Shown: piece after piece, positions 1 through 40,932 of the stretch | How positions within the stretch are numbered: position 1 is the first letter of the stretch | Layout of the letters: the number at the start of each line of letters is the position of its first letter | Assembly: GCA_026014545.1 (NCBI GenBank) | Contig: JAOZIH010000010.1 | Location: 1 to 40,932 of the forward strand | Origin: Candidatus Bathyarchaeota archaeon | Lineage (GTDB): Archaea; Thermoproteota; Bathyarchaeia; Bathyarchaeales; Bathycorpusculaceae | DNA: 40,932 nucleotides | Reading direction: 5' to 3' | The notes under the pieces: generated by a model | Databases searched by the model: none | What the model was told of the DNA's origin: nothing | Seen by the model: the letters and a program-made list of their open reading frames with translations, nothing else | Program-made: the position numbers and the translations under genes

Positions 1-110
1 TCCTCAACAGGCCAGTGGCTCTCCTCAACAGGAATTGTTTCGCCTGCATTGAAATAGGCGTTAAAAACGCATCTGCGATGCTGCGCCGCCAATTTAGGAA
101 GCGCATCCAC
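1..110 (-). CDS. Partial gene fragment running off the left edge, unknown function
   Basis: An open minus-strand frame runs from a possible GTG at 110 to the window edge, giving 36 residues that include NAYFNAGETIPVEESHWPVEE. The composition looks protein-like and the PVEE motif is repeated, encoded by the direct repeat tcctcaacagg at 1-11 and 22-32. There is no Shine-Dalgarno site before the GTG and a TGA lies three codons upstream of it, so this may instead be the remnant of a broken gene. No family recognised. Confidence 0.35.
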   Translation of the reverse strand, partial: MDALPKLAAQHRRCVFNAYFNAGETIPVEESHWPVE

Positions 111-339
111 AACATGTCAAGGTTGCTGCGCAACAAACCCACTGATTCATACTGCTTATTACTGCTGATTCATACTGCTGATTACTGCTGAAATGTACTG
201 TTGATTCATATTGCTGAAACATTTATACATCAGAAGCCTTCATGCATTAGGCACGTCTGCAATCCACGTTAGCGTATTCCACTGTGAACTTGGCCTACCT
301 AACGCTTTATTAAACCTCCAAGCCGCTTTCGCAGCCTCC
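111..339. other. Non-coding stretch with short imperfect repeats
   Basis: No convincing gene in either strand. Positions 143-216 hold several imperfect copies of gattcatactgctgatt and tactgctgatt, a short-period pattern that resembles the ttactg repeats of the G/T-rich block further right. The rest is unremarkable. Confidence 0.5.
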
Positions 340-1065
340 CCTTAAACCTTTACTCCTCAAAAATTCCCACTCCAAGCCCACCCCAAAACGCTCCAACCCC
401 GGCTCCAAACCCGGCTCCAAACCATTCAAAACCCGCTTCAAACCGCCTAAACCGTCTAACCCGCTTCAAATTGCCTATAAATTGCCTATAAATTGCCTAA
501 ATTGCCTAAATTGCCTAAATTGCCTAAACCGTCTAACCCGCTTCAAACCGCTTCAAGACGCTTCAATCCGCCTAAGCTGTCCTATGTGTGGCTACTTAGT
601 AATGTGCGCGTCCACTCATCCTTCTCAACCGCTCTTTTCCTTTTCCACCTCACGCTTCAACCTACATTCAACCTTACATTTAAACAGCAAACCATACAGC
701 CGAAGCTAAACCGCCCCCGGCCAACCAAAAAACCCTGAAAAAACACGCCAAACCACACCAAAATAAACCCACCACCCAAACCACGTCGAACCGCCAAAAC
801 CTAACGCATAAACCTAAACCGCCCAAAACACGCCAGCAAACAAACCCACCATCCAAACCACACAAACCACCCAACACGCCCAAACCGCCCGAACCCACGC
901 CTAAACCGCCCAAACCCACACCAAAAATAAACCCACCGCCCAAACCTAACGCCCACACCTAAACCGTCAAAACCACGCCCAAACTTAAACCACCCAAACT
1001 TAAACCGCCCAAACCAAACCGCCCAAGCCGAAGCCGCCCAGCCCACCAAAGTAAACTTAAACCCC
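340..1065. repeat. Low-complexity A/C-rich block (degenerate short repeats)
   Basis: About 725 bases in which the plus strand is almost only A and C with some T and very little G. It is built from degenerate units such as ttgcctaaa (four near-perfect tandem copies at 488-528) and aaaccgccc / aacccacc. Frequent CCC runs mean the complementary strand carries many GGG runs and could form G-quadruplexes. The open frames on the complement are glycine/valine/phenylalanine-rich, lack start signals and are treated as composition artefacts. The block ends at a small inverted repeat, ccgc aa gcgg near 1063-1072, where the base bias flips. Confidence 0.75.
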
Positions 1066-1720
1066 CGCAAGCGGTTTTTGGGTTTTTGGATTGTTGGTTT
1101 GTCAGGTTGCTTTTTACTGTTTTCTTTATGGGTTACTGTTTTGTTTATGGGTTACTGTTTATTTAATGGTTATTGTTTAATGGGTTGTTCGCTGGTTACT
1201 TTGGATTATTATTTGGATTACTGCTTAATGAGTTACTGCTTAATGATTACTGTTTAATGGATTACTGTTTAATGATTACTGTTTAATGAGTTATTGTTTA
1301 ATGGGTTACTAGTTGGATTATTTGGGTTACTGGTTACTATTTACTGTTTGCTGGATTATTGGATTATTGGATTATTGGTTACTTTTTGCTGTTTGGATCA
1401 TTTGGAATACTGTTTGCTGGTTACTTTCTGTTTGGATCATTATTTGCTGGATCCGGGTTACTGTTCGCTGGTTACTTTGCTGGTTACTTTGCTGGTTTAT
1501 TTGGTTTATTATTTGCTGGATTATTCGGGTTACTTTGCTGGTTTATTTGGTTTATTGGTTACTGGTTAATGGTTGCTGACCGATGATGTCTAATATCTTT
1601 ACTAGTTACTGCTTTGTTTACTGGTTACTGTGCTGTTTGCTGGTTAATGTTTTGTTTACTGGCTTAATGACGTCTAATATTGATGACCCGCTATTGATGC
1701 TTAATGCCGATGTCTAATAT
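1066..1720. repeat. Low-complexity G/T-rich block (degenerate ttactg repeats)
   Basis: Directly after the A/C-rich block the plus strand becomes G/T-rich and C-poor. It contains many degenerate 14-17 base units of the form gattactgtttaatg (clear between 1150 and 1310) and, further on, ttactggttac and ttggattatt units. Overlapping open frames read as L/W/Y/F-rich strings in all three plus frames, which is what such a repeat must produce; none has a ribosome binding site, so no gene is called. Confidence 0.75.
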
Positions 1721-1739
1721 TATACTATTCTAGCATCTA

Positions 1740-2060
1740 TCATCTATCAATTACTTAACTTGGCATACCTGTTTAACATGTCATGCCACATACTGCCAGA
1801 ATAATTAACGAACACTAAACATGCTTTAACAGCAACCTGGCTTACCAAACTAACAACCACTAACAACCAATAACATACAGAACCAACAACCCAAACCAAA
1901 AATAAGTAAACTCAAAACACAAACAAACAAAAAAAAAAAAAAGAGGAACTAGAAAGGATGGCGGGGGGTGTGAGTTTACTTGGTGGTCGGGTGATTGGTT
2001 GGGCTGGTTTTTTCTGGTTTTACGGCTGCGTTGGTTTGCAGGTTTGCGGGTTAGCGGCTT
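1740..2060. repeat. Second, shorter A/C-rich then G/T-rich block pair
   Basis: From about 1740 to 1945 the plus strand is again A/C-rich and ends in an A-run of about 14 at 1929-1942. From about 1950 to 2060 it is strongly G/T-rich (ggcggggggtgtgag, gtttgcgggttagcgg). This repeats, at smaller scale, the amino-to-keto switch seen at 1065. No gene is seen. The block ends just before the promoter of the plus-strand operon. Confidence 0.6.
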
Positions 2061-2079
2061 TGAAGAGTTAACTCAAAAT

Positions 2080-2090
2080 ATTTATATATT
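2080..2090 (+). promoter_or_regulatory. TATA box of the 2.1-4.6 kb plus-strand operon
   Basis: The sequence atttatatatt is a good archaeal TATA box, preceded by an A-rich BRE-like stretch (actcaaaat). Transcription would start about 25 bases downstream, near 2110, leaving a leader of about 12 bases before the ATG at 2122. It is the only clear TATA box before the four-gene operon. Confidence 0.6.
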
Positions 2091-2121
2091 AAATCTTCAT
2101 ATTTAATGCTTGGTGAGCTGC

Positions 2122-2298
2122 ATGAACACGCATGTTAAACCTCAAATTTTTATGGACGGCGCAGCTTACACTGCAAACTATAACGTTTTTTCAACGCCGT
2201 TAATGTTCAGCATAGGCGACGCTTGCATTTTAGCAGGCGCTCCCATGATGGGAAAGCGCCTTTCCCCATCAACTTTTAAACTGATAAAGAATGGTTAA
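2122..2298 (+). CDS. Small hypothetical protein, first gene of the plus-strand operon
   Basis: A 58-residue protein starting MNTHVKPQIFMDGAAYTANY. The ATG at 2122 is chosen because ggtga lies seven bases before it and the TATA box at 2080 puts the transcript start just upstream; TTG 2110 and GTG 2113 are in frame but would be nearly leaderless. The end overlaps the next gene by eight bases. No domain or family is recognised and there is no membrane segment or cysteine cluster. It is called a gene because of the promoter and the overlap, which suggest translational coupling. Confidence 0.55.
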   Translation: MNTHVKPQIFMDGAAYTANYNVFSTPLMFSIGDACILAGAPMMGKRLSPSTFKLIKNG

Positions 2299-2734
2299 GC
2301 TGTTTAAGCGGAAAGCTGAACAGTTATCCATCGCTGAATTATCCGAAGTGGAAATTGAAGTTTCCGACGAGGCCAAGTTTGCTGTGGAGGAGCTTGAAGC
2401 CTTCAACTTGTTCGGCGCTGCCGACGGCAAAATCGCGCGTGCAACCGCTAACAGGAGGGGTTTCATTGCTGTCTACGCTGGGCTTAACAGGAGAAGCCTG
2501 TTCGGCGACATCCAAAAGTTTTCGTTCTGGGCTTTGCCTGTGGATTTCGCGTTGAAGCTTGCAGGTCCAGTTGTTGATGCCCATTTAAGCGTGGAGGAGC
2601 GCGGCTTCATGTTTTGGCTTTGCAGCAGGGGCAAAGCGCGTTACGTGAAGGGCGTGGACGTGTATATTGTGGATGACGAGAATTTGCAGCGGGACATTAA
2701 GCGGCAGCTTGCATGCATCAATGGTGGATGCTGA
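2291..2734 (+). CDS. Hypothetical protein (147 aa)
   Basis: A mixed alpha/beta soluble protein of 147 residues with an acidic N-terminal third (SEVEIEVSDEAKFAVEELEA) and a central region reading FIAVYAGLNRRSLFGDIQKF. No family recognised. The start overlaps the preceding gene and its TGA overlaps the ATG of the next gene (TGATG at 2732-2736), so it is translated as part of the plus-strand operon with the membrane peptidase and the phospholipase-like gene. Its role may be linked to those two, but nothing in the sequence says how. Confidence 0.75.
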   Translation: MVKLFKRKAEQLSIAELSEVEIEVSDEAKFAVEELEAFNLFGAADGKIARATANRRGFIAVYAGLNRRSLFGDIQKFSFWALPVDFALKLAGPVVDAHLSVEERGFMFWLCSRGKARYVKGVDVYIVDDENLQRDIKRQLACINGGC

Positions 2735-3873
2735 TGAAGCTTTCTAAGAAGGACAAGATAATTCTTCAGCAGTTTAAATATATAGAATATCTTAAGTTGC
2801 TTAATCGGGGCACATCTGTAAAGTATCCACCGCTGACTAAGCCGGAGGCGCCTAAATATGGCACGTGGAATCACCTATTCAAGAGGTGGCTTGACGAAAC
2901 CAAGTATAAGCTTGAGTATGAATTGGAAGACCTCGTGAATATTGTACTGTTGAACGTGGCTTGGTTCCTCATCGAATACTACATTTACAAAACCTACGGT
3001 TACGACACGTTTATCCTATACACTTTCTGGTTTTATATACCCCTTGTCTCGATATTTATGTGTGCAGTGTTAGATCTTGGGCTGATTTATGCGACGCTGA
3101 AGAAGATCATGTGGCACGTGAAGAAGGCGCTGGCGGATCTACGTATAAAAGCCTACGCTAAGAGGCTTGCGCGTGTAGCAGTTGAGGAGGCTGCTAAAAT
3201 CGCGGGTCACCTGAAACTGCCGCCTTTAGCGGTTGCCTTCATGTATGAAAATGACCCGCAGATTTTGGGTACCTTTTATGAAACGATAGAGCTTGTGATG
3301 CTTAGGCTAACGTTGCCTCGCATAGCAATCTTCAAGAAAGATGACCGTTACGCGCGCACATACTTCCGCGCGGTAATAGCGCATGAATACATACATTACG
3401 CGCAGATGGTTGGGAAAACGCCGCTGGAAGAATACTTCAGCACTGACCCGCTTAAGATTGAAAGTTCAAGCGGAACCCACATTGAAAAGAATCCTGTGGA
3501 AATTGAAGCTACACAGTTCTCTTTGAAGTGGCTTGGCAAGTCAATATTTGCGTTTGAAGATGACATTAGAGAATGGGGTAGAACCGCAAATCACAAGCTG
3601 GAAAGCAGCCGGTGGCGTACACGCCGCAGAGGCAAAAAGATGCTATGCGGCCTTGACCCTCGAAAACCCAAAACAGACCTCTACTGCTTCAAACTCTGCT
3701 ACTACGCAACCTACTATGCACATCGCATGACGCTGAAGCTTCAAAAGAACTACGTGAAGAAGCTAAGGAAACTCGGCGTCGCCAACGACCCCTACATGAT
3801 CTACGCGACCAGGGAGAATCTTAACGCCTCCTATAAAATCGCCGCTGAAGCGACAGGGCAGGAGGCGCAGTGA
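2734..3873 (+). CDS. Membrane-anchored HExxH zinc metallopeptidase-like protein
   Basis: A 379-residue protein with two hydrophobic segments (about residues 67-85 and 92-123) followed by a soluble domain carrying HEYIH at 217-221 in the context AHEYIHYAQ and a downstream EIEA at 256-259 that can supply the third zinc ligand, as in M48-type gluzincins. The C-terminal third is basic. The start at 2734 is chosen because ATG overlaps the upstream stop and ggtgg lies before it; an in-frame ATG at 2713 exists. It overlaps the next gene by four bases (GTGA). A proteolytic role at the membrane is inferred from the motif; substrate unknown. Confidence 0.75.
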   Translation: MKLSKKDKIILQQFKYIEYLKLLNRGTSVKYPPLTKPEAPKYGTWNHLFKRWLDETKYKLEYELEDLVNIVLLNVAWFLIEYYIYKTYGYDTFILYTFWFYIPLVSIFMCAVLDLGLIYATLKKIMWHVKKALADLRIKAYAKRLARVAVEEAAKIAGHLKLPPLAVAFMYENDPQILGTFYETIELVMLRLTLPRIAIFKKDDRYARTYFRAVIAHEYIHYAQMVGKTPLEEYFSTDPLKIESSSGTHIEKNPVEIEATQFSLKWLGKSIFAFEDDIREWGRTANHKLESSRWRTRRRGKKMLCGLDPRKPKTDLYCFKLCYYATYYAHRMTLKLQKNYVKKLRKLGVANDPYMIYATRENLNASYKIAAEATGQEAQ

Positions 3874-4619
3874 AGTTGAAGATTGCAACGCACAAGGCGT
3901 TCGTGTATGCTGCAGCCCGCGTGGCAGGCGTAGACGACTACCTGACAGAGTATATTCTGCGCGGCGTGGTTGCTCCAGACGTCTACCCAGAAGAAGAGTT
4001 AACTGCGAGACTCAGCAGAAGCGGCAACATCTATTTCACGCGGCGCCGCGTTAGACATCACACCATAATGAATAGGGCGCGGATAATGAAGCTGATTTGG
4101 CGCGCAAGAAAACTCTACCTTAAAGGTAAACGGGAGGAAGCCGCGTACTGGCTTGGCTTCGCCCTCCACTACGTACATGACATGTGCATAAGCAAAGATG
4201 CGCATGCAACGGTTGAAGCGGCAATGCGGCAGACGCCCATACCCACGCAGACAATAAGGGATGCTGTTGAAAGAGCGCCGCGGTCGCCAAGCTTCCTCCA
4301 TGAAATCATAGACAATCTTGGGCCAGCAGCCGTTAACACTGCAATGGCGAACGCCGCCGTCGCCACGGGAAGCATAGTAGCCGCCGTCTTCACAGACAAA
4401 GAAGCACCAGCCATCATAGAAGCAGAATACAAGCAGAAGCGCCCGGCACACTTCATCCGCCTCCTGATAGGAGCCGCAGCCGCCCTCACAGGAATAATGG
4501 CAGCCCTAAACATGCAGCCCGTCATCGCAGCCGCGTCAGCCATCACGCTGGCAGCAGCATACATAGCAGACGCAGGCTACCGCCAAACAAAAACCGAAAT
4601 CAACTGGTACAAACACTAA
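3870..4619 (+). CDS. Zinc-dependent phospholipase C / S1-P1 nuclease-like protein with C-terminal membrane hairpin
   Basis: A 249-residue protein with a GTG start overlapping the upstream TGA. Residues 1-120 are helical and histidine-rich: an early His near the N-terminus, RRRVRHHTIMNRAR, and FALHYVHDMC, the last resembling the H-x3-D metal site of the zinc-dependent phospholipase C family. The final 60 residues (about 187-235) form two alanine-rich hydrophobic segments, so the catalytic part would sit at the membrane. It is last in the operon. The family link is by motif and helical pattern only; a membrane-associated metal-binding protein of another kind is possible. Confidence 0.6.
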   Translation: MKLKIATHKAFVYAAARVAGVDDYLTEYILRGVVAPDVYPEEELTARLSRSGNIYFTRRRVRHHTIMNRARIMKLIWRARKLYLKGKREEAAYWLGFALHYVHDMCISKDAHATVEAAMRQTPIPTQTIRDAVERAPRSPSFLHEIIDNLGPAAVNTAMANAAVATGSIVAAVFTDKEAPAIIEAEYKQKRPAHFIRLLIGAAAALTGIMAALNMQPVIAAASAITLAAAYIADAGYRQTKTEINWYKH

Positions 4620-4676
4620 CCCAACACTCAAAAACCAACCCTACCAGCTCCTTCAACCCTTACAATCTTTTCCTTT

Positions 4677-5010
4677 TTCCTATCCCTATTATGGCGAACC
4701 AGAGTTTTTAGACACCAACAACACAACAGCAAAACTTCACGGAACTGCCTTTTCCTTATCCTAGTTTTTTCTATCCTTGTTGTGATGGATCAGAGTTTTG
4801 GGCAATAATTGAGCCTAGAGAAACGCTGTTAGCTATGTAGTTTCTATCCTTGTTGTGGTGGATCAGAGTTTTAGACCATATGCGGCTGACAAGCTTAGTT
4901 TTTCTATCCTTGTTGTGATGGATTAGAGTTTTGGACGGGGCGATACGCTTTCCGCCGTCTCAACGATCATCCAGTTTCTATCCTTGTTGTGGTGGATTAG
5001 AGTTTTGGAC
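4677..5010 (-). CRISPR. Short degenerate CRISPR array, five repeats, no cas genes nearby
   Basis: Five copies of a 37-base repeat at 4677-4713, 4767-4803, 4840-4876, 4900-4936 and 4974-5010. Read on the minus strand the repeat ends in ACAAGGATAGAAAC, the usual archaeal-type end. Repeats 2-5 differ from each other at one to four positions; the copy at 4677 is clearly degenerate, as expected at the trailer end if the leader lies right of 5010. Spacers are 53, 36, 23 and 37 bases, unusually uneven. No cas gene is present in the window, so it would depend on host Cas proteins, or it may be decaying. Confidence 0.75.
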
Positions 5011-5121
5011 TGGGGTGGAATGGGCTTGTTTCAGCGTTTACGCCCTTACATCAGCCCCCCACAAACCACACACCAACATCATCTAGAAATTATCTGAGTA
5101 TTTAAAAGGGATAATGTGGTT

Positions 5122-5139
5122 TTCCACTCGCGAGTGGAA
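5122..5139. promoter_or_regulatory. Perfect 18-bp palindrome, second copy at 33538
   Basis: ttccactcgcgagtggaa is a perfect palindrome lying two bases beyond the stop of the zinc-ribbon gene and about 110 bases from the last CRISPR repeat. The same sequence, extended to 20 bp, occurs at 33538-33557, also just beyond a stop codon. It could be an operator for a dimeric regulator or a hairpin at a transcript end. A T-run does not follow it, which argues against a simple terminator. Confidence 0.6.
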
Positions 5140-5140
5140 G

Positions 5141-5338
5141 TTATATGCAGGCTAACAGTAGTTTATTGCAAACAATGTTTTGTTGTTTTTTGAAAAGTTT
5201 ATTAGCCATCCGCCCATTTACTCTTAGCTCTATTATGGTGCATTTGCTGTTTTTGCAGAAATATCTACCTGTGTTTCCTTTCTTGTAAAGTTCACTTCCA
5301 CAATTTGGGCATTTAATATTTGTTTTTCTAATTTCCAT
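5141..5338 (-). CDS. Small zinc-ribbon protein
   Basis: A 65-residue protein with CPNCGSELYKKG and, 15 residues later, CKNSKC, a four-cysteine zinc ribbon of the kind found at the end of topoisomerases and in small nucleic-acid-binding proteins. A strong ggaggtg site precedes the ATG at 5338. It lies 61 bases downstream of nrdD on the same strand and could share its transcript. The basic C-terminal part (KLFKKQQ) fits binding to nucleic acid. Function not known. Confidence 0.75.
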   Translation of the reverse strand: MEIRKTNIKCPNCGSELYKKGNTGRYFCKNSKCTIIELRVNGRMANKLFKKQQNIVCNKLLLACI

Positions 5339-5399
5339 TTAAAACACCTCCAAAAACTTTTTCTATATAAAAAAGGGGGGATGGTGGAGTATGTGGTTT

Positions 5400-7499
5400 T
5401 TATGTTGCTATGATTGTTTGTTCGTATGTTTTGCGCATTCTGAATTCTGCTTGTTTGCCTTCGTTCCATTGGTCTACTGGCCGTAGGTATCCTACGACGC
5501 GTGAGTATACTTCGCATTTGCTGCCGCAGTATGGGCATGTGGGTGTGTTGCCGTTTATGTAGCCGTGTGATTGGCAGATGCTGAATGTTGGCGTTAGGGT
5601 TATGTATGGCAGCTTGAATGCTGATAGGATTTTTTTGATGAGTTGTTTTGCTGTTTCTCCATTGTGTAGGCGTTCGCCGAGGTAGATGTGGAAGACTGTG
5701 CCTCCTGTATATTTCGTTTGAAGTGGCTCTTGGTTTTCCAATGCGTCAAAAAGGTCTATGTTGGCGTCTGCTGGCGGCAGTGTGCTTCCAGTGTAGAATG
5801 GTGTGGCGTGTGCTTGCTTCTCGTTTGCCGTTATTATTTGCGGGTATTTTTTCTTGTCTATTTTGGCGAGTCTGTAGCTTGTGCCTTCGGCGGGTGTTGC
5901 TTCGAGGTTGTAGAGGTTTCCTGTTTCTTCTTGGAATTTTGTTATTTTTTCCCGTATGTGTTCGAGTATTTGTATGGCGAGTTTCTGGCCTTCTGGTTTA
6001 ATTATTGAGGCGCCGATCATGTTGAGTAGGGCTTCGTTCATTCCTATGATGCCTATTGTGGAGAAGTGGTTTTTCCAGTATCCGCCGTGTCTTTCTTTTA
6101 TGTTTCGGAGGTAGAAGCGGCAGTATGGGTAGAGCTGTTTTTCAGTGAAGCGTTCTAGAGTTTTGCGTTTTATTTCAAGGCTTTCTTTTGCGATTTCCAG
6201 CATTTTATCGAGTTGCTCGTAGAATTTTCGTTCGTCTCGTGCTATGTAGCCTATTCTTGGAAGGTTTATTGTTACGACTCCGATGCTGCCTGTTAATGGG
6301 TCGGCGCCGAATAGGCCGCCGCCTTTTTTGCGTAGTTCTCGCGTGTCAAGTCTTAGTCTACAGCACATGCTTCGGACATCTTCTGGCTTCATGTCGCTGT
6401 TGATGAAGTTTGCGAAGTAGGGGATGCCGTATTTTGCAGTCATCTCCCAGAGTTCTTTGGCTGTTTCGCTGTCCCAGTCGAATTCTGGCGTGACATTATA
6501 TGTTGGTATTGGGAATGTGAATACTCTGCCTTCTGCGTCTCCGCTTGTCATTACTTTCATGAAGGCTTTGTTGAACATTGCTACTTCTTTTTCGTAGTCT
6601 CCGTATGTGGTGTTTTGGAGTTCGCCTGCTATTATTGCTGGCATGTTCTGCATGAATTTTGGCACGTGTAATCCCAATGTAATGTTGGAGAATGGTGTTT
6701 GCCCGCCGACTCTTGTTGGGACATTCATGTTGAATATGAATTCTTGCACTGCCTGGTCTACGGCATGCTGATTTAGGTTGTCGCTTCTGATGAATGGAGC
6801 AAGGTACACGTCTATGTAGCTGAATGCTTGTGCACCTGCTGTTTCATTTTGCAGTGTGTAGATGTAGTTTACTATTTGTCCAAGCGCTGTCCGGAAGTGT
6901 TTAGCGGGTTTGCTGGCGATTTTTCCCTGTGCGCCCTTGAAGCCTGTTGTCAGCAGATCGAACATGTCCCAGCCGACGCAGTACGCTGCAAGCATGCTGA
7001 GGTTGTGGATGTGTATGTCGCCGTTTTTGTGTGCCTCAGCTATTTCAGGGGGGTACAGCTTGTTTAGCCAGTAGTTTGCGACGACTGTTCCTGCCAAATA
7101 ATTGTTTAGGCCCTGCAGTGAGTAGGTCATGTTGGCGTTTTCTTTGACGCGCCAGTCTTCCATGTCAATGTATGATTCTACCAGTTCTACTTGTCCAAGC
7201 AGCAGCGCGAGTTCACGCATTTCTTGGTGTTGGCGTCTGTACAGTATGTATGCTTTGGCAACTTTGTCGTATCCTTTCTTTATCAGCGTTTTTTCTACGA
7301 TGTCCTGTATTTCCTCGACTGTTGGTACGCCGTCGTCGCCGTACTTCTGAATTAAAGTGGCTACTACATCTCTGCTTACTTCTTCTGCTGTTGCCCTGTT
7401 TTTGCCGCCGACAGCCTTTGTTGCTTTCCATACGGCTTCGGTGATTTTGTCTGCATTGAACTCTGCGAGTTTTCCATCTCTTTTTCTTACATATTTCAT
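5400..7499 (-). CDS. nrdD: Anaerobic ribonucleoside-triphosphate reductase, class III
   Basis: Makes deoxyribonucleotides from ribonucleoside triphosphates without oxygen, using a glycyl radical. The 699-residue protein has an N-terminal ATP-cone (about 1-95, starting MKYVRKRDGKLAEFNADKIT), the ten-stranded barrel with GDIHIHNLSML and the SMCCRLRLD cysteine region, and an intact C-terminus: a zinc site made by cysteines near 642, 655, 658 and 662 followed by RVVGYLRP with the radical glycine near 670. Length is normal. ATG 7499 has aaggtg upstream. No nrdG-type activase (GCNHRC-like motif) is found nearby; the activase must come from the host or from one of the other radical SAM proteins, which do not look like it. 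Confidence 0.97.
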   Translation of the reverse strand: MKYVRKRDGKLAEFNADKITEAVWKATKAVGGKNRATAEEVSRDVVATLIQKYGDDGVPTVEEIQDIVEKTLIKKGYDKVAKAYILYRRQHQEMRELALLLGQVELVESYIDMEDWRVKENANMTYSLQGLNNYLAGTVVANYWLNKLYPPEIAEAHKNGDIHIHNLSMLAAYCVGWDMFDLLTTGFKGAQGKIASKPAKHFRTALGQIVNYIYTLQNETAGAQAFSYIDVYLAPFIRSDNLNQHAVDQAVQEFIFNMNVPTRVGGQTPFSNITLGLHVPKFMQNMPAIIAGELQNTTYGDYEKEVAMFNKAFMKVMTSGDAEGRVFTFPIPTYNVTPEFDWDSETAKELWEMTAKYGIPYFANFINSDMKPEDVRSMCCRLRLDTRELRKKGGGLFGADPLTGSIGVVTINLPRIGYIARDERKFYEQLDKMLEIAKESLEIKRKTLERFTEKQLYPYCRFYLRNIKERHGGYWKNHFSTIGIIGMNEALLNMIGASIIKPEGQKLAIQILEHIREKITKFQEETGNLYNLEATPAEGTSYRLAKIDKKKYPQIITANEKQAHATPFYTGSTLPPADANIDLFDALENQEPLQTKYTGGTVFHIYLGERLHNGETAKQLIKKILSAFKLPYITLTPTFSICQSHGYINGNTPTCPYCGSKCEVYSRVVGYLRPVDQWNEGKQAEFRMRKTYEQTIIAT

Positions 7500-7546
7500 G
7501 TTTTTTTCACCTTAAGGTTGATAGTCTCCCGTACTTTGCCCTGTAA

Positions 7547-8133
7547 CGCCCTCCTATAACTGGAGGAGGGCGATTTTAAAAGGGGCAAAACACGGGTGGA
7601 GGGGCTCCATTCATTTCCATGAAGGTTCACGGAGCCCCTTGACAGGCGGTAAACCGCCTGTTTCGGCCTACCGTAATACGCTGATGGCGAATCAGCGGCT
7701 GGACGATAGGCCAACCTCTACATGTAAAATCTCTTGGAAAACGAGTTTTACATGTAGAAGCAGCCGAAGCTTCCCGTTGAGAGGTTTTCTGGGAAGCTTG
7801 GCTTCTTCAGAAGGGTTTCCAGCTCATCAGAAAAGGGGCAGGGGAGCACCCTTTCCTGGAACACATCGGATGGATTATCTTTTACAGAAGCTGGTGTGCC
7901 CCCGTAAAAGACGCCGGAAAATCCATCCGGAATAAATTATATCAGCCGCTTCATCCGCTTGCCTGTTGGCGGCTGATGTTTTGGCAAGCATCGCGAACCT
8001 GCACGGTGTTTCGGGAGAAGTGAGCGCGCGATTTTTCCCTAGACGCTGTTGCCCTTTCCCCATGGGAAGCTACCACAGCCGCGTCCGCATCCAGTAGCTT
8101 ATAGGGCGGAGGTGATATTCCGTGCAGGTTTTT
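7547..8133. ncRNA. Candidate large structured non-coding RNA
   Basis: Nearly 600 bases without a credible gene, more G/C-rich than its surroundings and filled with perfect inverted repeats: 7601-7608/7631-7638; 7643-7650/7653-7660; 7665-7670/7707-7712 enclosing 7680-7685/7691-7696; 7717-7729/7746-7758 (13 bp); 7767-7775/7791-7799; 7867-7876/7920-7929 enclosing 7878-7885/7904-7911; 7941-7949/7969-7977; and a long-range 11-bp pairing 7996-8006/8120-8130. Such density of nested stems is typical of large ornate RNAs. Orientation is not settled; the A/T-rich box at 8147-8160 could start a minus-strand transcript near 8130, at the outer stem. I do not recognise RNase P, SRP, group II intron or a known riboswitch in it. 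Confidence 0.6.
7573..7580 (-). promoter_or_regulatory. Possible TATA box for nrdD
   Basis: On the minus strand the sequence ccttttaaaatcg sits about 75 bases before the nrdD ATG and is the only A/T-rich box there. Transcription would start near 7550, inside the perfect inverted repeat cgccctcc / ggagggcg (7547-7554 and 7565-7572), so that repeat could act as an operator or as part of a leader hairpin. Confidence 0.35.
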
Positions 8134-8150
8134 CACGCTTGCTTCTAAAT

Positions 8151-8186
8151 ATTTATATTTTAGACCATGCCTTAATAAGGCATGGT
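8151..8186 (+). promoter_or_regulatory. Promoter with perfect 23-bp operator-like palindrome
   Basis: The TATA-like box atttatatttt at 8151-8161 is followed at 8164-8186 by accatgcctta-a-taaggcatggt, a perfect palindrome with 11-bp arms around one base. It covers the expected transcription start (about 8180) and ends nine bases before the ATG of the nuclease-like gene, an ideal position for repression. A hairpin in the leader is the alternative. Confidence 0.65.
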
Positions 8187-8194
8187 AGAATGGA

Positions 8195-8839
8195 ATGTTC
8201 AGTAAGTACGCGCAGATAGCTGAGCATCTTCAACAGTTAGACGGTAACAAGGTAACTTTGTCTTTCAGCGATATAGAGCGGCTGCTCGGCGCTTCGCTTC
8301 CTAAGTCTGCTCGACGGAGCCGTAAATGGTGGTGTAATGATGTTAGTCATGTTCAAGCTAAGTATGGCTGGCTTACTTCCGGCTGGCACGTGAAGGATGT
8401 TGATTTTGAAGGGGAAACTGTTAGTTTTATTAGACGTCGCGATGCATCTGCATGTTTGATGTTGAGACCTATAGACGAGTTTAAGACGTCAGCGCTACAG
8501 CGGCTTTCACAGTTTTATGGTGTACGTTTTGTTAGGGGTGTAAAAGCGAAGTTGCAGACGGCTCATGGCGTCGTCGAGAAAAATTTTGATTTTGGTTCTG
8601 AAGACGGCCAGATAGTCTGTAAGGTTATGTATTTGACTGAGAAGGGTAATCCAGCGGCGCGTTTCCAAGGGATAACTGTTAACGCTATGCTTCTTGAGAA
8701 GGCGCTTGCAAAGGAGAGGCTGCTGGTTTTCGGCGGAGACAAGATTGTTCCTCTATTATGGCTTGAGAGCGCATATGCGTGTTTAGTGGACAATGTAAAA
8801 CTCGTTTATATCGGCGAGAAGGTTGAGGTTCTTAATTGA
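8195..8839 (+). CDS. DUF7662-like protein with a PD-(D/E)XK-like C-terminal domain
   Basis: A 214-residue protein. Residues 1-80 carry the pattern LSFSDIERLLGASLPKSAR, then WW-N, QA and GWHVKDVD, which matches a small domain (DUF7662 by my recollection) often attached to nuclease-like modules. Residues 105-180 read FDFGSEDGQIVCK, then PAARFQGI, similar to the D-x(n)-(D/E)-x-K core of restriction-type nucleases, although the expected second acidic residue before Lys143 is replaced by Cys, so activity is uncertain. It is expressed behind the 23-bp palindrome and overlaps the next gene. A defence or addiction role with its partner is inferred. Confidence 0.75.
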   Translation: MFSKYAQIAEHLQQLDGNKVTLSFSDIERLLGASLPKSARRSRKWWCNDVSHVQAKYGWLTSGWHVKDVDFEGETVSFIRRRDASACLMLRPIDEFKTSALQRLSQFYGVRFVRGVKAKLQTAHGVVEKNFDFGSEDGQIVCKVMYLTEKGNPAARFQGITVNAMLLEKALAKERLLVFGGDKIVPLLWLESAYACLVDNVKLVYIGEKVEVLN

Positions 8840-9378
8840 GCTGTGACGCTGCGTCTCGTTTGCTTGCTCATTGCCAACAGGAGCTTAAGGCTCTCTCTGA
8901 GTTTTTTGGTGTGCCGCCGCCTAAGCTTATTTTTAGGTATACCGGCTCAGTGTTTGACAGCGACAGGGTTACTGCTGTCTACGTGGCTTATGGAAAAAAG
9001 ATAGTTTTCGGCGTAAACGATTTTATTGCTTTCCTTGTTGATGCCCCGTTGCGCTGGGAGCGTTTTGGCAGGAAAATTGTTAGCCTTATAATTTCACATG
9101 AGTTTCATCATCATCTGCAACGTTTAAAGCATGGCTTCAAGATATTCGATCATGAAAGCGGTTTTGGCATGTATCCGCAATTGGAAATTGAGGATGCCGC
9201 GTCAAAGTTTAGTATATTATGGACAGATTCTAATGCATGTGTAATGGAAGGGTTGCTGGTTACACCTGAATTGATAGATGCCATGTCACTTTTTGCTAAT
9301 GACTCCTTCAATTGGAAGAAGGAGGCTGCGCTTCTGTTTAGAAGCCTGAAGCATGTTCAATTGTCATCTTTTGGCTAA
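8836..9378 (+). CDS. HExxH zincin, ImmA/IrrE-like
   Basis: A 180-residue soluble protein with HEFHH at 88-92 and, about 25 residues on, EIEDAASKF, which together fit a gluzincin of the ImmA/IrrE type (HExxH then E-x-x-A-x-x-F/A). The TTG start at 8836 overlaps the TGA of the nuclease-like gene, so the two are translationally coupled. ImmA-type peptidases usually cleave a partner repressor or effector; here the operator palindrome at 8164 and the upstream gene are plausible partners. Its 3' end overlaps, on the opposite strand, the end of a 41-residue minus-strand gene. Confidence 0.75.
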   Translation: MSCDAASRLLAHCQQELKALSEFFGVPPPKLIFRYTGSVFDSDRVTAVYVAYGKKIVFGVNDFIAFLVDAPLRWERFGRKIVSLIISHEFHHHLQRLKHGFKIFDHESGFGMYPQLEIEDAASKFSILWTDSNACVMEGLLVTPELIDAMSLFANDSFNWKKEAALLFRSLKHVQLSSFG

Positions 9379-9489
9379 GCTGTCAAAAACTTTCTTGTTT
9401 ATTTGAATTATATGTTCTGCTGATTTGTGCAGTGCATCACGTACTGGCTTATGCTTCAGTGGAAGAGCAAATATGCGAATGTTTTTCAT
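9364..9489 (-). CDS. Small basic protein (41 aa), coupled to the upstream zinc-ribbon gene
   Basis: A 41-residue frame, MKNIRIFALPLKHKPVRDAL at its N-terminus and ending in FDSLAKR. Its ATG overlaps the TAA of the preceding gene (TAATG at 9487-9491), which suggests translational reinitiation; there is no separate Shine-Dalgarno site. It ends 15 bases inside the converging plus-strand zincin gene. The amphipathic, basic composition looks protein-like but no family is recognised. Confidence 0.5.
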   Translation of the reverse strand: MKNIRIFALPLKHKPVRDALHKSAEHIIQINKKVFDSLAKR

Positions 9490-9908
9490 TAGCAGATGCC
9501 TCTGCGCCTCTTTTCAAAGAGGTTGATTATACATTTGTAACGGGTGTTGAAGTCATCGAGGAATTCTTCTATATTGTTAAGTTGATTTTTGTCAATGTGG
9601 CTTCTGATTATGATAATGCCGCTTTGTAGACATTTTCCTAGAAGATTGATTATGGATGGATCAGCTATTTTGTTTGGTGTATCCGTGATAAGGTCTGCTA
9701 TAATGTTTATTTTCATGGCTACATCATGAATAATCTGCTCTGTTATCTTGTTTGCTTTTTCAACTGAACCATTTTGCGTCATCAAGTCTTTAGGAAGCGG
9801 TGCACATTTAAGGCATAAGGGTTTACTGTCTTCGTCTGTTTTTTCATTGTCAGGATAGCTTTCTTCAACTCGGAGTAGCTTGCCGCATTTTATGCATCTT
9901 GTTCTCAT
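9489..9908 (-). CDS. Zinc-ribbon protein with helical C-terminus
   Basis: A 139-residue protein beginning MRTRCIKCGKLL, with a second pair LCLKC near residue 32, so a four-cysteine zinc ribbon of about 35 residues. The rest is predicted helical (SVEKANKITEQIIHDVAMKI and the NQLNNIEEFLDDF region) without membrane segments. aagaaggttg precedes the ATG. It is followed by a coupled 41-residue gene and preceded by another zinc-ribbon gene 12 bases away. Function unknown; nucleic-acid or protein binding is likely. Confidence 0.75.
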   Translation of the reverse strand: MRTRCIKCGKLLRVEESYPDNEKTDEDSKPLCLKCAPLPKDLMTQNGSVEKANKITEQIIHDVAMKINIIADLITDTPNKIADPSIINLLGKCLQSGIIIIRSHIDKNQLNNIEEFLDDFNTRYKCIINLFEKRRRGIC

Positions 9909-9920
9909 TTTTCAACCTTC

Positions 9921-10124
9921 TTACGGTATAAAACCCCAATCTTCGCCGTTGCTTCTCCAGCCGCCTACTGGTTCATTGCAGGAGCCGCAGAAAAAGGTAA
10001 CGGTTACTTGCGCATCATCCTCTTTATAACCATGTTTCGTCCAATATAGGTATTCACCTTGTTTTTCTACAAATATTTTTTTCAATTTTTCTCCGCATTT
10101 TTCACATTTTGGGCATTTCTCCAT
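9921..10124 (-). CDS. Small zinc-ribbon protein
   Basis: A 67-residue protein, MEKCPKCEKCGEKLKKIF, with the second cysteine pair FFCGSC near residue 46 and a tryptophan-rich tail (GGWRSNGEDWGF). ATG 10124 is chosen over 10145 because ggaggg lies eight bases before it. The three N-terminal cysteines are spaced CxxCxxC, which gives a choice of zinc ligands. It sits one base after the next upstream gene's stop region and 12 bases before the following gene, in a run of small minus-strand genes. Function unknown. Confidence 0.75.
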   Translation of the reverse strand: MEKCPKCEKCGEKLKKIFVEKQGEYLYWTKHGYKEDDAQVTVTFFCGSCNEPVGGWRSNGEDWGFIP

Positions 10125-10146
10125 TTTATTAATCCCTCCTCTCATT

Positions 10147-10737
10147 TTATTCGAAAAGAAAAGTCAAGTTGACAGGCATGTTTTTGGTTATTGCTGTTTC
10201 TATTGCATTCCACATTTGTGTTGATATAGGCTTGCCATGCCATGTAAAAGTTAAAAATAAAAGATTATTCCATCGTTTCAGAACCCAAAGGCCGGTTGCG
10301 TTTGTTTCAAAATCGATTTTGTCATTGTGGACTTCTATGTGGCCTGAGTATTTTCGCTTTTCATTGGATGTGACAACAACTTTGGCGCCAGACGCCAGTT
10401 GAAAGCTATACGCGCCCTCTTTCACTTTTTGTCTAACTTGCAACAGGAACTTTTTACGTTCCTTTTCTTCCTCTATTAATTCAACTGTCTTTTTGTATCC
10501 TTCTTCAACGCCATAACGCAGATTATTGACGAAGCATTCGTGATAATCCGGCTTAATCTTCATGCTCCATTCAAGTATTTCTGTTAGTTTGCTTTTGTTG
10601 CGTACGCTATATTCGAGTATGCTGAAAACAACGTCGATGCGTAGTTTGTCTTCCTGAAAAGATTTTATGAGCAGCTGCTTTGTTTGCGGGTCAATAATAA
10701 GCGGTTTCTCCTCTTTAGAGGTTTTGATGGCACTCAT
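10147..10737 (-). CDS. Hypothetical protein, C-terminal beta-rich domain shared with the 11773 protein
   Basis: A 196-residue protein with a helical N-terminal half and a beta-rich C-terminal domain (about 105-196) containing GAYSFQLASGAKVVVTSNEK, GHIEVHNDKIDF and the closing TQMWNAIETAITKNMPVNLT. The same order of motifs occurs in the 113-residue protein at 11773-12114, so this is a fusion of that domain to an extra N-terminal helical part. ATG 10737 has aaggagcg upstream. Soluble, no metal-binding motif. The family is unknown to me; the domain may be a small binding module of this element. Confidence 0.8.
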   Translation of the reverse strand: MSAIKTSKEEKPLIIDPQTKQLLIKSFQEDKLRIDVVFSILEYSVRNKSKLTEILEWSMKIKPDYHECFVNNLRYGVEEGYKKTVELIEEEKERKKFLLQVRQKVKEGAYSFQLASGAKVVVTSNEKRKYSGHIEVHNDKIDFETNATGLWVLKRWNNLLFLTFTWHGKPISTQMWNAIETAITKNMPVNLTFLFE

Positions 10738-10749
10738 AAAAATCGCTCC

Positions 10750-11346
10750 TTATTTTGCGAGATCAGGGTCTATTGCGACTAAAACTTCAGGTTTAATGTT
10801 CCTTTCTATTGCTTTGATAAGTATTTCAGCTTCTTTCGTTGCTGGCTTACATGCATGTTCTTTGTATATTACGGTTTGAAGAGAAAAGCTTGGTATTTTA
10901 TCTTTTTTCATTTGTTCTATTATATGAAATAGGTAAAAGCCAGCGTAGAGTAGAAATATTGTTTCGCCTGCCACGTTGAACTCGAACCAGTAGTTATTAT
11001 CATTCTTTTTCAGTATGCATGGCACACCATTCTTCAATGTAAATTTATATCCTTTCTTTTTTGCGGCATGTATGATTCTGCTGAGCTTTTTCCGTTTACT
11101 ACGCAATTTTTTCTCATGTATCAACGTCAAATTCATTGCATAGTCTGGTGGATGCGCGAACCTCAAGTATTCCTGAAAGGTTTGTTGGCCATTTTTTCCG
11201 AGACGCCAATATTTCTTTGTAACTTTTATTGCCTTGGCAGGATTGTTTGATGCCCATTCAAGCCATCCTATTACTTGTTCAGCAAAGACTTTTTTGTTTA
11301 AATTCTTTAGCAGGTCGATAAATTCGTCTGGAGCTTGATAAATCAA
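10750..11346 (-). CDS. Hypothetical protein, 198 aa
   Basis: A basic soluble protein with a helical N-terminal half (FIDLLKNLNKKVFAEQVIGW) and a segment KKGYKFTLKNGVPCILKKND then YWFEFNVAGETIF that resembles, weakly, the beta-rich domain of its neighbours at 10147 and 11773. The start is TTG at 11346, four bases after the upstream TGA, with gggtg as ribosome site. The TTG lies inside the inverted repeat agcttgat-aa-atcaagct (11332-11349), which could hide the start in a hairpin and couple its translation to the gene before it. Confidence 0.75.
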   Translation of the reverse strand: MIYQAPDEFIDLLKNLNKKVFAEQVIGWLEWASNNPAKAIKVTKKYWRLGKNGQQTFQEYLRFAHPPDYAMNLTLIHEKKLRSKRKKLSRIIHAAKKKGYKFTLKNGVPCILKKNDNNYWFEFNVAGETIFLLYAGFYLFHIIEQMKKDKIPSFSLQTVIYKEHACKPATKEAEILIKAIERNIKPEVLVAIDPDLAK

Positions 11347-11349
11347 GCT
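11332..11349 (-). promoter_or_regulatory. Inverted repeat covering a TTG start codon
   Basis: agcttgat-aa-atcaagct is an 18-bp inverted repeat spanning the TTG start (11346-11344) of the 198-residue gene. In mRNA it would form a stem of seven or eight pairs that occludes the start codon until a ribosome finishing the upstream gene opens it. Confidence 0.4.
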
Positions 11350-11706
11350 TCACACCCAAGTGCAGACAAATACTGCATCGTTAAATAGTGTGTCAATTAC
11401 TTTCGCGTTGTTTATCTTCTTTTTTTCGTAGTTTATTATTGCATTTTTTACCTTGTCGAAATCGCAGTTTTTGAAGATAACGTCTACACTGAAGTTGTTG
11501 GCGTCTCTAAGTTGTTCGCCGCATAGAATATGCCAAGACCAAAATTCGATGCCGAAAACTTCGTTTTTGTATTTGTCAAGAATCTTGTTTATGCATGCTC
11601 TTGTTGCATCATTTACCCATTGGTCGAACTCTGTTAGCTCAAATATGTTTGCTTTTTGTGTGTGAAGATAGTTTTGAAACATTAACTCTATTTCTCTATC
11701 AACCAT
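11350..11706 (-). CDS. Hypothetical protein, 118 aa
   Basis: A soluble, mostly helical protein starting MVDREIELMFQNYLHTQKAN with aromatic residues in the middle (FGIEFWSWHILCGEQLRD). ggaggtg precedes the ATG at 11706. Its TGA is four bases from the TTG of the next gene. No recognised domain; the same transcript likely carries both. Confidence 0.7.
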   Translation of the reverse strand: MVDREIELMFQNYLHTQKANIFELTEFDQWVNDATRACINKILDKYKNEVFGIEFWSWHILCGEQLRDANNFSVDVIFKNCDFDKVKNAIINYEKKKINNAKVIDTLFNDAVFVCTWV

Positions 11707-11772
11707 AATTACACCTCCAAATTTTGAGGTTACATGTATTGATACTTTTAATCTTGGGTTTTTTCGATGCTT

Positions 11773-12114
11773 TTAATGCATCACGACTGTTGCGTATATT
11801 GGTATGTTCTTGTTTATTGCCTCCATGACGACATTCCATAGCTTGCTGTTGACAACAAGCTTTTGACCGTTTAATGTTAAATTGTATAATTGCCGGCTTA
11901 CACCATTATGAATTAGCCAAGCCTCATATTTGCCACATGAAAAACCGACGTTATTGTCATCGTTATCTATCTTTATTTGTCCAGTATAACTGTACCTGTC
12001 AACATGTGTTATCACCATTTTCGCGTTGGATGGCAAAGTCAAAACGTATGTGCCGTTCTTCGCTACGCCGCTTCTGATGTCAGCGTAAAATTTCATTCTT
12101 AGATTTTCAAGCAT
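11773..12114 (-). CDS. Hypothetical protein, stand-alone beta-rich domain
   Basis: A 113-residue protein that consists almost entirely of the domain found at the C-terminus of the 10147 protein: GTYVLTLPSNAKMVITHVDR, then GQIKIDNDDNNVGF, then a W/L-rich strand and the closing KLWNVVMEAINKNIPIYATV. Identity between the two is moderate but the motif order and spacing agree over about 90 residues. The ribosome site is weak (aaaggcg). No known family; probably a domain multiplied within this element. Confidence 0.75.
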   Translation of the reverse strand: MLENLRMKFYADIRSGVAKNGTYVLTLPSNAKMVITHVDRYSYTGQIKIDNDDNNVGFSCGKYEAWLIHNGVSRQLYNLTLNGQKLVVNSKLWNVVMEAINKNIPIYATVVMH

Positions 12115-12148
12115 TTATTTCGCCTTTTAAAGCTAAGTCCACTTTCTG

Positions 12149-12376
12149 TTATAACGCGTAATAGTAAATGTCGCCATTTACACGTTGCATTCCTATTTTC
12201 GGGCGCCATTTTACATAAAGTCTTGTTAGGACTTTATCTGCTTGCCATTCTTCGCAGTTAACTGCAGCGGCGATTTCCATTTTAGTGTATGCTTTATCCT
12301 TGTTTATTCTCAAGAAATCAAGAATCTCCTTTTCAAGATTTTTTGGAATAATAATTTTGGTTCTTGGTATAGGCAT
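12149..12376 (-). CDS. Small winged-helix DNA-binding protein
   Basis: A 75-residue protein. After a short basic N-terminus (PRTKIIIPKNLEKEI) comes a helix-turn-helix, ILDFLRINKDKAYTKMEIAA followed by AVNCEEWQADKVLTRLY, and a C-terminal hairpin (KIGMQRVNGDIYYYAL) fitting the wing. gaggtg precedes the ATG. A local transcription regulator of the minus-strand genes is the likely role; its operator cannot be named. Confidence 0.75.
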   Translation of the reverse strand: MPIPRTKIIIPKNLEKEILDFLRINKDKAYTKMEIAAAVNCEEWQADKVLTRLYVKWRPKIGMQRVNGDIYYYAL

Positions 12377-12412
12377 AAAATCACCTCTACAACTATTATG
12401 AAGAAGAAGGGG

Positions 12413-12733
12413 TTATTGGAGCTCGTTTTTAAAGAGCTCTCTAAATCTTTCTAAAACAGCAAAAAGTGCAGGCGCAGCGAGCAAGTTTGTTTTTTCTGCA
12501 TCTCGAACATTATTTATAAGCCATTCCTGAAACATTTTAATTCTCGTTTTCACGTCAGACTGTTTTTGCTTGTCAAGTAGATTCTCTAATGTATCTTGGG
12601 TTTTGCTGAGTATCTCTTCTATCTTCTTTATAAGTTCCTTTGGATCTTCAGATTGAATGTTATGGCGATCTAAGCATTGATATAAGGCTCTGTTGCCGTT
12701 TGTGCATGTGCAATTTTTGCATTGGCATGTCAT
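12413..12733 (-). CDS. Cysteine-rich N-terminus plus helical protein
   Basis: A 106-residue protein. MTCQCKNCTCTNGNRALYQC packs five cysteines into the first 20 residues, compatible with a metal or Fe-S site, and the rest is a long helical region (KELIKKIEEILSKTQDTLEN). ggagatg precedes ATG 12733. It follows the SPFH gene by 17 bases, so the two are probably one transcript. Function unknown. Confidence 0.75.
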   Translation of the reverse strand: MTCQCKNCTCTNGNRALYQCLDRHNIQSEDPKELIKKIEEILSKTQDTLENLLDKQKQSDVKTRIKMFQEWLINNVRDAEKTNLLAAPALFAVLERFRELFKNELQ

Positions 12734-12750
12734 TTTTTCATCTCCAAAGG

Positions 12751-13674
12751 TTACTTCTGCGGTTGCAATAATATGGTGCCGTCAGTGCCGATAAAGAAGT
12801 AAACTCCTTCTTTGTTTGCTATCTGCTCAAGCGCCTTCAAAGTTATGTATGTATTCAATAATTTACTATAGTTTTCTTCTGAGAGAGAGCTGTTGCCAAG
12901 CAATGTTTTTATTGCCTCCTGAATGCCTTGGGCGTCAATTATTTTCTGCTGGGCTGTCGCGTTCGCCGCTATCAAAAGCTTTGCCGCATCCGCGTTTGCC
13001 AATGTTATCATGCGCTCAGCTTCATATTCAGCCTGAATCTTTGCTTGCTCAGCAGCTAACTTTGCTTCTATAGCCTCAGTGTAAGCAGTTGGATATTTTA
13101 TGTTTCGCAGTTCAAACTCGAAGTTTATTACTGCACCCTCAAGTGATTTCTCGCCTGCAATCTTACTTTCGATTGCAGTAGCAATCTTTTGTCTAACAAC
13201 GTCCCTGTATTCTATTGTCTGTATCGCAGACCATTCTTTCGTGGCAAGCCTTATCTGCTCTCTTATTATAGAAGCAATAGTGTCTTTCCAGTTCTTCAAC
13301 GGGTAATTTTCATATAATTTTTTAATTTTGGATTCGTCAAGTTGCCAGCGAACCATCACGTCTATTTTCATTTCAAGCTGGTCGCGGCTGAAGCAGTCTA
13401 TTGCTGGGAAATCAGCTGTCGGATCGGTTCCGTCACCCCACATTCCAATAGAGTCTGTCGCAGTGTAAATTATTTCTACGTATTGCCAAGGAGCTTTAAA
13501 CCCGAATGTTGGCCCCTTAACCGGGTTGCTCACGCTGTGCGCTGCCGGATCAACCAAAAGCACGCATTCGCCCACCCCAGCCTTGTAGAATGTTGTCATC
13601 ACCAAAAGCGTTAAGATAATCATGGCGAAAGCTGTTGCCACCACTAATTTAGGTATATTCATCCTTATATTCAT
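12751..13674 (-). CDS. SPFH/prohibitin-family membrane protein
   Basis: A 307-residue protein with one N-terminal membrane segment (about residues 9-28, VVATAFAMIILTLLVMTTF), an SPFH/Band 7 domain (about 30-200, including VGECVLLVDP, QLEMKIDVMVRWQL and FEFELRNIKYP) and an alanine/glutamate coiled coil (AIEAKLAAEQAKIQAEYEAE) ending in a short domain. Family members assemble into large rings on membranes and control proteases or membrane domains. The length is normal. gaggtg before ATG 13674. On a mobile element it may organise a membrane complex or protect against host proteases; that is inference. Confidence 0.92.
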   Translation of the reverse strand: MNIRMNIPKLVVATAFAMIILTLLVMTTFYKAGVGECVLLVDPAAHSVSNPVKGPTFGFKAPWQYVEIIYTATDSIGMWGDGTDPTADFPAIDCFSRDQLEMKIDVMVRWQLDESKIKKLYENYPLKNWKDTIASIIREQIRLATKEWSAIQTIEYRDVVRQKIATAIESKIAGEKSLEGAVINFEFELRNIKYPTAYTEAIEAKLAAEQAKIQAEYEAERMITLANADAAKLLIAANATAQQKIIDAQGIQEAIKTLLGNSSLSEENYSKLLNTYITLKALEQIANKEGVYFFIGTDGTILLQPQK

Positions 13675-13732
13675 GTTTAATCACCTCAAAGAAAAAATTT
13701 TAAAAAAATAAAAGATGCTAAAAAATATGGGT

Positions 13733-13927
13733 TTAACAGGTTGATGTGTTATTTTTCTTTATCAGCTCTTTGAGACGTTGCAGTTCAGCATGTATTTGCG
13801 GCTCAAAAAAGCTGCCTTCTATTTCGCTCTCGTAGATTGCTTCAACCTGAGCTATTGCTTTTTTTGCTCCTTCAACAGTTTTTGTGTTCTTTAAAGCAGT
13901 AAGAATTAATTCCAAGTTATATGTCAT
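13733..13927 (-). CDS. Small helical protein, 64 aa
   Basis: MTYNLELILTALKNTKTVEG followed by two further helices and a C-terminal KKNNTSTC. ATG 13927 is preferred over 13936 because ggaggg lies at proper distance from it. Soluble, no recognised family. Upstream, gcttcaa / ttgaagc (13950-13956 and 13966-13972) flanks the region between a weak TATA-like box (about 13973-13983) and the start, and could be an operator. Confidence 0.65.
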   Translation of the reverse strand: MTYNLELILTALKNTKTVEGAKKAIAQVEAIYESEIEGSFFEPQIHAELQRLKELIKKNNTSTC

Positions 13928-13986
13928 TTTCAACATCCCTCCTCTTTACGCTTCAAAGTTTTTAATTGAAGCTATAAAAAAGTTTG

Positions 13987-14721
13987 TTAAATTAGTGGGC
14001 ATTCCTGTGTTTTCACTTGTTTGAATGTTTCTTCTAATGTTGAATATTCAAATTTTGTTTTGATGTTGCTGCATTTACTTGCTTTTCCCTGCTGGTTTAT
14101 GCTCATGGATGTTACGCCTTGCCTGCATTTTGCAATGCCAAGTTTGCATGCTAAACAGGCGTCAATCCATAGTCTCTTATGCTTTTTCTGTGCAAGCTTG
14201 AATGCTTGCTTCCAATCAGTGAATGTTGCCCGCGGCTTTTCCATAAGAAGCACTATTGTTGGCGCTGGAAGCTTCAATGCTTCTTGAAGATGCCTCATGT
14301 CTGTTACGATGTGGTTTATGCCAACTTGCATTTTTCTGCTGTAATACTTTATTGCCCGTTGCGCTTCGTTGAATGTTGTTTGGTGAATTTCATCGAATGA
14401 CACGTGAACTCTGTCAGCATAAATATTCTTTAGTATTGTACCGTTTGTTGTGACGGAAACGTAGAAGCCGCGTTTTTTAGCTTCAGCTGTTACTTCTTCT
14501 ATGTGTGGATGCAGCATTGGTTCGCCGCCGCCTAAAGCAAGTGACCGAACATTATGTTGTGACCATTCATTGAAGAACTGGAGGATGCGATTCATATCTA
14601 ATTCGCCGTTATTTTTATAGTAGCATTTTGGGCATGAAATATTGCATTTTCCCGTCAGAAGCATGTGAATTGAAAGTGGCGTGCGATAGCTCCAGTTTGC
14701 TATTTTAACAGTTTGCGTCAT
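13987..14721 (-). CDS. Radical SAM protein with SPASM-like cysteine cluster
   Basis: A 244-residue protein with the Fe-S motif CNISCPKC (cysteines 26, 30, 33), the SAM-binding LALGGGEPMLHP and VSVTTNGT strands, and a C-terminal cysteine cluster (ACLACKLGIAKC, KCSN, ECPLI) of the SPASM/twitch type that holds auxiliary clusters in peptide-modifying enzymes. ATG 14721 overlaps the upstream TGA by three bases (ATGA). It is shorter than most SPASM enzymes. A substrate peptide is not evident; the coupled 87-residue and 60-residue proteins upstream are candidates. It does not look like NrdG. Confidence 0.9.
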   Translation of the reverse strand: MTQTVKIANWSYRTPLSIHMLLTGKCNISCPKCYYKNNGELDMNRILQFFNEWSQHNVRSLALGGGEPMLHPHIEEVTAEAKKRGFYVSVTTNGTILKNIYADRVHVSFDEIHQTTFNEAQRAIKYYSRKMQVGINHIVTDMRHLQEALKLPAPTIVLLMEKPRATFTDWKQAFKLAQKKHKRLWIDACLACKLGIAKCRQGVTSMSINQQGKASKCSNIKTKFEYSTLEETFKQVKTQECPLI

Positions 14722-14981
14722 ACTTGAACCGCCTTTAACGTGTTTTGAGCGGCTCCTAAAACATGAACTCGGAAGCGGATAACACCATTCTCGCATTTGG
14801 GTATTTTATCGCTAAGAATATTGTAAACTCTTAGATGCGCATATTCTGGATGATTCGTTTTAAGTTCCTCCAGCGAATCATAAAATGGCGTCATAAAATC
14901 CATGACTATCGTGCTGAACACGCCATAACAAATTTTTCCATTCTCTTCTACTGGCTGAATAACTTTAGGCAAAAGCATCAT
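14718..14981 (-). CDS. Hypothetical protein, 87 aa, coupled to radical SAM gene
   Basis: A soluble protein, MMLLPKVIQPVEENGKICYG at the N-terminus and a basic beta-rich end (VIRFRVHVLGAAQNTLKAVQ). Its start lies inside the end of the preceding gene and its stop overlaps the radical SAM start, so stoichiometry with the radical SAM enzyme is likely controlled. It could be a substrate or partner. No known family. Confidence 0.7.
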   Translation of the reverse strand: MMLLPKVIQPVEENGKICYGVFSTIVMDFMTPFYDSLEELKTNHPEYAHLRVYNILSDKIPKCENGVIRFRVHVLGAAQNTLKAVQV

Positions 14982-15147
14982 CCCCCATTAAATCAGCATT
15001 TTCTATGGATTCTATTGTCCAATCCTTAACTTTAGTGTTAACCAATTTGCCTTTTATGAACAAGTTATTTACCGCATCCTTTTCATTTTCAGCTTCAATA
15101 CACCATGTTTCTACAACAATTTTGGATGCTGTAACAACATACTTCAT
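14965..15147 (-). CDS. Hypothetical protein, 60 aa
   Basis: MKYVVTASKIVVETWCIEAE then a helix and a strand, ending DLMGDDAFA: a compact beta-alpha-beta protein of the kind that binds nucleic acid or proteins. aggaggg before ATG 15147. Its end overlaps the next gene by 17 bases. No family recognised with certainty; the EAENEKDAVNNL segment resembles small domains seen in other archaeal and phage short proteins. Confidence 0.7.
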   Translation of the reverse strand: MKYVVTASKIVVETWCIEAENEKDAVNNLFIKGKLVNTKVKDWTIESIENADLMGDDAFA

Positions 15148-15191
15148 AACATCAACCCTCCTTTTTGAACTTCGTTAAAAACATAATTTTG

Positions 15192-15572
15192 TCAGTTTAC
15201 AAGCGCTAATATGCTAATGAAAGAAAATATTTCCTCTAACGTATTTTTTCTTTTTATTTCTTCCACGTCTTTTTTTGTAAGTTTTATATTGAGCAAACAT
15301 TTCAAAATTGAAACCAGCAGATCCAAATCCTTCTTGTCGCAGCAGGGCACTAATGTAACACTGTCAAAGCCCATGCTTGTTGTTATATATTCAGTGATTT
15401 TTTCGTTTTTGCCTGTCTGCCATTTTATTTTGTTGATAACCGTTAAGATTACATGTGAAATATTACGTCGCATATCAAAGTCGTGGCATTTCCTGTCAAC
15501 ATGGAGTGATATATGGCCGAAGGTATAATATGTGATATAGATGGGGTAGGGCATGAAATAGTCCTCTATCAC
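15192..15572 (-). CDS. Hypothetical protein, 126 aa
   Basis: A soluble protein starting MIEDYFMPYPIYITYYTFGH, with a CC pair (LVPCCDKKDLDLL) and a helical end. The GTG start at 15572 overlaps the TGA of the 53-residue gene before it, so the two are coupled. No recognised family. Confidence 0.7.
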   Translation of the reverse strand: MIEDYFMPYPIYITYYTFGHISLHVDRKCHDFDMRRNISHVILTVINKIKWQTGKNEKITEYITTSMGFDSVTLVPCCDKKDLDLLVSILKCLLNIKLTKKDVEEIKRKNTLEEIFSFISILALVN

Positions 15573-15730
15573 GTTACTGTTATTTCGTTGCCTGTAGCCC
15601 TGGATTGTATTTTTGCTTTTACACCAAAATTTTTCAGTATTTCAGCTATTTTATCTTCAAGCTCCTCATAGTGTTCGCTGTCAAGAAATGTTGAAACATC
15701 AATTATTATTTTGGGTTCTCTCAAAAACAT
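15569..15730 (-). CDS. Small protein, 53 aa
   Basis: A 53-residue gene, MFLREPKIIIDVSTFLDSEH at the start and ending in GNEITVT, with a beta-alpha-beta pattern and a central helix (YEELEDKIAEILKNF). gaggtg precedes the ATG at 15730 and the TGA overlaps the GTG of the next gene. Codon use and charge pattern look normal for the neighbourhood. No family recognised. Confidence 0.75.
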   Translation of the reverse strand: MFLREPKIIIDVSTFLDSEHYEELEDKIAEILKNFGVKAKIQSRATGNEITVT

Positions 15731-15744
15731 CACCTCAACCAGCT

Positions 15745-16209
15745 TCAATGAATATTAATTACATGTTTTGCTCGGGTATAATGGGATGTTGCCAGACAAT
15801 CTTGCAAAGCCTGCTCGCTTTGCAAGTCAGCTTCTTTGTTTTGCTCACGTGGCACCCATTCGAACTTAACCTTTTTAAAAAACTTTGAAAGAGCTTTCGC
15901 CTCATTATATAACGGGATAATCCGCGCGGCCTTCACAGCATATTTACCGCGCATTTGCATAATGCAAAGTTTACTGTCTCCTCTTACTGTAACTTCGCCT
16001 TTTAATCCATGTTTTATGAGCCATTTGAGAGCTTCAATTAAAGCTCTATATTCAGCAACATTGTTTGTTGCGTTTTCACTCCATGGTTCCGTTGCAAGCC
16101 CACGTCCCTCGCCGATTTTGACATCGTCAAAGTATATGACGAAACCGTAGGTTGCTATGCCGCCAGGGTTAACTGGCTCGCATGAGCCATCAAAATATGC
16201 TACTATCAT
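15745..16209 (-). CDS. rnhA: Ribonuclease HI
   Basis: Cleaves the RNA strand of RNA/DNA hybrids. The 154-residue protein has all catalytic acidic residues: Asp7 in MIVAYFDGSCEP, Glu53 in NNVAEYRALIEAL, Asp78 in VRGDSKL, and Asp128 in REQNKEAD; NPGG is also present. It is the short archaeal/bacterial type without an extra hybrid-binding domain. ATG 16209 is chosen because the family starts there and gtgg lies upstream; a GTG at 16218 is in frame. On a mobile element it would remove primers or R-loops during replication. Confidence 0.93.
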   Translation of the reverse strand: MIVAYFDGSCEPVNPGGIATYGFVIYFDDVKIGEGRGLATEPWSENATNNVAEYRALIEALKWLIKHGLKGEVTVRGDSKLCIMQMRGKYAVKAARIIPLYNEAKALSKFFKKVKFEWVPREQNKEADLQSEQALQDCLATSHYTRAKHVINIH

Positions 16210-16229
16210 ATTGGCCACTAAGGTTTTGT

Positions 16230-16862
16230 CTACTCATTTGTTTCAGGGATCTCTATTCCAAGCAGTTTTGAAAGCTCTGCTAAATGTGTTTTATATTTTG
16301 CTGTGCCAATATACCAGTCTTGGTTACTATAGTCAACTGTTACATTTTCAACATCGAGTCTGATATAGTCAGAGCAGTTGTTTGTCATCCATTTGCTCCA
16401 GACAACTATGATTGTTAGAACTTTGAATTTGTCTGGATCTTTAAGCAGTGTTTTTATGGCTTCCTTCACGCCAGTTAATCCTGGGGGCAAATGCCGGTTT
16501 TTCGGAACTTTACTTGTTACGTGAGATATTCGCCCAGCTGAATCAACGATTTCCTTTGAAAAGTCTGCTTCTCTATAGAAGTATAAGCCTTTTATTTTGT
16601 GTTTTTCAGCGTTTTTTCCTTCTGCTTTAACCCATTTTGTTTTGTCAGGTCCTTTGCCTAAGTCTATGGAATACCAGTCTGAAACAAACGGGATTTCATC
16701 TTTGTCTTTTGGTTCAAGCGTCACTCGTTCAATGCCAAATACTGTAGCGCTCTCACAAACCTTTAAGACATCTTTGCATGCGGCTTCCAAGTTTTTGTAA
16801 TCTACAGCATGAGGGTCGGCTGTGCAGTCTACAACATCAATATTATGGTATAGTATCTTCAT
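16230..16862 (-). CDS. Hypothetical protein, 210 aa
   Basis: A soluble, lysine-rich protein (DIDLGKGPDKTKWVKAEGKN region, middle part LYFYREADFSKEIVDSAGRI) with a C-terminal helix. gggggtg before ATG 16862. It precedes RNase HI by 20 bases on the same strand and is first after a 275-base gap, so it opens that transcript. No domain recognised; association with RNase HI suggests, weakly, a role in DNA replication or repair. Confidence 0.75.
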   Translation of the reverse strand: MKILYHNIDVVDCTADPHAVDYKNLEAACKDVLKVCESATVFGIERVTLEPKDKDEIPFVSDWYSIDLGKGPDKTKWVKAEGKNAEKHKIKGLYFYREADFSKEIVDSAGRISHVTSKVPKNRHLPPGLTGVKEAIKTLLKDPDKFKVLTIIVVWSKWMTNNCSDYIRLDVENVTVDYSNQDWYIGTAKYKTHLAELSKLLGIEIPETNE

Positions 16863-16916
16863 GTTTTTTTCACCCCCACTTTTTCGATTTTTAAACCAAA
16901 CCTGCTCCAGTTCAAG

Positions 16917-16926
16917 CTTTATAAAC
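16917..16926 (-). promoter_or_regulatory. TATA box for the 16862 gene, in a 275-base intergenic gap
   Basis: On the minus strand cgtttataaag is a good TATA box 55-65 bases before the ATG at 16862, with start expected near 16892. Just upstream, aaacg and cgttt flank a T-run (16925-16941). The remainder of the gap, 16942-17137, holds one doubtful 27-residue minus-strand frame and no other visible element. Confidence 0.5.
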
Positions 16927-17137
16927 GAAAAAACGTTTACACTTAATCATAAAAGATTGATAGAAGGACATTTTTGGCGATTTCTTAAGTGTAATAAGCT
17001 TATTTCAGCTTTCAACATCCGCGAAGTTTTGCTCTGATGGAACATACACTTTGTCTATGTATAAAAGCTCTGTTAATTTTAAAGGCATTAATCGTCTTTC
17101 TGGTTTTTCATGGAGCCCGGTTCTAAGCCAGTCTTTT

Positions 17138-18061
17138 TTATGTATATAAAACCGCTAATTCGGGTTTTACATCCTTAAAGCAGGTAACAGCGCTTTTTAC
17201 TAAATCATCCTTTAAGTTGCCTTTGATTTTTGGAAGTTTTTTGTATTTGATGATTTCGCCAATGATCTCCTCTGTTCTGCCCGGTTTGGTTCTACTTAAA
17301 TTGTAAAGAATATTGTCATTTGTGACGAAGAAAATTTCTGTTTTGTCTCCTCCAATGTATCCGATAGGTGTTTTTATCGGGCTTTCAAGCTGCGCTAATA
17401 CTTTGGCACCTGTTTTTATAAGTTGATAGGTTTTTTGAAGACGCTGTAATTCCTGTTCACATTTCTTTTTGTTCGTAAAATAGCAATCAATCGTATCCAA
17501 GAATTTTCGCTGAGTAAATCCGTATTTTTTCAAGAAAGTGCAGAAATTATGTAATTTGTCGATGAAGTTAAAGAATTCTGTTGGCTCCTGAAGAACAATC
17601 TTAACTTTATCGTTTGTTAACCAGTCGATAAATATTGCTTCATTATACACGTTTGGCGGCAAAGACAATTTTGTATATATGCCAAAATCGTAGCTACGTT
17701 TTCCCTTTGTTACTGACAAGTACGAATAGTCAAGGTATAATTTGGCTTTGTCCTTTGAAGGCGCATTTTTAATGTATTTTCTCAATAGTTTTGATGTTTT
17801 TTTAAATCCATCTTCGAAAACTTGCTCTAGCAACGTGTCTTTTGTGTCCTTGGTAATTGGCGCTGCCATCACATTTTTATAAAATATTTTAGCTTCCTCT
17901 GGATATTGAAGCGCGAAAAGTCCAAAGTTTTCCGGCACTTTCTTCTTTCTAAAGAGCGCTTTTCTTATTTTAAATGAGATTGGCGCCGGTGTGCTAGTGA
18001 TCGCTACACATCTATTTTTAAACGTGACATTCAACGCCGTCACACATCCTTGCTTTCTCAA
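17138..18061 (-). CDS. Hypothetical protein, paralogue of its upstream neighbour
   Basis: A basic, soluble protein of about 300 residues. It aligns along its length with the 18018-18857 protein: FGLFALQ / FGLKLLK, KAKLYLDYSYLSV / KIKLYRHICGDNV, LSLPPNVYNEAIF / TADLPPFLYEDGN, EFFNFIDKLHNFC / DIFEFCRLLTTLS, and EIFFVTNDNILYNL / PYFFLVNNDVFEI. The two are an old tandem duplication. Start is uncertain: TTG 18061 overlaps the neighbour by 44 bases, GTG 18043 (aagga just before) or TTG 18034 are alternatives. Function unknown; no catalytic motif visible. Confidence 0.75.
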   Translation of the reverse strand: MRKQGCVTALNVTFKNRCVAITSTPAPISFKIRKALFRKKKVPENFGLFALQYPEEAKIFYKNVMAAPITKDTKDTLLEQVFEDGFKKTSKLLRKYIKNAPSKDKAKLYLDYSYLSVTKGKRSYDFGIYTKLSLPPNVYNEAIFIDWLTNDKVKIVLQEPTEFFNFIDKLHNFCTFLKKYGFTQRKFLDTIDCYFTNKKKCEQELQRLQKTYQLIKTGAKVLAQLESPIKTPIGYIGGDKTEIFFVTNDNILYNLSRTKPGRTEEIIGEIIKYKKLPKIKGNLKDDLVKSAVTCFKDVKPELAVLYT

Positions 18062-18857
18062 GAACTTCAGCTCTTATGTTTTGGTCAGTTACTTTGGCCA
18101 ATCTTTTTATTTTTTTGTGGCACCGCAAAACTTCAAGAATGTGTTTTTCCGTGTGTTTAATTTCGAAGACATCATTGTTTACAAGAAAGAAATATGGCTG
18201 TCCATACTTTTCTATGCAAACGATAACGCCATCAGAATGCTTTATAGGGTGCTTTTGCAGCGTCTTAATATAGGTTTGGTATTCATATTTTTGCTTCGCC
18301 ATCTCCAAGCCAAGTTGAGTGTTATAATTAAAGTATTCAACGATTTTTGTTTTTGTTCTACATCTCACGCTTAGAGTTGTCAATAAACGGCAAAACTCGA
18401 AAATATCCTCCGGGTTCTTTTGCCAATTTATCCTGTAATAAATGCTATGGATGTTTCCATCTTCATATAAGAAGGGGGGTAAATCAGCAGTAACATTAAA
18501 GCTTGTGAAACGGTAGCCTTCAAAGCCGTCAGTTACAACGACAACGTTGTCGCCGCAAATATGTCTATACAGTTTTATTTTCCCCTTTTCTGGTATATTT
18601 GCGCGTGCAATATTCAATTTCTTCTTTAATGGGACACTGTTTTTCCTCAGAATCCATTCGATTCCAGCTTCAGACAATTTTAATTTGTCAAAATAATCCA
18701 TTAATCGCCATGCATGTTTACTTTTCAATAGTTTTAATCCGAAAGGGATAGGCACTGTTTTACCATTAACAGTACAGTTGCCAATTAATAAGGTAACATT
18801 GTTGCCGACAATTTTTCGGCCATTGAAATTGAGGGGTATTGAAAAGCAGTTTTCCAT
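18018..18857 (-). CDS. Hypothetical protein, paralogue of its downstream neighbour
   Basis: A 279-residue basic protein, starting MENCFSIPLNFNGRKIVGNN, with alternating strands and a helical region near the middle; shares motif order with the next gene (see 17138-18061). ATG 18857 is chosen because ggtgatt sits before it; TTG 18863 is in frame. The end is rich in CHKKIKRL-type basic residues, consistent with nucleic-acid binding. The family is not recognised. Confidence 0.8.
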   Translation of the reverse strand: MENCFSIPLNFNGRKIVGNNVTLLIGNCTVNGKTVPIPFGLKLLKSKHAWRLMDYFDKLKLSEAGIEWILRKNSVPLKKKLNIARANIPEKGKIKLYRHICGDNVVVVTDGFEGYRFTSFNVTADLPPFLYEDGNIHSIYYRINWQKNPEDIFEFCRLLTTLSVRCRTKTKIVEYFNYNTQLGLEMAKQKYEYQTYIKTLQKHPIKHSDGVIVCIEKYGQPYFFLVNNDVFEIKHTEKHILEVLRCHKKIKRLAKVTDQNIRAEVLEKARMCDGVECHV

Positions 18858-18863
18858 TTCCAA

Positions 18864-19304
18864 TCACCTAACATAATCTAAAGTTGCATTTTGCTGTTCC
18901 ATCGAATTTTGTTCAACCGCTTGGATTGGCACAAATATTTCTGGGTGTTTTTTGCGCAGAGACTCCAAAAGTTCCATGTGTTGCTTGTGGACTGCTGGAT
19001 ACTTGTCACGTAACATTTCAGCCCATCTTTGATTTGGAATCAGCATTGTAAATTTGGAAGCTTTCAAAATTATGTTCTTTAAGGCTTCAGTGTATTTTTT
19101 ATCGTTCTTCAGCGATGGCAAAGTTAATGTTAACTGGATTTCACCGTTTTTTACTTCAGCGCTTGTTATCCTAGCACACCAGAATTCATAGTTGGTTTTT
19201 TCAAACTCGGAAATTAAACCGAGAAATTGGAGGAATTCTTCAGCTTCTTCATCGCTGAACTCTTTAGAATTATCCTTTTCTAAAACAGTCTTTTTTCTTC
19301 CCAT
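18864..19304 (-). CDS. Hypothetical protein, 146 aa
   Basis: MGRKKTVLEKDNSKEFSDEE opens an acidic helical N-terminus, followed by a beta-rich part (ARITSAEVKNGEIQLTLTLP) and a helical C-terminus with RKKHPEIF. ATG 19304 is preferred over 19319 because aaggtg lies nine bases upstream. It ends six bases before the next gene's start. Soluble, no recognised family. Confidence 0.75.
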   Translation of the reverse strand: MGRKKTVLEKDNSKEFSDEEAEEFLQFLGLISEFEKTNYEFWCARITSAEVKNGEIQLTLTLPSLKNDKKYTEALKNIILKASKFTMLIPNQRWAEMLRDKYPAVHKQHMELLESLRKKHPEIFVPIQAVEQNSMEQQNATLDYVR

Positions 19305-19352
19305 AAAAATCACCTTCACTTAATTAGATGGATAAAATCGTAAAAAAGGAGA

Positions 19353-19375
19353 TATTGATGATAGCCGCGATAAAT
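19353..19375. repeat. 23-bp near-identical copy of a segment inside the MoxR gene
   Basis: atattgatgatagccgcgat continues with aaa and differs by one base from 26109-26131, inside the first MoxR gene. Read on the minus strand both encode YRGYHQY, here in a short frame that ends in LLFYDFIHLIK. It may be a relic of a duplication or a recombination tract. Confidence 0.4.
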
Positions 19376-19398
19376 AAGTGCGAAAGAATCTAGCAAAG

Positions 19399-19686
19399 TT
19401 ACTTTGGTTTAATGTTGATGTATACTTCGCCGTTAGAGTGTGATATGGAAATTTCAGCGTTTTTGAAGGTTACCTTTTTCAGCTCAGTTTCAAATTGGAT
19501 GTTTGAGCTTTTTTCAACGGTGACTGAAACAGGAGTTCCATGTTTAATGGAGAAATGAATGCTGTCGCCATCGTATTCCTCGTATTCCAAGATCCTCCGT
19601 ATTGGCTGCGTGAATCCCGCGTTCGAAGGCATCTTCATGAGGTCGTCGATGCTGTAGGCCAAGTTTTTCTCCCTTTCATGAATCAT
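19399..19686 (-). CDS. Hypothetical protein, 95 aa, beta-rich
   Basis: MIHEREKNLAYSIDDLMKMP, then a beta-rich second half (HFSIKHGTPVSVTVEKSSN and AEISISHSNGEVYINIKPK). ATG 19686 is chosen because ggtga precedes it at a good distance and an upstream extension to 19761 would run into the previous gene. The segment HGTPVSVTVEK resembles HGTPLKIKQAK in the 34414 protein. Unknown function. Confidence 0.65.
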   Translation of the reverse strand: MIHEREKNLAYSIDDLMKMPSNAGFTQPIRRILEYEEYDGDSIHFSIKHGTPVSVTVEKSSNIQFETELKKVTFKNAEISISHSNGEVYINIKPK

Positions 19687-19732
19687 TATTTCACCGTGTC
19701 TCCTGGATCTTTCCAGCGGCGCAATAAATGTT

Positions 19733-20167
19733 TTATTGCGATGGAGACTGCTGCTTTTCATTTACGTTTTTAGCAGCTAACACTTTAAATCTGACACTTT
19801 TTCTTTTACCTTCCATCAACGCTTTTATGTCTTCAGCAAACGCGATCAAATTGATTGAGATCAGAACAAACCTGCCGTCTTTGCTTCTACGCATCCATAT
19901 AGCGCCCTTTTCAGCTTTGCCTTTTTCTCCATTAACGCCGTTGGCTTTGTTACCATTTACGCCGTTTCCATTTTGGCCACTGCTACCTTGCGTTTCCTCC
20001 GTGATTTTCACTTCTATTCCAAGTTCTTGAGCCTTTGCTTTCACCTTTTCAGTGCATTCTGCTGGCACACGCCAGCTTTTTACTTCAGCAGACCATTTCC
20101 CGCCAAGTTCTCTCATAAAAGCAACAAACTCCTCGTTGTATTTTGTGGATACCAAAACATACGCCAT
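19733..20167 (-). CDS. HARP-like domain protein with disordered linker
   Basis: A 144-residue protein. The N-terminal 55 residues (YNEEFVAFMRELGGKWSAEV then KSWRVP) match the pattern of HARP-like modules that bind DNA forks in SMARCAL1-type helicases: an aromatic start, GGKW and W-x-VP. A Gly/Asn linker (NGNGVNGNKANGVNG) follows, then a C-terminal basic domain (WMRRSKDGRFVLISINLIAF). ggaggt nine bases before ATG 20167. It may act as a DNA-binding adaptor; the HARP link is by pattern only. Confidence 0.7.
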   Translation of the reverse strand: MAYVLVSTKYNEEFVAFMRELGGKWSAEVKSWRVPAECTEKVKAKAQELGIEVKITEETQGSSGQNGNGVNGNKANGVNGEKGKAEKGAIWMRRSKDGRFVLISINLIAFAEDIKALMEGKRKSVRFKVLAAKNVNEKQQSPSQ

Positions 20168-20241
20168 ACACATCAACCTCCCAAATATTTTTAATATCTA
20201 TTTTTAAAAAGGAAAAAAACGCGGCGTTCTTCGTTAACTGG

Positions 20242-20457
20242 TTATTTTATCGTTAACTCATTTATCTCTATTTTGTCAAGCATTTTTCTGAGAATATTAT
20301 CAAATAACTTTCTTAATTCTTCTTTTGATTGCGGCTCTAGTTCTTCCTCATCAAAGCAGTTGGCGCAATATATTAGTTCATCATGTTCGAAGAAATTTTC
20401 TTCTTCACATGATATGATACGTCCGCAAATATCACATTGCGCAATCAAAAGTCCCAA
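20242..20457 (-). CDS. Small treble-clef/LIM-like zinc protein
   Basis: A 71-residue protein with CDICGRIISC, then YCANC near residue 33, the four-cysteine spacing of small LIM-like or treble-clef zinc proteins, and an acidic helical tail. The start is TTG 20457 directly after the stop of the preceding frame (TGATTG), with ggggga upstream. Likely protein-protein or nucleic-acid binding; part of the run of tiny zinc proteins in this element. Confidence 0.7.
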   Translation of the reverse strand: MGLLIAQCDICGRIISCEEENFFEHDELIYCANCFDEEELEPQSKEELRKLFDNILRKMLDKIEINELTIK

Positions 20458-20629
20458 TCACTCATCCCCCAGTTTAACAAGTTTTTCGACTTCTTTAGCT
20501 TTTTCCTGCAAGTTCACATGAAAGCTCGCAGGTTTGACAGTACACGTACACAATACAGTCTACAAATGAATGTGGGCATACTGCCATTAACCGCCCATCC
20601 TCTTTTATATACACCTTCACATTACTCAT
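20458..20629 (-). CDS. Small cysteine protein, apparently frameshifted at an A5 run
   Basis: ATG 20629 (ggagcg upstream) opens a frame reading MSNVKVYIKEDGRLMAVCPH and YVYCQTCELSCELAGKS before TAA at 20495. Removing one A from the AAAAA at about 20502-20506 carries the frame on to KAKEVEKLVKLGDE with TGA at 20458, immediately before the next gene's TTG. The extended version (about 56 residues) has a typical helical end. So this is a one-base frameshift by mutation or assembly error, or transcript slippage. The cysteines suggest a zinc site. Confidence 0.55.
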
Positions 20630-20650
20630 ATAATCACGCTCCTTTCCAGT

Positions 20651-20842
20651 TTATTTCATATCCTTTTTGTTTACAGAAGATGTCAGTTGTAAACTTTTGC
20701 TTATTCTTACGGCAGCTTTCTCACCTATCACTTCAACGACAACCTGCTCTAACGAAATGTCAGGATGGCTCTTCGCGTAATTCATAAGTAAAAGATGGAT
20801 CTTCTCGCCTAATATCTCCTTCAAATAATCCAATTCCATCAT
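20651..20842 (-). CDS. Hypothetical protein, 63 aa
   Basis: A small helical protein, MMELDYLKEILGEKIHLLLM at the start and VIGEKAAVRISKSLQLTSSV later. ATG 20842 overlaps the stop of the preceding gene (ATGA), so it is coupled to it. No recognised family. Confidence 0.65.
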   Translation of the reverse strand: MMELDYLKEILGEKIHLLLMNYAKSHPDISLEQVVVEVIGEKAAVRISKSLQLTSSVNKKDMK

Positions 20843-21384
20843 CTCTTTATGGTTATTTTGAAATTTTTTAACTCAGAAATTGGCTTGCCAAACAGGCTTT
20901 CACTCCATTCATCATATATTGCGTTCCCCATGTACTCCCATGAAAAAACGGTTCTATTTTTTGTTTCCCTAATTTTAGGGTTACCACAAATTTTAGCCAA
21001 CAACCCAATAATCTTGGCTTCTGAAAGAGACAGAATAAGAGGTAGAGCAGACAAAGTGACATGTTTCGGAGCATAAACAGATATAATGATATGCTGATAA
21101 TCCGTGTATATGTTGAGGCTGCTGGGATTTGCAGCTTTCATAACTGCTTCAACATCATCTAAACAGCCACAAGTATTGATAGTAAAGATCACGTTGCAGT
21201 CTTTTACCTGCATAAGCGCGTCATACACGCACCAATCTATATCGTATTTCTCATCGTTTTCTTCCATATCTCTCAGCAGTTTTTTCAATGCTTCTTTAAC
21301 CTTAATGGCTTCTTTTTTGTTTTTGTATTTGGCGATGATGGTGTAGTCGTCGCTGTGGCTGCTTGGACGCAACTTAAAAAACAT
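20839..21384 (-). CDS. Hypothetical protein, paralogue of 37854-38381 with identical 5' end
   Basis: A 181-residue protein starting MFFKLRPSSHSDDYTIIAKY. ATG 21384 has ggtggg four bases upstream. Bases 21325-21408, covering the ribosome site and first 20 codons, are identical to 38322-38405 before the other paralogue; past that the two proteins share only scattered motifs (LDDVEAV / LDEVEDI, CGNPKIRE / VSEPKIEK, MGNAIYDE / AGDAIYND). The N-terminus suggests a small alpha/beta domain. Function unknown. Confidence 0.8.
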   Translation of the reverse strand: MFFKLRPSSHSDDYTIIAKYKNKKEAIKVKEALKKLLRDMEENDEKYDIDWCVYDALMQVKDCNVIFTINTCGCLDDVEAVMKAANPSSLNIYTDYQHIIISVYAPKHVTLSALPLILSLSEAKIIGLLAKICGNPKIRETKNRTVFSWEYMGNAIYDEWSESLFGKPISELKNFKITIKR

Positions 21385-21408
21385 CAATCCCACCAAAAAC
21401 CACCACCT
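21325..21408. repeat. 84-bp exact repeat, copy 1
   Basis: Identical over 84 bases to 38322-38405. It comprises 24 bases of leader including the ribosome site and the first 20 codons of a gene; both flanks diverge abruptly. Synonymous positions are also unchanged, so it is not explained by protein-level constraint alone. Confidence 0.85.
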
Positions 21409-21416
21409 TACAGAGC

Positions 21417-22169
21417 CTATTGGCAAAGTGCACTTTTCGTGGCAATCTTCTTCAACCTCAACTCGTACGGCGTGCCTTTGAATACTGGAAGTATATTGTG
21501 GATTTGCTTGTTCAACGCGCTGAGTTTTATTTTTTCAAGCAAACTGAAGAGATAGTCTATGTCCTCTTTACCTTGAGACAGCAATGTCACATGTTTCATC
21601 TGGGTTTTGTTCGAAAAAATCGACAGCAACCACCATTCAAGCGGAGGCGCCGTAGCTAACTTGTCTTTAATGTAAACGCTATCCACTGTTTTCGCGTCAA
21701 ATGTTACTGAAGCTTTGTTGCCAGCAGATGTAAAGGTAACACTGACTTTTGGATAATTCTCTAGGCCCAAAACGTATTGGCCGTGAACATGCTGTAATCC
21801 ATTTTTATGTATTGCATCAAAATCGGCTGGTGCTCCAATATTTGAAAGCCATGTTTCTAACGGAGTAATGTTTGTTTTAACGATCTGTTTCAATTCATCT
21901 AAAGTTACTGTTCTAATAATATTGCCATAGCGCAGTGCCTTCATAGCATTACTTGGAAGTTCAGCTTGGAATATATTGTATGTGGTAAAACTGAAATTTT
22001 TAATGTAGAAGTTGAGGAAATCCGCAAAAACCGGCGGCAAAGGCCAAGTTAAAGCAACATTTAAATTGCCTTTAAAAATGTACAGTTTATATGTAACAAA
22101 ATTTCCCCATACGCCGGCAACAATTTCGAAACTATATGGTTCATATTGCAGTTTATCCTTGTCGCTCAC
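21417..22169 (-). CDS. Hypothetical protein, 250 aa
   Basis: A soluble beta-rich protein (IVAGVWGNFVTYKLYIFKGN; VSVTFTSAGNKASVTFDAKT) with a helical end. GTG 22169 lies inside the end of the preceding gene (17-base overlap). The C-terminal domain, GQYVLGLENYPKVSVTF onward, resembles in outline the beta-rich domains at 10147 and 11773. Function unknown; it is the last gene before the 84-bp repeat. Confidence 0.75.
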   Translation of the reverse strand: MSDKDKLQYEPYSFEIVAGVWGNFVTYKLYIFKGNLNVALTWPLPPVFADFLNFYIKNFSFTTYNIFQAELPSNAMKALRYGNIIRTVTLDELKQIVKTNITPLETWLSNIGAPADFDAIHKNGLQHVHGQYVLGLENYPKVSVTFTSAGNKASVTFDAKTVDSVYIKDKLATAPPLEWWLLSIFSNKTQMKHVTLLSQGKEDIDYLFSLLEKIKLSALNKQIHNILPVFKGTPYELRLKKIATKSALCQ

Positions 22170-22425
22170 CCATTTTCCCCCCTACATAAATTTTTAAATC
22201 ACGCTTTATTTTGTCAGAAAGCATTTTCTTCGCTTTCTGCTCAAGTTCTTCTCTATTGAGGTATAAGGGAACAAGAAATTTGACGAGAATTTCCTGCTTT
22301 AGAATTTTAGTGTAATTTTTCTTTTCAATGCCAAGTGCTGCGACTATTTTGTCAACTTCGCTTTCATATTTGCTTAGAGCATCATCCAACATGCAAAGAA
22401 ATTCATTAAATCTTGAAAGGGACAT
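22153..22425 (-). CDS. Small helical protein, 90 aa
   Basis: MSLSRFNEFLCMLDDALSKY then helical segments with EELEQKAKKMLSDKIKRDL and a glycine end. It overlaps both neighbours (20 bases with the SWIM gene, 17 with the next), placing it in the MoxR/VWA/SWIM operon. No known family; possibly an accessory subunit. Confidence 0.65.
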   Translation of the reverse strand: MSLSRFNEFLCMLDDALSKYESEVDKIVAALGIEKKNYTKILKQEILVKFLVPLYLNREELEQKAKKMLSDKIKRDLKIYVGGKMGERQG

Positions 22426-23089
22426 TTTTATTCACGATTTGTCCGGCTTTTAATTCAAGTTGGCTCATTACATTCGTGGTGAAATAGTAGAGCCAATTGG
22501 CCATCATAACGTCGGCATATATGTTTTTTCTGCATTCTTCGAGACTGTCAAGCCATTCTGTTGTTGCAATGTTAGTTTTAGTTAAAAATTCGTTACGCAA
22601 CTCATAAATCAATTTGAACAGGTGCTTGCATAGGAAACGCGCTTCCGAAGAGTGCTGTGTATAAAATGGGCAGCTACAGCCTAAAAGTTTCTCGGAAAAA
22701 TCTACTGCTGTAAAATAGTCGCTGTCTTCGCCGCTCATCTTCATTATCACCATGTTTCCAATGTTTTGCTGTGTAATGATTTTTTTACTGAACGATGACA
22801 ATATTGGTCTCCACACACTCACCTTTGTTATATGTGACGATACAACTCCTGAAGGCATACATGAAACCAGTTCAGACGTTGGCACACTAGTCGTGTCCCA
22901 GAAGCCTCTTATTCTAAAAATTTTAGTGATATTTTCAGCGTTGAGAATAAATGGGGATCCGTCAATGAGTATAGGCTTAAGAATTGCTTTCGCCTCAGCT
23001 GAGGCTTTACTGTTTTTCTTCGAAACAAAAACATTATCGATAGGTTGTAAAAGTGGATTTTTGAAGTAGCAATCATCAAAAGCAAACAT
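22406..23089 (-). CDS. SWIM zinc-finger protein
   Basis: A 227-residue protein with LLGCSCPFYTQ and LCKHLFKLIYE, i.e. Cys138-x-Cys140, Cys154 and His156, the CxC-x(n)-CxH pattern of SWIM zinc fingers, which bind DNA or proteins. SWIM proteins are frequent neighbours of MoxR/VWA genes in bacterial and archaeal conflict and assembly operons. ATG 23089 is chosen because gaggtg lies before it; GTG 23098 overlaps the upstream stop. It follows the first VWA gene directly. Confidence 0.9.
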   Translation of the reverse strand: MFAFDDCYFKNPLLQPIDNVFVSKKNSKASAEAKAILKPILIDGSPFILNAENITKIFRIRGFWDTTSVPTSELVSCMPSGVVSSHITKVSVWRPILSSFSKKIITQQNIGNMVIMKMSGEDSDYFTAVDFSEKLLGCSCPFYTQHSSEARFLCKHLFKLIYELRNEFLTKTNIATTEWLDSLEECRKNIYADVMMANWLYYFTTNVMSQLELKAGQIVNKNVPFKI

Positions 23090-23094
23090 GACAA

Positions 23095-24630
23095 TCACCT
23101 CTGTTGACTAAATAAAGTTTCAACAAACAGTTTTCCTGCATCATCTGGCTTCGCAACAAATATTTTAATTGCCTTATCAGGGTTTTTCGCGATTACAGTT
23201 GTTTTCGGATCCGGATTTATAACCACTGCAATCACAGAATTTGCTTTTGCATTTTCTTTTAGACTCACAACGTCATGTTCTTGGACGAAGCCGTCAGTTA
23301 TCACTGCTATCAACGCATTTTTCGCTTTTTTAGAGACAAGTGCTGCTGCACATGAAAGGTTTGTGCCTCCAAATGGGCTAAGCTTAAAAACGCTTACGCC
23401 ATGCTCAAGATAATCTTTCGATTCTTTACATATAGTGCATGCTGCATCGTTGAACGCAATGGTTAAAACCGGCAGATTATACGTTTTCGCATATGCGATC
23501 AGCAGGTAAGCCGCTTCCTTTATGTAATGGAGAATTGGCTGTTTATTATATATTGCAGCGGTGCTTCCCGAATAGTCGACCAAAAGCACAATTTTAGAGA
23601 AGCCTCCTTTACTGCCCGGCTGCTCGATGCTGAGGATAGTGTCAACTATAGGCTCCCGCCATCTCCAAGGATCATCAGGAGCCTTCATAATACTGTTCTC
23701 ATCGATGCGTTTTGAATACGGACGCCATCTTCGTGAGCAAGGCTCTTTAAGATCTAAATACGATTTTGCACCTATAAGATCCTTGAATCCTTTAATGTTC
23801 CTCCATAAGGATTGCCTTACATTGTCTTTTGCAGCCTTCTCAATCGCCTCTTTCACTTTATCTATGTCTTCCTCTAAAAAGTCAGCTATATCACCGACAC
23901 TTAATCCTTTTGATAATCCAATAGCGATGGCGGTGTTTTTCACTTCAGGATCATTTATATCATAGAAGCTTTGGTCGCCATAGCCTTTGCTTTGAGCAGA
24001 CATTTCGTTGCATTTGGATAGCTGCATAACTAAGGTTGCTGCTTTAACTATCATTTCTACAACGTCGTTATCGCCGTATTTTTTAGTGGCTAACATTTTC
24101 AAAAGAGACTTAAGCTGGTTGAAATCTCTGTTTAACCTTATTTCCTTTTCATAGGTTGTTTCTTTCAATGGCACACCAAAGAAGTCTTTGTATATTATTT
24201 GCAGCAAATGATAGCTTGTTCCTTCCTCTTTTACTGGAAACCGATTGAGCCATTCAACACACATGCCTTTCGCGTCAAGACGTTCCTTCTTCACTTGCAT
24301 GTCAACGATTACGTCGTACACTACATTCAAAGCGTTTTTGACGGTTGCTTTTGACTTTCCCAAGTTGCTTATCAATGTAATCTCATGTAACAATGCATCC
24401 TTGTATGTGTAAGGTAGCCCATCTCTAGATGCATGCTTTATTTCATGCATAAACAACTCTTCTTTATGTGTAATGGAACTCCAGTATGGGGGCGCATACA
24501 CAGTCATTTTCGCAAGATCAACACTGAAAGTTGCAGCCTGCGGGTCTTCTTTAACATGCAGAGGCGGCGGAATAACGCTTGCTTTTTTTATTGTATTCTC
24601 AAAAACCTCTTGAAGACTGAGGGGTTGCAT
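23095..24630 (-). CDS. HExxH metallopeptidase-like/VWA protein (DUF2201-type), copy 1
   Basis: A 511-residue protein. Residues 45-110 contain HEIKH at 62-66, a zincin-like site; the middle is helical; the C-terminal VWA domain has the MIDAS motifs DYSGS (352-356), FGGTNL and VITDG. This is the DUF2201-type architecture, in which a degenerate metallopeptidase and a VWA domain work with a MoxR ATPase to remodel client complexes. ATG 24630 is chosen because ggagggg sits six bases before it; ATG 24645 overlaps the upstream stop. It lies between MoxR copy 1 and the SWIM gene. Confidence 0.9.
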   Translation of the reverse strand: MQPLSLQEVFENTIKKASVIPPPLHVKEDPQAATFSVDLAKMTVYAPPYWSSITHKEELFMHEIKHASRDGLPYTYKDALLHEITLISNLGKSKATVKNALNVVYDVIVDMQVKKERLDAKGMCVEWLNRFPVKEEGTSYHLLQIIYKDFFGVPLKETTYEKEIRLNRDFNQLKSLLKMLATKKYGDNDVVEMIVKAATLVMQLSKCNEMSAQSKGYGDQSFYDINDPEVKNTAIAIGLSKGLSVGDIADFLEEDIDKVKEAIEKAAKDNVRQSLWRNIKGFKDLIGAKSYLDLKEPCSRRWRPYSKRIDENSIMKAPDDPWRWREPIVDTILSIEQPGSKGGFSKIVLLVDYSGSTAAIYNKQPILHYIKEAAYLLIAYAKTYNLPVLTIAFNDAACTICKESKDYLEHGVSVFKLSPFGGTNLSCAAALVSKKAKNALIAVITDGFVQEHDVVSLKENAKANSVIAVVINPDPKTTVIAKNPDKAIKIFVAKPDDAGKLFVETLFSQQR

Positions 24631-24644
24631 AGCAAGCCCCTCCA

Positions 24645-26189
24645 TTACCGCTTCGCTTTAGTTGCCGTATTCGCAGACGCATTTATAGACTCTATAGCCA
24701 TTTTAAGCTTGAGCTGCGGCTCAAGTATATCTAATGCCGTTGTTTCATCTTTCTTTCTCGCAGCCTCTTTAATCATATCTATTATTTCGTCAAGCAAAGC
24801 TCTGATAACCAACGCATCTGCGTATTTCTCCCGTAATTCTTTGGCCTGCGTCGCATCTGGCTTCTTTATCAAATCCTCAATTTCCCTTATATTGAGACGT
24901 GACGACGTAAAGTATAGTATGTATTTGTTGATTAGCTCTTTTGTTGCCGTGTAAATGCTTCCGTATTGCGCCAAGAACTCCTTGTTATTCCATGATAGCC
25001 TATGAGGCAGCACTGCAAGAAGCGCGTAATTCAGGTCTGCGTAATCAGCAGTTTGCCTCATATTCAAGAAGGCATGTGCTTTCATCGCCTGTTGCAGTCG
25101 TATCATTGTCCTGACTTTGCCCACATTCGCTAAGCCACATGGATACTCATTGTAAATGCATAATGAACATTCCTTGTCAGTTTCAAACGGATCTTTGCTT
25201 TCCTCGTAACGTACTGAAGTGCTTGTTGCAAAGTAGCAGCGGGACAAGTGACTAACAATCCCCATGCAGAATACTATGAATTCTTCTGGTATCGTGACTT
25301 CCTCAATGTATTTTCGGGCTTGATAAACAAGCTCCACTGGTATTTTTTTCGCAAGCTTCATTTTTTTCCAGCGTTCATTCATCAACAATACTTCTTGGGC
25401 GCTGGGCGGCAAACTGCGTGCACTCAACGCATATCTGTCAGCAGTTGCAACATTGACTATTTGAAGGTTAGTTTGATAAAACTGGTTAAGAGGGTTTGTC
25501 GCCAGAATCCACGCTAAAGGTTTAGTTTCGATTTGACCAATGTTTGTATCCACAACTTTTTCGTTTAATGCATGGTGAAGTTTCGAGAGAAGCCTTGGCG
25601 CATTGAAACATTCATCTATAACTACAATGTCTGCTCCTGAAATTTTGCCAGATTTAACTGCATGCGGAGGTTTTTGTCCAAGTATTGCCGGATGGTCTAT
25701 GCTATATCCCATAATATCTTCGGGATCCATTTGGTCGTTAACTTGCATGTTGAAGACTCTTACTGGAACTCGCCTTACGCTACCAAGAGTCTCGGCAGCT
25801 GGATGTTTTACAAGGTCAATTTCAATGTTAACGGTTACAACATCATTATACTGTTCGTACTCAATGTTTACGCCGTCAACAAGATTTGACATTAAATTTT
25901 TGCAGTCAACATTTAATCGCCCAGCAAGCTCATCAAAGAACTTTTCCAGTTCCTCTCTCCCTTTGAATTTATGTTTCAACGTGACAACAGGCTTGTCAAA
26001 TAGATTGCCGATGAACGCGGCCATGCTGGTTTTAAACACGCCGTGACTGCCTATTAACAGAACCGGCTCTCCTATGAGCATGCCACAGCATATCGTCTCA
26101 ATCATTGTATATTGATGGTAGCCGCGATAAACATCTGCAACTGACTTGACAAGCTTATTGAAAACTTCAGAAACCTCTTGAAAACTCAT
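24645..26189 (-). CDS. MoxR/RavA-type AAA ATPase, copy 1
   Basis: A 514-residue ATPase. Walker A is GSHGVFKTS (about 47-55), Walker B ADIVVIDECFN, sensor 1 WILATNP and arginine finger region ATADRY; the C-terminal half is helical. MoxR ATPases act with VWA partners in chaperone-like maturation. The ATG at 26189 or GTG at 26198 (overlapping the upstream TGA) may be the start. Larger than the second copy (388 residues) and only distantly similar, so not a recent duplication. Confidence 0.92.
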   Translation of the reverse strand: MSFQEVSEVFNKLVKSVADVYRGYHQYTMIETICCGMLIGEPVLLIGSHGVFKTSMAAFIGNLFDKPVVTLKHKFKGREELEKFFDELAGRLNVDCKNLMSNLVDGVNIEYEQYNDVVTVNIEIDLVKHPAAETLGSVRRVPVRVFNMQVNDQMDPEDIMGYSIDHPAILGQKPPHAVKSGKISGADIVVIDECFNAPRLLSKLHHALNEKVVDTNIGQIETKPLAWILATNPLNQFYQTNLQIVNVATADRYALSARSLPPSAQEVLLMNERWKKMKLAKKIPVELVYQARKYIEEVTIPEEFIVFCMGIVSHLSRCYFATSTSVRYEESKDPFETDKECSLCIYNEYPCGLANVGKVRTMIRLQQAMKAHAFLNMRQTADYADLNYALLAVLPHRLSWNNKEFLAQYGSIYTATKELINKYILYFTSSRLNIREIEDLIKKPDATQAKELREKYADALVIRALLDEIIDMIKEAARKKDETTALDILEPQLKLKMAIESINASANTATKAKR

Positions 26190-26194
26190 TGCAA

Positions 26195-27319
26195 TCACTC
26201 TACAGTAAACAGTAATATTGAATTGCCCTGCGCTGTTTTTCTAGCGAGCTCCATATCCCTAATTGGATCTCCAGTAGGAGACATCCCTAACGACTGGACA
26301 AGCTCGTTCACAGCATTCTTCAGTGTTAAAAGATCATTTTTGCCTGCAACATTTAACACGTTGCTGACAGCATCAAAAGATTTAGTGTCAAACTCTATGC
26401 CTGCATTTTTTATAAGCTGCGTCAACGAGTTCAAACGTTTTGCAGCAGTCTTACTATTTAACGCTGAGGTTCTTCTTTTGAAGGCATCCTTCACCACCTG
26501 CTCAACCAATGCTAATATAGTGGCGAAACGGTCTTGTAGATCCTTTGACATTGCCTCAAGCATTTCCTGTCGTTTTTGCTGTATTTCTCTTTCGAGGGCA
26601 GCTAACCCTTCCTTCTTTTTCTCGTCGACCTCTTGAATTGCCTTGCGTTTTTCTTCTTGAAGGTAATTTAGAAAGAAACTTTTCGAAAGGCTTAATGGTA
26701 TAGGAGCAATCTTTATCTCTGGTAACAAAACGTTGCTTGCCATCTGGTTCTTGTCTACACTCTTAATGTATGTGACAACATCATTGAAGTAACTGCTTTT
26801 CTCGTAATTTGCAATTTCAATTTTCAAAGTGTTCAGTTTACTGTTTAATTCACCTATCTTATTCATTACTTCAGCAGCGCTGTTAGCCGGTAAAAAGTAC
26901 AGTTTACGCTTCATTCTGCCGATTTGTTCCTCTTGTATTATCAAGCAATTCTCGTTTAGAATATCGTAGACCATATGCCTAATGCTTTTTAAGCGGTTTA
27001 TCAGCAAGCTTGGATAAGGCTGGAAAGACACAATTTTTATCTGCTGGCCTTGTTGATTCTTTACATAGCGAGCTTTGATTGAACGTCTCCGCGTATTCGT
27101 GACGTTTTTCCCTGTTGCCAACGTTTTATAGTCAACATCTATCTGCTGTAGCATATTTTGAAGTCTTGAAACCCATGACATATGCCCAGTATTACTTAAC
27201 GAAGAAATGTCAACTTTAACAGACATTCTCTCCTCCGAAGGTACATCCACATTCACAAGGAACCCCTGCGTTAAAACACAAGAACCCTTTATTGGTCGAG
27301 GAATTTCAGTTTTCAACAA
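26195..27319 (-). CDS. Coiled-coil protein of the AAA/VWA operon, DUF3150-like
   Basis: About 374 residues. The N-terminus (PRPIKGSCVLTQGFLVNVDV) and the long helical middle (about residues 200-300, with KRKAIQEVDEKKKEGLAALE and following heptads) resemble DUF3150 proteins that sit between CobS-like ATPase and CobT-like VWA genes on integrative elements. TTG 27319 has ggagg eight bases upstream; ATG 27334 and TTG 27385 are in frame but lack good sites. Its TGA overlaps the MoxR start. Role as an adaptor or client-holding subunit is inferred from position. Confidence 0.75.
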   Translation of the reverse strand: MLKTEIPRPIKGSCVLTQGFLVNVDVPSEERMSVKVDISSLSNTGHMSWVSRLQNMLQQIDVDYKTLATGKNVTNTRRRSIKARYVKNQQGQQIKIVSFQPYPSLLINRLKSIRHMVYDILNENCLIIQEEQIGRMKRKLYFLPANSAAEVMNKIGELNSKLNTLKIEIANYEKSSYFNDVVTYIKSVDKNQMASNVLLPEIKIAPIPLSLSKSFFLNYLQEEKRKAIQEVDEKKKEGLAALEREIQQKRQEMLEAMSKDLQDRFATILALVEQVVKDAFKRRTSALNSKTAAKRLNSLTQLIKNAGIEFDTKSFDAVSNVLNVAGKNDLLTLKNAVNELVQSLGMSPTGDPIRDMELARKTAQGNSILLFTVE

Positions 27320-27444
27320 TATCTCACCCTCCATAAAGTCGATTTTCCATGCTGACCAAACACAACCATAATCTTCCACCCCCAAATTTCATAATTAAAA
27401 ATGCGCAACAATAAAAAGGAGGAAACTGGACGCGGTTTCTACCT

Positions 27445-27885
27445 CTACAGCAAAATAGTACTGTGAATAAGCACTTCTTCAATATTTTTTCTTTCAAGGG
27501 CTATATTGAATAGTTTACGTCTCAGCCTCTTTGGAAAAGGAGCAATAATTTCGCTTAATGACTTAACATCCAAGTTTTCCTGTAGTAGACTCTCAGTCTG
27601 CTCATAGCATTGGAGAGTGTTGGGTCCCACCAGCTCTATAAGCTCAAACGCATCCTTTGTTTTCGAGCAGCCGTACTTTTCAAGAAATTCCGCATACTTC
27701 TCCTTTCTTAAGCTACTGTAAGAGTAGGTTACTGCATGCCATTCTTTGCAAACAGGACAAAAAACAGCCTTGTAAAAGAATTTGAAGTGGCGCGGTCTAT
27801 AACAGACAAACTTGTAACCGGGTAACTCTGCCTTTTTTGTATGTTTAAATTTGCCTGTCTTAGGATCGATAAATACTCTTACCAA
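27445..27885 (-). CDS. Zinc-site protein paired with radical SAM gene
   Basis: A 146-residue basic protein with FCPVCKEWH near residue 43 and a further cysteine in KYGCSK, then C-terminal helices (PFPKRLRRKLFNIALERKNI). The TTG start at 27885 lies inside the end of the radical SAM gene, with ggtg in that gene acting as ribosome site. A partner or substrate of the radical SAM enzyme is plausible. No family recognised. Confidence 0.75.
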   Translation of the reverse strand: MVRVFIDPKTGKFKHTKKAELPGYKFVCYRPRHFKFFYKAVFCPVCKEWHAVTYSYSSLRKEKYAEFLEKYGCSKTKDAFELIELVGPNTLQCYEQTESLLQENLDVKSLSEIIAPFPKRLRRKLFNIALERKNIEEVLIHSTILL

Positions 27886-28775
27886 GCAGAAACACCATCA
27901 ACTGTCAATTGGAAATATTTTCTAGGTATCTCATCTATTCTTTCAAATGGATAAGCCATACTTGAAAGACTGCTGAGTCTAACTTTTTTGTCAACACTTA
28001 TTGCCAGTATTCTTCCAGGCTTTTCATCGACAAACGGCATGAACCTGATTTTGTAACGCTTCAAATATGAAGCAAGCCTACAGCTTGTTTTGAAAGTTGC
28101 TTTGTCTCTATAATGTTTTATTAAAGCAGCTAAATTCCTGTAGTCACTTAATGTTGGTTCATAATTTTTCTGGTTAGCGCCTCTCCCGACAGGCCTGAAC
28201 GAATTAATCAGAAAATCGTTAACTCCCAGCTTCAGAGAATTCTCTATTACCTGTCTAATGAATTCGACGCCGTCATGATAGAGTATAACGTTTACTCCCA
28301 CATCGAATTCGCGGTTAACATACATACTTAAATTTTCAATGGACTTCGCTGTTCTTATGCTAACGCGGACTTCGCTTATCAAACCTTCAATTTGCCTCAG
28401 CTGCTCCTCAGTTGCCACTGTACCATTGGTTGTTAATGTCGCATCCAAACGTGTGCTTTTCTTAATGAACTCTGCTGCCTCAACAAGTCTAGTGTACAAG
28501 AAAGGTTCACCCCCGCCAAAGGATACACCGAACACGCCCCATTTATCGAGGAACATCAACAGCTGCTTAAGTTCATCGAAATCCCATTCCAGCGTTCTGT
28601 CAGGTGAAGACATGCTATAACAGAACCAGCATTTCAAATTGCATTTATCAGTCAACGCAATTTGGGCGAAAAGCGGAGCTTCCCACTTTTCCGACTTCAT
28701 ATCTGGATAGATAAAGCATCCGCCGTTTTCCCGGTCATAAATAAAGAGTCCATCCGGCGTAAGCAGACGCTTCAC
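27879..28775 (-). CDS. Radical SAM enzyme of the MoxR/VWA operon
   Basis: A 298-residue protein with CNLKCWFC (cysteines 45, 49, 52), the GGGEP motif (VSFGGGEPFLYT) and ATLTTNGT, the MoaA/PqqE-type core. The C-terminal part has only one cysteine (TSCRLASYL), so no SPASM cluster is present. GTG 28775, with ggggg upstream, ends the short gap after the 116-residue gene. It stands between two MoxR/VWA pairs, so it probably modifies a protein or cofactor handled by them; that is inference. Confidence 0.92.
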   Translation of the reverse strand: MKRLLTPDGLFIYDRENGGCFIYPDMKSEKWEAPLFAQIALTDKCNLKCWFCYSMSSPDRTLEWDFDELKQLLMFLDKWGVFGVSFGGGEPFLYTRLVEAAEFIKKSTRLDATLTTNGTVATEEQLRQIEGLISEVRVSIRTAKSIENLSMYVNREFDVGVNVILYHDGVEFIRQVIENSLKLGVNDFLINSFRPVGRGANQKNYEPTLSDYRNLAALIKHYRDKATFKTSCRLASYLKRYKIRFMPFVDEKPGRILAISVDKKVRLSSLSSMAYPFERIDEIPRKYFQLTVDGVSAW

Positions 28776-28786
28776 CAGGAAGCCCC

Positions 28787-29137
28787 CTACATCTGATTCA
28801 GGGGAATAAAATTGTGATTCTCGTCATTGTAGGCCAGGACATTTTTTAAGTCAATTTGCTTCTCTGAAAGTACTTTTTTCAACTCTTCTATTAACGCGTT
28901 TTTCATACCCCTTAAATGTTGAGGTATATAGTTGCCTCCTTCCTCAGTTACGCGTCCATGCTCATCTACGCGTCTATATTCAAAGCCAAATGTCACATAA
29001 TAGAAAGATGGATTAACACAAATCAAATCTGACCCGCTTGTGACTTTAGCGTAAACTTTGCAGTCTTCATTTTCAACCTCAACAACTAAAGCGGTACTGC
29101 CGCCATAAGTACTGACAGTTTTTATATTTGTTTTCAT
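28787..29137 (-). CDS. Hypothetical protein, 116 aa, radical SAM neighbour
   Basis: A beta-rich protein, MKTNIKTVSTYGGSTALVVE, later VTFGFEYRRVDEHGRVTEEG and a helical end with a final strand. ATG 29137 is chosen because gggaggtg lies eight bases upstream. It is 11 bases before the radical SAM start. It could be the substrate or a scaffold; nothing visible decides. Confidence 0.7.
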   Translation of the reverse strand: MKTNIKTVSTYGGSTALVVEVENEDCKVYAKVTSGSDLICVNPSFYYVTFGFEYRRVDEHGRVTEEGGNYIPQHLRGMKNALIEELKKVLSEKQIDLKNVLAYNDENHNFIPLNQM

Positions 29138-29153
29138 CATACACACCTCCCCC

Positions 29154-29927
29154 TTATATGTTAACCACCTGAGACACAGCTAGAACTCTTTCCAATTCAG
29201 CAGGCAAACACGCATCAGAAGAGAACCTGTAATCATTTATTCTTTCAAGCAAATCGTTAAGTGAACACTTTTCTAATGTGTAATAATATCTCTTCAAAGC
29301 TTTAAGGATGCCTTTAATATCCGAGTTCATGAATGCCCTTTCCACAGTAGAAAATGGAAGCACCCCTTCCCACATATATAGTTTTAGCGTATCAGGTATT
29401 GCTTTAATAAGTAACGTACTAAAGTATAGGCGGCGTGGATGCTTATCAATTATCAAACAATACAACGCTTTACCCTTTTTGTCTACCAAAATATTACTTT
29501 TCAATGCTTTCACAGCTTTTTCATGAAAACGCTCCATAATAATCGAAAGTTTAATGTTCCTGCGCACAGGCACGGCAGGGCTAATTTTTCTATCATCCAG
29601 CCAAATGGTATGCTCACCTGCCCATTTGAACTCTTTCCTGCTCACTCTATCAAAAATACGCCAGACACCGTTGTAACTACTAATTTCAAAGTCAATTAGC
29701 CGTAAAATACAGTTCAACCGATCCTTTGTAAGCCATGTACGCCAACCGCAATCCTTCACACACAACTTGTTATTGGCTGTGTCCAAGGTTGCAACAGGAT
29801 TGTTCCAAACTAAATACTGGATGTATTTTCCTTCCCGTCTTATTATGTCGCGGTATCCCCGCCTACTCACATAATTAAATTTGTCGGGTTTATGCTCCCA
29901 AAAATATAAGTGAGGTCTTCTATCCAT
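29154..29927 (-). CDS. Hypothetical protein, 257 aa, weakly like the 34414 protein
   Basis: A basic, aromatic-rich protein (RRPHLYFWEHKPDKFNYVSR; IIDKHPRRLYFSTLLIKAIP). Features LVWNNPVATLDTANNKLCVK and the region after it correspond in outline to LVWDMQENTLHVKKP of the 34414-35142 protein, so a distant relation is possible. ATG 29927, gaggtg upstream. It lies inside the MoxR/VWA operon. No recognised domain. Confidence 0.75.
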   Translation of the reverse strand: MDRRPHLYFWEHKPDKFNYVSRRGYRDIIRREGKYIQYLVWNNPVATLDTANNKLCVKDCGWRTWLTKDRLNCILRLIDFEISSYNGVWRIFDRVSRKEFKWAGEHTIWLDDRKISPAVPVRRNIKLSIIMERFHEKAVKALKSNILVDKKGKALYCLIIDKHPRRLYFSTLLIKAIPDTLKLYMWEGVLPFSTVERAFMNSDIKGILKALKRYYYTLEKCSLNDLLERINDYRFSSDACLPAELERVLAVSQVVNI

Positions 29928-29948
29928 AAACATCACCTCAGAAAAAAT

Positions 29949-30227
29949 TTAACTTATTTGTTGCTGGCGCATAAGGTTACGTATACGCCACTTAACCTTT
30001 TTAGAGGTATATTTTATTGCTTTCTTAACATCTTCTGGTCTCTGGTTAATCAGAAAACGAAGTGCATCATAATCTCCGATGTATGCATTGCGATTAAGCT
30101 CCTTAATTAATTCTCTAATTGTTGATTCAACAAGAAGTTCTATGCTGTTTTCATCGAAAAGTCCAGTTGCAATAGCATCTTTAATTATCGGCCAAACAAG
30201 TGTTTCAAGTACTGCTTCAAGCTCCAC
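29949..30227 (-). CDS. Helical protein, 92 aa, coupled to VWA copy 2
   Basis: All-helical small protein (MELEAVLETLVWPIIKDAIA; ELIKELNRNAYIGDYDALRF). GTG 30227 lies ten bases inside the end of the VWA gene and has ggagggg upstream. Probably an accessory subunit of the MoxR/VWA complex. No family recognised. Confidence 0.7.
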   Translation of the reverse strand: MELEAVLETLVWPIIKDAIATGLFDENSIELLVESTIRELIKELNRNAYIGDYDALRFLINQRPEDVKKAIKYTSKKVKWRIRNLMRQQQIS

Positions 30228-31470
30228 GTAACCCCTCCTTATTTTTAGCGAAATCGATCTTTGTATGATAGAAACCTGGTGCGTGAACAGGAGTGTTTGT
30301 GTAGCCTACCATTGCAAAAGACGCTTTTTTCGCGATTATATCGAATAGACGCTGCGTTTCAGATTCTTCTTTATCGAAAATGTCGCCGTCCGTTAACACA
30401 ATAACAGCGTCGCCTCTTTTCATTAACTTATATGTTTTCTTTAGAACTGGCTTGATTACTGTTCCACCGCCGCCCTTCATTTTTGCGGCTACATTCTTGG
30501 CTACGTCAGCAGGCCTCTTAGCTATTAACACGTTGTATGCTTCAGCATCCCATGGTATAACGTAAACTTTGCTGTTTCTTGCTTCATGCTTAATTATTCC
30601 AAGAAAATATTTGAGCTGCTCTTCACTTATGCTGCCTGACGTGTCTATCAGGCACCAAGTGGTATTTGAATATTTCAAGGAGCCTGGATAATCGTCGCCT
30701 CGCCGACTCAAAACCATAAAGGAAGGATCTATATGCCTTAATCCTCTTGAGCCGAAGCGGGTGAGGATTTGCCAAGGCGGCTTGTACTCGATGACTTCGT
30801 CAACAAGTCTTGAAAGAGAAGCGGGGTAAACGCCAATGTTCTGCGCGAAATCTTTTGCTTTATTAGCTATTTGCCTCCATGCCTTCTCTTTTTCTGTTTT
30901 GTCAGCATTTGGGCTGAAGCTGCCTTCTTGTATCACCTCATCAGGCTCTATTTTACCGGTTAAATCAGACTTAAGAAAAACGTTTAATGCCTGCAATTTC
31001 AGGCTGATATTGCTACGTTCTAATATGCTTGCTATTTCTTCAGTGCTCATTTTTTTAAGGTCTTCATAGCTAACTCGATTGTTAAGCAAATCAGCTATGA
31101 CATTCAATGTTATAGGCTGAATGTTCATTTGGTGAATATTTATAACGTTGCTTTCTTCTATACCATCATTTATTTTCCCATCAGAAGCAATGTTATGCGC
31201 TATCTGCAAAAAACCCTTTGAACGCAAAGCATGAAGCAGACAGACATGGAGCATTTCATGAATTATAACAAACCGTTTTTCAATTAACGAAAGTTTTTCC
31301 CAAGCTTGCAAATTTATTATTAACGTATTATTCTCGTCGACCGCAGCTATTGGCACTGCCTTTGACGAGACAATCCTGACATAATTTAATGGCACAATAA
31401 CGAAAGGGAAATATCGGCTGCAGAAAACCCTGATGTCACGTAGCTCTTCAAGAAACTGTTTAGCATCCAT
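30217..31470 (-). CDS. HExxH metallopeptidase-like/VWA protein (DUF2201-type), copy 2
   Basis: A 417-residue protein. HEMLH at 71-75 followed by ALRSKGFLQIAHNIASDGKI is the typical DUF2201 N-terminal metallopeptidase-like domain; the C-terminal VWA domain has DTSGS (276-280), GGGGTVIK and VLTDGD as MIDAS elements. It lies 13 bases after MoxR copy 2. ggtgac precedes ATG 31470. It is the more canonical of the two copies; the pair should form a MoxR/VWA machine. Confidence 0.93.
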   Translation of the reverse strand: MDAKQFLEELRDIRVFCSRYFPFVIVPLNYVRIVSSKAVPIAAVDENNTLIINLQAWEKLSLIEKRFVIIHEMLHVCLLHALRSKGFLQIAHNIASDGKINDGIEESNVINIHQMNIQPITLNVIADLLNNRVSYEDLKKMSTEEIASILERSNISLKLQALNVFLKSDLTGKIEPDEVIQEGSFSPNADKTEKEKAWRQIANKAKDFAQNIGVYPASLSRLVDEVIEYKPPWQILTRFGSRGLRHIDPSFMVLSRRGDDYPGSLKYSNTTWCLIDTSGSISEEQLKYFLGIIKHEARNSKVYVIPWDAEAYNVLIAKRPADVAKNVAAKMKGGGGTVIKPVLKKTYKLMKRGDAVIVLTDGDIFDKEESETQRLFDIIAKKASFAMVGYTNTPVHAPGFYHTKIDFAKNKEGLRGA

Positions 31471-31483
31471 AAAAAGTCACCTG

Positions 31484-32650
31484 TCAAACAGGTGATAGCG
31501 CACGGCCAGTTGCTTCGAGACATTTGAACACCACTGGATTATCCTTTACAAGGTTGTATACTAATAGTCGTCTTTCCTTCTTGAGGAAAGTAAAGAACGC
31601 TGAAACAAATTCTCTGTCATCCTTTGTTGAAACAAACTCCAAAAATTTCTTTACGAGCGGCGCATTTTTAGCGTTGGCATTTATGTTTTCAGCTATTGTT
31701 AAGGCCGCAAGATATTTTTGTTCTATATTGAAGTTTACGATAACTGCAGGATTTTTAACAAGCTCCTGGAATGATGGAACTTTATTGCTGAGAAAAGCCA
31801 TTAATGTCTCGCCAACATTACCAAGCTTTCCTACCGCCACACTTCTGAAAAAATCCTTGTTTCTTGTATTCTTGCTTTTTAGCAATTTGAAGGCTAACGC
31901 AACATAAGACCAGCCGCGTGGCGTAGCAGGCGGTTCATAACCATTATCGTTTGACAGATTATCTGTAACGTTGGCTAAGAAGTCGCTTGGCTTCCACATC
32001 AAATACGCCAGCACTTCACGATCCCAATTTTCAGCGCCATAAGTCTTATCCATCCATTCAACCCATTCTTCAACACTGAATCCTGGAACTTCTATGAAGT
32101 CAAATCGGTCTCGCAGAGGCTTAGGTATGCTACCAACTAAACTGCTATACTGCGCAGAATTCGAAACAGCAACAACAAGCACACGTTTATTTAGTGCTAT
32201 ATCACCTATCTTGTAGTCGCGTACGATTTTATATGAGCTGGCAATCATCGTTTCACGCGTTTCGTTGAGAAATTCTTCAAGCACAAGCAACCCTGCGCAT
32301 GAGTGAAGCAGACGGGCAATACTTAACGGCACATAAGTTATGAACTTCGAATTACTGTAGGGTCTTGGTTGACCAGAAATATCTATTGGGTCCATGCCGG
32401 TTAATCGGCAATCTTTGAATATGTAATATTTATCGGGCGATTGAAGGTAATATTCAACTTCTTCTGGTAGAATTTGATCAGCATCGACAAATTCAAGGTT
32501 GAATTCACGTGCCTTCTCAATCGCCCATTCCCTGACAAATGTTGTTTTACCAACACCTGGAGGGCCTATAAGATGGGGTGTAATGTTTTCGAAGCCTTTT
32601 AGGCGCATTTCAAGGGCAAGGTTTAATCGAGTCTTAAGAAACGAATCCAT
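31484..32650 (-). CDS. MoxR-type AAA ATPase, copy 2
   Basis: A 388-residue ATPase with Walker A GPPGVGKTT (about 29-37), Walker B GLLVLEEFLN and sensor/arginine region VSNSAQYSSLVGSIPKPLRD. ATG 32650 has ggaggtgg upstream; the in-frame start at 32686 has none. Adjacent to VWA copy 2 as in DUF2201/MoxR operons known from many bacteria and archaea. C-terminal half helical. Confidence 0.93.
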   Translation of the reverse strand: MDSFLKTRLNLALEMRLKGFENITPHLIGPPGVGKTTFVREWAIEKAREFNLEFVDADQILPEEVEYYLQSPDKYYIFKDCRLTGMDPIDISGQPRPYSNSKFITYVPLSIARLLHSCAGLLVLEEFLNETRETMIASSYKIVRDYKIGDIALNKRVLVVAVSNSAQYSSLVGSIPKPLRDRFDFIEVPGFSVEEWVEWMDKTYGAENWDREVLAYLMWKPSDFLANVTDNLSNDNGYEPPATPRGWSYVALAFKLLKSKNTRNKDFFRSVAVGKLGNVGETLMAFLSNKVPSFQELVKNPAVIVNFNIEQKYLAALTIAENINANAKNAPLVKKFLEFVSTKDDREFVSAFFTFLKKERRLLVYNLVKDNPVVFKCLEATGRALSPV

Positions 32651-32666
32651 AAAACCACCTCCATCT

Positions 32667-32921
32667 TTAATGGAACGAATCAACATACACGCAAGTTTTC
32701 TTTAGTCTAAGATGAATGCAGAGGTTGTTTGTTTTATCTAGGAAATCGCATGTTGCACAGTGAAGAAAGGGGGTTGCAGGCGCAACTGTATTTTTAAGTT
32801 TGTCTGTCCAAGGCATGTTAATTTGTTTTCCCAATTCCACTAGAGAGTTTATCATTTGCTCTTCTGAATAATACATGCCTTGGATCACTTTTTCTTTTGT
32901 TATTCCCTTTTTTCTTGTCAT
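32667..32921 (-). CDS. Small four-cysteine protein
   Basis: An 84-residue protein: helical N-terminus (GITKEKVIQGMYYSEEQMIN) and C-terminal CATCDFLDKTNNLC and TCVYVDSF. The pattern CxxCxFLDKxNxxC then C-x-Y is also in the 38883 protein (CGGCNFLDKINRRC, NCAY), so the two share a zinc or Fe-S module. ggaggttg before ATG 32921. It heads the MoxR/VWA operon. Confidence 0.75.
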   Translation of the reverse strand: MTRKKGITKEKVIQGMYYSEEQMINSLVELGKQINMPWTDKLKNTVAPATPFLHCATCDFLDKTNNLCIHLRLKKTCVYVDSFH

Positions 32922-32955
32922 TCTTATCAACCTCCAAATAATGTTTACAAAATGG

Positions 32956-32999
32956 CAAACCATCTGAATCGTTAAAAATGCGGGTCAAATGATGGTTTG
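32956..32999. promoter_or_regulatory. Inverted repeat upstream of the MoxR/VWA operon
   Basis: caaaccatc (32956-32964) and gatggtttg (32991-32999) are perfect inverted repeats with 26 bases between; ctgaat and attcag flank the second half. It lies 35-78 bases before the ATG at 32921, where operon control is expected, with a TTTTTAA box between the arms. Confidence 0.5.
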
Positions 33000-33033
33000 T
33001 CATTCAGAAAATGGTATTCTATCTTTTAAAAAA

Positions 33034-33519
33034 TCAAAATGGGGAAACACAACTGCGTAGTTTATGTAGTACTTGTCTTGCCTCATAGTTTAGTATCGAC
33101 TCAAGCGCCTTGCTCATTTCTTCAAGATCAATGTCGAAGCCAAACTCTTTCATGAAATCGTAGATTTGCAAGTCATAGTTCAATATGACTTGTGCGCCTT
33201 CACGTTGATTCCAATAAATCTCGCTGACTTCAATGAAGTCTTCAATTTGAAGTGCCGAGCCATCTATAAGGCACTTCAAGTTTAATACGTTGAAAAAATT
33301 GCGCCAGTTACTGCTTACTTCAGCAAGGTCTTTTCTGAGATTTTTATTCTCGAGGTCTATTGATACATTCTTGAACATTACTGTGATAACGCCGTTACCT
33401 ATGTTATTGTAAACCACATCTATTTTTCCGACATATATGCCGTTTTCAGCAAGTTTATCCTTTACTGTTTCGATGGTGTCCTTTACACTTAGATATATAT
33501 CCCTAGAAATCTGTGCCAT
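33034..33519 (-). CDS. Hypothetical protein, 161 aa
   Basis: A soluble alpha/beta protein (MAQISRDIYLSVKDTIETVK; NGVITVMFKNVSIDLENKNL) with an acidic helical end. ATG 33519, ggg-tg site. It follows the palindrome at 33538, which separates it from the paired ribbon-helix-helix-like genes; it is probably co-regulated with them. No family recognised. Confidence 0.7.
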   Translation of the reverse strand: MAQISRDIYLSVKDTIETVKDKLAENGIYVGKIDVVYNNIGNGVITVMFKNVSIDLENKNLRKDLAEVSSNWRNFFNVLNLKCLIDGSALQIEDFIEVSEIYWNQREGAQVILNYDLQIYDFMKEFGFDIDLEEMSKALESILNYEARQVLHKLRSCVSPF

Positions 33520-33537
33520 ACAGGCACCCTTTTTTAG

Positions 33538-33557
33538 TTTCCACTCGCGAGTGGAAA
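33538..33557. promoter_or_regulatory. Perfect 20-bp palindrome, second copy at 5122
   Basis: TTTCCACTCGCGAGTGGAAA, perfect over 20 bp, between the stop of the 33560 gene and the start of the 33519 gene. The 18-bp core is the same as at 5122-5139. Two copies 28 kb apart, both in intergenic positions, suggest a dimeric DNA-binding protein; the adjacent ribbon-helix-helix-like proteins are the first candidates. Confidence 0.7.
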
Positions 33558-33559
33558 AC

Positions 33560-33985
33560 TCAGAATATTATTTTGTAGTTGTCGCCGAAAACGTGTTTGG
33601 CGGCTCTTTCTAAAATTATGTTTCGCGCCCACACTGTGGGTTCAACAATAGCGTTTTCTGCAGCAGACTTCAAGATTTCAATCTCTGACTCTGCAAGCCT
33701 GAATGTGAAGGTTTTTGTGCGATTCGGCTCTACCCGCACCATCCCCATTTCTTCGTCCTCAATCAGAATTTTTTTACCTCTCTCAACTTTCATGTCCCGA
33801 TAGAAGTTGCGGAAGCATCCGCGGCTCATAAGTGAAGGCTGAAAAATCACCATAGTCGTCGGCGTTGACACAGTCCACGTTTTTTCGTCATATTCTACAG
33901 GCAGCCCCTTACTCTTTATTTCATCTATAGCAGGCTGATACAGTTCATTTCTTGGAATCTTGATGTGTACCCAGTTACTCCACAT
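33560..33985 (-). CDS. Ribbon-helix-helix-like protein, member of a pair
   Basis: A 141-residue protein; the N-terminal half is beta-rich, and the C-terminal half has a strand (NRTKTFTFRLAES) followed by two helices (EIEILKSAAENA, VWARNIILERAAKHV), the ribbon-helix-helix pattern. It overlaps the 33975 gene by 11 bases and has the same layout. Its TGA is two bases from the palindrome at 33538. DNA binding and autoregulation are inferred. Confidence 0.65.
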   Translation of the reverse strand: MWSNWVHIKIPRNELYQPAIDEIKSKGLPVEYDEKTWTVSTPTTMVIFQPSLMSRGCFRNFYRDMKVERGKKILIEDEEMGMVRVEPNRTKTFTFRLAESEIEILKSAAENAIVEPTVWARNIILERAAKHVFGDNYKIIF

Positions 33986-34403
33986 TTTGTATCAACCCCA
34001 TTTTTTCTATATGCCTAAATGCAACTTTGATCAGCGTTTTCCTGCAGTATTCACGTAGCTCCATGTCATGGTCTTTCGCAATCGCCTTAAGCAGCTTTAT
34101 AGTGCCATCAGTCATTTTTATTGTCAAAGTCCGCCGCATATACGGGCAGAGGACTAATTCGCCATGCTCTACTTTAACTGTACCATCGGCCACTTTTATG
34201 GCTTTTACGAATTCTCTAAGTTTCCTTTTTGTTAAACCAAGTGCTAAATGCGGTATTGAAAAGGGCATTTCACAGTAAATGATGATTTTGCCCTGTTCTT
34301 CTTCATAGCGTAGTAGCTCTGGCAATACAGCGCTGATTGTGCTGCTTGATTCAACTATTTTGTCTGCGGTTTCCTTGTACCTGGATGGAATTTCAAGTTT
34401 CAT
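33975..34403 (-). CDS. Ribbon-helix-helix-like protein, member of a pair
   Basis: A 142-residue protein with a helical/strand N-terminus and a C-terminal strand-helix-helix (RRTLTIKMTDGTIKLLKAIA then MELREYCRKTLIKVA). Strong aggagggg before ATG 34403. Paralogue-like partner of the gene it overlaps. Together they may form a heteromeric regulator that recognises the nearby palindrome. Confidence 0.65.
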   Translation of the reverse strand: MKLEIPSRYKETADKIVESSSTISAVLPELLRYEEEQGKIIIYCEMPFSIPHLALGLTKRKLREFVKAIKVADGTVKVEHGELVLCPYMRRTLTIKMTDGTIKLLKAIAKDHDMELREYCRKTLIKVAFRHIEKMGLIQNVE

Positions 34404-34413
34404 TTTACCCCTC

Positions 34414-35142
34414 CTAAAAAATATTTGAAATATGAAATATTGATTGGAAAATCTTGGGTAAACTATTAATGTCTACGTCCAGCTGATTCAGCATGTTTAT
34501 CGGCGTATTAAAGCCTTCCTCTTTTATTTTATTTCTGATTTTTATTGCTTTTTGCAAGTTCCGTTTTACAAGCAGAGAACATATTGTTTGATGTTTTATG
34601 CGGCTCCTATATATTTCTATGTCGCTGCCTTTCCGCTCTATCAAAAGTACATTATCTATGCCGCCGTAGTAAAAAAGCATGCAAACGTCTACTCCATCAT
34701 TTAATTTAAAATAGAGGTATGGTTTAGTTTCAGATATTAGCTGCGCTTTTTCGTAAAATTCATGTATGTACCGTGATTTGTTATCAAAATAAAGCTTTGC
34801 CTGTTTTATTTTTAATGGTGTACCATGCCGGCTAAGTATGATTTTGGCTTCATCCAACAACTCGTAGTTCTCTATGCGGCCATCGAAACATAAAAAGAAT
34901 CTTTGGTTCCTGCGGAATATGTTGATTCCCGCCTCAATGAGAATGCAGAATATGTTTGAGCTAAGTCTTCGCGGCTTTTTGACGTGCAGTGTATTTTCCT
35001 GCATGTCCCAAACAAGCATCTCGCTTGAATGTTCACTGTATCTTACGTATCTATCATCAACCTTGATTTCCCACGTGTACTCACCATACTTTATTACGCC
35101 ATGCATTGGTATGGCATTCCAAAAAAGATACGCTACATTCAT
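34414..35142 (-). CDS. Hypothetical protein, 242 aa
   Basis: A soluble protein with a beta-rich, aromatic N-terminal domain (KYGEYTWEIKVDDRYVRYSE) and a helical end, weakly related to the 29154 protein. gagg site before ATG 35142. Ten bases before the ribbon-helix-helix pair. No known domain. Confidence 0.75.
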   Translation of the reverse strand: MNVAYLFWNAIPMHGVIKYGEYTWEIKVDDRYVRYSEHSSEMLVWDMQENTLHVKKPRRLSSNIFCILIEAGINIFRRNQRFFLCFDGRIENYELLDEAKIILSRHGTPLKIKQAKLYFDNKSRYIHEFYEKAQLISETKPYLYFKLNDGVDVCMLFYYGGIDNVLLIERKGSDIEIYRSRIKHQTICSLLVKRNLQKAIKIRNKIKEEGFNTPINMLNQLDVDINSLPKIFQSIFHISNIF

Positions 35143-35163
35143 TGTATTTTCCTCTTGACTGTT

Positions 35164-35427
35164 TCATAGAGCCGCTATTTCCGCAAGAACCGAATCATAA
35201 TTTACATGTCCATTTGGCGTTCTACTGTAGATGTGGCTTAACTCTTCAAGCAACGTTAAATTGATGTTTCTGATGATTTCTGCTGTGTCGCCTTTGGAGA
35301 GGCGGCTGATGTCTGCCAAGTAAATGCTTATGTGTCCAGCGCTTTTAGGGTACCAGCATGTTCCTGTCTTGTAGCCTGTAAAGCGAAGCGGAAAACATAT
35401 TGTTAAATGCTGCGGAATTGTTCTCAC
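35164..35427 (-). CDS. Small protein with degenerate zincin-like motif
   Basis: An 87-residue protein with LTLLEELSHIYS: a zincin helix would read H-E-x-x-H, but the first His is Glu here, so catalysis is unlikely if related. The upstream HISIYLADISRLSKG region fits the preceding strand. GTG 35427 has ggaggt upstream. Related small zincins are HExxH-containing; the gene may be an inactive relative or simply unrelated. Confidence 0.6.
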   Translation of the reverse strand: MRTIPQHLTICFPLRFTGYKTGTCWYPKSAGHISIYLADISRLSKGDTAEIIRNINLTLLEELSHIYSRTPNGHVNYDSVLAEIAAL

Positions 35428-35454
35428 AGATTTAAACCTCCAACTTTTAGCTGA

Positions 35455-35467
35455 GTAAATAAAAAAT
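35455..35467 (-). promoter_or_regulatory. TATA-like box before the 35427 gene
   Basis: Minus-strand gattttttatttac lies 28-40 bases before the GTG at 35427 in a 107-base gap without a gene; start expected near 35440. It would open the transcript that runs down through the ribbon-helix-helix pair. Confidence 0.45.
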
Positions 35468-35534
35468 CAGCAAGACAGAATCGTTATCCAAACTCTACAA
35501 AAATTAGGGTATAGTATTTTCCTGTAACGAGATT

Positions 35535-35768
35535 TTACTTTTGAAAGTCTGGGTTGTCAACACAGTCGGTGCAGACGAAACCGCATAGGATGCTTGTTGC
35601 GGAAGTTCCTGGAAAATTCTTTTGGATGTACTCTACAAGGGCGGGGCATGGATTTTTGTATAAGGGTATTCTCTGTTCTTTTGGGGTTACTTTGCCGCAT
35701 TTTAGGCATCTATGCTGCATAATGAAACGGCCGATTTCATGCAGAGGCCGTTGAGGTATTTCCCCCAA
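35535..35768 (-). CDS. Zinc-site protein, 77 aa
   Basis: MQHRCLKCGKVTPKEQRIPL with a second pair CGFVCTDC near the end and a further CPALVEY; four to five cysteines suitable for one or two zinc sites. Start TTG 35768 has aggagg nine bases upstream; ATG 35720 is in frame without a site. Function unknown; one more of the tiny zinc proteins. Confidence 0.65.
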   Translation of the reverse strand: MGEIPQRPLHEIGRFIMQHRCLKCGKVTPKEQRIPLYKNPCPALVEYIQKNFPGTSATSILCGFVCTDCVDNPDFQK

Positions 35769-35846
35769 TCTTCTCAACCTCCTAAACTGGCTTCTGGCAA
35801 AGACAATTTTTCTTAGAATAATTTAATAGTTGCGATATAAGGGGAA

Positions 35847-36206
35847 TTATGGGTATGTTGGTTTAATTTTAATTATGTTTTTATGTAGGTGGATTATCCA
35901 CCAGTCAAGCTGCCATCCCGTGCATAGAAAGGTGTATGTCTCGTTTATTTGGATCTTCTGGTAAAGTGTCTGCTCCTCCTCATATTTCCATGAGTTATAC
36001 CAGAAGTTTCTTTTAACTTCAAGCAGCGTGCCGTCCTCAAGCAGCACCATGTAAGCAGTGCTGTCGCCTGCTGTCTCAGTGTATTTTGCAACAACTTTGC
36101 CTTTTACAGGGGTTAAGTCAACGAATGCAGACTGGAACAGCAGAAGCGCCACCATTATTATTACAAGAATCCAGAGGCCGGCATACATTTTTCTTGTAAG
36201 TATCAT
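35847..36206 (-). CDS. Single-pass membrane protein with small extracytoplasmic beta domain
   Basis: MILTRKMYAGLWILVIIMVA is a membrane anchor; the remainder is beta-rich (VKGKVVAKYTETAGDSTAYM; VLLEDGTLLEVKRNFWYNSW) ending ETYTFLCTGWQLDWWIIHLH, an end seen in short DUF1523-like membrane proteins of phages and archaea (similarity by eye only). ATG 36206 with ggtgtg upstream. Confidence 0.7.
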   Translation of the reverse strand: MILTRKMYAGLWILVIIMVALLLFQSAFVDLTPVKGKVVAKYTETAGDSTAYMVLLEDGTLLEVKRNFWYNSWKYEEEQTLYQKIQINETYTFLCTGWQLDWWIIHLHKNIIKIKPTYP

Positions 36207-36236
36207 TAGGCACACCATAGTAAGGGGACACGTTTT

Positions 36237-36533
36237 TTAATATTGCTGTTTCGGCGCGCTTACCTCTTTTAGGAAGCTTGCAAGCTCGTTTATACGCTTT
36301 TTTAGTTCCTTTTTCGGGATGTAGATGAGGTCGCCGTTTTTGTAGTCGCCGCGGAAAATAAGCGTTGCCTCCCACCATTCATGTATTCGGTCTATGTTGG
36401 GCGGATTCTCCACTTTCTCTGCCTCAGAGGCTAAAACAGTGTGGAAACATGTGTTGCATGGAAAGCCATTATATTGTAGGTTGCATCCGACCACAATGTT
36501 TAGAAGATCTCGTAGCTCATTTACGGTGACCAT
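36237..36533 (-). CDS. Hypothetical protein, 98 aa, with two close cysteines
   Basis: MVTVNELRDLLNIVVGCNLQ, then NGFPCNTCFHTVLASEAEKV and a basic helical end. ATG 36533 is chosen because gggggtga lies just upstream. The CNTCFH motif plus Cys17 could bind metal. Function unknown. Confidence 0.65.
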   Translation of the reverse strand: MVTVNELRDLLNIVVGCNLQYNGFPCNTCFHTVLASEAEKVENPPNIDRIHEWWEATLIFRGDYKNGDLIYIPKKELKKRINELASFLKEVSAPKQQY

Positions 36534-36572
36534 TAAATCACCCCCAAAATATACAACCACAACTTCGTGGAT

Positions 36573-36955
36573 TTACTTTTCTTTATATTTGTTTAATATT
36601 GGGTCATTATCAAGCTCTCTGTTGAAGGTTCTTATCATACTTAAGATTTCTTCCAATGTGATGCTTGCAAGCTTGAATTCTGATTTTTCTTTAGCCTTTC
36701 TATCGCAACTCCATAGGCATATGCTGTGAGGATTGCTATGCTGCCAAAATGGTTTACTGCGCTGCCAATAGTCGGGTCATTTTTGAGTTGTTGCAGGCTT
36801 ATTATGTAGTCATTGATTATTTCACGTTCATGTATTGGTGCTTCTTGTTTTAGCTGTTTCAGTTTGGCAATGGCTTCGTCTGCAAATTTGTTTATTTTCT
36901 CCCTTAGATACTTTTGATCTTCTGAGGTGATATTTGCAAAATTATACCATGGCAT
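36573..36955 (-). CDS. Hypothetical protein, apparently frameshifted at an A5 run
   Basis: ATG 36955 opens a helical protein (MPWYNFANITSEDQKYLREK) whose frame stops at 36641 after an implausible tail (NQNSSLQASHWKKS). Adding one A to the AAAAA at 36684-36688 joins it to KSEFKLASITLEEILSMIRT and FNRELDNDPILNKYKEK, ending at 36573. The extension reads as a normal helical domain. Mutation, assembly error or slippage cannot be told apart here. No family recognised. Confidence 0.6.
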
Positions 36956-36960
36956 AGTCA

Positions 36961-37140
36961 TCAATCCATTCTATCCTTCAGCCAAGCTTCAAATGTTTTG
37001 CCACTATTACAGAAGTTACAGTACTCTTCTTTCAATTGCGCATCGGTAATTTCGTTCCATTCATGGCTTTCTTTCAGTTTTTTCTCTAAGGCGCGTACAA
37101 ACTCGTTGTAAGAGAGAAATAGCGCAGAGGGCATACTCAT
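36961..37140 (-). CDS. Small protein, 59 aa
   Basis: MSMPSALFLSYNEFVRALEK, then a lysine/glutamate helix and a CNFC motif (EEYCNFCNSGKTFEAWLKDR). aaggtg before ATG 37140. Its TGA overlaps the next gene's alternative TTG. Could be a zinc-binding dimer. No family. Confidence 0.6.
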   Translation of the reverse strand: MSMPSALFLSYNEFVRALEKKLKESHEWNEITDAQLKEEYCNFCNSGKTFEAWLKDRMD

Positions 37141-37150
37141 TAAAAACACC

Positions 37151-37372
37151 TTATTTGCTGGATTTGAGGTGTTCAATTGCTTTTTCTATGTTTTCAAAGA
37201 TTATCTCGTCGCATCCAGGACATTTGAAGACATACTTGTAATTGTTTGCACCGTAAACATCATTGTACCATTCCCAATATGGTTCTTCATTAAACAGCGA
37301 TAGCGAGCCATACTCGATTTTTTCAACTTTAAGATGGCTTATTTTTTCGCCACAACTTGGGCATTGCGGCAT
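37151..37372 (-). CDS. Small zinc-ribbon protein
   Basis: A 73-residue protein with CPSCGEKIS and CPGCDEIIF, spaced as a zinc ribbon with a 40-residue insert of aromatic/acidic residues, and a helical tail. gaggtg precedes ATG 37372. Part of a row of tiny zinc proteins from 35.5 to 37.6 kb. Function unknown. Confidence 0.75.
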   Translation of the reverse strand: MPQCPSCGEKISHLKVEKIEYGSLSLFNEEPYWEWYNDVYGANNYKYVFKCPGCDEIIFENIEKAIEHLKSSK

Positions 37373-37381
37373 TGTTTCACC

Positions 37382-37552
37382 TCATGTTTCTCTAAAATTA
37401 CATGTTCGACATTGCCTTGTTTCCTCTGAGGACGGCGGGTTGTCAACACAAAGTCTTTTCGGACATGTGCCCAAATAGAAATGTTTGCAAGCGTTTTTCG
37501 TTAAAAGCCCCAAAATTTTTAGATTATTATATTCTTTTTCTCTAAGTGGCAT
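37382..37552 (-). CDS. Small cysteine-rich protein, 56 aa
   Basis: MPLREKEYNNLKILGLLTKN then CKHFYLGTCPKRLC and QCRTCNF: six cysteines and one histidine in the second half, consistent with one or two zinc sites. gaggtg before ATG 37552. It overlaps the next gene by 11 bases. Function unknown. Confidence 0.7.
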   Translation of the reverse strand: MPLREKEYNNLKILGLLTKNACKHFYLGTCPKRLCVDNPPSSEETRQCRTCNFRET

Positions 37553-37829
37553 TTAAATCACCTCTACAACTATTTGCAATTTTATTATAAACCCATCTTA
37601 TTAGTTCAGTTTTATCTGCGTATATTTTGACCCAGTTCTCGTAGCGTTTTTCGCCTTGTTCAAGAGGGTTCCTGAGAAGCTTTACCTTCTCCAGTTTTAC
37701 TTGTATACCGAGTTCTTCTAGAATTTGTTTGATTTGCCAAGTTTTCTCTGAGCTTTCCCAGTCGTCATACAAAAGAATTCTTTTGCCACCGTACTCTTTC
37801 AATCTGTTTTTGCTTACGCCAATAAGCAT
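37542..37829 (-). CDS. Hypothetical protein, 95 aa
   Basis: MLIGVSKNRLKEYGGKRILL, with WESSEKTWQIKQILEELGIQ and basic strands. The start may be ATG 37829 (gtgga seven bases before) or GTG 37841. Its end overlaps the cysteine-rich gene. Alpha/beta soluble protein, no family recognised. Confidence 0.6.
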   Translation of the reverse strand: MLIGVSKNRLKEYGGKRILLYDDWESSEKTWQIKQILEELGIQVKLEKVKLLRNPLEQGEKRYENWVKIYADKTELIRWVYNKIANSCRGDLNAT

Positions 37830-37853
37830 ACACAATTCCACATTTGAAATCTA

Positions 37854-38381
37854 TCATATGTTTACTTTCCATTTTTCCCATTCATCTATTGGGTAGGCTT
37901 CGTCGGCGATAATTTCATAGTCATTGTATATTGCATCGCCCGCATAGAACCATTTGGCAACCCAGCAGTCACCATCTTTCTCGATTTTCGGTTCTGAAAC
38001 GTATTTTTTCAACCATGCAATAAGTTTCAGTTCCTCATTGGAGAAGGCAAGCGCGGAAGCTTCAAGACTTGGCGCTGGAAGCTCCACTTCTATTTCAAGT
38101 TCTTGGTAATTACAGTATGTTTGGATGTCAGAAGCTTTCGCGCCAAGTATGTCTTCAACCTCGTCAAGATACCCTGCAGTGTACACTCCAAAAGTTATTA
38201 CTAAATCGTCTTTGTTTACATACGCTTCGTCTGGAGACCAATCACAATCATTTTTGGTTTTCATATGTTGCAGTAATCTCTGTAGTTTTTTATATACAGT
38301 TTGACAATCCTTTTTTGACTGGTATTTGGCGATGATGGTGTAGTCGTCGCTGTGGCTGCTTGGACGCAACTTAAAAAACAT
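37854..38381 (-). CDS. Hypothetical protein, paralogue of 20839-21384 with identical 5' end
   Basis: A 175-residue protein; the first 20 residues are identical, by DNA as well, to the 20839-21384 protein, then only motif-level similarity remains. ATG 38381 is chosen for the ribosome site inside the 84-bp repeat. Many acidic residues in the second half (CDWSPDEAYVNKDDLVITFG). Function unknown. Confidence 0.8.
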   Translation of the reverse strand: MFFKLRPSSHSDDYTIIAKYQSKKDCQTVYKKLQRLLQHMKTKNDCDWSPDEAYVNKDDLVITFGVYTAGYLDEVEDILGAKASDIQTYCNYQELEIEVELPAPSLEASALAFSNEELKLIAWLKKYVSEPKIEKDGDCWVAKWFYAGDAIYNDYEIIADEAYPIDEWEKWKVNI

Positions 38382-38405
38382 CAATCCCACCAAAAACCAC
38401 CACCT
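38322..38405. repeat. 84-bp exact repeat, copy 2
   Basis: Identical over 84 bases to 21325-21408; comprises the leader with ribosome site and first 20 codons of the paralogous gene. Confidence 0.85.
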
Positions 38406-38417
38406 CTGAAAAGATTT

Positions 38418-38870
38418 TTAGTATATGGTTGTTATTGATGATTCTTTGGTTATTTCGCTGTTTATTTCGTTACAAAGCTTGTGTTTTGCAAGGTAAAAGG
38501 CGGCTGTCAATAAAGCAAATGCTGTTAACGGAACTGCAAATACAAGTTCATATGTGCAAATTAGGAGTGAGATGTTGAGTGATGTTATAACGCTGCTGAT
38601 TCCCGTCAAAGCCCCAAAGACGAATGCATTTTTTAGCGATCCGTTTTCTATGTTATTAGACTTCATGTTGTTTCGTATGCGAATGTATTTTTTGATGTAG
38701 TATCCTGGAATAAACGCGTAAAGAGCAGCTATAATGGCGACTATAGATGACGAATAGTGTAGAATGAGGCTGGCTGTAACTGCGCATAATAAAGTGAAAT
38801 TAAAACCGCAGCCGTATGCTTCTTCTATGGCTTTTTGTAGTTTGCAGAGAATTGCATGTTTCGTTGACAT
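38418..38870 (-). CDS. Membrane protein, about four segments
   Basis: A 150-residue protein with hydrophobic segments near 25-38, 42-58, 81-100 and 104-125 (for example LLCAVTASLILHYSSSIVAI and LLICTYELVFAVPLTAFALL), cytoplasmic lysine-rich loops, and a charged end. No family recognised. Its start is 13 bases after the multi-zinc gene. Confidence 0.75.
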   Translation of the reverse strand: MSTKHAILCKLQKAIEEAYGCGFNFTLLCAVTASLILHYSSSIVAIIAALYAFIPGYYIKKYIRIRNNMKSNNIENGSLKNAFVFGALTGISSVITSLNISLLICTYELVFAVPLTAFALLTAAFYLAKHKLCNEINSEITKESSITTIY

Positions 38871-38882
38871 TGCATTTCCCTC

Positions 38883-39647
38883 TTAGAAGAGGCTTATGTT
38901 TTTTGAGCTGCAGAAGGGGCATTGCTTTGGCTGTGTTTTTTCAAGCCATGTTTCTCCGCAGTCACTGCAGTACCATTCCTCTGTCTGCCCAATTGGAGCT
39001 TGAACAGATGAACGTTCCCGCATCTTATTTTCAGCATTGTTTGACATTATTGTCTCCTTTTTTGACTGTCTGTACTCAGCTACAGCGCCAAGTTTTCTAT
39101 TTAGGTTTACGTTCTGCTGGCGTGTATTTTTGCATGGAAAACTTGCGTAAACTTTGGTTTGTGTTTCCTTTGATTGTGATGTCGCATATGCGCAATTGCC
39201 ATTTAAGCTCTTTGACAGGCATCTTCTGTTTATTTTGTCGAGAAAGTTGCAGCCACCACAGTTCATGTTTAACGGAGCAAACGGCAATCGAAAGCCTGCC
39301 TGATACCTTGTGTATGATATGCGGCTTAGATCATGCTGGCTCTTAACCTTGATGGGACAGTAATTTTTCATGTCGATGCCTAATCGCTGTTTTATCCCGC
39401 AGCGGTTGAAACGCCAACTATATTCTCTGCATTCCTTGCATTTGTTTATGCTGCGGGAGCCGTTTGATGCCGGCGCAGGCAAGATGCCTTGAATGACGAG
39501 GTTTTTTGGCGTCGCCACGAATGTTGTGTCTATTTTCACCTCGTCATTCATTGCTTGTGTTCTGTCCCAATTGGCCATTTTGGCCAATTCCTTTTCGCAC
39601 TCTAATTCGAGTGCAAATTTAGGGTTTATATTTTTCAAACTCTCCAT
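38883..39647 (-). CDS. Protein with three cysteine clusters including rubredoxin-like tail
   Basis: A 254-residue protein. Cluster 1: CKECREYSWRFNRC plus later cysteine; cluster 2: CGGCNFLDKINRRC and NCAY, shared with the 32667 protein; cluster 3, at the C-terminus: YCSDCGETWL and CPFC, a rubredoxin-like zinc ribbon. A strong ggaggtg site precedes ATG 39647. Multi-domain metal-binding proteins of this type often bind nucleic acids or serve as adaptors. No family recognised. Confidence 0.75.
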   Translation of the reverse strand: MESLKNINPKFALELECEKELAKMANWDRTQAMNDEVKIDTTFVATPKNLVIQGILPAPASNGSRSINKCKECREYSWRFNRCGIKQRLGIDMKNYCPIKVKSQHDLSRISYTRYQAGFRLPFAPLNMNCGGCNFLDKINRRCLSKSLNGNCAYATSQSKETQTKVYASFPCKNTRQQNVNLNRKLGAVAEYRQSKKETIMSNNAENKMRERSSVQAPIGQTEEWYCSDCGETWLEKTQPKQCPFCSSKNISLF

Positions 39648-39668
39648 ACAATGCACCTCCAAAATTTT

Positions 39669-39739
39669 TGTTCTCTCTTTTCGTCACCTAGAAGGTGTCC
39701 CCAGTCCACCACGAGGAGGTAGAGAGAACAGCGGACTGG
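39669..39739. ncRNA. Candidate intergenic pseudoknot
   Basis: tgttctctct (39669-39678) pairs with agagagaaca (39721-39730), and ccagtcc (39701-39707), lying inside, pairs with ggactgg (39733-39739), lying outside; the crossing order is that of a pseudoknot. A further hairpin, cacct-aga-aggtg, is at 39685-39697. It lies between the stop of the regulator gene and the start of the multi-zinc gene and may control transcription or translation of the latter. The 39740-39774 rest holds nothing visible. Confidence 0.5.
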
Positions 39740-39774
39740 ACAAAAACAAGCAAAAGTTAGCGTGTATTGAAGAA

Positions 39775-40773
39775 TTATGCTTTTGCTAATGCTATAGAGA
39801 TAAATTTGACTTTTTTATCCTTAATTTTTAAGGGAGTTTCCTTAATTGTAATCGGTTTTTCTTTGATTGAGCTTAACGCTTTTTCCGTGTAGGCGACTCC
39901 ATTCTCAGTTCTTTTCGCGTACCCTTTTGTCACCAACTCGTTTATTCTATTTTCGTCAACATTTCCTTCGACGCATGCAAAGTAGTCTTCGTCCTTTGGC
40001 GCTGAACCATAAATGAAAATTCCATCTGCCGCATCCATGAGGGTCTGATTTGATTTTGCACGTAAATTTTCAAACCAAGCGGCGATTGATGCAACTGCAA
40101 TGTTGAAGGTGAAGCCGTACCGCAAGGTTGTGGCTGACGCCGAGTTAATCAGCTGTTCAGAAAGAAGCGTTAAATTAACCTTTGCTTTTTGCAGCGCCAG
40201 CAAATCAATTTCTAATGATTCAACACCCCAGCTTGCATCGCCATACATGCATAATGGCGTTTCAGGTCTTAAGTCGTCCAGGAAGAACTTTATGGCTTGC
40301 CGATGTTCCCTTCTCGGGATGAGGCTTAGGGGATTTTCAGGCTGCATTATAAGTTCGTTGCGGACTTTGTTTTCCTCTGTAAGGATGCCTGCCGATTTAA
40401 GTGTAGCCGCCAGCTTCTTTATGGTTGAATAATTTATTGAGAGGTAGCTGGCTGCTTCTGAGAGGCTTATGTCGCTCTTAACTTTAAGAAGTAGGAAGTG
40501 TCTTGTGCCGCTGAACCTGAAAAGGCCATCTACGGCGACATCGCGCAGATTCACTATTATGAAGTCCTTGTTTATCCATTTGGCTTCGCCGTCGTCCAAG
40601 TGTCCTGTCTTCTTTAGAAGTTTCAGTGTGCTCCATGCAGTTTTAACTGAAACTCCAGTTGCCTTAGCCGCTGAGGATGGCGTGGCTTTGCCATGTGTCG
40701 CCAAATACTGAATGATCTCCGGGAAACCGCTGCATCGAAACAGCTGCTTTTTTAAGGGTACTGTAAGCAGCAT
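39775..40773 (-). CDS. Double-HTH regulator with nucleotidyltransferase-like domain
   Basis: A 332-residue protein. Residues 17-60 (IIQYLATHGKATPSSAAKAT) and about 95-135 (SDISLSEAASYLSINYSTIK) are two winged helix-turn-helix domains. The middle has CMYGDASWGVESLEIDLLAL, resembling the GSxxxG...DxD core of minimal nucleotidyltransferases but with the pattern degraded, so catalysis is uncertain. The C-terminal part is lysine-rich. ggaggtg before ATG 40773. Repeated GGCTA sites and the tandem repeat are just upstream, so autoregulation is plausible. Confidence 0.8.
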   Translation of the reverse strand: MLLTVPLKKQLFRCSGFPEIIQYLATHGKATPSSAAKATGVSVKTAWSTLKLLKKTGHLDDGEAKWINKDFIIVNLRDVAVDGLFRFSGTRHFLLLKVKSDISLSEAASYLSINYSTIKKLAATLKSAGILTEENKVRNELIMQPENPLSLIPRREHRQAIKFFLDDLRPETPLCMYGDASWGVESLEIDLLALQKAKVNLTLLSEQLINSASATTLRYGFTFNIAVASIAAWFENLRAKSNQTLMDAADGIFIYGSAPKDEDYFACVEGNVDENRINELVTKGYAKRTENGVAYTEKALSSIKEKPITIKETPLKIKDKKVKFISIALAKA

Positions 40774-40792
40774 AACTCTTCACCTCCAGTTG

Positions 40793-40850
40793 AGGCTATT
40801 AAGGCAGTAGCCTATAGAAAAACATTCTAACGAGAGGCTACTAATAGGAA
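40793..40850 (-). promoter_or_regulatory. Repeated GGCTA sites upstream of the regulator gene
   Basis: aggcta-ttaaggcag-tagcct (40793-40813) is an inverted repeat 20 bases before the ATG; aggctactaatagg (40836-40849) repeats the half-site, and the tandem repeat adds two more copies. Such clustering fits operator sites for the regulator. A weak TATA-like tttttctatag lies at 40812-40822 on the minus strand. Confidence 0.5.
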
Positions 40851-40932
40851 AAATATGAGAAGTAGAGTAGTTTTCAGGGCTACTAATAGGAAAAATATGA
40901 GAAGTAGAGTAGTTTTCAGGGCTACTAATAGG
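40837..40932. repeat. Perfect 42-bp tandem repeat cut by the window end
   Basis: Two complete 42-bp units (40837-40878, 40879-40920), identical, and 12 bases of a third (40921-40932). Each begins with gctactaatagg. The window stops within the array, as assemblies do in repeats, so the true copy number is unknown. Confidence 0.85.

What the first reader, a model, noticed from the sequence alone, without database searches (positions are those of the whole stretch)
7547..8133. Possible new class of large structured RNA upstream of nrdD
About 580 gene-free bases contain at least nine perfect stems of 6-13 bp, nested and with an 11-bp long-range pairing (7996-8006 with 8120-8130). That density is far beyond chance and resembles large ornate RNAs known from phages and bacteria. 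It does not show the conserved cores of RNase P, SRP RNA or self-splicing introns that I can recall.
Basis: partly seen in the sequence, partly recalled or inferred. Interest (0 to 1): 0.82.

Follow-up and report, generated by a model that had tools for sequence, protein, structure and literature searches.

The report
Orphan structured RNA leader upstream of nrdD
A gene-free stretch of about 620 bases, next to a DNA-building-block enzyme gene on a probable archaeal mobile element, folds into a chain of ten hairpins and looks like a real structured RNA of no known class, but only one copy was found, so covariation could not test it.

Summary
Window 7528-8142 folds far better than shuffles on both strands (z -10 plus, -14 minus) and is by far the most structured part of the window. 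It has nine perfect stems of at least 8 bp against 0.87 expected, including the 11-bp pairing 7996-8006/8120-8130. It has no Rfam match, even at E up to 10.

New here: in a strand-symmetric test the helices are completed by 11 G·U wobbles on the minus strand against 1 on the plus strand (p 0.003; 9:1, p 0.01 with automatic seeds; 41:36 in the rest of the window). This points to an RNA read in the same direction as nrdD.

No terminator-like U-run separates it from nrdD, whose ribosome-binding site lies just beyond it. The host's chromosomal nrdD instead follows nrdR behind an NrdR-box-like palindrome and has no structured leader. The nrdD in the window has neither box nor nrdR.

Best reading: a long structured 5' leader of a second nrdD on a probable archaeal mobile element, probably regulatory. 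Rival: a separate ornate RNA like ROOL or GOLLD. No homologue was found in 257 class genomes, about 400 phylum genomes, phages, plasmids, or exact-pattern scans of IMG/VR. Covariation, expression and function are untested.

The parts
7528..8142 (-). Structured RNA, about 615 nt, ten consecutive domains, read towards nrdD
   Evidence: MFE z about -13 to -14 on the minus strand; helix list with pair probabilities; strand test 11:1
7984..8142 (-). Domain 1: 8-bp helix 8142-8135/7991-7984, 4-nt symmetric internal loop, 11-bp helix 8130-8120/8006-7996, enclosing a branched interior
   Evidence: pair probabilities 0.97-0.98 for both closing helices
7941..7977 (-). Domain 2: 9-bp hairpin
7867..7929 (-). 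Domain 3: 10 + 15 bp long hairpin, several G.U on the minus strand
7822..7862 (-). Domain 4: 4 + 12 bp hairpin
7762..7803 (-). Domain 5: 13-bp hairpin
7714..7761 (-). Domain 6: 19-bp hairpin with the perfect 13-bp stem TCTACATGTAAAA
7664..7713 (-). Domain 7: 11 + 7 bp hairpin; fully paired only on the minus strand
7642..7661 (-). Domain 8: 8-bp hairpin with 4-nt loop
7600..7639 (-). Domain 9: 11-bp hairpin
7528..7596 (-). Domain 10: 14 + 9 bp hairpin, two internal G.U pairs on the minus strand
7500..7527 (-). Largely unstructured tail with a Shine-Dalgarno-like AAGGTGA about 7 nt before the nrdD ATG
   Evidence: sequence; mostly unpaired in the fold, except a predicted 3-bp hairpin 7518-7516/7511-7509 at P 0.82
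5400..7499 (-). nrdD, anaerobic ribonucleoside-triphosphate reductase, with ATP cone; about 65% identical to the family's chromosomal copies
   Evidence: PF13597 E 1.8e-201, PF03477; PRK08270 and TIGR02487; identities
8146..8161 (.). AT-rich run (TAAATATTTATATTTT), possible TATA element for the rightward DUF7662 gene and/or the leftward RNA
   Evidence: sequence only; inference
8164..8186 (.). Perfect 11-bp palindrome ACCATGCCTTA-A-TAAGGCATGGT, probably an operator of the divergent DUF7662 gene rather than part of the RNA
   Evidence: inference
8195..8839 (+). Divergent gene with N-terminal DUF7662
   Evidence: PF24698 E 5.3e-15; homologues; the two closest lack this RNA upstream

Best explanation
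The region is transcribed leftward (minus strand) as a large structured RNA of about 615 nt that forms the 5' leader of the nrdD in the window. SHOWN: extreme folding potential; minus-strand bias of wobble pairs; a spacer without terminator-like U-runs and a Shine-Dalgarno-like site directly before nrdD; the chromosomal nrdD of the same genome sits behind nrdR with an NrdR-box-like site and no such leader, while the window nrdD has neither box nor nrdR. INFERRED: the contig is a mobile element; the leader replaces NrdR control, tuning nrdD translation or mRNA stability through its fold (alone or with a protein or ligand), so that the element can supply dNTPs independently of the host's repressor. 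Not shown: transcription, transcript ends, ligand.
For: Fold z -14, largest energy excess in the window. Strand test 11 G.U vs 1 A.C, p 0.003; automatic seeds 9:1 (p 0.011), 7:1, 5:1; control 41:36. No U5 run on the minus strand across 8145-7500, though 56% of GC-matched minus-strand stretches also have none. SD-like AAGGTGA just before the ATG. Host nrdR-nrdD operon and NrdR-like box ACACTATAAATAGTGT; that box absent from the window and the general NrdR pattern no more frequent than chance. Upstream of the chromosomal nrdD z = -0.54.
Against: No homologue, hence no covariation. nrdD genes elsewhere, chromosomal and viral, lack such a leader, so a general link with nrdD is not supported. Ten robust hairpins are more than typical cis-regulators need. 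No expression platform with an obvious switch was identified; a possible 6-bp pairing of nrdD's AGGUGA with UCACCU at 8114-8109 is expected about 0.15 times by chance in a region this long. The promoter is not pinned down: a TATA at 8153-8160 would start the RNA inside the outer helix.
Confidence: 0.48

Rival explanations
1. A free-standing large non-coding RNA of the mobile element (minus strand), working like the phage ornate RNAs ROOL or GOLLD (assembly or scaffold RNA), that merely lies next to nrdD.
For: Length (about 615 nt) and density of helices match that group in general form (ROOL example 659 nt, homo-octameric cage, PMC12286853). No leader of this kind before other nrdD genes. Probable mobile-element setting.
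Against: No Rfam hit to any ornate RNA even at E <= 10. No tRNA island in the window. No terminator-like U-run before nrdD. Architecture is mostly a row of hairpins, with no pseudoknot network identified.
Confidence: 0.33
2. A single-stranded DNA element (single-strand replication origin, transfer or packaging signal) whose folded strand is the minus strand; G.T pairs in DNA would give the same strand bias.
For: Gene-free, between divergent genes, on a probable mobile element; the strand bias does not distinguish RNA from ssDNA.
Against: No relaxase or Rep protein was identified among the window proteins scanned; no GC-skew turn at the site; known origins usually have fewer hairpins (own knowledge).
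Confidence: 0.09
3. DNA-level palindrome cluster (protein-binding sites, nested small insertion elements or decayed repeats) with no RNA function.
For: Both strands fold well; an 11-bp palindrome lies next door (8164-8186).
Against: Strand bias of wobble completion 11:1; the hairpins are not repeats of each other and not repeated in the genome.
Confidence: 0.06
4. A very diverged member of a known RNA class (group II intron, RNase P, SRP, ornate RNA, riboswitch) that Rfam's models miss.
For: Orphan sequences from poorly sampled archaea can escape models. A piece at 8131-8108 recalls the 3' end of 16S rRNA (AACCTGC...ATCACCTCC).
Against: Nothing at E <= 10 with permissive filters except chance-level matches; the 16S likeness is not significant in an alignment null (p 0.42).
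Confidence: 0.04

Closest known systems
ROOL RNA (bacterial prophages and phages)
   Same: Size range (659 nt for ROOL env-120, PMC12286853), dense helices, no associated protein; probable mobile-element setting here
   Different: No sequence or covariance-model match; archaeal host; no tRNA island; directly before nrdD; tandem hairpins rather than an identified pseudoknotted core
GOLLD RNA
   Same: Large ornate RNA of phage/prophage type
   Different: No match; shorter than the over-800-nt GOLLD members; no tRNAs nearby
OLE RNA
   Same: Length of about 600 nt (own knowledge), highly structured
   Different: No match; bacterial, membrane-associated with OapA (own knowledge)
Long structured mRNA leaders controlling ribonucleotide reductase genes (e.g. 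cobalamin riboswitches before class II RNR genes; own knowledge)
   Same: Position before an RNR gene, same direction, site for ribosome binding just after it
   Different: No riboswitch model matches; much longer; class III RNR
NrdR/NrdR-box control of nrdD
   Same: Function proposed here (controlling nrdD)
   Different: The host chromosomal nrdD has this arrangement; the window nrdD lacks nrdR and the box

Membership tests
ROOL / GOLLD / OLE (Rfam large ornate RNAs) | Match to the family's covariance model | tested here: not met
   cmscan of the window at gathering thresholds and of 7300-8400 at E <= 10: no hit
ROOL / GOLLD / OLE (Rfam large ornate RNAs) | Covariation-supported multi-helix structure | not testable with these tools
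   no homologue found
ROOL / GOLLD / OLE (Rfam large ornate RNAs) | Homo-oligomeric assembly | not testable with these tools
   needs cryo-EM or native gels
ROOL / GOLLD / OLE (Rfam large ornate RNAs) | Often near phage tRNA islands (ROOL, GOLLD) | tested here: not met
   no tRNA in the window
Self-splicing intron (group I or II) | Catalytic core / domain V model match | tested here: not met
   no Rfam intron hit at E <= 10
RNase P / SRP RNA | Covariance model match | tested here: not met
Known riboswitch | Covariance model match upstream of nrdD | tested here: not met
Cis-regulatory mRNA leader (general kind) | Same strand as and directly before the gene, no terminator-like U-run between | tested here: met
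   strand test; no U5 run on minus 8145-7500; ATG at 7499
Cis-regulatory mRNA leader (general kind) | One transcript covering leader and gene; regulation depends on the structure | not testable with these tools
   needs RNA-seq and a reporter assay

The most novel reading that the evidence does not exclude
A new class of large ornate RNA carried by an archaeal mobile element, with no relative in Rfam, that either assembles on its own or controls a NrdR-independent ribonucleotide reductase by RNA structure in place of the host's nucleotide-sensing repressor.
Probability: 0.4. Interest if true: 0.8.

Novelty: new variant of a known kind. Interest (0 to 1): 0.56.

Why it matters
The large ornate RNAs examined structurally so far (ROOL, GOLLD, OLE) are bacterial or phage RNAs whose functions remain poorly understood (PMC12286853). 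An archaeal, probably mobile-element-borne example tied to a specific gene would extend the kind to another domain and give it a testable role. If it is the leader of nrdD, it would be a case where an element dropped the host's protein repressor (NrdR) and put a large RNA in its place to control dNTP supply. The case rests on one sequence, so the first need is a second copy.

Tried and rejected
(1) 16S 3'-end mimicry: minus strand 8131-8108 shares AACCTGC and ATCACCTCC with the host 16S 3' end, but in an alignment null the score is ordinary (p 0.42). (2) A homologous RNA upstream of DUF7662 homologues in G046 (L052) and G071 (L054): L054 has its own inverted repeats of other sequence beside a transposase-like gene; L052 has none of it. 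(3) A structured leader before the viral nrdD L031: its about 590-nt 'gap' is mostly coding sequence, an N-terminal extension with zinc-finger-like motifs. (4) Leaders of other nrdD genes: none comparable; the strongest, in Syntrophomonas, have about half the energy excess and were not pursued. (5) Short matches around 7720-7754 in many family genomes are chance AT-rich or coding matches. (6) The 98-aa plus-strand ORF 7639-7935: no family. (7) Absence of T5 runs on the minus strand is not unusual for this GC. (8) Single-sequence covariance models R1 (7597-7760) and R2 (7984-8142) matched only their own locus among class and phylum genomes; in held loci the extra matches above noise were on the opposite strand of the same region, as palindromes give. 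(9) Three exact-pattern scans of IMG/VR: nothing.

Full report
WHAT IS THERE. The window is the first 40,932 bases of a 45,202-base contig (G000:C32) in a 1.86-Mb genome of 41 contigs. The genome carries an archaeal 16S rRNA (RF01959, 1490 bits). The nearest named nrdD hits are Bathyarchaeota and Ca. Geocrenenecus, so the host is probably a member of or near Bathyarchaeia; this placement is inference. Between nrdD (5400-7499, minus) and a divergent DUF7662 gene (8195-8839, plus) lies the gene-free stretch in question.

OBSERVATION. Stem counts exceed dinucleotide shuffles about tenfold (9 vs 0.87 for 8 bp or more; 7 vs 0.20 for 9 bp or more). The 11-bp long-range pair is exact. Folding z-scores are -10.2 (plus) and -14.0 (minus), with no shuffle as good. 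A 200-nt scan of the whole window on both strands places its five largest energy excesses in 7501-7900, the minus strand first (-42.6 kcal/mol beyond shuffles). The region has 53% GC against 41% for the window, but the neighbouring genes also have 46-48%, and the shuffles keep composition. Rfam: nothing at gathering scores in the window; at E <= 10 only chance-level microRNA, snoRNA and CPEB3-type matches.

ARCHITECTURE (minus strand). Domain 1 is closed by an 8-bp helix (8142-8135/7991-7984) and, after a 4 x 4 internal loop, the 11-bp helix (8130-8120/8006-7996). Nine further hairpins follow back to back: 7977-7941, 7929-7867, 7862-7822, 7803-7762, 7761-7714, 7713-7664, 7661-7642, 7639-7600, 7596-7528. 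Nearly all main helices have mean pair probabilities of 0.95 or more. After the last hairpin come 28 largely unpaired bases with AAGGTGA, then the nrdD ATG.

STRAND. If the palindromes were selected as double-stranded DNA, imperfections would be as often G·U on one strand as on the other. Fifteen helices were seeded with Watson-Crick-only cores and extended by a rule that treats G·U and A·C alike. They show 11 G·U on the minus strand and 1 A·C (which would be G·U on the plus strand), p = 0.003. With automatic seeds of at least 6, 7 or 8 bp the counts are 9:1 (p 0.011), 7:1 (0.035) and 5:1 (0.11); the rest of the window gives 41:36. Caveat: the seeds were chosen after seeing the minus-strand fold, which is why the automatic version is given. 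The bias supports a folded single strand, most simply RNA, read towards nrdD; folded single-stranded DNA would give the same signal.

RELATIVES. BLASTN finds only the locus itself in the family (91 genomes) and class (257 genomes), and nothing but short chance matches in phage and plasmid collections. Covariance models of two domains find only the locus in the class, and one of them (R1) likewise in 398 genomes of the phylum. IMG/VR pattern scans are empty. About 100 other nrdD loci, chromosomal and viral, have no comparable structured sequence upstream. The DUF7662 homologues closest to the window's (L033/L052, L034/L054) lack it. So this is an orphan, and covariation could not be tested.

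SETTING. The contig is probably mobile. Its AAA protein (24645-26198) has one relative in 257 class genomes (G046, 65%), and a phospholipase-C-like and a DUF7662 homologue lie beside it. In G046 that cluster sits next to a tRNA gene and a tyrosine integrase, close to the 23S gene, as an integrated element would. An IS200/IS605 transposase and TnpB lie at C32 41.3-43.6 kb. The same genome has a chromosomal nrdD (66% identical, G000:C33) that overlaps nrdR (TIGR00244, 2e-45), behind ACACTATAAATAGTGT, which resembles a NrdR box; its upstream region has no unusual structure (z -0.54). The window has no copy of that site, and the general box pattern is no commoner than chance.

INTERPRETATION. Structure, direction, position and the missing NrdR arrangement fit a very long structured leader of the window's nrdD, possibly replacing nucleotide sensing by NrdR (0.48). 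The region is also of the size and density of free-standing ornate RNAs; ROOL env-120 is 659 nt and octameric (PMC12286853). Since other nrdD genes lack such leaders, that rival stays at 0.33. Transcription, ends and partners are unknown.

VERDICT. A real and unusual structured region, most probably an RNA on the minus strand, outside all Rfam classes, known from one copy. A new class is plausible but unproven.

Noticed in passing
window 1-2000: About 2 kb of degenerate low-complexity repeats (AAACCGCC-like, then GGTTACTTTGCTGG-like) with strong GC skew (-0.49 in the first kb), at the contig's end.
   Followed up: no
window 40836-40932: A perfect 42-bp tandem repeat, 2.3 copies within the window, running to the window end.
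   Followed up: no
L055 5344-7596 (contig 41343-43595, just beyond the window): IS200/IS605 element: TnpA-type transposase domain fused in frame behind an unrelated N-terminus (328 aa), followed by an RNA-guided TnpB (421 aa).
   Followed up: partly
window 8164-8186: Perfect 11-bp palindrome just downstream of a TATA-like TTTATATT and before the DUF7662 start codon; probably an autoregulatory operator.
   Followed up: no
window about 9400: GC content drops from about 47% (left) to about 38% (right), as if the contig joins two parts of different origin.
   Followed up: no
L194 2744-3226 and upstream: Archaeal nrdR-nrdD operon with the NrdR-box-like ACACTATAAATAGTGT before nrdR.
   Followed up: yes
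L054 9200-9360 (G071): Several copies of ATCTGCCGAAAAATTAACAA in both orientations beside a transposase-like gene, near a type I CRISPR-Cas cluster.
   Followed up: no
window 24645-26198 and 23095-24645; 31484-32686 and 30217-31470: Two AAA ATPase + VWA-like protein pairs on one contig (MoxR/VWA-type), unusual for a mobile element; function unknown.
   Followed up: no
window 13987-14796 and 27879-28775: Two small radical SAM proteins whose best NCBIfam hits, far below cut-off, are viperin-like.
   Followed up: no
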